Of a stretch of 37,196 bases of DNA, positions 1 through 37,196 are shown piece after piece. The first letter of the stretch is position 1; the number at the start of each line of letters is the position of its first letter. The notes beneath the pieces are model-generated. The model made no database searches and was not told the origin of the DNA. It saw only the letters and a list, made by a program, of their open reading frames with translations. Made by a program: the position numbers and the translations under genes. The stretch is taken from assembly GCA_002456975.1 (NCBI GenBank), contig NTKA01000018.1, forward strand, positions 1 to 37,196. The letters are read 5' to 3'. This DNA comes from Halieaceae bacterium MED-G27 (GTDB lineage Bacteria > Pseudomonadota > Gammaproteobacteria > Pseudomonadales > Halieaceae).

Positions 1-2401
1 CCAGAGCACCGCCGCTACCATCGTTGGCACAGTCCTGTATCCAGTTGTTGAAAACAAGCGCTGTATTGACGTTTGCTTCAGCACCGCCTCGGATTCCAGC
101 GCATGACTCAAACGTATTGGTTGCATCATCCGCTACCGTCGCCACGACATTGTGGAAGAATCCACCTGACTTCGCCTTGAACTGCATGATGTAAGAGTCG
201 TCGTTTGCTTGCTTGTCAGCAATGATAGTGACGTTAGCAACAGTCGGCTTCGACAGAGGCTCATCGGCACCTTGGGTGTCCATCTCGAAAGCTTCACCAC
301 TGCCTTCACCCGACTGCTTAACGATGACGTACTGCATATTGCCTCGGTAGCCCTCGTCCCAGTCGACTGAATCGTCACGCGCTGCTGTTACCACCGCGTA
401 CTTAACATTGACATCACCGCCGTAGAACTCGATGCCGTCATCGTTATTGTCGTGAACCTGGATGTATGACATCTCGGTACCGGATCCAACGCCATTCAAC
501 GACAGGCCATTGATCTCATCACCGTCGGAGTTAATCAGGTAACCACCCTCGGTGATAATGACGTACTTGAGCGTGCCGCTGTTGTCTGCTCGAGTTTCAC
601 CATTGATCTGACCAAAGTTGCCAGCACCACCTTCCGCAGTGATGTTACAAAGGTCTTCGGTGCAGGTGTTGTGACGACCAAAGCCGCTGATAATGACACC
701 ACCCCACTCGCCGGCGCCCACGTTATCGTCGTCCTCAGAGCTAAAGATAATCGGAGCAGTGGCAGTACCAACTGCTTCGATCTTGGCGCCGCGATTGATC
801 TGCAGTACTGCAGCAGTCAAGTAGGTGCCATCAGAAGCAGTGAGACCCTTCACCTCGACGCCTGCGTCGATAGTCAGCGTGGGTGTCGTTAACTCGGCAC
901 CGCCCTGTGTGAAGCCGGCAGAATCGAGAATCTCGGCGCCGTTACCAAACTGGACTCGACCGTTCAGCGTGTACGTATTACCCGCTACCAAGCGCATATC
1001 GTCGTTGTAGACACCTTCCAACTGACAAACGTTGACAGCTGTTTCTGTTGTGCCCTCAGGACAAGCGATTTCTACTGCATCGGGTGTACCGACAGAGCCG
1101 GGAACAGTCCAACCGTCCCACCAAGCGGTTGTTGCCGCTGGATCAACCGCACCGATGTAATTAGTCGCATCGAGGTAAGCCGCATCTGCCACTGATTCTC
1201 CGTATGCCGCATTAACCGCATCCCAATCCAATGGAGCATCCAATATGGCAGATGACGCCGTTGAAGCACCCAACGAATTGAGGTTAGCAAACACCGCATT
1301 GACATTAGCCGAGGCTGCCGACATGTCTACGGTTGCCAGCACACCATGGTCACCTGGCGCATTCGCACAGTCTTGGATCCAGTTGTTGAAGACTAAAGAA
1401 GTACCAACATTGGCCTCTGAACCACCCCTGATTCGAGCACAAGTGTCGAAGGTGTTGGGTGAATCCGCCGCCACTGTCGCGACCACGTTGTGGAAGAAAC
1501 CGCCCGACTTCGCCTTGAACTGCATGATGTAAGAGTCATCGTTCGCTTGCTTGTCAGCAATAATAGTGACGTTCGATACCGTAGGCTTGGACAGAGGCTC
1601 ATCGGCTCCCTGCGTATCCATTTCAAAAGCCTCACCACTACCAGATGGAGACTGCTTGACCATTACGTACTGCAGGTTGCCCTGATAACCCTCGTCCCAG
1701 TCGACTGAATCATCGCGAGCCGCCGTAACCACAGCGTATTTCATGTTGACGTTACCGCCGTAGAACTCAATACCGTCATCAGAGTTATCGTGAACCTGGA
1801 TGTACTCCATCATGGTTCCATTACCGACACCATTGAGTGACAGACCGTTGATCTCGTCGCCGTCAGAGTTAATAAGGTAACCCCCTTCGGTAATGACCAC
1901 GTACTTCAGCATACCGCTGTTGTCATTTGGCGTGCTTCCATCAACCTGGCCAAACTTGCCAGCGCCGCCCTCGGCAGTGATGTTACAAAGATCATCCGAG
2001 CAAGTGTTGTGTGGACCAAAACCACTGATAATCACACCACCCCACTCACCAGGACCCACCATATCGCTATCTTCAGAACTGAATACGATTGGCTCATCCG
2101 CTGTACCCACGGCCATGATCTTCGCGCCGCGGTTGATCTGCAGAACCGCAGCTGTCTGGAAAGTACCATCAGAGGCGGTCAAACCCTTGACTTGTACGCC
2201 AGGCTCAATTGTCAGAGTTGGAGTAGTAAGAGTGTCGCCATTGGCAAGTGTGTTGGCAGTTGCCATATCGGCAGAGCCATTTCCTACCTGCACACGGCCG
2301 TTCAGCGTGTATGTGTTGCCCGCAACCAGCGTCAGATCTGTGTTAATTGAGCCTGACAACTCGCAGGTATCGGCTGAAGTCTCTGTAGTGCCGTCTGGAC
2401 A
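1..2401 (-). repeat. Exact-period 1338-bp tandem internal duplication in the lipoprotein gene
   Basis: Module 1 spans 2401-1064 and module 2 starts at 1063 and runs off the left edge. Landmarks repeat at exactly 1338 bp: the Cys codon at 2399-2401 and 1061-1063, and the string ttcgccttga at 1509 and 171. Nucleotide identity in the core is high by eye, roughly 90 percent around 171-260 versus 1509-1598. Module ends diverge more than the core. The period is a whole number of codons (446) with no net indel between the landmarks compared. Confidence 0.9.
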
Positions 2402-2599
2402 TGGCACATCGTCGCCTGCGGGTTCAGGCTCAGGCTCGGGTGCCGGCGCTGGGTTGTTGGTTGTATTGTTGCTATTGCTCTGACTGTTGTCAGTAGTCGG
2501 CGCATCGATAACGATAGTTGCCTCGTCACCGTCACTGCACCCGCTAAGGCCCACCAGGGCCCCGGAGGCTAATAGAGCCATTACTAGCTGCTTGTTCAT
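1..2599 (-). CDS. Large outer-membrane-type lipoprotein with two tandem ~446-residue beta-helix-like modules (3' end beyond the window)
   Basis: The frame is open from ATG 2599 through the left edge (866 codons), so the C-terminus is missing. An AGGGAG ribosome site lies 9 nt before the ATG. Residues 1-20 form a lipoprotein signal with lipobox L18-S-G-C21. Ser follows the Cys, consistent with outer-membrane sorting. Residues about 38-62 are an Asn/Ser then Pro/Glu linker. Two homologous modules follow: residues 67-512, and 513 to the window edge. Each has EWGGVIISGFG, an HNTC..DLCN cysteine pair, GDEINGLSLNG, DDGIEFYGG and RDDSVDWDEGY. These short beta-rich, Asp/Gly-rich turns suggest a parallel beta-helix, perhaps binding metal (inference). 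It lies 53 bp downstream of a TonB-dependent receptor, so it is probably co-transcribed and may act as the receptor's surface partner, as SusD does for SusC, though it shows no visible SusD similarity. Substrate unknown. Confidence 0.9.
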   Translation of the reverse strand, partial: MNKQLVMALLASGALVGLSGCSDGDEATIVIDAPTTDNSQSNSNNTTNNPAPAPEPEPEPAGDDVPCPDGTTETSADTCELSGSINTDLTLVAGNTYTLNGRVQVGNGSADMATANTLANGDTLTTPTLTIEPGVQVKGLTASDGTFQTAAVLQINRGAKIMAVGTADEPIVFSSEDSDMVGPGEWGGVIISGFGPHNTCSDDLCNITAEGGAGKFGQVDGSTPNDNSGMLKYVVITEGGYLINSDGDEINGLSLNGVGNGTMMEYIQVHDNSDDGIEFYGGNVNMKYAVVTAARDDSVDWDEGYQGNLQYVMVKQSPSGSGEAFEMDTQGADEPLSKPTVSNVTIIADKQANDDSYIMQFKAKSGGFFHNVVATVAADSPNTFDTCARIRGGSEANVGTSLVFNNWIQDCANAPGDHGVLATVDMSAASANVNAVFANLNSLGASTASSAILDAPLDWDAVNAAYGESVADAAYLDATNYIGAVDPAATTAWWDGWTVPGSVGTPDAVEIACPEGTTETAVNVCQLEGVYNDDMRLVAGNTYTLNGRVQFGNGAEILDSAGFTQGGAELTTPTLTIDAGVEVKGLTASDGTYLTAAVLQINRGAKIEAVGTATAPIIFSSEDDDNVGAGEWGGVIISGFGRHNTCTEDLCNITAEGGAGNFGQINGETRADNSGTLKYVIITEGGYLINSDGDEINGLSLNGVGSGTEMSYIQVHDNNDDGIEFYGGDVNVKYAVVTAARDDSVDWDEGYRGNMQYVIVKQSGEGSGEAFEMDTQGADEPLSKPTVANVTIIADKQANDDSYIMQFKAKSGGFFHNVVATVADDATNTFESCAGIRGGAEANVNTALVFNNWIQDCANDGSGGAL

Positions 2600-2624
2600 T
2601 ACGATTTACTCCCTAGTGGATTTT

Positions 2625-2642
2625 GAGGCCCTGATAGGCCTC
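2625..2642 (-). promoter_or_regulatory. Intercistronic hairpin between receptor and lipoprotein genes
   Basis: GAGGCC-6 nt-GGCCTC is a perfect 6-bp stem inside the 53-bp spacer, between the receptor stop (2653) and the lipoprotein ribosome site (2609-2614). On the minus strand it is followed by only four A's and no U-run. It is therefore more likely a partial attenuator, mRNA-stabilising stem or processing site than a full terminator (inference). Confidence 0.5.
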
Positions 2643-2652
2643 GATGGTTGCT

Positions 2653-5600
2653 TTAGATCTCCCAGTCAACCGTGACTGAAAAACCGCTGCCTCGTTCGTA
2701 CTGCTGGAAGAGATTGCCTCCCTGCGTGTACTCGAACTTTGAATTAAGTAGGTTGTCTATCTTTGCCCGCATCGTGATAGCATCGGATACATCCCACCGG
2801 TATACCAGCTGCAGATCCATCCGCGGCTCGAGAACGATATCGGCCGCGCCCTGAATCCCTGTATCCGCGATCATTTCGCCGTTCTGATTAAATAGCAGGG
2901 TCAACTGCTGGCCAGTAGAAAAGTTGTCATAACCCAGTATCACGTTCGCGGTGTACTCGGGTTGGCCCTGCATGGCGCGGGTCTGCCCATTGCCGAGGTC
3001 GACTTCTGACTCGATCGATGCGGCGTTCAGATCGATGAACAGCTCTGAATCCCCACTATTGAATGGCTGGAAAGTAAAACGCCCTTCAATTTCTATGCCT
3101 GTCAGCTCCGCCGACTGAGCGTTCTGAAAGGTCCGTGCGTTTGCCGCTGTGCCCGACGCCGGAATGACCACCCGCTCGATGGCGTTATCGATATCTTTGG
3201 TAAAGACCGCAATGGAGAGGCTGTCATCGCCATCTTCATCGTAATACCACTCCCAGCGCAAATCGGCATTCTCAATATCTGAGGTCTCCAAAAATGGATT
3301 ACCGAAGATTTGAGCTCCAAATTCCAGATCCTGATAGTAGGCGTTTGCTGTTTCCTTGAAGTCAGGCCGCGCCACCGTTTTACTGACCGCCAAACGCAAT
3401 TGCTGTGTGTCTGTAAACGACCAGTTCACGCCAAAATGCGGTAACAGCTTCGACTCATCCACCACAGAATCCAGAGGCTGGCCGCTAAAGCTACTGAAGG
3501 TCTCAGTCGTCTGCTCGTAGGTCTCGTAGCGAGCGCCGGCAATAAACTGCCATGCCAGACCAACAGTGTGGTCATAGAGCATATAGGCACTGTTGTAGGT
3601 AAGGTCAGCTTCGTAGTTATCAGACGGTAGCGTCGACTCGGTGAACGTCAACCCGCGGGTAACAGAGTCCGAGACGCCACCAATAGCCGGAGCCGTTGCA
3701 CCACCGCTGGTAACTGCTTGACACGGTTGCACTGACGCGTTTTCGCCGGTGGCGCAGGCGTAAACGACGTCTGATACCGAAGCCGAATCTGCGGCGAGTA
3801 CGCCGCCCGCGAGGACTGTAGAAAAACCGTAAATAGATGCCTCAGCGATTCGGTCACGGCTGATAGTCCCTGCGCCGGCTTTCAGCACACCAAACGAGTC
3901 TCCCGAATCGTACATATCCCAAGACAAGTCAAACGAAAACTCGTAGTTGTTGTCGGTCAGGGTATTAAACCGGCGATTGCTACTGCCATAGTTATAAAAG
4001 AACCCCTGGAATAAGCCGGCCTGAGCGGCATTAGTTGCGCCAAAGTTATAACTAGCTACCAGTGTATCTGCTGGCGTTTGTGATTGACTTGCTATGAACG
4101 TGGATTGCCGACGGTCCGGCACATCACGTGATGCTTGGCTTGCGGTCGCTTGCCACTCCAGAAAGATCGAGCCAGAGTCATTCAGGAAGTGCGACCCAAG
4201 CACCTGAGTGGAAATGTACTGACGCTCTTCCCATTGAATGCTGGAGCCGACCACGGAACGAAACTCGTCGCCCTCAACCCCGACAAACCGCTCAACAAAC
4301 GAATCAGTATCGCGGGACACCAAGTTATTCCACTCGAAAGTGCTGTCCCCGATTGCCAAACCTACCGAGAGTAGGGCACTCGCTTCGACGTTGTTGGTGG
4401 CAGACTGAAACTTAAAATCGTCTGCGACAATGTCAGAACCACCGCCATAAGTTCTGCGTGTTCCATTATCGCGCTGGCTCCAGCTATTGCCGTAGTTACC
4501 TGCTACGAAATAACCAAGCTCAGCGTCGCCCAAATAGGTGACGTCACCAAAGCTGACTCCTAGACCCACTTCGGGATCGGCGTTCGCTGTCGCCGGATCC
4601 CAGCCGTCCATCATTAACAGGCCAGCAGCGCGGCGAAGCTCGCCGCTCAGGTTGGCGTCGAGCCGATATGAATTACCATTTGAGGCGGTGACCGTACCCA
4701 ACCGAAGCGCATCAGCAATCGACGAGATAGCGATATTTTCTTCCCGCGTGCCATCATCCCAACCGAACTCGTCGAAGCCACCGTCAATCGGGTCAACGCC
4801 CACACTTGAACCCGTCAAACCCGACACGGCACCCATCGTTACGGATACATCAAAAAATGCTTCGTCGGGGAACGTTTTGGTATTGATAACAAGGTTACCG
4901 CCCGTGGACTCACCGGGCATGGAAGCCAAGAACGTCTTCTTGACATCAAGTTGATTAACGAAACCGGACGGGAATAAATCTAGTGGAACGGTGCGCTTAG
5001 AGGGGTTAGTCGACGGCATCGACGACCCATTCAGTGTCGCCGTCACGTAGCGGTTACCCAAGCCTCGGATCACTACGTACTTGTCGTTCTGGACCGAGAC
5101 GCCTGGCACCCGGATAATCGAGGCCGCTACATCACTGTCGCCGTAGCGCGCCAACTGCTCCACTCCCAAGGTATCTACGATATTGCCTGTCTCGCGCTCG
5201 CTGACTTCAAACGCATTGGGATCAAAAGACCCCATGACTATCACTTCCTCGAGCTGGGGCGCCGCAACCGAAATACCCACCGCGTCGCTGGGCAGGCGGA
5301 TAGTTGCGCCGCGGGTAATACCGGCAAATATACGCACGTCGACGCGCTGCCCCTCCACGTTTGCTGCATAAACGCCGCGTGGAGCGACCGCTGTGACCAT
5401 ACCCTTTTCGTCTGCGGCGTAAACGCCACCGCCCGCAGAAAGGTTAACCACTGAACCCGCTACCGGCGCATTATCACGAACAACCGTAACCCGGATGGTG
5501 CCCTCTGCTTTGCCACGTCGCTCGGCCGCCGTTTCTCGCTGCGAGTACACTTCGGTAACGTTGACAGAGGGGTCGCTTAGATCGACCGCAATATCGACCA

Positions 5601-5874
5601 ACTGACCTGCTTCGCGACTGAACCGTACTGAGCTTTCGAGCTTCCCGAGCGCGACACGCACCACGTGGCCGCCTTCTGACAAGTCGACCTGCGCAGAGCC
5701 ATCTGCACGCGTGACAGCCTGTGCTTCGTCGTCAATCGCGACGGATGCACCCGCAACAGGCGCACCGTTGTCGAACACATAGATGAGCAGTTCGTTAGCA
5801 GAAAAGGCGTTGGGAGCAGAGGTGAGAGAGAGGAGAGTTACAGCAAAAACAAAATATCGGCGCAAAAAATGCAT
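2653..5874 (-). CDS. TonB-dependent outer-membrane receptor with two N-terminal carboxypeptidase-regulatory-like domains
   Basis: The product is 1073 aa from ATG 5874, which has a GAGGA site just upstream. A TTG 36 nt further upstream is in frame but would precede the signal peptide. Residues 1-26 are a signal peptide ending AFSA. Two Ig-like, carboxypeptidase-regulatory-type segments follow (about 27-100 and 124-195), each with a D/DNxPVAG turn. A TonB-box-like EEVIV lies at 209-213. The plug domain is about 227-335 (IIRVPGVSV, VIRGLGNRY, MPGESTGGN) and the rest is a 22-strand-type barrel. The C-terminus ends in Ile rather than the common Phe. Such receptors use TonB/ExbBD energy to import scarce ligands. 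The ligand cannot be told from sequence. It heads a two-gene unit with the duplicated-module lipoprotein. The stacked N-terminal domains are unusual, since one is typical. Confidence 0.93.
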   Translation of the reverse strand: MHFLRRYFVFAVTLLSLTSAPNAFSANELLIYVFDNGAPVAGASVAIDDEAQAVTRADGSAQVDLSEGGHVVRVALGKLESSVRFSREAGQLVDIAVDLSDPSVNVTEVYSQRETAAERRGKAEGTIRVTVVRDNAPVAGSVVNLSAGGGVYAADEKGMVTAVAPRGVYAANVEGQRVDVRIFAGITRGATIRLPSDAVGISVAAPQLEEVIVMGSFDPNAFEVSERETGNIVDTLGVEQLARYGDSDVAASIIRVPGVSVQNDKYVVIRGLGNRYVTATLNGSSMPSTNPSKRTVPLDLFPSGFVNQLDVKKTFLASMPGESTGGNLVINTKTFPDEAFFDVSVTMGAVSGLTGSSVGVDPIDGGFDEFGWDDGTREENIAISSIADALRLGTVTASNGNSYRLDANLSGELRRAAGLLMMDGWDPATANADPEVGLGVSFGDVTYLGDAELGYFVAGNYGNSWSQRDNGTRRTYGGGSDIVADDFKFQSATNNVEASALLSVGLAIGDSTFEWNNLVSRDTDSFVERFVGVEGDEFRSVVGSSIQWEERQYISTQVLGSHFLNDSGSIFLEWQATASQASRDVPDRRQSTFIASQSQTPADTLVASYNFGATNAAQAGLFQGFFYNYGSSNRRFNTLTDNNYEFSFDLSWDMYDSGDSFGVLKAGAGTISRDRIAEASIYGFSTVLAGGVLAADSASVSDVVYACATGENASVQPCQAVTSGGATAPAIGGVSDSVTRGLTFTESTLPSDNYEADLTYNSAYMLYDHTVGLAWQFIAGARYETYEQTTETFSSFSGQPLDSVVDESKLLPHFGVNWSFTDTQQLRLAVSKTVARPDFKETANAYYQDLEFGAQIFGNPFLETSDIENADLRWEWYYDEDGDDSLSIAVFTKDIDNAIERVVIPASGTAANARTFQNAQSAELTGIEIEGRFTFQPFNSGDSELFIDLNAASIESEVDLGNGQTRAMQGQPEYTANVILGYDNFSTGQQLTLLFNQNGEMIADTGIQGAADIVLEPRMDLQLVYRWDVSDAITMRAKIDNLLNSKFEYTQGGNLFQQYERGSGFSVTVDWEI

Positions 5875-5973
5875 AGCGTCCTCGGTGTTGTGAAACACAA
5901 AAAAGGTCAACGTCGAGAAATTTATCGCCCAATAATGACAGAAAAAATTCCAACATATTTCAAATTTATTTCA

Positions 5974-5999
5974 ATCGTACACGCAGCCGATATTGTCAA
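5974..5999 (-). promoter_or_regulatory. Possible promoter of the receptor-lipoprotein unit
   Basis: A perfect -35 hexamer TTGACA reads on the minus strand at 5999-5994. The only -10-like hexamer near it is TACGAT at 5979-5974, with a short 14-nt spacer, so this is a weak call. The AT-rich leader below it contains one CTGTCAT (5941-5935), which matches a Pho-box half-site, but the second half (GGGCGAT) matches poorly. Confidence 0.25.
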
Positions 6000-6120
6000 A
6001 CTAAGCGACTGATTTACCGCAGATTTACTCAACCAGCCAGAAATAACTGACACAAAACCTTCATAAAACTCCGATTCAGACGCTCATCACACGTGGTCCC
6101 ATAGATTGCTCCGCATTTAC

Positions 6121-6152
6121 GAGGAGTCCGGTCAACGGAAACCGGACCTCTC
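6121..6152. other. Hairpin in divergent intergenic region
   Basis: GTCCGGT and ACCGGAC form a 7-bp stem around an 8-nt loop. Flanking GAG/CTC bases extend it after one mismatch. No U-run follows on either strand. It lies in the 484-bp gap between the receptor and crotonase starts and could be a 5'-UTR structure or a protein site. Confidence 0.4.
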
Positions 6153-6191
6153 AGGTCGATTACCGTAGGCGGTGCCTCAGCGCAATTGGCA

Positions 6192-6222
6192 CATCGGGAG
6201 TATCAACAACACTCCCCCGATG
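6192..6222. other. Second hairpin in divergent intergenic region
   Basis: CATCGGGAGT and ACTCCCCCGATG pair over 10 bp with a two-base C bulge and a 9-nt loop. Flanking GGTGC and GCACC may extend the stem. It lies upstream of the crotonase gene with no U-run, so termination is doubtful. The remainder of 5875-6358 holds no supported gene. An in-frame extension of the crotonase frame to 6248 lacks a good start. Confidence 0.4.
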
Positions 6223-6238
6223 CAAGCGCACCTTCTAC

Positions 6239-6288
6239 CGATAGCCTTTGGATTCCAATCAAAGGAGCGATAACCTTGCGGTTCTAAT
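6239..6288 (+). repeat. Imperfect 21-bp direct repeat upstream of crotonase
   Basis: The 21-mers at 6239-6259 and 6268-6288 share 16 of 21 bases (CGATA.CCTT then GG/TTC.AAT) at 29-bp spacing. A further AACAACACTC string occurs at 6205-6214 and 6293-6302. This could be a transcription-factor site or a decayed repeat. I cannot assign it. Confidence 0.3.
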
Positions 6289-6358
6289 ACCAAACAACAC
6301 TCGCCTATTCCGATCGCGCGGGCGCTCGAGGTGTAATGCACAAGACATAGGGCAAGCC

Positions 6359-7207
6359 ATGGCATACGACACTATCTTGTACGACGTTACCGACAACGTC
6401 CTCACGATCACCCTAAACCGACCAAAAAAGCTTAACGCCTTCAATACCAAGATGATGCGCGAGATGATCGATGCATTCGATCGCGCCGATGACGACGATC
6501 GAGTTAAAGCGATTATCGTCACCGGTAGCGGTCGCGCGTTTTGTGCGGGTGCCGATCTGTCTCGAGGCGGGGAGACCTTTGATCACGAAGCTTCTGGAAC
6601 CGGTATGCAGCGCGATGGTGGCGGTTTGCTGACGTTGCGGATCTTCGAGTGCATGAAGCCAGTAATCTCAGCCTGCAATGGTCCTGCGGTAGGAATTGGC
6701 GCCACCATGCAGTGTGCAATGGATATCCGGCTCGCATCCGAGAACGCTCGCTACGGTTTCGTCTTTTCAAAGCGCGGGATTGTGCCCGAAGCCTGCTCTA
6801 GCTGGTTCCTACCCAAACTGGTGGGAATCAGCACGGCGCTCGAATGGACTTACTCCGGCCGAATCTTTGGCGCCGACGAAGCCAAGGAGCGAGGCTTTGT
6901 GCGCAGCGTGCACTCAGCTGAAACACTCCTGGATGAAGCCCAAGCTCTAGCCCGAGAGTTTGCCACGCAGACCTCCTCTATCTCGGTCGCTATGGCTCGT
7001 CATATGATGTGGCGGCTACCCAGCGCCGACCACCCCATGGAGGCGCACAAGATCGATTCGCGAGGTGTCTATTTTACCGGCAAATCAGCCGACGCCCGCG
7101 AGGGTGTGCAATCGTTTCTTGAGAAACGTCCCGCTGAATTCCCCGGCAATGTCAGCACTGATATGCCTGGGTTCTTTCCCTGGTGGGAGACTCGAGAATT
7201 TGAATAG
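6359..7207 (+). CDS. Crotonase-fold protein, enoyl-CoA hydratase/isomerase family, isomerase-like active site
   Basis: The product is 282 aa from ATG 6359, with AGGG 7 nt upstream. The longer in-frame TTG start at 6248 adds residues unlike the family. Crotonase signatures present are the N-terminal LNRPKKLNAF, the AFCAGADL oxyanion-hole loop (60-67) and PVISACNGPAVGIGA (101-115). The two glutamates of classical enoyl-CoA hydratase are absent: the first position is T116, and the QPE-type position is F136. A glutamate is present instead at E144 in VPEACSSW. This matches the single catalytic Glu in the PE.CSS motif of Eci1/ECI2-type delta3,delta2-enoyl-CoA isomerases. Double-bond isomerisation of unsaturated acyl-CoAs is therefore more likely than hydration (inference). 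It stands alone, followed by a hairpin, so it is probably monocistronic. Confidence 0.88.
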   Translation: MAYDTILYDVTDNVLTITLNRPKKLNAFNTKMMREMIDAFDRADDDDRVKAIIVTGSGRAFCAGADLSRGGETFDHEASGTGMQRDGGGLLTLRIFECMKPVISACNGPAVGIGATMQCAMDIRLASENARYGFVFSKRGIVPEACSSWFLPKLVGISTALEWTYSGRIFGADEAKERGFVRSVHSAETLLDEAQALAREFATQTSSISVAMARHMMWRLPSADHPMEAHKIDSRGVYFTGKSADAREGVQSFLEKRPAEFPGNVSTDMPGFFPWWETREFE

Positions 7208-7220
7208 TGGCATCGGGGGC

Positions 7221-7246
7221 GCATCATCTTCTCAACGCGATGATGC
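7221..7246 (+). terminator. Hairpin after crotonase gene
   Basis: GCATCATC-10 nt-GATGATGC is a perfect 8-bp stem starting 13 nt after the crotonase stop. There is no clear U-tract after it, so it may stop transcription only weakly or protect the mRNA 3' end. Confidence 0.4.
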
Positions 7247-7347
7247 TCTCCATACGTTTGAGGTGATGACAAGTATTTCGCTTTGTTCAGCCGTTCATGG
7301 TTACACTAGGCTCCACCCATCTGGATAGCGAAAAACAACAATTAAAT

Positions 7348-9087
7348 ATGCTGGACTTCCAACAAATCCTCGCCGAGTACTATCCGGACTTCGTACGACG
7401 GCGCAAACGAACTGCCCGGATTATTGGCAAGTTCCTGGGGTTTCTGTTCTTTCAGTCAAGATTTGAACAATTTGAAAGGGAGTACCCGAACCTTACTGGA
7501 TTTGACTTCGTCGATGCGGTGCTGCGTTTTTTCGACTTTCACATACGACTGCGAGAACTCGACCGCAGTCACATACCGGCGAGTGGGCGTGTTGTTATCA
7601 TCGCCAATCATCCCATCGGATCGCTCGATGGTATCGCGCTACTGAACCTTGTAGGCCAGGTTCGCTCTGATGTGAAAGTCGTAGCCAATCAGATGCTCAT
7701 GACTCTCGAGCCACTGCACCCAGTAATGTTGCCGGTCGACAACATGGGTGGCATGACTGCCCGGCAAAATCTGCTCAATATCCGCAAGCATATGGAAGCC
7801 GAGGGTGCTTTGATCATATTTCCCGCGGGTGAAGTCTCGCGCTTTGGTGCCAAAGGTGTTCGCGATGGCGTGTGGAATAGCGGGTTTATTAAAATCGCCT
7901 CGGCCACCAAGTCTCCAATCCTTCCCATCTTTGTGAAGGGCCGCAATTCAATATTTTTTTACAGCCTCTCATTTCTAGTAAAGCCTCTCTCAACAGCTTG
8001 GTTGATCCGAGAGATGTTCAAGCAAAGTCATAACACCATCGATGCGCGTGTAGGACGCCCTATCCCACATGAGGTTTACACAGCGAACGACTTTTCTGCA
8101 AAAAATCTCGCAAAGATGTTCAAAAAACATGTCTATCGACTCGGTCGTGGTGGCAAGCCGATTTTCAAGTCAGTAGAGACGGTGGCTCCGCCCGAATCGC
8201 GCGTGCTTTTGAAAGCGGAGCTCGAGCAATGCGAGCACTTGGGAACAACGCCCGATGGCAAAGAGATCTATGTCGCTTCTATGGAGCAGTCGCCGTGCAT
8301 CATGAGAGAAATCGGCCAATTGAGAGAGATGACTTTTAGATTAGTAGGCGAGGGTTCAGGCAAACCACGCGATATCGACAAATACGATCGGCACTATGAT
8401 CAGCTGGTTCTCTGGGATGGCAACGACCTCGAAATCGTCGGTGCCTACCGACTGGGCGATGCCCGAGCCATTGTTAAAACGCAGGGCCTCGATGGCCTTT
8501 ATACCCCTTCCCTGTTCGACTTTGGCCCCACCATGCGGGGCTACCTAGACCACGCCCTAGAGCTCGGTCGTAGTTTTGTTCAGCCGAAATACCAAACTCG
8601 GCATGCGCTTGATTACCTGTGGTTTGGGATCGGTGCTTACGTCAAACGCAAACCGCACATACGCTATTTATTCGGACCTGCCTCGATCAGTCGCCTGTAT
8701 GGTAAAGACGCCATAGGACGCATTGCCTATTTCTACAGTACCCACTTCAATGCGATCCCACTAGACGTCTCGCCATGCCAGCCATTCGTTATCGAAGCGG
8801 AAACCCGGCAGGCATTGGCTTCCGAGTTTCAAGGCATCGATGTCGAGGAGGATTTTAAGGCGCTCCGGGATACCCTTGCCGAATCCGGGTTACCGATACC
8901 GATTCTTTACAAACACTATTCACAGGCGACCGATCACACAGGTGTCACATTTACCGCGTTCAATATCGATCCAGACTTCGGGGATTGTGTAGACGGCTTT
9001 GTATTTGCCGACTTAACAAAACTCAAACCCCGGAAAATGAAACGGTATCTGGGCGAAGAGTGGTTACATGGAAACGGTCTCACCTAA
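7348..9087 (+). CDS. olsF: OlsF-like bifunctional acyltransferase (ornithine-lipid synthase type)
   Basis: The product is 579 aa from ATG 7348. An in-frame ATG at 7297 adds 17 residues and neither start has a clear ribosome site. The later one is preferred because the protein then begins directly with family-like sequence. The N-terminal half is a PlsC-type O-acyltransferase: NHPIGSLDG (H88 to D94, the HX5D variant of this branch) and FPAGEVSR (159-166). The C-terminal half, about 300-480, resembles OlsB-type N-acyltransferases: REIGQLREMTFR, a D.DKYDRHYDQLVLWD block and IVGAYRLG. This fusion matches OlsF, which makes ornithine lipid from acyl donors and ornithine with both steps in one protein. 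Ornithine lipids are phosphorus-free membrane lipids, often used under phosphate limitation. It overlaps the next gene by 20 nt, so they are translationally coupled. Confidence 0.82.
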   Translation: MLDFQQILAEYYPDFVRRRKRTARIIGKFLGFLFFQSRFEQFEREYPNLTGFDFVDAVLRFFDFHIRLRELDRSHIPASGRVVIIANHPIGSLDGIALLNLVGQVRSDVKVVANQMLMTLEPLHPVMLPVDNMGGMTARQNLLNIRKHMEAEGALIIFPAGEVSRFGAKGVRDGVWNSGFIKIASATKSPILPIFVKGRNSIFFYSLSFLVKPLSTAWLIREMFKQSHNTIDARVGRPIPHEVYTANDFSAKNLAKMFKKHVYRLGRGGKPIFKSVETVAPPESRVLLKAELEQCEHLGTTPDGKEIYVASMEQSPCIMREIGQLREMTFRLVGEGSGKPRDIDKYDRHYDQLVLWDGNDLEIVGAYRLGDARAIVKTQGLDGLYTPSLFDFGPTMRGYLDHALELGRSFVQPKYQTRHALDYLWFGIGAYVKRKPHIRYLFGPASISRLYGKDAIGRIAYFYSTHFNAIPLDVSPCQPFVIEAETRQALASEFQGIDVEEDFKALRDTLAESGLPIPILYKHYSQATDHTGVTFTAFNIDPDFGDCVDGFVFADLTKLKPRKMKRYLGEEWLHGNGLT

Positions 9088-9883
9088 CGAAAAACTTACC
9101 TGTCGATCCGTCTGGATTTCTGACATCCACCTAGGCAGTACCCACTGCAAAGCAAAGCAGCTCCTACAACTTCTAAACCGTATCGATTTCGAAACACTCT
9201 ATTTGGTAGGCGATATTGTGGATTTACTGGCTATGCGCAAGCGTGTGCACTGGCCGGATTCGCATAACCGGGTGGTTCGCAAGTTAATGAAGCTGTCGAG
9301 GCAGCCAAACAAAAAAGTCATTTATGTCCCCGGCAATCACGATTATGCCTTTAGAACCATGGTCGGTAGCCAGCTAGGCGATATCGAGGTGCATCGCACA
9401 CTGACCCACCACACGCTGGATCAGAAGCGATTATTGGTCAGTCATGGCGACGAACTCGATTATGCGGTTCGCTACTCCAAACTAAACCGTTTAGTGGGCG
9501 ATATGGCCTATCACTTTCTCATGTGGAGCAACGAGAAGATTGTCCGGTTACGAGAACGCCTGGGATTCCCTTATTGGTCTCTCGCCACTTGGGTGAAGCG
9601 CAATGTGAACAAGGCAGAAGAAGCGATCGACGCTTACCAACTTGCCGCCATTAACATGATCAAAGACCAAGACTACGACGGCATTATTTGTGGTCACTTA
9701 CATTACCCAACCATAAGACACGTGGATAATCTCGCTTACTACAACGACGGTGATTGGGTGGAAAATTGCACGGCTCTGATCGAGACCCACGACGGGGAAA
9801 TGAAGCTGTACAAAGGTGTTTCCGATGGCCGATCAGCCAAGAAAATGGTCTTTGTTGACGCCACAGTCGAATTTACACGCTAG
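9068..9883 (+). CDS. LpxH-like metallophosphoesterase (UDP-2,3-diacylglucosamine diphosphatase family)
   Basis: The product is 271 aa, starting inside the end of the olsF-like gene. Calcineurin-like phosphoesterase motifs occur in order: SDIHLGS, GDIVD, GNHDY, SHGDE and GHLHYP. These are the metal-binding Asp/His/Asn set of the LpxH superfamily. It is about 30 residues longer than E. coli LpxH, with extra sequence after the GHLH motif. In the LpxH family the reaction yields lipid X in lipid A synthesis. This copy may be a paralogue with another pyrophosphate or phospholipid substrate, because it is coupled to an ornithine-lipid enzyme rather than to lpx genes (inference). Whether the genome has another lpxH cannot be seen here. 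Confidence 0.8.
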   Translation: METVSPNEKLTCRSVWISDIHLGSTHCKAKQLLQLLNRIDFETLYLVGDIVDLLAMRKRVHWPDSHNRVVRKLMKLSRQPNKKVIYVPGNHDYAFRTMVGSQLGDIEVHRTLTHHTLDQKRLLVSHGDELDYAVRYSKLNRLVGDMAYHFLMWSNEKIVRLRERLGFPYWSLATWVKRNVNKAEEAIDAYQLAAINMIKDQDYDGIICGHLHYPTIRHVDNLAYYNDGDWVENCTALIETHDGEMKLYKGVSDGRSAKKMVFVDATVEFTR

Positions 9884-9978
9884 CCCTTAAGCTTTATCGT
9901 TGCGCACGAACTTTTCGCCGACAAATCGGTCATAAGGCCGAGTAGTCGGTAGACCTCTGTTTTTCTGGGTAAATACAA

Positions 9979-10935
9979 ATGAATCAGCACGTTTTGGGTG
10001 AACTCGAGTCCTGGTTGAGTCACCAAATTATTGGGCAGCACGACCTCGTCAAAAAGCTTCTCATCGCTTTACTAGCCGACGGGCACCTACTTGTTGAAGG
10101 TGCCCCGGGGCTGGCGAAAACACGCGCCATCAAGATGATGGCTGACGGTATGGAAGGCGACTTCCATCGCGTGCAGTTCACGCCAGACCTGCTGCCAGGC
10201 GACATCACAGGCACCGATGTATTCCGACCCCAGCTGGGAACGTTTGAGTTCCAGGCGGGCCCCATTTTTCACAATCTCATTCTCGCCGATGAAATCAACA
10301 GGGCCCCAGCTAAAGTGCAGTCGGCATTGCTCGAGGCCATGGCCGAGCGACAAGTCAGTGTGGGGGGGACTACCTATCCACTCCCCGATTTGTTTTTGGT
10401 GATGGCAACACAGAACCCGATCGAGCAGGAAGGTACCTATCCGCTACCCGAGGCGCAGCTGGATCGTTTCTTGATGCACGTCAAGGTGGACTATCCCAAT
10501 GTCGAGGCGGAGCGGGACATTCTAAAGCTCGCTCGCCGAGAAGCTGATGGCAACGATGAGCCAACCAGACCCTCAGTATCGGCCGATACCATTTTTCAAG
10601 CACGGCAAGCCGTATTGGATATCCACATGGCGGAATCGGTGGAAGAGTACATCGTGCAACTCATTATCGCGTCGCGACAGCCCGAAACCTATAACGAGGA
10701 ACTCGCGACTTGGATTGAATATGGTGCCAGCCCGCGGGCAACCATCGGCTTGGATCGTTGTGCTCGAGCGCACGCTTGGCTTGCTGGGCGTGATTTTGTC
10801 AGTCCCGATGATGTCGCAGCAATGGCGCACGATGTCTTGCGTCACCGACTCGTCGTGAGCTACGAGGGCGAGATCGCGGGCATTACCAGCGATGGCGTTA
10901 TCGATCGGCTTCTCGAGTTGGTACCAATCGCCTAA
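9979..10935 (+). CDS. MoxR-family AAA+ ATPase
   Basis: The product is 318 aa. Walker A is GAPGLAKT (41-48) and Walker B is LILADEIN with D104-E105. Sensor-1 is ATQNP, followed by the MoxR hallmark IEQEGTYPLPEAQLDRF. A MoxR lid domain follows. MoxR ATPases act as chaperones for von Willebrand factor A (VWA) proteins encoded beside them. Here they are the DUF58 and Bat proteins. It is the first gene of a six-gene plus-strand operon. The 95-bp gap upstream must hold the promoter, but no clear one was found. The ribosome site is weak. Confidence 0.95.
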   Translation: MNQHVLGELESWLSHQIIGQHDLVKKLLIALLADGHLLVEGAPGLAKTRAIKMMADGMEGDFHRVQFTPDLLPGDITGTDVFRPQLGTFEFQAGPIFHNLILADEINRAPAKVQSALLEAMAERQVSVGGTTYPLPDLFLVMATQNPIEQEGTYPLPEAQLDRFLMHVKVDYPNVEAERDILKLARREADGNDEPTRPSVSADTIFQARQAVLDIHMAESVEEYIVQLIIASRQPETYNEELATWIEYGASPRATIGLDRCARAHAWLAGRDFVSPDDVAAMAHDVLRHRLVVSYEGEIAGITSDGVIDRLLELVPIA

Positions 10936-10945
10936 CCCGTCCAAC

Positions 10946-11857
10946 GTGATTACATTTCTCCCTAAAGGCCACCGTATTGCTTCAGAGCACCTTATCGAAG
11001 GTCGCCATGTGGCAAGGCTGATCAATATCAATGCCCAGTCGAAGGCGTTGGCGTTATTGGCGGGTCGGCGCAGGGTGCGCCAGCGTGGCCGCGGCGTAGA
11101 CTTTGAAGAAGTGCGGCTCTACGCCCCCGGCGACGATGTAAGAAGTATCGATTGGCGGGTCACCGCGCGATCGGGCGAACCGCATACCAAGCTGTTTCAG
11201 GAAGACAGGGAACAACCCATCCTGGTACTCGTGGATCTCCGATCTCGAATGTGGTTCGGTTCACGCAATTGCTTCAAGTCTGTTCTTGCATCGCATTTAG
11301 CATCGGTACTCGCCTGGGCAGGACTCGATGCGGGTGAGCGGGTTGGCGGGATTGTGATGACCGACAACGAATTATTCGAGATCAAACCGCAACGATCGAA
11401 ACGGACTGTTCTCCGGCTACTGAGGTCGCTCGAAGCTGCAAATACAGGCGATCATTCCGACAGTGACTGGGTAACCGCTTTTTCACAACTTAAAAACCTA
11501 TCAAGGCCAGGCGCGCGGCTGCTCGTCATCAGCGACTTTGACGATTTGCTGAGTCATCCATCGACCGAAAAAACCTTGAGCGACCTCACTAGACATCAGC
11601 AAATCATCGCATTCAAGATCACCGATCCGCTGGATGCTGAGCTACCTCCCGCGGGCCGCTATGCAATCTCTGATGTGGCCGGCCAAGTGAGCATCGACAC
11701 GTCGAAAAACATTGTTAGGGAGCGCTACCGACAGGAATTTGCCACCCAGCATGAGCTGATCGTCGAACAGCTGAAGTCTTTTCAAATCCCAGTGGTGAAT
11801 GTCGATACCAGTGACAATCCCAATGATGTGTTGCAGACGGTATTCCCACGACAATGA
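10946..11857 (+). CDS. DUF58 domain protein (VWA-like)
   Basis: From GTG 10946 the product is 303 aa, starting 10 nt after the moxR stop. An ATG at 10892 would overlap moxR by 44 nt and give an unusually long leader. A GTG at 11009 is also possible. The preferred start puts about 13 residues before the conserved LIEGRH helix, as I recall for Pseudomonas relatives. The DUF58 signature is RGRGVDFEEVRLYAPGDDVR with SIDWRVTAR, then a VWA-like fold (ILVLVDLRS.M, LLVISDFDD) with a degenerate MIDAS. It is cytoplasmic. It is the standard partner of MoxR and precedes DUF4381 with a 4-nt ATGA overlap. Confidence 0.92.
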   Translation: MITFLPKGHRIASEHLIEGRHVARLININAQSKALALLAGRRRVRQRGRGVDFEEVRLYAPGDDVRSIDWRVTARSGEPHTKLFQEDREQPILVLVDLRSRMWFGSRNCFKSVLASHLASVLAWAGLDAGERVGGIVMTDNELFEIKPQRSKRTVLRLLRSLEAANTGDHSDSDWVTAFSQLKNLSRPGARLLVISDFDDLLSHPSTEKTLSDLTRHQQIIAFKITDPLDAELPPAGRYAISDVAGQVSIDTSKNIVRERYRQEFATQHELIVEQLKSFQIPVVNVDTSDNPNDVLQTVFPRQ

Positions 11858-12309
11858 ATCCTGAACAGCTCCTCTCGCAGCTCGAGCCCAATCGTTTACC
11901 GCCTGAGATCGGCTTCTGGCCATTGGCGACGGGGTGGTGGGTCCTGATTGCGATTGTTGCTGCCGCGGGCGCAGTTGCGCTCGTCTACGCGCTTCGCCGA
12001 CATCGAAAAAACGCGTACCGGCGCGCTGGCCTGTCGAGACTGCTTGAGCTCGAGAATAACGCTGGAAGCGCGGTTGAACTCAGCGAGACGCTCAAGATCG
12101 TGGCGCTCAATGCTTTTCCGCAAGCTCAGGTCGCGGGATTGAATGCTAATAAGTGGCGCGACTTTTTGGTCAGTTCCTGCCCGGACCTAGCATCCGATAG
12201 TCTTGAACTACTCGCTCAAGTACACCAGAAGACGCCGCCCGCGCCCTCCTCTTCGGATTGGACGCACGCCAAAGTTTGGGTGACTCGTCATAGGGGGAGC
12301 GATGTTTAA
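11854..12309 (+). CDS. DUF4381 single-pass membrane protein
   Basis: The product is 151 aa. It has a short N-terminal segment with LPPEIGFWPLATGWW, one transmembrane helix at about 26-47 (WVLIAIVAAAGAVALVYAL), a basic RRHRKN stop-transfer and a soluble C-terminal domain. This matches the DUF4381 family found between DUF58 and BatA genes. Its biochemical role is unknown. It is probably an inner-membrane partner of the VWA proteins. It starts within the stop of the DUF58 gene (ATGA) and overlaps batA by 8 nt. Confidence 0.88.
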   Translation: MNPEQLLSQLEPNRLPPEIGFWPLATGWWVLIAIVAAAGAVALVYALRRHRKNAYRRAGLSRLLELENNAGSAVELSETLKIVALNAFPQAQVAGLNANKWRDFLVSSCPDLASDSLELLAQVHQKTPPAPSSSDWTHAKVWVTRHRGSDV

Positions 12310-13297
12310 CTTCCTCTGGCCCTGGGCGTTTTTGCTATTGCCGCTTCCACTGATTATGCGATTGCTAACACCGGTTCGACAGCCTTTGGGCGGTGCCATC
12401 CGAGCGCCCTTCGGTCAGCGCTGGCGGGCCCTAGAAGGCGAAGGTGAGCTAGCTCCCAATAAGCGACTCTCGGCCCTCGTTCTGATAGTGCTCGCCTGGA
12501 TTTTGCTCGTAACCGCAATCGCGCGCCCTCAATGGGTCGGCGATCCGATCGACCTACCTAATACCGGTCGCGATTTGATGCTGAGTCTTGATCTCTCCGG
12601 GAGCATGCAGATCCGCGATATGCAGGTGGGCAATCGAACCATTTCCCGAGTCGACGCGGTCAAAGCCATTGCTTCTGACTTTACCGAACGCCGAATCGGC
12701 GATCGCGTAGGACTGATCTTGTTTGGCTCGCGTGCCTATGTGCAGGCGCCACTCACCTTCGACACGACAACAGTCACCCAGTTTATTCGTGAAGCGCAGT
12801 TGGGGTTCGCGGGTGAAGATACCGCTATCGGTGACTCGTTGGGTCTAGCCATTAAACGACTGCGTGACCGACCCGCAAGTTCTCGTGTCCTGATACTGCT
12901 GACCGACGGACAGGATACGGCAAGTAGTGTCGACCCCATGGAAGCCGCGGCGCTTGCGGCCGAGCAAAATGTAAAGGTCTACACCATTGGTATTAGCCGC
13001 AATATTGGCTCCGCCAGTGGGCGAAACGGCGAAGTCGACGAGGCTCTACTTCGGGCGATTGCTGAAGCCACCGGCGGCGAGTATTTTCCGGCCCGCGACC
13101 CTCGGGAGTTACAACAAATTTACGCAATCATCGACCTACTCGAACCCGTAGAGCAGGATGCCAGCACCTTTCGTCCGCGCAGAGCACTTAGTTACTGGTT
13201 TGTGATCGCAGCACTGGCTTTGATGACCTTAGCCTTGGTCACTAGTCAGTGGCAAGGACGCGCCCCACGTCAGGTGACTACAGGGGTGTCAGCGTGA
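12302..13297 (+). CDS. batA: BatA-type VWA domain membrane protein
   Basis: The product is 331 aa from ATG 12302, behind a strong AGGGGGAG site. It has two N-terminal membrane segments (about 3-22 and 57-74), then a VWA domain with an intact MIDAS: D97-L-S-G-S101, T in GEDTAIGDS and D in LLTDGQD. A C-terminal helix lies at about 300-320. BatA proteins were named for Bacteroides aerotolerance and sit in MoxR operons. Their molecular role remains unclear. The VWA domain should face the periplasm. The C-terminus overlaps the next gene's start by 4 nt (GTGA). Confidence 0.92.
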   Translation: MFNFLWPWAFLLLPLPLIMRLLTPVRQPLGGAIRAPFGQRWRALEGEGELAPNKRLSALVLIVLAWILLVTAIARPQWVGDPIDLPNTGRDLMLSLDLSGSMQIRDMQVGNRTISRVDAVKAIASDFTERRIGDRVGLILFGSRAYVQAPLTFDTTTVTQFIREAQLGFAGEDTAIGDSLGLAIKRLRDRPASSRVLILLTDGQDTASSVDPMEAAALAAEQNVKVYTIGISRNIGSASGRNGEVDEALLRAIAEATGGEYFPARDPRELQQIYAIIDLLEPVEQDASTFRPRRALSYWFVIAALALMTLALVTSQWQGRAPRQVTTGVSA

Positions 13298-15042
13298 TCG
13301 ACCTTCATTTGATTCGACCCGAATTACTGTGGCTGCTGATCCCGGTATTGCCATTGGTCTTCATTGCGATGCGGCGTAGCGCGCAGGCTGGCGACTGGAA
13401 GCAAGCCATCGACCCGGAGTTACTCCAGCACTTAGTCAGCGACTCGCCATCCGCTCAACGAGCGACCCGCCAACTCTGGTGGCTGGCCCTGCCGATTCTA
13501 ATTCTTGCCGCCTCGGGACCCAGCCTTGAGCGCGCCGAGCTACCCGTGTTCGAAAGAGCCGATGCGCTGGTCATTGTGCTGGATTTAAGTCAGTCGATGT
13601 GGGCTGAGGATGTTCAACCTAGTCGTATCAGACGGGCAAGACAGAAGGTTCTGGATATTCTTGACCAGAGAGACGAGGGAGTAACAGGCCTCGTCGTATT
13701 TGCCGGGGATGCCCACGTAGTGACGCCGCTAACCGATGACACACGCACCATTGAAAATCTGTTATCGGCTCTCGACCCAGGAATCATGCCGCTTCAAGGT
13801 TCTAACCCCACTCAGGCGCTACTGTTGGCGGCCGATCTGTTAGCCACGTCGGGCCTGACTAATGGCTCGGTGCTACTCATGACCGATGGTTTGCCCAAGA
13901 TTAATGAAGGAGCAGTTCGGTCAGCAATGACCGATGTGGGTGGTGAGCTCAGCATCCTGGCAGTCGGCACTGAATCGGGTGCGCCAGTGCCAATTCCTTC
14001 CGGTGGCTTTCTCAGAGACGGTGACAACAATATCGTCATCCCGACACTCGACGTCCAGAATCTCAGTGCTATTTCCTCGAGCCTAGACGCCCGACTCGAA
14101 ACGATTAGCGTCGACGAATCGGATGTCGAAAAACTCCTGCGAATCAATCCGTCGTCGGTCACAGCCTCGGACTCTCTGGAGAGAAAAACCGACACCTGGA
14201 TCGATGAAGGCCACTGGCTGGCCTTGTTGGCGGCCCTCCTCCTGTTGCCTCTCTTTAGACGAGGCGCGCTATCAGTTGTGCTAGTCGGGATACTCTTTGG
14301 TCTCCCCGACACTGCCTCTGCAAGCGCTTGGACAGACTTTTGGTCAACACCTGATCAGCAGGCTTCAGAACTCCTAAAAAATGGAGACCCTGCAGCGGCT
14401 GCTCAACGCTTTGAAGATCCAGATTGGCGAGGTACTGCGCATTTCCAGGCTGGCGATTACCGCTCTGCGGCTGCAGAGTTTGGTCAAAACGATAGTGCCA
14501 ATGCTCATTACAACCGCGGCAACTCACTAGCGCTCGCGGGTGATTTGAAAGGTGCATTGAAAAGCTACGATGCATCGCTCGCGATCGCGCCCGATCGCGA
14601 AGACACACAAAAAAATAAAGCCATTGTCGAGGCTTTGCTCGAGCAAGAAGAGCAACAATCAGAAGAGCAATCTGGCGATCAGGGTGAAGACTCATCAGAC
14701 CAATCTGAGGACAGTGAAAACTCGGAAAATTCAGATCAAAACTCCGAGCAAAGCGACTCCGAACAGCAAGGCTCTTCATCAGAATCCGACCAATCACCGA
14801 TGGACCAAGAAGGCAACGAGCAGGAGCAAATGCCTGAGCCGGTGGAGCCCTCAGATCTCGAGGCTGCTACCGAGGCACAAATGGCTAAGTTCAGTGAAGC
14901 GCTCGAAGAGCAACAGGCTTTGGAGCAGTGGCTGCGCAGGGTGCCCGATGATCCCGGCGGCTTGTTACGGCGGAAATTCAGATATCAATCATTGCAGCGG
15001 TTACGCGATGGAGAGGAACCCGATGAAGATATTCGTTGGTAG
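13294..15042 (+). CDS. batB: BatB/BatC-type fusion: VWA domain plus TPR and acidic tail
   Basis: The product is 582 aa from GTG 13294, which has AGGGG 7 nt upstream and a GTGA overlap with batA. The in-frame ATG at 13249 is buried in batA and rejected. Membrane helices at about 9-25 and 62-73 precede a VWA domain with MIDAS D97-L-S-Q-S101 and a LLMTDG motif. A pair of hydrophobic segments at about 308-340 follows. TPR repeats come next (AHYNRGNSLALAGDLKGA, about 408-450). A Glu/Asp/Ser/Gln-rich disordered stretch covers about 455-530, then a conserved basic tail (LRRKFRYQSLQR). In Bacteroides BatB and BatC are separate proteins. Here, as in many proteobacteria, they are one chain. Likely an inner-membrane scaffold. 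Confidence 0.9.
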   Translation: MIDLHLIRPELLWLLIPVLPLVFIAMRRSAQAGDWKQAIDPELLQHLVSDSPSAQRATRQLWWLALPILILAASGPSLERAELPVFERADALVIVLDLSQSMWAEDVQPSRIRRARQKVLDILDQRDEGVTGLVVFAGDAHVVTPLTDDTRTIENLLSALDPGIMPLQGSNPTQALLLAADLLATSGLTNGSVLLMTDGLPKINEGAVRSAMTDVGGELSILAVGTESGAPVPIPSGGFLRDGDNNIVIPTLDVQNLSAISSSLDARLETISVDESDVEKLLRINPSSVTASDSLERKTDTWIDEGHWLALLAALLLLPLFRRGALSVVLVGILFGLPDTASASAWTDFWSTPDQQASELLKNGDPAAAAQRFEDPDWRGTAHFQAGDYRSAAAEFGQNDSANAHYNRGNSLALAGDLKGALKSYDASLAIAPDREDTQKNKAIVEALLEQEEQQSEEQSGDQGEDSSDQSEDSENSENSDQNSEQSDSEQQGSSSESDQSPMDQEGNEQEQMPEPVEPSDLEAATEAQMAKFSEALEEQQALEQWLRRVPDDPGGLLRRKFRYQSLQRLRDGEEPDEDIRW

Positions 15043-16669
15043 ATTATTACGGCTTGGTGTTTACCTCTGCTTGCTGTTTTGGGGCGCATTGGCGCACGCG
15101 GAGTTAAGCGCAAGTGTCGACCGTAAGACCATCGGTATGGGTGAGACTATCCGGCTCACTTTGTCAGGCGATGGCAGTGATCGAGTCGATCAAATCGACC
15201 TGTCGGCGCTCCAATTCGACTGGGAAATCCTATCATCGGGGAGTTCCACCAACACCTCTTTCATCAATGGACAACGCAATACGACACGCTCGATCGAGCT
15301 CGATTTAATGCCCTTACGTGACGGCGTGTTGTCGATACCAGCATTCAGCGCAGGTGGAAAAAGGACCACGCCAATCGCTATTACGGTGCAACCTCAGACC
15401 GTGGCTGATTCTGGGGACAACTCGGTTCGTTTCAGCACGGAAATCAGTAAGAGCGAGGTCTACATCCAAGAGCAACTCATACTGACCGTGACGGTAGAGC
15501 AAGCGATTAACCTCGATGGTGCTGAGGTCACTCCCATCAATATCGACGGCGCGATTGTTGAGGAGTTGTCACGGCGTAACTTTCAGCGGCAGATCAACGG
15601 GCGGTTATGGCGGGTGACGCAACTTCGTTACGCGGTCTACCCTCAGCAACGCGGTCTAATGGAAATACCTGAGCTTGCATTGACAGCTCGGGAGGTACTG
15701 CCCGGACGCTCGCTACTGGGTGCTCGTTTAGGAAAGCGGTTTGTATTAACCGTTGACGCGAAAGCGATCGAGGTTAAGCCAGTTCCTGCGGCATTCCCGG
15801 GAGATGTCTGGCTACCGGCATCATCACTGGACCTGACTCAATCTTGGTCGACAGCACCCGAAACCATGGCCGTCGGTGATTCATCAACACGCACGCTGAC
15901 ATTAACGGCCGCGGGACTGCTGAGCAGCCAACTACCCTCCTTAACTAGCATGAGTAGCGCAGCCGGCACCACAGGCATTCGTATCTATCCCGATCAGGAA
16001 TCTAGCGATCAGATCGAACAAAATGAGGGTTTCGTCAGCACCCGAACACGAAGCGAAGCTATTGTGGCGAGCACCGGCGGCACCTGGACACTCCCCGAAG
16101 TGTCTGTGCCATGGTGGAACACCCAAACCGATACTTTGGAGTATGCTCGCCTACCGTCGACGACCATCAGCATCGACTCGCCTCAGGTGGATATTCCAGT
16201 CACTGAGTTGGCTGATACATCTCGATCCACACGGGCAACCACGTCGGGTGGTTTACTACTATGGCTAGTAGCCATCAGTGGCTGGCTTGCCACCGCTGTG
16301 ATGGCGTTCTTGTGGTGGCGTGGCCAGCCTGAGGACGACCCCTCAGAGAGCAACCAAATAGAGCAGCGTTTGCGACCGCTGGTCAGTGCGATCAAAGCCG
16401 CGACAAAAAAATCAGATCCGGTGTCGGCGAGATCCTTGATCCTGCAATGGGCATCGCTTCACTTCGCCGTTCGCTGTCGAACCCTCGATGACGTGCGGGC
16501 AGTTGCTAGCCCACGTTTGTCGCAAGAACTGGAAGTATTGGATGCGGTTTTGTTTGGTTCGAGTAAGGACTCATGGAATGGCGACAGTCTGTTTGCTGCA
16601 ATCAGTGAAGAGGCTGTGCCAAAAAATAGTGGTGAGGCGCCTCTATCGATGCTCTACCCTACTCGGTAA
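15023..16669 (+). CDS. batD: BatD-family membrane protein
   Basis: The product is 548 aa from ATG 15023, which has a GAGAGGA ribosome site 5 nt upstream inside the end of batB (20-nt overlap). The frame is open upstream to 14570, but that stretch is a shadow of the acidic tail of batB. A signal peptide covers about 1-26, ending AHA-ELSASV. The periplasmic part has repeated beta-sandwich segments (SASVDRKTIGMGE, SKSEVYIQEQLILTV, about 27-405) typical of BatD. A C-terminal helix at about 407-430 is followed by a cytoplasmic domain. It closes the Bat operon and converges on pepN. Confidence 0.88.
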   Translation: MKIFVGRLLRLGVYLCLLFWGALAHAELSASVDRKTIGMGETIRLTLSGDGSDRVDQIDLSALQFDWEILSSGSSTNTSFINGQRNTTRSIELDLMPLRDGVLSIPAFSAGGKRTTPIAITVQPQTVADSGDNSVRFSTEISKSEVYIQEQLILTVTVEQAINLDGAEVTPINIDGAIVEELSRRNFQRQINGRLWRVTQLRYAVYPQQRGLMEIPELALTAREVLPGRSLLGARLGKRFVLTVDAKAIEVKPVPAAFPGDVWLPASSLDLTQSWSTAPETMAVGDSSTRTLTLTAAGLLSSQLPSLTSMSSAAGTTGIRIYPDQESSDQIEQNEGFVSTRTRSEAIVASTGGTWTLPEVSVPWWNTQTDTLEYARLPSTTISIDSPQVDIPVTELADTSRSTRATTSGGLLLWLVAISGWLATAVMAFLWWRGQPEDDPSESNQIEQRLRPLVSAIKAATKKSDPVSARSLILQWASLHFAVRCRTLDDVRAVASPRLSQELEVLDAVLFGSSKDSWNGDSLFAAISEEAVPKNSGEAPLSMLYPTR

Positions 16670-16687
16670 TCGCCTCTCGATACGGCC

Positions 16688-17155
16688 TCAATCGGCTAAC
16701 GATCGCTGAGCTAGCTCAAATGTGTCCTTAGATAAATCCGGCATCACAGCAAGCCCCTGCAATTCGGCCCGCATAATTCCCTGAGACTGTTTATAGACCT
16801 CAACTCAGTCAGCCGACGATCGCTGGACTACCTCAAATACGTCCTGTGACAAATCTGGCATGGCTGCAAGTCCCTGCAATTCGGCCCACATAATTCCCTA
16901 AGGCCCTTTATAGGCCTCGAGTCAGTCAGCCAACGATCGCTGGACTACCTCAAATACGTCCTGTGACAAATCTGACATGGCTACAAGCCCCTGCAATTCG
17001 GCCCGCATGAATCCCTGAGACTGTTTATAGGCCTCAACTCAGTCAGCCAACGATCGCTGGACTACCTCAAATACGTCCTGTGACAAATCTGGCATGGCTG
17101 CAAGCCCCTGCAATTCGGCGCGCATTAAGTCCTGACCATGGCCATATCGTCGCCA
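16688..17155 (-). repeat. Four-copy 117-bp tandem array of the pepN 3' end
   Basis: Stop codons lie at exactly 117-bp steps: 17039-17041 (the real pepN stop), 16922-16924, 16805-16807 and 16688-16690. Unit 4 (17039-17155) encodes PepN residues 829-866. Units 3, 2 and 1 repeat it downstream. Their first ten codons read like VEAYKQSQG(F/I) instead of WRRYGHGQDL, and the next 28 codons are nearly the same peptide. Unit 2 has an internal TAG and unit 1 is most diverged (SKDTFELAQ instead of SQDVFEVVQ). In units 1-3 an AGGGA lies 3-4 nt before the ATG of the 28-codon tail. The array fills the 369-bp gap between batD and pepN. No separate gene is visible there. Confidence 0.92.
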
Positions 17156-19639
17156 GCGGGTTAACGGTGTCAGCATGCGAGACGCTATTTGTGGATTAGC
17201 GGCCTGCAAGCGCTGAACCGCACCTCCCAGTAGTCGATAGCCCGAACCATCGAGCCGATGGAATGCTGTCGGGTTAGCAGTGGCAAAAGCGCTGATTAAC
17301 GATCGAACCTTATTCGGGTTTCGCCAGTCAAAGGCTTCGTGTTCGGTTAGCGCGTTCACCAAATCAACCGTATCTGCTCCCGGACGCGTCGCCTGAAGAA
17401 TAAACCACTGATTTACGACTAGATTCTCGTGTTTCCACTTGCCGAAAAAATCCTCGACCACATGAGCCCGATGCGCCTCATCACCGTGATTGATAATGAG
17501 GCGAGCAGCGCAGAGTCGGTCGGAAAGATTCGAAGCTTGAGCATACATCTGCTGAGCACTGTCCAGTACACCACCGTCGGCAGCCATCAAAAATGACAAT
17601 GCGGCATGCACTAACATCCGCTCACCGGCCTGAGCCGCACTCGGTTGATATGGCGCCGGATTTTTTAAGGCCTTATCTACGATCTCGGAAAGTTGTGATG
17701 ACAATGCATCGCCAAGCATCGACATCAGTGTCTCCCGAGCTGAATGAATCGCATGAACATCGACTAGCCCGGTTTGTGCGGCACGATCAGCCAACAGAGC
17801 CTCTGACGGCAGTGCAAGAAGTTGCGCTTTCATGGCCGACTCGAGCGATCCTGACAACACGGCACGCAGTGACTCAACGTAAGCGTCACTCGTGACATTA
17901 CCCCCCGCATCGATAGCGGCGCATGCAAGTGTTTGACCCGCATCCCAGCGCACAAATGGGTCGTCGTCGTAGGCGATCAAGGTCGTTAACTCGGCTTCCG
18001 TTCTCTCTTTCTGAAGTCGAACTGGTGCGGAGAAGCCTCGGAGCAACGAGACCACTGGCTTTGCCGGGATATTTTCAAATTCAAAGCACTGCGCTTGCTC
18101 GGTGAGTTCTAAAACCCTGCTGCGGCCTTTCTCATCGAGATCAAGATGCTGTCCATCGACCAAAATTGCCACTTCGATCGGTATATGAAGCGGTGGCTTA
18201 TTGTCTTGACCGGGTGTCGGTGGATTGTGCTGAGATATCGACAATCGCAGGCTTCGTTTCTGCTCATCATAAACTTCATCGACAGTGATCTCGGGGGTAC
18301 CAGCCTGTTCATACCAGCGCCTGAACTGCGATAGGTCTTTACCGGAGGCTTCTTCCATTGCATCAACAAAGTCATCGCAGGTCACCGCCTTGCCGTCAAA
18401 GCGCTGAAAATAAAGTGTGGATCCCTCGTAAAAGCGCTCGGCACCCAACAGGGTGTAAAGCATGCGAACGACCTCGGCACCCTTCTCATAGACGGTCATC
18501 GTGTAAAAGTTCGAAATCTCGATGAAGCTGTCTGGTCGGACCGGATGTGCCATTGGTCCCGAGTCCTCAGTGAACTGATGCGTCCTAAGGAAGGCAACGT
18601 CCTCGATACGCTTAACGCCTCGCGAGTTCATGTCGGCAGTGAATTCCGAATCACGAAAAACAGTGAACCCCTCTTTCAGGCTTAATTGGAACCAGTCACG
18701 ACAGGTCACCCGATTTCCCGAATAATTATGGAAATACTCGTGCGCTACGACGCCTTCGACTCGCTGGTAACCCGCATCGGTGGTGATGTCGGGATGCGCG
18801 AGAACACAGGACGTATTGAAGATATTCAGGCTCTTATTTTCCATCGCGCCCATGTTGAAGTCATCAACGGCAACAATATTGAAAAGGTCGAGGTCGTACT
18901 CCAGACCATACACATCCTCATCCCATCGCATTGAGGCTTTCAGCGATTCCATGGCATGGTCGCAGTACCCGACATCTTTCTCTTCCACCCAAATTTTGAG
19001 GGCCACTTGTTTACCGGTTTTGGTCACGAAGTCGCTCTCGACTAGCGATAAATCACCGGCAACTAAGGCAAATAGATAGGAAGGCTTCGGATGAGGATCC
19101 TGCCATACTGCTCGATGTCGACCATTATCAAGATCGACCCCTTCGACCAAATTACCGTTACTCAGCAGAATCGGACATTCGCCCTGATCCGCTTCAACCG
19201 ATACGCGATAGGTGCTTAACACATCGGGCCGATCGGTAAAAAAAGTGATTTTTCGAAAGCCTTCAGCTTCACACTGTGTGCAATAGATGGTTCTGGATCG
19301 GTACAAGCCTTCCAGCGAGGTGTTGGTCTCGGGTGATATTTCTACGGTGGCAGCAAAGGTAAATTGATCGCCAACGGCGGGAATCGAGAGTTTTCCGGCC
19401 GCATAGCTGTACTCCGAGGCATCTAGGACCCGGCCATCGATGGCAATTGATTGAATCTCGAGGTCTACCCCATCGAGCACGAGATCACGCTGATGCGCAC
19501 CGGTACGACTGATCGCAAGCTCGCTACGGACAATGGTCGAACCGGATCGAATATCAAATGCTAGATCGACCTCCGTAATAGTAAAGTCAGGAACCTGATA
19601 GTCCTTGCGGTAAATCGTTTTTGGCGCGCCATCTCTCAT
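17039..19639 (-). CDS. pepN: Aminopeptidase N (M1 family)
   Basis: The product is 866 aa, close to E. coli PepN (870). The exopeptidase motif GAMEN is at 264-268. Zinc site residues are H300-E-Y-F-H304 with E323 in LKEGFTVFRD. A C-terminal ARM-like helical domain follows, ending in the RWRRYGHGQDLMRAEL tail. It is a cytoplasmic enzyme that removes N-terminal residues from peptides in protein turnover. ATG 19639 overlaps the stop of the DUF2797 gene by 4 nt. It is the last gene of a seven-gene minus-strand run. Its final 39 codons are the first unit of a tandem array that continues past the stop. The expressed tail is intact, so the gene itself looks functional. Confidence 0.97.
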   Translation of the reverse strand: MRDGAPKTIYRKDYQVPDFTITEVDLAFDIRSGSTIVRSELAISRTGAHQRDLVLDGVDLEIQSIAIDGRVLDASEYSYAAGKLSIPAVGDQFTFAATVEISPETNTSLEGLYRSRTIYCTQCEAEGFRKITFFTDRPDVLSTYRVSVEADQGECPILLSNGNLVEGVDLDNGRHRAVWQDPHPKPSYLFALVAGDLSLVESDFVTKTGKQVALKIWVEEKDVGYCDHAMESLKASMRWDEDVYGLEYDLDLFNIVAVDDFNMGAMENKSLNIFNTSCVLAHPDITTDAGYQRVEGVVAHEYFHNYSGNRVTCRDWFQLSLKEGFTVFRDSEFTADMNSRGVKRIEDVAFLRTHQFTEDSGPMAHPVRPDSFIEISNFYTMTVYEKGAEVVRMLYTLLGAERFYEGSTLYFQRFDGKAVTCDDFVDAMEEASGKDLSQFRRWYEQAGTPEITVDEVYDEQKRSLRLSISQHNPPTPGQDNKPPLHIPIEVAILVDGQHLDLDEKGRSRVLELTEQAQCFEFENIPAKPVVSLLRGFSAPVRLQKERTEAELTTLIAYDDDPFVRWDAGQTLACAAIDAGGNVTSDAYVESLRAVLSGSLESAMKAQLLALPSEALLADRAAQTGLVDVHAIHSARETLMSMLGDALSSQLSEIVDKALKNPAPYQPSAAQAGERMLVHAALSFLMAADGGVLDSAQQMYAQASNLSDRLCAARLIINHGDEAHRAHVVEDFFGKWKHENLVVNQWFILQATRPGADTVDLVNALTEHEAFDWRNPNKVRSLISAFATANPTAFHRLDGSGYRLLGGAVQRLQAANPQIASRMLTPLTRWRRYGHGQDLMRAELQGLAAMPDLSQDVFEVVQRSLAD

Positions 19640-20466
19640 GCTTGTCCTATCTCCACTGCGATGCGGTAACCGCCAAACTTTCTAATGTTAAGTACCCCAG
19701 TGTCGAACATGAGGTATTGTCCTTTGATGCCCATTAAGCGCCCCTCGACGACTGGATTCTTGTCGAAATTATGCGCACTCACCTTCTCTGGGTAAGCCAG
19801 CACTGGGAAACTAATAGAGGTCTCTTCAGCGTCTTCTAGCAAGGTCAAAGACTGCAAACCAAAGCGAGTCTGAAGCGCCTCGATCTCTGTCGCACACAGC
19901 GACATCAATTCCCGACGACGATCCTCGAGGCTAACTGGCGTGCCATCACCCTTCAGCATGGTTTGCCAAGCGGTTTTATCCGCAACGTGTTTTGCCAATG
20001 TGGTTTCAAGCAAACCTGAGAGATGTCGGTGCGATACTCGCGCAATAGGTTTCGCCTGCGTGGCCCCTTGGTCAATCCATCTGGTAGGAATTTGGGTTGA
20101 ACGCGTAATCCCGACCTTCACTCCCGACGTGTTGGCAAGATATACCACGTGGTCGACGAGGCAGTGGGACTCGGCCCAGTCTGGTTCTCGACAAGTGCCC
20201 GCATCAAAATGACATTTTTCTGGGCTGACAATACAACTGTCACAAGCCGCTAAACGCCTAAAACAGGGGAAACAGAAGCCCTGACTGAAGCTTTTTTTGG
20301 TCTTCCGGTCGCAATGGACGCAGTTGATCACGCCCTCGAAGGATAACTTCAAGCGGCGGTCTAACAAGTCATTCAAAGGAAGTTCAGCGTCGCCGATCGG
20401 CAGCATATAGTTGACCGAGTCACCCAGCTTTGCCGTCATTTTTCGTAGATTGCCAGTTAGCTCCAA
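19636..20466 (-). CDS. DUF2797 zinc-ribbon-type protein
   Basis: The product is 276 aa from TTG 20466, which has AAGGAG 10 nt upstream inside the end of yeaC. This start keeps the family-like GNLRKM beginning, whereas the first ATG (residue 10) would lose it. The N-terminal half is cysteine-rich: C49xxC52, C65xxC68, C75xxC78, C85 and C92, suggesting structural zinc. The middle has VVYLANTSGVKVGIT (107-121) followed by R129, which resembles the core strands of a GIY-YIG nuclease fold (inference). The second half ends with KGQYLMFDTGVLNIRKFGGY. The function of DUF2797 is unknown. Direct coupling to pepN by ATGA overlap suggests joint expression. Confidence 0.88.
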   Translation of the reverse strand: MELTGNLRKMTAKLGDSVNYMLPIGDAELPLNDLLDRRLKLSFEGVINCVHCDRKTKKSFSQGFCFPCFRRLAACDSCIVSPEKCHFDAGTCREPDWAESHCLVDHVVYLANTSGVKVGITRSTQIPTRWIDQGATQAKPIARVSHRHLSGLLETTLAKHVADKTAWQTMLKGDGTPVSLEDRRRELMSLCATEIEALQTRFGLQSLTLLEDAEETSISFPVLAYPEKVSAHNFDKNPVVEGRLMGIKGQYLMFDTGVLNIRKFGGYRIAVEIGQA

Positions 20467-20473
20467 GCGCGTG

Positions 20474-20731
20474 CTACTCCTTCCAAGTCAGCGGCTGCGG
20501 TTCATCGCAATTTGACCCTGCTTTTGAGCCTTTGTCGATGTGGCCAATCCGCTCATTCTCAGGCAGATGTAGTTGCCCCCAGAGAATAACGGCTTCCATT
20601 GTTTGTTTCTTTTGCTCTGGGCTCAAGCTCCTACCATCGGGCCAATGTCCGACCGCGAGTGCTTCCACCATGCGGTCGTACAGCTCGCGCGGCATGGCCG
20701 ATACCGTATCCTGATAACTCGACTGAGACAT
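20474..20731 (-). CDS. yeaC: YeaC-like DUF1315 family protein
   Basis: The product is 85 aa. The core MPRELYDRMVEALAVGHWPD with LSPEQKKQTMEAVILW matches E. coli YeaC/DUF1315, a small soluble protein of unknown function. It starts 2 nt after the rhomboid stop and ends 7 nt before the DUF2797 start. Its last codons supply the ribosome site for that gene. A Gly/Lys-rich C-terminus follows the conserved part. Confidence 0.88.
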   Translation of the reverse strand: MSQSSYQDTVSAMPRELYDRMVEALAVGHWPDGRSLSPEQKKQTMEAVILWGQLHLPENERIGHIDKGSKAGSNCDEPQPLTWKE

Positions 20732-20733
20732 CG

Positions 20734-21372
20734 CTACTGAACCCCTGACTTCGAATCAAACGAAGTAATGATCGCGGCGCTGCCAAGCCCAGCTAGTAGT
20801 CCGCCGAAATGTGCGCCATTTGCTATGGCACCAAATCCGATGATCTCGAGCACGCCGGTGAGGCCCACCAGTAGCCAAATCCACATAAAGGTGAAAATGG
20901 CCTGAGGTGGCTGGATAACCCATCCGGGACGTACACGCCCCAACCACCAGAGAGCTCCCATAAAGGCATACACCACCCCGGATAAGCCACCGAAGATACT
21001 CGGACCCGACCACCAAAACTGTAAGCCATTCCCCACGATGGCGCCCGCCAAGAATATACCTAGACAATGAGTCCAACCAAGGCCGCGCTCGAGTCTCCAA
21101 CCAAACTCCCAAATCCATAGGCAGTTAAAGACCAGATGCAACAAGCCGAAATGAACAAACACGGGCGTGATATATCTCCAGTACTGATCGCCGGGAGGCA
21201 CCAGCTCAAACCGCCGTCCGGTGAACTCGACCGGGGTGTAAGCCAGCCAATCTAAAACAAATGGCTTACCCAAAAACTCGCTCGCAGCCGCCACCAAAAG
21301 CGCAAGCGCAATAATGAGCGAGGTTGCAGGAACCGATTGCCAACGCGGCGGGATCTCAAGAGGTGAGTGCAT
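20734..21372 (-). CDS. Rhomboid-family intramembrane serine protease
   Basis: The product is 212 aa from ATG 21372, overlapping nadK by 17 nt. A longer in-frame start at 21474 lies inside nadK and is rejected. Six transmembrane helices are plausible. The catalytic dyad is S131 in GGLSG and H188 in AHFGG. The oxyanion/HxxxN motif is H79-L-V-F-N83 in the second helix, and the L1-loop W/R region is present (QYWRYITPVFVH). It cleaves membrane-spanning substrates within the inner membrane. The substrate is unknown. Confidence 0.93.
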   Translation of the reverse strand: MHSPLEIPPRWQSVPATSLIIALALLVAAASEFLGKPFVLDWLAYTPVEFTGRRFELVPPGDQYWRYITPVFVHFGLLHLVFNCLWIWEFGWRLERGLGWTHCLGIFLAGAIVGNGLQFWWSGPSIFGGLSGVVYAFMGALWWLGRVRPGWVIQPPQAIFTFMWIWLLVGLTGVLEIIGFGAIANGAHFGGLLAGLGSAAIITSFDSKSGVQ

Positions 21373-22240
21373 CAGACCAACGTAGCTTGTCCCTGCAGCT
21401 TGCGTAAAAGCTATAGCCCGGTGGGTGTAACAACCGTAGTTGCCGCGACTTCTTTCGTACTTTGACAGAGTCACCTGGATTCATGGTGAGAGAGACCTGG
21501 CCATCGCAAGTCACCAATGGACTAATCTTGTTTCGGTCGAGGATTTCGATGCAAGTCTCGGAATCGCCATGAACCACCATGGGGCGGCTGGTCAACGAGT
21601 GAGGAAACATAGGAACCAGGGCTATCGCATCGAGGCGCGGATTCATGATCGGGCCACCTGCCGACATCGAGTAAGCGGTCGAACCTGTCGGTGTCGCTAT
21701 GATCAAGCCATCGGCATTCATTCGATAGACGAACTCGTCATCGACCTGGAGTTGAAACTCGATCATTTGTGCCGAGGTACCAGAGTTTACGACGACGTCA
21801 TTCAACGCCTCAGCCTGCCCCGTTAACTGTCCATCGCTGTATACCTCGACATCGAGCAGAAACCGGGTATCGGTCGTGTAATCGCCATCGAGGACGCTGG
21901 TTACGTGGGAGACCAGTTCATCATCGGGACTCACATCCGTAAGAAAGCCGAGTCGACCTCGGTTAACGCCAATCACTGGACAATCGTGCTTGACGAGTGT
22001 GCGCGCCGCACTCAGCAGACTGCCATCACCACCGATCACAACCGCCAAATCCACATTGGCACCAATCGCATCGCGTGGCTGCATCGCCCGTGTCTCGAAA
22101 TGAGACAGGGTTGCCAATCGATCCTCAAGCACAACATCGAAACCTCTGGAGTCTAGCAACTCCAGTAGATGGGCAACGACGTTGGAAACACCTGGGTGTT
22201 CACGTCGTCCGAGGAGGCCTACTCGCTTAAATTCGGTCAC
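21356..22240 (-). CDS. nadK: NAD kinase
   Basis: The product is 294 aa from GTG 22240, with AAGGA 5 nt upstream. The kinase motif is GGDGS (70-74, D72 catalytic), then NRGRLGFLTD, LNDVVV (ND in place of the usual NE) and the glycine-rich ATPTGSTAYSMSAGGP. It phosphorylates NAD to NADP in the cytoplasm. The length fits proteobacterial NadK. It sits mid-operon, 28 nt after the glycosyltransferase stop, and overlaps the rhomboid gene. Confidence 0.97.
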   Translation of the reverse strand: MTEFKRVGLLGRREHPGVSNVVAHLLELLDSRGFDVVLEDRLATLSHFETRAMQPRDAIGANVDLAVVIGGDGSLLSAARTLVKHDCPVIGVNRGRLGFLTDVSPDDELVSHVTSVLDGDYTTDTRFLLDVEVYSDGQLTGQAEALNDVVVNSGTSAQMIEFQLQVDDEFVYRMNADGLIIATPTGSTAYSMSAGGPIMNPRLDAIALVPMFPHSLTSRPMVVHGDSETCIEILDRNKISPLVTCDGQVSLTMNPGDSVKVRKKSRQLRLLHPPGYSFYASCRDKLRWSDALTS

Positions 22241-22268
22241 AGCTGTCCTTTTCCATCATCCGCACTTG

Positions 22269-23441
22269 TCACTGTTTCGATTGTAATACGTAGCGACGAA
22301 TCGAGTGCGCTACCTCATGATACGCTTCCACTTGTTCTGCGGCCTTGCGAGCTCGATCAGACATGGCTTGCCAGAGCGTTGCTTCTGATAGGAGTCGCTT
22401 CAAACTTAGGACCATGTGCGTGGGGCTGTCACTCACTGAAGCAGCATCATCAATTACCCAGTGAGAGCGGCTAACAGCCTCCCTAGCTGTCACCACCGGA
22501 ATCCCCCTCGACATCGCATTCAATAACTTTGCCTCGATATGGTTTTCATGAAGCAGTGGCTCAACGACGACTCGACACCCTAATTCGAGCAACAAATGCT
22601 CCTTGGAGTCTCGATGCAAGGTAACGTCTTGAAATCGTGCCGCTAGTTGTTTGACCGCGGCTGTAGAGTCGGCACCTACAATGTGGAACTCAAGCCCGGG
22701 GATGGTGTCTCGAATGGTGTCCCAGACATTTTCGAGAAACCATCGAAGACTAGCTAGGTTGGCCTCATCTGCTAGATACCCGCAGTAGCCTATGCGCATA
22801 CGGGTACCCGAGAATCCCGAGCTTATCGGTATCGGTGTACCGCGTTGTGTCAAAGAGGCTTGATCAACGAGCTTTCCAAGCGGCAGACCCAACGCAAACA
22901 AGTCGCTTTGCATCTCAGACGTTGCGAATACGCGATCCATCCGTTGTAGATAATGAAGCTCCGCTTCCCTGACTTGGCTGCGTCGACGTCGCTTCGGTAA
23001 CCCACCCTGCAGTTCGGGGGATTGCGATTTCAGGTTTTGTAAAAAGCAGACGGTATGACCCGGGATACCGACTGGTATGTAAGGTGCCGCTTCCAAACCG
23101 TCGATTACCACGGAATCGAAATCACCTGATCGCCTCTGCACCGCTGACAACAGGCGAGCGCTGATTGTTGGCTTACTGTTGGTTGCACCGACAAGGGGTT
23201 TCAGCCGTTCATCCACCGGTGGGTCGTCAGGGCTCCAGTCAAAACCTCCCGTCACTATCGTGATCCCAAGGTCAGATCGGATTGCATTGAGCTCGCTTCT
23301 GCCAACAGCACCCACAATCGCCAATGAAATTTCAAAATCGCGACTGAGAATACCCAGAACTAAAGAGGTTGCCTCAGTTAGTGCAGGCAAATCGCGTCGA
23401 GACTGCGCTGACGTGAGGTACAGAAGCTTCGACCGAGCCAT
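22269..23441 (-). CDS. GT4-like glycosyltransferase
   Basis: The product is 390 aa. The C-terminal Rossmann half carries GT-B signatures: RIGYCGYLADEANLASL at about 215-232, LEFHIVGAD, and the nucleotide-sugar region IEAKLLNAMSRGIPVV. The N-terminal half has the matching but more divergent acceptor domain. There is no signal peptide, so it is probably cytosolic or peripheral at the inner membrane. The acceptor sugar is unknown. Similar proteins occur in exopolysaccharide clusters, but here it lies alone between lipA and nadK, 5 nt after lipA. Confidence 0.85.
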   Translation of the reverse strand: MARSKLLYLTSAQSRRDLPALTEATSLVLGILSRDFEISLAIVGAVGRSELNAIRSDLGITIVTGGFDWSPDDPPVDERLKPLVGATNSKPTISARLLSAVQRRSGDFDSVVIDGLEAAPYIPVGIPGHTVCFLQNLKSQSPELQGGLPKRRRRSQVREAELHYLQRMDRVFATSEMQSDLFALGLPLGKLVDQASLTQRGTPIPISSGFSGTRMRIGYCGYLADEANLASLRWFLENVWDTIRDTIPGLEFHIVGADSTAAVKQLAARFQDVTLHRDSKEHLLLELGCRVVVEPLLHENHIEAKLLNAMSRGIPVVTAREAVSRSHWVIDDAASVSDSPTHMVLSLKRLLSEATLWQAMSDRARKAAEQVEAYHEVAHSIRRYVLQSKQ

Positions 23442-23446
23442 GTCAA

Positions 23447-24619
23447 TCAGATTCCAGCGTCCAAACCAACATTATTGAATTCAAGTACACGCTCTGCGCG
23501 GTAGCTTGATCTGACAAATACCCCCGAGACCACTTCTTTGAACCCCTTACTCAAACCAAGGTCTCGGTATCTCTCAAAGTCATCGGGTGTTACGAAACGC
23601 TCGACAGGCAGATGGTTTTTGGTGGGCTGAAGGTACTGACCCAGCGTTAACACATCGACCCCAGCAGCTCTCAAGTCATCCATACACTCGAGTAACTCGT
23701 CGTCGCTCTCACCTAAACCGAGCATCAGTGACGTCTTGGTGATGACATCAGTGTCAGCTTGAGCAGCATACTGAAGTACATCGAGGGTCTGTTGATAACC
23801 GGCCCTCGGATCTCGGACAGGATGCGTCAGGCGCCGGACTGTCTCGATGTTTTGCGCAAAGACATCGATACCTGATTGCAACAAGGTCTCGACTGATGAT
23901 TGGTAACCCAGGAAATCCGGGGTCAGAGCCTCTACACCGGTGTCGGGGTTTAATGTTTTCACTGCGCGAACCGTATCGGCGTAGTGTTGCGCACCACCGT
24001 CAGGCAAATCATCGCGATTCACCGAGGTTAGTACGACGTAACTCAGCCCCATCAATTGCACTGCTCGTGCCGTATTGGTGGGCTCCTCTGGGTCTAACCA
24101 GCCTTTGGGATTTCCTGTATTCACTGAGCAAAACCGGCAAGCTCGGGTACAAACATCGCCCATCAACATAATGGTAGCGGTACCTGCACTCCAACACTCG
24201 CTCATGTTGGGGCACTTGGCCTCCTCGCAGACCGTGGCAAGCCGATGCTCTTTAACAATTGACTTAACCGCCCCGTACTTCGGCGAGTGCTGAACACGCA
24301 TGCGCAGAAAGTCCGGCTTTTTCGCCCGAGGGCTAGGATTGGCCTGCGTCTTAACGCCGTCCTTGATGGCGTGAATACCCTCAGTAGTGACAAATTTGCT
24401 GCCACTCGCCACATCCACTGTTGGTATCAGATCAGCGCTGCTCGTTCCATCTTTTGCCACAACAAAAGCTCGTCTATAAGGTGCGCTAATGATACCCCTT
24501 TCAAACCGCGTAGGCGTGCCCTTCGTCTCAAAATAGCAAGGATTCGCCACCCCAATTATTACCGTTTCATCGGCACCCACTTCTGTTAATTTCGATATAT
24601 CAACGTCTCGAGTAGCCAT
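23447..24619 (-). CDS. lipA: Lipoyl synthase with N-terminal extension
   Basis: The product is 390 aa from ATG 24619. A GTG directly before it (24622) is equally possible, and no clear ribosome site is seen. The auxiliary cluster cysteines are C131, C136 and C142 in [12 protein letters not shown]. The radical-SAM triad is C157, C161 and C164 in [15 protein letters not shown] near the end carries the serine that binds the auxiliary cluster. It inserts two sulfurs into octanoyl groups on lipoyl domains. In E. coli LipA the first cysteine is C68, so this protein has about 63 extra residues at the N-terminus, including a lone Cys in NPCYFETKG. lipB is not adjacent. It is the first gene of the lipA-to-pepN run. 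Confidence 0.96.
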
Positions 24620-24694
24620 CACCGAGCACGGTATATCGGTGTCTCTGGGGCGGGTAGAGCGTTGATATCAAGTAATAACGATAAGGAAATAACT

Positions 24695-25027
24695 ATGAAT
24701 ACCAATCAAATCATTGTCATTTTGGGGCTAATTGTTGCCATCGCTGCAGCTTTAGCACCGAACGCTTTTGGTCAGTATGCACTTGTGCTCGTCGCGCTTG
24801 GTCTCGTCAACGGCTTCATGAATCCAATGGCGGATATGACGGCACGCATGGCTTACACAGTTGCCGCCGTCGCGATGCCTGCGCTTGCGAATAACCTAGA
24901 CGTTATTCCAATGGTAGGCGCTCCGATCAACGCGATCATCGACAATGTCATGGTAATGGTTGCCGGCATGGTTGTGGCCAACTTCTTGATGGCTCTGAAA
25001 GATCAGGTGATGCCATCAGGTAACTAA
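24695..25027 (+). CDS. Small hydrophobic membrane protein of unknown function
   Basis: The product is 110 aa from ATG 24695, with AAGGA 7 nt upstream. Three or four hydrophobic segments are visible (about 5-25, 28-45, 58-75 and 85-103). They are separated by short loops such as NPMADMTARM and DVIPMVGAPINAIIDN. It is very rich in Ala, Val and Met with few charges. I do not recognise the family. It is divergent from lipA with about 75 bp between starts, and is followed within 10 nt by a strong intrinsic-type hairpin, so it is a single-gene transcript, possibly well expressed. Confidence 0.8.
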   Translation: MNTNQIIVILGLIVAIAAALAPNAFGQYALVLVALGLVNGFMNPMADMTARMAYTVAAVAMPALANNLDVIPMVGAPINAIIDNVMVMVAGMVVANFLMALKDQVMPSGN

Positions 25028-25035
25028 CTCTCTCC

Positions 25036-25061
25036 AATGCCGGAGCTCCAGCTCCGGCATT
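25036..25061 (+). terminator. Strong hairpin terminator after small membrane protein
   Basis: AATGCCGGAGCT and AGCTCCGGCATT are perfect complements separated by two bases, a 10-12 bp GC-rich stem ending in TTT. It begins 8 nt after the stop codon. The symmetric A/T flanks are short, so termination may rely mainly on stem strength. From here to 25302 (241 bp) no supported gene was found. Confidence 0.75.
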
Positions 25062-25302
25062 TCCAATCTGCCAAACTACACCCCTTAACCCACCGCTCAC
25101 GCCATTTTTCAGATCCTGATAGCTATCGACAGACCGATTCTTGCAAGGCATAAGACCCCGAGAGTGGCTGCAGGAGTTCGACGCTAGGAACAAGCGCTTA
25201 ATCTTCGCCAAAAAATCCGCCCGATACACCTGTTACTAAAGCGAGAGCCATAAATTACACTGTCCTGTCTGGATCTATGATCGACGACGAAACCGAGGCC
25301 TT

Positions 25303-25950
25303 ATGCGCTCTATAAAATTATGTGGGTTGGCGATGTTCGCGCTCATGAGTTCGTCGGTATCGGCCGACGATACATCATCGGTCACTGCAATCATCGATGC
25401 TTATTACGACGTCATCTCAGGCCCCGCAGGTTTTGTCTACGATTCAGCACGGGACGAAAACATTCATGCAAAAGACGCCCTCATTACAAAGTTTTTTTTG
25501 GATGGGACCGTGCAACAGCATGACTTCAAAACCGAACAGGCTTCGATTGTTAGCCCGTATAAGACCGCGTTTTTCGAAATTGAGGTAGATAGACGTGTTG
25601 AGCAGTTTGGCAATATTGCTCACGTATGGAGCGAGTTTGAGATTAAAAGCCAATCCGAGGGCGCCCCATATGGTGCTGGATTCAACAGCATATCCCTACT
25701 GTTTATGGATGATCGCTGGTGGATATCATCATGGTCAACGCAATATAAAGAACCAGACACGGCTGCTAAAAAATCCAAAACGGAGCAACTAGTGAACCTA
25801 AACACGGAAGAGTTTGCTGAGGTCGTGAAGTCAATCGTTCAAGATACACTGCAGGCCTGTGAGGTTCAGGGAGGCATGCAAGGTCGAGCCAAAATGAACC
25901 TGGCTGTTGTTGGTGAAGTAAAGGCGAAGCTTGTTTGCGAAACTGAATAG
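25303..25950 (+). CDS. Secreted NTF2/SnoaL-like protein
   Basis: The product is 215 aa. Residues 1-21 are a signal peptide ending SSSVSA-DD. Residues about 26-150 read like an NTF2-like cone: IDAYYDVISGPAG, ALITKFFLDG, HVWSEFEIKS and SISLLFMDDRWWISSWSTQY. The last 60 residues are a distinct tail with two cysteines (LQACEV, LVCETE). Periplasmic NTF2-like proteins are often small-molecule binders or enzymes. No catalytic set can be assigned here. It is flanked by gaps and appears monocistronic. Confidence 0.78.
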   Translation: MRSIKLCGLAMFALMSSSVSADDTSSVTAIIDAYYDVISGPAGFVYDSARDENIHAKDALITKFFLDGTVQQHDFKTEQASIVSPYKTAFFEIEVDRRVEQFGNIAHVWSEFEIKSQSEGAPYGAGFNSISLLFMDDRWWISSWSTQYKEPDTAAKKSKTEQLVNLNTEEFAEVVKSIVQDTLQACEVQGGMQGRAKMNLAVVGEVKAKLVCETE

Positions 25951-26361
25951 CAGTCGATTTTATTGGCGCCTAAAAACGCTGGTGCTGCCGGGAGAAGACC
26001 GCAATTTCTTGCGCCTGACCGGTTGTGGGCACGGGAAATCAGAGCCGTGCACAGGCAGCATCAACTCCGCTGATACGTCGGATCCAGCAACGCCGCTACA
26101 AGGTCAGATCCAGCATTGTAACTGACGCGTCGGATAGGGCAACCGCGAGACCTATAACGAAGACCCAGTCATCGAAGCGACGGTCGCACTCGCCTAGGCT
26201 CTTTAGTACTGGCCTGTGGTGTTAGGCGATGCTTGAGCCAAAAACGCATGGCAGTAAGCGCGATCCGTCGGTCACTGTGGTGCGAAGAAGAAACCCTGAG
26301 ACACTGCCACCGGAAGCTTCATCGCCCGGGCAGCTCATCGAACTGATCTAATGCCTGTACC
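25951..26361. other. 411-bp stretch without a supported gene; possibly decayed sequence
   Basis: No frame is open across the stretch on either strand. Short coding-looking pieces occur in different phases on the plus strand: RETYNEDPVIEATVALA followed by stop near 26206, and a 40-codon frame 26229-26351 beginning MLEPKTHGSK. Near-identical 13-mers GTC(G/A)GATCCAGCA occur at 26077 and 26103. This could be a decayed gene or a regulatory region. Neither can be shown by eye. Confidence 0.35.
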
Positions 26362-26859
26362 TCAAGGTCGATTCACCCAGATACCCAGGCGATTCTTGCG
26401 CGCTTGGGTTTGACACTTCTTATACTGTTGTTCTTGGGCTGCCGATGCTTCGACCCAGCGAGCCTGGCCTTTACAGATCATCATAAAACCGAGATCTCGC
26501 CCATCATCGGTGTAAACAATCCCGACCTGCCCCCCTTCGGCATTGGGCAAACGATAATCGACAAAAACAGACTTCACATTGGCAAGCATCTCGGCGAGCG
26601 CCGCCTGAGATTCGCGACCCTGAGGACTATCCAATGAGGGTGCGTTAGCTCCGAACAGCTCCACGCGTCGTCCACTCCGAAACAACAAGGTATCTCCCGA
26701 GACTATGGTGCTCACCTGCTCGGGGACGACACTGTAGGGCAACCCAATTTCTCGCGATGTACAACCAGCCACTACAGCGAGAGTACCAATAAGTACTGCA
26801 TGCACAGTCTGTCTAACAACTCGGTCTAACCGCGGTTTTGTTGGCGTTTGAGCTTGCAT
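26362..26859 (-). CDS. SNase-fold lipoprotein with degenerate active site
   Basis: The product is 165 aa from ATG 26859, with GAGGA 5 nt upstream. A longer frame to 27060 runs into the neighbouring transporter gene and is rejected. The lipoprotein signal ends VVAGC33. Residues about 50-163 follow the staphylococcal nuclease (SNase) fold: SGDTLLF, VELFGANAPSLDS, the helix after QGRESQAALAEML, and KKCQTQARKNRLGIW. Hand alignment to S. aureus nuclease maps R35 to E67, D40 to N72 and E43 to S75. The R87 position is G110 or Q111. Only the D21 equivalent (D56) remains. Nuclease activity is therefore unlikely (inference), and it may bind nucleic acid or protein at the envelope. Confidence 0.8.
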   Translation of the reverse strand: MQAQTPTKPRLDRVVRQTVHAVLIGTLAVVAGCTSREIGLPYSVVPEQVSTIVSGDTLLFRSGRRVELFGANAPSLDSPQGRESQAALAEMLANVKSVFVDYRLPNAEGGQVGIVYTDDGRDLGFMMICKGQARWVEASAAQEQQYKKCQTQARKNRLGIWVNRP

Positions 26860-26920
26860 GACTTCCTCGATAGTTCGCCTACGACCACAGAGCCCACTTA
26901 CTCGATTTCCTGCCATCAGT

Positions 26921-28231
26921 CTAAGTGATTTTCGATGTGATGGCGCTGGCGTAGGGTTTAGCGCCAAGCGCGTAGGCAATTGCACCGACCAGAGAAAGGC
27001 TGACGACAACTGCCAATCCGTAACGCACTGACTCATTACCGGTAGCGATAAACATATCACTGAAGACGCCGACGAGTAGTGGACCCAACCCCATCCCTAA
27101 TAAGTTGATAGCCAAGAGCATCATGGCCGACGCCTGGGTGCGCCAGTATTGAGGCACTAAATTCTGTACCGCAGCGTAGCTTGGTGCGATCCAAAAGCTC
27201 GCAAAGATGGCCGATAGCCCCATAAAAATCAGCGCAAATGGTAGGTCAGCACCGCCTACGATCAGTCGGTGTTCTACTGGCCAGAGTAAAAATGCAAGCT
27301 GCGTTGGTAGTGATAAAAAAATCCCAATCATCGGCACCCACATTTGCCAGCGTTTGTCCCGCTTTGCCAAAGCATCGACCATGAGGCCGCTACTGATGGT
27401 GCCAAGACCGCCACCAAACACTCCGATTAAGCCCAGGTAGAGGCCCGCATCGACTAAAGACATATCGTGAACTCGGACCAAAAAACTTGGTGACCAAACC
27501 CCAAGGCCGTAGCCAGAAATCCCGGTAAAACCAACCCCCAACATAATCATCTTAAATGAGGGCAACGCTAGGATCCCTTTGAGCGCGACCCATAAATTAA
27601 GGTCTTGCTCGGGTCTGGCTACCTTGTCGGGCTCGCGCACTGTCAGATAAATCAAGAGTGCTAACACCACCCCCGGTATGCCAAAAACAAGAAAAACGGT
27701 TCGCCAGCCAAATGCCTCAGCGATAAGGGCTCCGCCAAACAATCCGACCAAAATGCCGATATTGGGTGCAGTGGCGAGAATACCCTGTGCGAACGCGCGC
27801 CTTTCAGGTGCGAAGTAGTCAGCCAGTAAAGACTGGGAGGGCGGTGTGCCCCCCGCCTCGCCAATACCGACACCAACCCTCAAAAGAGCAAGGTGCCAGA
27901 ACCCAGTGGCGGTAGCGCAAAGTGCGGTGACCGCACTCCAGGTGGTCATCGAAATCGAGAGTACTTTGGTTCGCGACCACCGATCGGCCAGACGCGCCAC
28001 AGGTAATCCCAGGGTGGCGTAGAACAGGGCAAACGCGAGACCCGACAGTACCCCCATTTGTGTGTCGGTCGCGCCAAACTCCGCCTTGATTGGCTCTATA
28101 AGAATCGTCATTACCTGTCGGTCAACAAAGTTAAATACATAACCCAGTGTCAACAGGGCTAGCACGTAATAGCGATACCGGTTGGAGAACTGCTCGTGTG
28201 GTGCAGCGGATATGGAGTCCTTGGTTGTCAT
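26921..28231 (-). CDS. MFS transporter, spinster-like
   Basis: The product is 436 aa with about 12 hydrophobic helices. Motif A-like GLPVARLADRWSR follows helix 2, and RVGVGIGEAGGTPPSQSLLADYF in helices 4-5 is typical of the spinster-like branch of the major facilitator superfamily. The N-terminus FVDRQVMTILIEPIK is also family-like. It is an inner-membrane transporter of unknown substrate, often near catabolic genes in marine Gammaproteobacteria. It is divergent from the second MFS gene across a 239-bp gap. The SNase-like gene starts 61 bp downstream. Confidence 0.9.
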   Translation of the reverse strand: MTTKDSISAAPHEQFSNRYRYYVLALLTLGYVFNFVDRQVMTILIEPIKAEFGATDTQMGVLSGLAFALFYATLGLPVARLADRWSRTKVLSISMTTWSAVTALCATATGFWHLALLRVGVGIGEAGGTPPSQSLLADYFAPERRAFAQGILATAPNIGILVGLFGGALIAEAFGWRTVFLVFGIPGVVLALLIYLTVREPDKVARPEQDLNLWVALKGILALPSFKMIMLGVGFTGISGYGLGVWSPSFLVRVHDMSLVDAGLYLGLIGVFGGGLGTISSGLMVDALAKRDKRWQMWVPMIGIFLSLPTQLAFLLWPVEHRLIVGGADLPFALIFMGLSAIFASFWIAPSYAAVQNLVPQYWRTQASAMMLLAINLLGMGLGPLLVGVFSDMFIATGNESVRYGLAVVVSLSLVGAIAYALGAKPYASAITSKIT

Positions 28232-28289
28232 TTAATTCGGTTACTCACTTATTATTGTTGCCCGTAAATTTGCTCGTCGGCGCTAAGCA

Positions 28290-28314
28290 AATATCCACTG
28301 ATGAATATCCACTG
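28290..28314. repeat. Short direct repeat between divergent transporters
   Basis: AATATCCACTG occurs at 28290-28300 and 28304-28314, a 14-bp spacing. It lies about 60-85 bp upstream of the spinster-like gene and about 155-180 bp upstream of the other transporter. This could be a regulator-binding site. No complementary arm is seen. Confidence 0.35.
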
Positions 28315-28470
28315 GCTAATCTCCATTGACTTACGCGACCTTACCCTAAGGCCTCGAGTGGGAGAAACCTCTCTTGGCACGGAATGATCAATGAATTAAA
28401 GATGCCGAGTTGCCTTAGCTGTGGTAAACCAACACTGCGTGAAATAAACACTGTCTTTTAGGTGCCACTG

Positions 28471-29811
28471 ATGAGTCCACAGCCAATATTTGCCAACCAC
28501 AAGGTGGTGCGAAATTTCGTTCTGATCACCCTCTGCTCTCAATTCGCCTACTCGGTATTGGCCATGAAGGGCGTGCTGTTGCCTCAGATGCTCGAGCTCT
28601 GGAATGTGTCGAAGACCGAGTTTGGTCTTCTGATGTCGCTCTATGGTTTCGTTCACATCATTTTCTACGTTGCCCTGTCTTGGGCACAGGATCGTTTCTC
28701 GCCACGCATGCTGATTCCGCTTGCCATGATCGCGGGTGGTGCCACCACCTTTTTTCTGGGCAAAACCTCCGACTTTTACACGCTATGTGTTCTCTTTTTG
28801 CTATTGGCGGTTCTGTGCGATGGCGCGTTCTGGCCAGCCGTTCTGTCATCGGTAAGACGATCAACCACCGATGAGAATCAAGGCAAGGCGTTTGGGCTCC
28901 TAGAGGGCGGCAGAGGCATCATCGAACTTCTGCAGAATTCGATGACGCTCGGGTTATACGCATGGCTGGGATACAGCGTGTTCGGCTTGGAAGTAGCCTT
29001 TATGATCAACGGCGTGATTATGATTATCTTGGGCGTTGTTTGCTGGCTAGTGCTGCCACGGGACAACCTGCTCAAATCCGCGGCCGACTCCGACCAAAAA
29101 CTTCGCGAAGTCGCAGAGGGGATGAAGCTCACACTGCGCATGCCCGAGATTTGGATGGCGGGCCTCTCGGGCTTCTTCATTTACTTTGCCTATACGAGCT
29201 TGCCGTTTTACATCACCTACCTGACCGAACTTTATACGTTGCCCGTATTGGCGATATCGATTTTTGGCATAGCATCGACCTCGGTCGGTAGGATTGGATC
29301 GGCTTTTCCTGCAGGCTTTATCGCCAATCGCTTCTTTGGTGGCTCGACGGGTGCTATGCGCGCTGGGTTGTTGCTCGTTTCTGTCTTTGGTCTCGCGATG
29401 GCGCTTCTGCCACCGGTGCAATCGTTGGTCTGGGTAGCCATGATCGGTATCTTCCCACTGATTTTCGTTATTTTCTTCATGCGCGCGCTCTATTTCGCGC
29501 CTTTCGGAGAAATGGGCCTCCCACCTAGATTTTCAGGTGCTGTCATCGCCTGTGCTGCCTTCGTCGTCTACCTACCCTCGGCTTTTGCCTATCTAGTCTG
29601 GGGCTTCTTGCTCGATAGCTTTCCCGGTGAACAGGGCTATCGCTTGATGTTCTTTGGGCTTGCGCTCTTGGGCCTTGCCGGTGCCATCAGCGCAACGATT
29701 TTGCATCGCCGCACCGATGAGGGACTCCGCGAGCGCATTGCTACTAGGGTCGCCGAGCTCGATAAAAAGCTAGGCCTTGAGGGCGAAGAGAAATCCTTCG
29801 CTGAGGGTTAA
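28471..29811 (+). CDS. MFS transporter, second type
   Basis: The product is 446 aa from ATG 28471, with AGGTG 6 nt upstream. A GTG at 28462 is in frame but overlaps that ribosome site. Twelve hydrophobic helices are visible, with a motif-A-like ALSWAQDRFSPR after helix 2 and LLEGGRGIIELLQN in helix 5. A cytoplasmic C-terminal tail is rich in charged residues (TRVAELDKKLG). It resembles NarK- or OFA-like carriers of sugar phosphates or organic acids more than the spinster-like neighbour. The substrate is not predictable. Confidence 0.88.
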   Translation: MSPQPIFANHKVVRNFVLITLCSQFAYSVLAMKGVLLPQMLELWNVSKTEFGLLMSLYGFVHIIFYVALSWAQDRFSPRMLIPLAMIAGGATTFFLGKTSDFYTLCVLFLLLAVLCDGAFWPAVLSSVRRSTTDENQGKAFGLLEGGRGIIELLQNSMTLGLYAWLGYSVFGLEVAFMINGVIMIILGVVCWLVLPRDNLLKSAADSDQKLREVAEGMKLTLRMPEIWMAGLSGFFIYFAYTSLPFYITYLTELYTLPVLAISIFGIASTSVGRIGSAFPAGFIANRFFGGSTGAMRAGLLLVSVFGLAMALLPPVQSLVWVAMIGIFPLIFVIFFMRALYFAPFGEMGLPPRFSGAVIACAAFVVYLPSAFAYLVWGFLLDSFPGEQGYRLMFFGLALLGLAGAISATILHRRTDEGLRERIATRVAELDKKLGLEGEEKSFAEG

Positions 29812-29824
29812 TGCGAGGGACAGC

Positions 29825-29838
29825 CCTGCCTTAGCAGG
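29825..29838 (+). terminator. Weak hairpin after MFS gene
   Basis: CCTGC-CTTA-GCAGG is a 5-bp stem 13 nt after the stop, with only TT following. It is short, so only a tentative terminator. The 164-bp convergent gap 29812-29975 holds nothing else clear. Confidence 0.3.
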
Positions 29839-29975
29839 TTACCAATGGAGTGGCGACGCTCGCAGAGTGATCAGCAGCGCTGTGAGATCGCAAGAACCTT
29901 AAACGCTGTATCGATTGGTTATGGGCAAGTGAGTATCCACCGAGCTAGTTTGACGCAAGCGAGCTAACGAGAGCA

Positions 29976-31613
29976 CTATTCAGTAGTTGCTTGTTCGGTC
30001 TTGGCTCGCTCTACCATCGCTCTGACATCAGCCAACAACGCTTTCGCATCATAAACCACACCATCTTTGACGGTGTAGTTCACGCCGCCAACGCGCTCGA
30101 TCACACCGCTCTCTCGATTGAGCTTTCGATGACCCGTGCCGTAAAGCAATTTGAAGTTTGATACTGGGTTGCCCTCGACGAGAACGATATCGGCCTTTCT
30201 GCCCACAGAGATCGCGCCAATCTCATCTTCCATGCCCAGCACCTCAGCGCCATTACGGGTAGCCGCTTGGATTACCTCCAATGGATGGAATCCGGCTTCC
30301 TGAAGCATTTCTAGCTCACGAATGTAGTCAAACCCAAATACCTTGTAGATAAACCCGGCATCAGACCCAGCGGCAACGCGCCCTCCGGCATTTTTGTAAT
30401 CGTTGACGAACTCCATCCAGCGCTGAAAATTCTTTCGCCAAGCCACCTCATCACCCGTTGTCCAGTCGAAGTGATACGAACCATGCAATCGGGGGTCTGG
30501 TTCAAAGAAATTCATGAGCGCAGGTAAGGTGTAGACGTCGTGCCACTCGGCAAGGCGCGAGCGCATGACATCGCGGTTCGCCTCGTAAATCGTCAGCGTT
30601 GGAACCAGGGTGAAGTCGAGCTCGACAAGTTCGGTAATGGTATTTCGCCAGACCTCAGAGTCCGGTAGGGCAGTTTGCAGCCACAGCCGCCCCGCCTCGC
30701 TAAAACGCCATTGCTCGTCGGCATAGTTGTAATCAGCTGGGTAGTCCTGAATGGTTCTGTCAGTGAACATCGCCTCGGGTAAACCGTACCAATGTTCCAT
30801 GCTATCCAATCCGAGTCGCGCGCTATCGAGAACATTCATGTGATAGACACCATTCTGGTCGTGGTGACTCATAGTGCCCAAATCCAGTTTTTGCGCTTCA
30901 TCATAGATAGCGGCCAAGGCCTCGCGCGTGCCGCCGCGTAATTTAATGCCTTTTGCACCGCGCCTCTTTACAGCGCGAACCCAATCACGGGCACCCTCTG
31001 CCGAGGTAATGTCCAATGCCCCAAGACCCTGCCCCGGAAACATCGCGTAGGGAACGATGCTGGGCGCAGCAATCCTATGCGCTTCACTGCGTTTCGCGTG
31101 CTCAACCGTCCAACCCAAACCCATGACGGAACCCGCTTCACGCACAGTTGTAATCCCGTGAGCAAGCCATAGCTTGAACACATATTCGGGAGGCGTAATT
31201 GGCCCAACCACGCCCTCGTAAGGGTTCCCAATGTGAGTGTGAGCATCGATGAACCCGGGCAATGCTGTCATGTCATTACCATCGATTCGATACTCCCCTT
31301 CCCGAGGTTGTGGTGCACTCCCCTCGATCGAGGTGATTGTATCGTCCAAGATAACAATCGATACCGGTCCTCGAGGCGGTGAACCCAAGCCGTCCACCAG
31401 CATCACATTGTCGATTACCAACCGATCGAAGGGACCCGCCCCTTCATCGACGCGGTCGGGGGCTAACGGTGGAATTTCAACACCATAGGCCGCAAAACGA
31501 GTCGGCCCCTCCTCGCCCGGTACCGACGACAAAACGAACGGTGAGAACGACACTGTTAAGACTAGAAATACAGCTGATAAAAGCTTGGAAAACCCGGTTT
31601 TCTGCTTGGTCAT
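29976..31613 (-). CDS. Secreted metal-dependent amidohydrolase
   Basis: The product is 545 aa from ATG 31613, with a GTG immediately before it (31616). An N-terminal signal peptide covers about 1-30. The amidohydrolase-superfamily site is visible: HxH in DAHTHIG (H125, H127), a lysine-containing KGIKLRGG, histidines in MSHHDQNG and SMEHW, and the catalytic Asp in AAGSDAGF. The C-terminal composite domain has GAISVGRKADIVLVEGNP, as in imidazolonepropionase- and dipeptidase-like members. Export to the periplasm suggests hydrolysis of imported cyclic amides, peptides or xenobiotics. The substrate is unknown. Confidence 0.9.
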   Translation of the reverse strand: MTKQKTGFSKLLSAVFLVLTVSFSPFVLSSVPGEEGPTRFAAYGVEIPPLAPDRVDEGAGPFDRLVIDNVMLVDGLGSPPRGPVSIVILDDTITSIEGSAPQPREGEYRIDGNDMTALPGFIDAHTHIGNPYEGVVGPITPPEYVFKLWLAHGITTVREAGSVMGLGWTVEHAKRSEAHRIAAPSIVPYAMFPGQGLGALDITSAEGARDWVRAVKRRGAKGIKLRGGTREALAAIYDEAQKLDLGTMSHHDQNGVYHMNVLDSARLGLDSMEHWYGLPEAMFTDRTIQDYPADYNYADEQWRFSEAGRLWLQTALPDSEVWRNTITELVELDFTLVPTLTIYEANRDVMRSRLAEWHDVYTLPALMNFFEPDPRLHGSYHFDWTTGDEVAWRKNFQRWMEFVNDYKNAGGRVAAGSDAGFIYKVFGFDYIRELEMLQEAGFHPLEVIQAATRNGAEVLGMEDEIGAISVGRKADIVLVEGNPVSNFKLLYGTGHRKLNRESGVIERVGGVNYTVKDGVVYDAKALLADVRAMVERAKTEQATTE

Positions 31614-31707
31614 CACGTCATCACCATCGTTATTGCGCGTTACTTGGGGCTAAAGTGGATTTGGCTCAAAGCTCACTACTCTAGAAAGTCGATCACTCGT
31701 TGTGTGA

Positions 31708-32172
31708 TTACTCGGTTAAATTCAAACTGTATTTACGAAACACATGATCCTGCTGATAACCCAAACTCTCATAGAGACCCTGACCAATCACATTGGTGTG
31801 TGCCGTCTCCAAATCAATGCGGCAAGCACCTTGGGTCCGCGCCCAATCGGCGGCTGTAGTCATCAATGCTCTGCCAATCCCTGCGCGACGACTACTGGGA
31901 TCAACAAATAAGTCGTAAAGCATGTAAAAGGGCTGCATATCCACCGAGCAAAGTGCTGGGTACAGTTGGGTAAAGCCAACGAGAGCATCTGTTTGTTCTG
32001 CGACAAAGACTGTGGACCGTTGCTCGTTCAAGTTGACGGTCATCCAAGCCGCCGCACCCGCCAGATCGGGCTCACACTCATAGAACTGACGATAGCCATC
32101 GAACAAGCGCGCCAAGTCAACGAGGTCTTTAGCTTGCGCTTCACGAACGCTGATAGTCGGCATGCGAGTCAC
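31708..32172 (-). CDS. GNAT-family N-acetyltransferase
   Basis: The product is 154 aa from GTG 32172. An ATG three codons later (32163) may be the true start. GNAT motif A is LYDLFVDPSSRRAGIGRALM, with the R-R-x-G-I-G acyl-CoA loop. Motif B is YESLGYQ near the end. It starts 3 nt after the oxygenase stop, so the two are an operon. The substrate is unknown. It may modify the same small molecule as the oxygenase (inference). Confidence 0.9.
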   Translation of the reverse strand: MTRMPTISVREAQAKDLVDLARLFDGYRQFYECEPDLAGAAAWMTVNLNEQRSTVFVAEQTDALVGFTQLYPALCSVDMQPFYMLYDLFVDPSSRRAGIGRALMTTAADWARTQGACRIDLETAHTNVIGQGLYESLGYQQDHVFRKYSLNLTE

Positions 32173-32175
32173 GCT

Positions 32176-33186
32176 CTAGGCCACAGCTCGAGGAAAGCCG
32201 ATAAAAGTACCAACCAGCAACTGAGCAAAACCGGTTGGATCGGGTCGCTCACCCTCGAGCACTCCGAGACGACGGCACTCCGCCTCGAGCGTGTCGAGGA
32301 TCTGGTCGACCGTAAGATCATCCGTTCCAGAGGCCCAAAGCGCTCGCTCCTGCTCGCTTTGAAAGCAGTAAGCCTTCCAGGAAATTGAATAGCGCAGTGA
32401 TTGCCAGTTGTAATCAGCCAATTCATCACCCGCGGCATTTTTGAGTCGCCATTGCCCATCACCCAAGTAAGTCAGCGACGCGCCCTTATCGATGTAAGGC
32501 AGCTCGTCACCTACTGGTGTTACACGCTCAACGCCATGAAACACTCGATCAGTATCGATCAGGATAGCTGAATTGTGACTGGCATCGATGCGCTCTCGAG
32601 GCCCCTGCGCCCCCTCCGGGAAGAACGCAAAAGCACCGCCGGGGTTTGCACCAAACCAAGATACGCAGGTGGCGATTGGCACCCGCCAGGCGTCAAACAA
32701 ACCCGAATGCAGCATCACAACTAACAACCATTGTGGGAGACGTTTTCGATCTGCGCCTCGAAACTCGGGTACATCGGTGTGGATAGCCAGTTCTTGACCC
32801 GGCGTCAGGATATTCGCATACACAATCGCAGGTTCTACCACCGCGCAGTCGGTCACCCGCTTCGCGGCTTCGATTAATTCGTGATGCTGAAAAAAGGGCT
32901 CAATCCCTGGCGACTGAATATCGGTCCCGTAGGCATAGGTCTCACGGAAATAGTTGGTGCGCTGTGCGGCTACCGAGAGCTCGTCATTGTTGCCCTGCCC
33001 ATCGATACCGTGATTGATATAGTTAAAGGCGGCGTCAAAACGTTGCGGTAGTTGTTCGCCGAGTCCTTCGTTCAAAGCCTCATCGGCGTAAGTTCCAAAA
33101 ACACCACGCGCCTCAGCGATACGAAGCATCGTAGCTGCTTCATCGATACTCAAAAACGGCGTCATATGTTGATAGCTGGCTCTCAT
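32176..33186 (-). CDS. Putative 2OG-Fe(II) oxygenase-like protein
   Basis: The product is 336 aa from ATG 33186, with a GGAAG site upstream. The central part has a double-stranded beta-helix look with a candidate iron triad: H136 and D138 in AIHTDVPEF, and H217 in VFHGVERV. An intermediate stretch PGGAFAFFPEGAQGP fits the strands between. The C-terminal third (ISWKAYCF onwards) is helical and unique. I do not recognise a named family, and the 2-oxoglutarate-binding arginine is not certain (R221 is a candidate). It is coupled to a GNAT gene. The role is unknown, and small-molecule or protein hydroxylation is possible. Confidence 0.65.
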   Translation of the reverse strand: MRASYQHMTPFLSIDEAATMLRIAEARGVFGTYADEALNEGLGEQLPQRFDAAFNYINHGIDGQGNNDELSVAAQRTNYFRETYAYGTDIQSPGIEPFFQHHELIEAAKRVTDCAVVEPAIVYANILTPGQELAIHTDVPEFRGADRKRLPQWLLVVMLHSGLFDAWRVPIATCVSWFGANPGGAFAFFPEGAQGPRERIDASHNSAILIDTDRVFHGVERVTPVGDELPYIDKGASLTYLGDGQWRLKNAAGDELADYNWQSLRYSISWKAYCFQSEQERALWASGTDDLTVDQILDTLEAECRRLGVLEGERPDPTGFAQLLVGTFIGFPRAVA

Positions 33187-33235
33187 GAGTCTTCCTTTTT
33201 TATTATTGGTTTACGCCATCACAGCCTTACCCCAA

Positions 33236-33257
33236 ACTCTCAATCAAGACTCTCAAT
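33236..33257. repeat. Direct repeat in the oxygenase leader
   Basis: ACTCTCAAT occurs at 33236-33244 and 33249-33257 (13-bp spacing, within the 109-bp gap). A partial third AACTCAAA follows. It lies 50-71 bp upstream of the oxygenase ATG and may be an operator. Confidence 0.35.
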
Positions 33258-33295
33258 TTTGCAACTCAAACGAGGATGCTGGAGACCGGGAAAAT

Positions 33296-34273
33296 TTAGG
33301 GCAAGAGCAGGGAGCTGCCCGTAGTTTTCCGAGCCTCAAGTGCCTCATGCGCGGCTGTCGCTTCAGACAATGCAAAACGCTGATTGATCTCGACGGATAA
33401 CACACCTTTATTCATCAGCTCAAAAATCCGCGCGGCGGACTGTTGCATCCAACCCGGGCGCATCATGTGAGTCGCCAGTGTCGGCCGGGTGAAGTAAAGT
33501 GAGCCACCTAGGGCGAGCTCTCCTGGTACCACTGCATCGATCGCACCTGAGGCATTGCCAAAACTGACGAAAGTGCCCAGGGGGGCTAAGGCGCCAAGAC
33601 TCAACCGGTAGCTATCCTTGCCAACGCTGTCGTAGACCACCGGGAAGCCCTGTGGAGCGATATCACGAAGTTGCTCGGCTAAATCTTCATCGCCGCTCAA
33701 CAGACAATCTATCGCGCCGTGCTGCCGAGCCAGTTCGCACTTGGCGGCGGTGCTGGCAGTACCGATCAAGTCAACTCCCAAATGCTTTGCCCACTGGCAA
33801 GCAATAAGGCCTACCCCTCCCGCCGCAGCATAAAATAGCACCTGCTCACCACCCGACAGTGGGAAGGTATCGTTGAACAAATAATCAACCGTCATCGCCT
33901 TGAGTAGAATCGCCGCCGCTGCGTCGAGCTCGACACCGTCGGGAACTCTCACCAGCGCACTTTCAGGCAAGTTGATCGCCTCGGCGTAGGCGCCGGAGGC
34001 CATGGCAAAAGCGACCCGATCACCGACTTTTAAAGCGCTTACCTCGGGCCCCACGGCCTCGACGATACCCGCACCCTCGCAACCTAGTCGTGCGGGCATC
34101 GACAGAGGGTAGAGGCCCGATCGATGATAGGTATCGATTAGGTTGATGCCACAGGCAGCGAGCCTCACCGTGACTTGATCATCGGCGGGCGCGGCTAACG
34201 CGACCTGCACAAGCTCCATGGCATCGGGCCCACCGGGTGCTTCAATTTGGATGGCATTAATCATTCGAGTCAT
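33296..34273 (-). CDS. Quinone oxidoreductase-like zinc-independent MDR protein
   Basis: The product is 325 aa from ATG 34273, with AAGGAG about 9 nt upstream. It is a medium-chain dehydrogenase/reductase: an N-terminal GroES-like domain (CGINLIDTYHRSGLYP, LGCEGAGIVEAVG) and an NADPH-binding Rossmann half (FYAAAGGVGLIACQWAK). The zinc-ligating cysteines of alcohol dehydrogenases are absent, as in quinone oxidoreductases (QorA). It would reduce quinones or enones with NADPH. It lies 109 bp upstream of the oxygenase gene and may be a separate transcript. Confidence 0.92.
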   Translation of the reverse strand: MTRMINAIQIEAPGGPDAMELVQVALAAPADDQVTVRLAACGINLIDTYHRSGLYPLSMPARLGCEGAGIVEAVGPEVSALKVGDRVAFAMASGAYAEAINLPESALVRVPDGVELDAAAAILLKAMTVDYLFNDTFPLSGGEQVLFYAAAGGVGLIACQWAKHLGVDLIGTASTAAKCELARQHGAIDCLLSGDEDLAEQLRDIAPQGFPVVYDSVGKDSYRLSLGALAPLGTFVSFGNASGAIDAVVPGELALGGSLYFTRPTLATHMMRPGWMQQSAARIFELMNKGVLSVEINQRFALSEATAAHEALEARKTTGSSLLLP

Positions 34274-34426
34274 AGCGTTCAGCTCCTTAGTCGTTAATGC
34301 CCCTCACTGAGGCAACGTGCGCCATCACCCCGTCTTTAGGTGCACGATGATCGGCAAATTGGTAGGGTATTAGCGTACCAGCAAAAAGAAGCGGTCCAAA
34401 CGCTCGGACCCGTGTGGGGATAGGCC

Positions 34427-34690
34427 ATGACGGACGACATTAATCTACGAGGCGCGATTGTATTGCGACCTGCGCGTGCCTTCAGCGTGCTAAAGGGCGT
34501 AGGCGCTTTATTCCTATCAATAGCGGCTGCGAGCTTCCTGCCCATCGCTGACTCCATGAGCGCAATGCTCGCCCCAATAGCAACTAACAGCACTCACCTG
34601 AGCGTCACCGGGGTGCTGTTGATAGTGCTGGCAAGCGTTGGATCAATACTGAATGAAATCAACGCTGCCAATCATACCATCGTAGACTAA
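34427..34690 (+). CDS. Small two-helix membrane protein of unknown function
   Basis: The product is 87 aa from ATG 34427, with GGGGATAGG just upstream. Two hydrophobic segments lie at about 26-48 and 60-77, with a polar N-terminus (TDDINLRG) and a short C-terminal tail. It is unrecognised. A hairpin GGTCC-8 nt-GGACC lies in the leader at 34393-34410. It ends one base before the stop of the convergent protease gene. An antisense frame of similar size (34336-34593) lacks a ribosome site. Confidence 0.55.
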   Translation: MTDDINLRGAIVLRPARAFSVLKGVGALFLSIAAASFLPIADSMSAMLAPIATNSTHLSVTGVLLIVLASVGSILNEINAANHTIVD

Positions 34691-34691
34691 A

Positions 34692-37196
34692 TCAGTTCTT
34701 TAGAGCGTCGATTATGCTTTGAAGCAGGAGCAATCGAGACCTCGGTGCTGGCGTATCGGACCCATCGGTGGATGAGGTGCCCGCCTCAGCCTCCTCTAAA
34801 TCGCTATAGCCGTCGTTATCATCATCGGTGTCTAGCTCAAGCGTTGATTCGTCAATATCGGTTTCGCTCGCTCCCGCATTCCAGTCATCAGGCATGCCAT
34901 CCCCATCAGTGTCGACCGATGCGGCCGGATCATTCGGGAAGGCATCATTGGCATCACTCACACCGTCGGCATCGCTGTCGTTGTCGGTGGCACCTGAACC
35001 CGGGGTCACTGATCCCAGCACAACGGTCTCGCTCGCATCGCTGCCCGCGTAAGCAATTATTTCGCACTCATAACTTTCGCCGTTGGTCATGCCACTCAGA
35101 GTGAGAGGTGATTGGGTCCCTGATATGGTGACCTCGTCGCCAAGGGTAGTTGTCACCAGCGTGATACCCCAGGAATTTAAAACACCGGTGTCATCTTCAA
35201 AATAATCACTCACGTCGAGGGTCCACGTACCCTTCGAGTCTTCACCCACAAATCCGTCAAGCGACTCCTCAGGCGCGAGGGTTGTGGGATAGGTTCCCAC
35301 AAGATCGATACTGTTATCGCCCCCATCCTGTAACAGGAGCTGCACTCGAGTCTCGGCTGGCGACACCAGCGCCAGTACAATGTCCCCCCTGTAAGAGTGT
35401 GTAATATCGATAGAAACTCGGAGACCGCCGGGCTCAATTGCTATCGAATCGTCAATCTCCAACTGAGAAGTAATAGGGGTGAACTCATCAAAGTACTCTT
35501 CCGGCGACGCACTGTAGGATGAACTTTCTTCGGTATCGGGCAATGTACAGGTCGCGCTGTAGCCCGTGATGACCGCCCCGTTGTCGGCGCCGGGACTGAA
35601 GTTAATGATGGCTCCACCATTGGTAGCTTCTATCGACGTTGACACGGGCGCGGAGGGTAAAATTCGGTCAGCATCGAGGTCGAAATTACTGTCAGAGACG
35701 TCGTAGAAAATATTGTCCACCGCCTTGATCATCAATCGAGCATTGAGCGATTTAACCCCGGCCGGAAATACAACCGTGTGCGAGCCGTCATTGGCTGTCA
35801 CTCCCAGAGACGTATCGAACGTTTGACCACCATCCGTCGACAGTAAGACCTCCACTTGATCAACGCCGATAGGCATTTGATCAGTGCCCGCGACATCCCA
35901 TTTGATAGTTTTTGAACCACCAACGGCCTCCCCACCATTGGGGACGGTGACAGCAAAGGGGCCTGATGCTCCGTTAACATTGATAATCATGTCATCTGAG
36001 TTCACGCCTCCAGCACCGTCCCGAACTGTCAGCCGCATATCCATCTCACGAGCCACTTGCGGTATTTTTTCTGAATTGTCGAAGTTGCCGCTTACGACTG
36101 TCTCAAGGCTAGGAAGGTATCTGGACGGGCTTGCTGTGGGTGTCAGCACCCTGAACAGAGGAATTTTTCCATCATCCTCAGCGAATAGCGCCGCTTGCGG
36201 CCCTAAATCGCGCTGCTCCCATAAATATGTCAATTCAGTCTGCTGGTTATCGAACGCTGCACCTGTCACTACTAAAGGCGTCCCCTTCGGTACCGTGTAG
36301 TCCTCCCCAGCGTTGACCACTGGCGCCGTATTACCAGTCAATATGAGTTCTCCGCAGAACTGACCCAAGCCTTGGGAGACGTAGCCGTACATCTCATCGA
36401 AGCTCTCTGAGTGGTATATCGGATCCACGCTTCCCTGAAGATTGTCGCTGGCACAAAGGCCTGGGTAGGCCTGTATCGTGGAGCCACTTCCCGGTTCATA
36501 AGCCGTTAGCGCGTTCCTATTGCCCCCAGCACAGCTCAAGGCCGACCCGTTAAAGGTGTGGTTGCCTCCTAACTGGTGACCGATCTCATGAGCGACGTAA
36601 TCGACATCGTAAAGATCTCCCTCCGGCTGAGGACTCCCGGTCACGCCACGCGCTTTATCGCCATTGCGACAGACAGATTGAAGCTGCGCGAGGCCGCCTG
36701 CCCCGGTAGAGAAAGTATGCCCTATGTCGTAATTATCTGATCCAATAATCGCGTCAATTTGCGCCTGTGACTCATCAATCAGCGTGTATGCATCGTCATT
36801 GCCATAAAAAGGTTGAGACGCCGGATCCACAAATACGATCTTATCGTTGTCGTCCACTAGCTTCAGACTGATAGACATTTCTTTTTCCAGAATGCCGTCA
36901 ACTCGATTGATCGTTCTGACCACCGCGGCAAGCGCAAAACTGGTGTCACCACCGTGAAACTGTCCGTACTCCGCGGTCGTCGCTACCGCGATGCGATATT
37001 CCCTGATCGCAGCGCCGCTACTGCGCTGAGCATAGTCTTGGGTCACTTCTCCTTTGGTCAGCGTTTTTTTTTCGGCTCTATCAGCTGCGCCTTTCTTAGC
37101 TTCAGTCTCCACCAGACAGGCCGCTGCCTTGGGTGATCTCGTGGTATCGCCTGTGTAATAGCTGATAGCTAGTCCACGGGTTAGACCGGGCCTTGG
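34692..37196 (-). CDS. Secreted metzincin metalloprotease with Ig/Fn3, P and calcium-repeat domains (5' end beyond window)
   Basis: The frame is open to the right edge with no stop, 834 residues, so the start and signal/propeptide are missing. A GTG at 37112 is internal. The reprolysin-like catalytic domain has the zinc motif HEIGHQLGGNH at about 36590-36558 and a later Met-turn candidate SFDEMYGYV. A PKD/Ig-like domain (NAGEDYTVPKGTPL) and a beta domain (TVPNGGEAVGG) follow. Then come an Fn3 first half (TNGGAIINFSPG), a proprotein-convertase P domain (SIDITHSYRGDIVLAL, KGTWTLDVSDY) and the Fn3 second half (LSGMTNGESYECEIIAY). Thrombospondin type-3-like Asp repeats (DSDADGVSD, DTDGDGMPDD, DDDNDGYSD) close the chain. 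Likely an exported, calcium-stabilised protease. Confidence 0.9.
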   Translation of the reverse strand, partial: PRPGLTRGLAISYYTGDTTRSPKAAACLVETEAKKGAADRAEKKTLTKGEVTQDYAQRSSGAAIREYRIAVATTAEYGQFHGGDTSFALAAVVRTINRVDGILEKEMSISLKLVDDNDKIVFVDPASQPFYGNDDAYTLIDESQAQIDAIIGSDNYDIGHTFSTGAGGLAQLQSVCRNGDKARGVTGSPQPEGDLYDVDYVAHEIGHQLGGNHTFNGSALSCAGGNRNALTAYEPGSGSTIQAYPGLCASDNLQGSVDPIYHSESFDEMYGYVSQGLGQFCGELILTGNTAPVVNAGEDYTVPKGTPLVVTGAAFDNQQTELTYLWEQRDLGPQAALFAEDDGKIPLFRVLTPTASPSRYLPSLETVVSGNFDNSEKIPQVAREMDMRLTVRDGAGGVNSDDMIINVNGASGPFAVTVPNGGEAVGGSKTIKWDVAGTDQMPIGVDQVEVLLSTDGGQTFDTSLGVTANDGSHTVVFPAGVKSLNARLMIKAVDNIFYDVSDSNFDLDADRILPSAPVSTSIEATNGGAIINFSPGADNGAVITGYSATCTLPDTEESSSYSASPEEYFDEFTPITSQLEIDDSIAIEPGGLRVSIDITHSYRGDIVLALVSPAETRVQLLLQDGGDNSIDLVGTYPTTLAPEESLDGFVGEDSKGTWTLDVSDYFEDDTGVLNSWGITLVTTTLGDEVTISGTQSPLTLSGMTNGESYECEIIAYAGSDASETVVLGSVTPGSGATDNDSDADGVSDANDAFPNDPAASVDTDGDGMPDDWNAGASETDIDESTLELDTDDDNDGYSDLEEAEAGTSSTDGSDTPAPRSRLLLLQSIIDALKN

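Follow-up and report, generated by a model that had tools for sequence, protein, structure and literature searches.

The pepN-batD locus and its tandem array

The window, i.e. the entire stretch of 37,196 nt analysed here from Halieaceae bacterium MED-G27, carries the gene pepN (17039..19639, minus strand) in convergent orientation to batD (14570..16669, plus strand), which was assigned by BatD PF13584. The pepN gene encodes a complete aminopeptidase N of 866 aa and ends in its own TGA. Its assignment is based on TIGR02414, Pfam and solved chains: the profile TIGR02414 pepN_proteo was matched with 1165 bits over positions 1-868 of 868, the Pfam DUF3458_C match reaches residue 865, and the best solved PepN chains align to residue 864 or 865 of the protein.

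Four units of 117 bp occupy positions 16688-17155 on the minus strand. Copy 0 (17039..17155) is pepN's own end, its last 39 codons, and is followed downstream by copy 1 (16922..17038), copy 2 (16805..16921) and copy 3 (16688..16804), all on the minus strand. As originally predicted, the 117-bp period is exact, all units lie in the reading frame of pepN and every unit closes with TGA. The gap between pepN and batD measures 369 bp, corresponding to 3 x 117 + 18; the array, which had been thought to fill it, hence takes up nearly all of it and leaves the last 18 bp (16670..16687) between the stop of copy 3 and the stop of batD. PepN is intact despite the array and would not have been affected by a duplication, because the upstream copy retains the whole gene and its stop codon.

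Tandem Repeats Finder (TRF) reported the array at 16687-17125 with 3.8 copies, 87% matches and a score of 668. Between units, 13 to 35 of the 117 positions differ, and no exact repeat within the array is longer than 55 nt. In its own genome, a draft of 2.02 Mb in 68 contigs that is 75% complete, the array is found at one place only. The nearest named records to this genome are Halieaceae and Luminiphilus MAGs.

Anatomy of the repeat unit

Comparison with the gene divides the extra units into four blocks. Over the first 20 nt, copies 1, 2 and 3 are identical to the gene at 5/20, 3/20 and 5/20 positions, which is chance level; over the next 16 nt at 12, 9 and 11; over the following 19 nt, the core, at 19, 18 and 19; and over the last 62 nt at 60, 61 and 47 positions. 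It follows from these block identities that pepN accounts for only the final ~97 nt of each unit, and only this part of copy 0 (17039-17135) recurs downstream. Three extra 117-bp units are present, but the initial description of the last 39 codons being repeated three times more applies to their pepN-derived part only. The "alternative first ten codons" ascribed to them turned out to be the 20-nt spacer followed by a few diverged nucleotides of pepN, not a second version of pepN codons.

Copy 1 consists of the spacer, 16 diverged nt, the common core and a gene-type tail in which 2/28 residues are changed. The layout of copy 2 is the same, again with 2/28 residues changed, and the TAG noticed earlier lies in its first part. 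In copy 3 the spacer and core resemble those of the other units and the tail has diverged, with 16/84 nt and five residues of the 28 codons unlike the gene. The description of the 28-codon tail as nearly unchanged accordingly fits copies 1 and 2, and copy 3 less well.

The spacer of copy 1 (17019..17038, minus strand) lies after the previous TGA and before the pentanucleotide TCAGG; the equivalent spacers of copies 2 and 3 are at 16902-16921 and 16785-16804 (both minus strand), with TTAGG replacing TCAGG in copy 2. These first 20 nt look like spacer, without recognisable kinship to pepN coding sequence. The block identities put the joint between gene and spacer at the common TCAGG, and we infer that the two likely meet there in a microhomology joint. 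In each of copies 1-3 the AGGGA that had been described ends three nt short of the ATG; this motif straddles the joint, and the ATG itself is a conserved internal Met of pepN.

A search with a 27-nt spacer pattern (up to three mismatches) matched copies 1 and 3 and nothing else in the bacterium's own genome, copy 2 being too diverged, and a 25-nt pattern at the same tolerance had no match in 56 other genomes of the genus. When the spacer was sought in the DNA following copy 3, the best alignment was equalled by 1646/5000 shuffles for the 27-nt version and by 3022/5000 for the 20-nt version. With the stop codon included, TTGAGGCC(G)TAT aligns between the spacer and the copy 3 flank, a result reached by 175/10,000 shuffles and by 108/10,000 random stretches of the window. 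This alignment is weakly suggestive of the spacer being the native 3' flank of pepN.

Relatives and other tandem repeats

Second pepN tails were searched for in up to 1000 nt downstream of pepN in 107 distinct relatives whose pepN is complete at its 3' end (31 from genus searches and 76 from named records; six with only 222-990 nt of downstream DNA), and none was found. Applied to the window, the same test detected all three extra copies. Matches at E 0.01 or better appeared in 5/107 relatives, with about two expected by chance. Four of them were exact over 12-16 nt (the best in L026, E 2.8e-5) and the fifth, in L021, covered 33 residues at 36% (E 0.002); all lay 600-800 nt away, bar one at 49 nt. 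The exact matches had no wider similarity, with 19-23 of 42-44 positions identical once 15 nt on each side were added, and all five short or weak matches were rejected as tail copies on inspection. The comparison of related pepN 3' ends proposed at the outset thus returned a single-copy state.

A DNA search with the array matched 1/58 genomes, the bacterium's own, and none of the 57 others. Such a search is blind to strongly diverged arrays, as the relatives' own pepN ends were also left unmatched, so that the second-tail test is the better one. With pepN and the array together, 51/57 genus genomes including its own were matched; the best long pepN DNA segments in other genomes were 72-75% identical, leaving no close genome by which to date events. 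A convergent batD follows pepN in 22/28 genus loci (L003-L030), with a gap of 19-207 bp in 21/22 of these and 1333 bp in one; the other six had no batD match within 1.5 kb downstream. In the open-access literature, no paper on such a pepN-end array was found.

The idea that such arrays are characteristic of this genome was rejected after a TRF survey for tandem arrays with a period of 60 or more. A 400,000-base sample of the bacterium's own genome (20 stretches of 20 kb of 2.02 Mb, taken at contig starts and not at random) yielded one, at a contig end, and 861,971 partly overlapping bases of relatives' loci yielded three (four rows of output). At the start of contig C1 of the own genome (L126:1-296), a 68-bp tandem array of 4.4 units with 96% matches runs at the contig end, and this contig may be broken inside a longer array. 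A Marinomonas record (L097:7962-8601) contains a 321-bp unit twice, starting within the final ~50 bp of a reading frame of 126 aa (7631-8011), which is possibly another gene-end duplication. A Thiofilum record (L090:7619-8613) has a 141-bp unit in 7.1 copies, mostly within a 401-aa reading frame. Within the window, a weak 26-bp tandem repeat of 2.1 copies lies between reading frames at 26062-26115.

Mosaic structure of the inner copies and constraint on the tails

Copies 1 and 2 are mosaic, copy-3-like at their start and gene-like at their end. At the 35 sites differing between the gene and copy 3, copy 2 switches once (31 sites being informative) and copy 1 three times (33 sites), the extra switches of copy 1 stemming from one gene-like site at unit position 27 (counted from 0) inside the copy-3-like part. 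So few switches occurred in 0/100,000 label shuffles. The main switch in both copies falls between unit positions 35 and 56, an interval containing the 19-nt core, in which copy 2 has one change. In the array, parts of a single gene lie next to one another head to tail, the inner ones having the make-up of recombinants of the outer ones. Judged by this distribution of sites, the mosaic pattern is the mark left when the end of the gene and copy 3 undergo unequal crossing-over.

Calculating dN/dS between units, as had been suggested, gave no signal of coding constraint among copies 0-2, on few changes. Synonymous/nonsynonymous counts were 1/2, 1.5/2.5 and 1/4 for the pairs 0-1, 0-2 and 1-2, respectively, with NG86 dN and dS of 0.032 and 0.053, 0.039 and 0.083, and 0.064 and 0.054.

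Copy 3 differs from the gene by 10 synonymous and 6 nonsynonymous changes. At the nonsynonymous sites, the ten nearest relatives used share the gene's state in 10/10 cases at five sites and in 9/10 at one; the changes of copy 3 are therefore derived and copy 3 is not ancestral. The idea that this farthest unit is the ancestral 3' end is thus contradicted at the amino-acid level, yet copy 3 does border the batD-side flank. Its silent sites could not be polarised against the gene, the relatives being too far. In simulations assuming an omega of 0.1 and a transition weight of 2, an orphan decaying beside a constrained gene reached the observed silent share in about 1.5% of runs (3231 kept; 1.2% without stop codon), compared with 84% when both branches were constrained (5347 kept; 76% also without stop codon).

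On a PepN profile built from all relatives, the tail of copy 3 scored 58.3, within the range of the members (41.8 to 85.7; 103 distinct tails). On the genus profile it scored 50.0, under all members (74.9 to 90.3; 27 genus tails), and the gene's own tail was also just under them at 72.2. Equally mutated gene tails equalled the copy 3 score in 0.2% (all-relatives profile) and 2.3% (genus profile) of cases, rising to 10% and 36% if only about half of the changes were placed on copy 3's side. Of the genus tails, 27/27 resemble the tail of the gene more closely than that of copy 3.

The silent excess and these scores hint that copy 3's tail once spent time as working coding sequence, while the nearness of the genus tails to the gene, together with the replacements on the copy 3 side, points to lost constraint in copy 3. 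A two-phase history, in which a working tail diverged and was then orphaned, would fit both, the numbers being small.

Discussion

We consider it highly probable that the array arose when the 3' end of pepN was partially duplicated in tandem and then amplified, and that it is non-functional and decaying; this assessment covers both of the origins of the first extra tail considered below. The array is most likely a genome scar and not a working device. Among the options originally offered, a young tandem duplication in decay is the one that agrees with the absence of an array from the relatives examined, the mosaic copies, the lack of a constraint signal among copies 0-2 and the TAG in copy 2. 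The succession of steps and the absence of a function are our inference. About 97 nt of a pepN end would have been placed a second time behind a spacer of ~20 nt, with the joint at the 5-nt microhomology TCAGG. The gene end and the extra tail would then have recombined unequally around the identical core of 19 nt, giving two further 117-bp units with starts from copy 3 and ends from the gene, and the extra units, presumably unselected, would have been gathering changes since.

Some observations stand against the simplest form of this account. A simple duplication predicts a clear match to the spacer after copy 3, which was not seen; under simple orphan decay 10 silent to 6 replacement differences in copy 3 would be rare; and the tail of copy 3 outscores most equally mutated gene tails on a PepN profile. 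The two-phase history fits both the silent excess and the lost constraint, and we therefore retain as a live rival the possibility that the resident gene was displaced by a diverged pepN of some related lineage, its tail being left behind as copy 3. Homology-facilitated illegitimate recombination is a mechanism for such joints: one end would have been joined by homology and the other by microhomology within the resident tail, with amplification as described above. This import would be a variant of the duplication account, differing solely in where the first extra tail came from, and we regard it as possible though rather unlikely. A ratio of 10 to 6 between gene tail and copy 3 suits two constrained genes, the copy 3 residues stay within the family range on the all-relatives profile, and spacer and copy 3 flank have TTGAGGCC(G)TAT in common, which could make them variants of a single 3' flank. 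An orphan losing constraint, in contrast, is what would be expected from six of six nonsynonymous differences falling on the copy 3 side, and from every genus tail being nearer to the gene's; the low genus-profile score of copy 3 also speaks against import, although the gene's own tail falls just below the members as well. No donor was found, the spacer being unmatched at up to three mismatches in the 56 other genus genomes.

Functional readings fared worse. Copy 3 might be a second working PepN C-terminus, kept for exchange at the core, by which the array would be deleted and the last 20 residues changed while the inner copies buffer the usual tail; this we judge to be very improbable. More generally, the units had been proposed as a reservoir from which recombination with the gene swaps PepN C-termini. 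The mosaic does testify to exchange between gene and array, and copy 3 would supply a different 20-residue end. The main requirement of a reservoir nevertheless fails, as exchange with copy 1 or 2 would leave PepN with nearly the same tail, the variable part being spacer; a clearly different tail could come from copy 3 alone, in an exchange that would remove the array. Moreover, no such array occurs in the relatives examined, and we know of no need for tail variation in PepN, so that a reservoir is hardly credible.

Translation of the units as 28-residue PepN-tail peptides, also proposed, appears just as implausible. Every extra unit does have an ATG opening 28 codons (Met included) with AGGGA upstream. 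The distance of only 3 nt between the two is, however, short for a good Shine-Dalgarno sequence, and AGG-rich 4-mers (AGGA, GGAG, AGGG or GAGG within 12 nt) precede the same Met in 21/100 relatives with an ATG at this place, as plain coding sequence. No promoter-like site was detected in 16400-17400, and copies 0-2 show no sign of constraint. There is no positive support for either a tail reservoir or tail peptides.

Other candidate elements were rejected as well. In the same interval, Rfam gave only a sub-threshold SNORD58 match (E 0.19), no terminator-like site was detected in the array region, and the folding of copy 1 was little better than that of shuffles (z -0.74 and -0.87 on the two strands); two short stretches at the copy ends had folding z of 0.21 and 0.15. 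An assembly artefact is scarcely to be believed even in a draft as fragmented as this one (68 contigs, 75% complete), given that the units are distinguishable (13 to 35 differences in 117 sites) and that ordinary reads span the longest exact repeat of 55 nt, although further identical units could be hidden in the assembly.

The array is a real but ordinary feature, most likely a partial tandem gene duplication. Bacterial minisatellites (VNTR-type) and partial tandem gene duplications are the closest general kind. With minisatellites it shares head-to-tail units of ~100 bp, mosaic copies, a location in an intergenic gap and absence from relatives; unlike them, its unit holds a gene 3' end with the stop codon, so that the array starts inside a gene. 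The MIRU elements of mycobacteria form a dispersed intergenic family whose units measure from some tens of bp to around 100 bp and contain small reading frames. Units of similar size, with small frames abutting the stop of a neighbouring gene, are found here too, but at one place only in a genome that is 75% complete, unlike the dispersed MIRU.

Orphan cdiA-CT/Rhs tips are likewise gene 3' fragments downstream of a full gene, and they could be joined to it by exchange (PMC3150448). There, a common upstream part is combined with different tips, typically with an immunity gene (PMC3150448). The layout of the pepN array is the opposite, with unrelated first 20 nt, similar tails and no partner gene. 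Marine Beggiatoaceae contain TAACTGA repeats, described as seven-base units in 169 sets genome-wide, mostly intergenic and toward start codons (PMC4679880). These are also direct repeats in a marine bacterium, some overlapping a stop codon, but they are not gene-derived (PMC4679880).

The pepN array offers a clean worked example, as it retains both a joint that was probably made at a microhomology and the point of exchange through which the units multiplied. It illustrates that duplication of a 3' end can be harmless, the stop codon shielding the upstream gene, and that a function need not be assumed for in-frame tails which each carry a stop codon of their own. Should copy 3 be left over from an allele that was replaced, a scar of gene import would be visible here in the genome of a marine bacterium.
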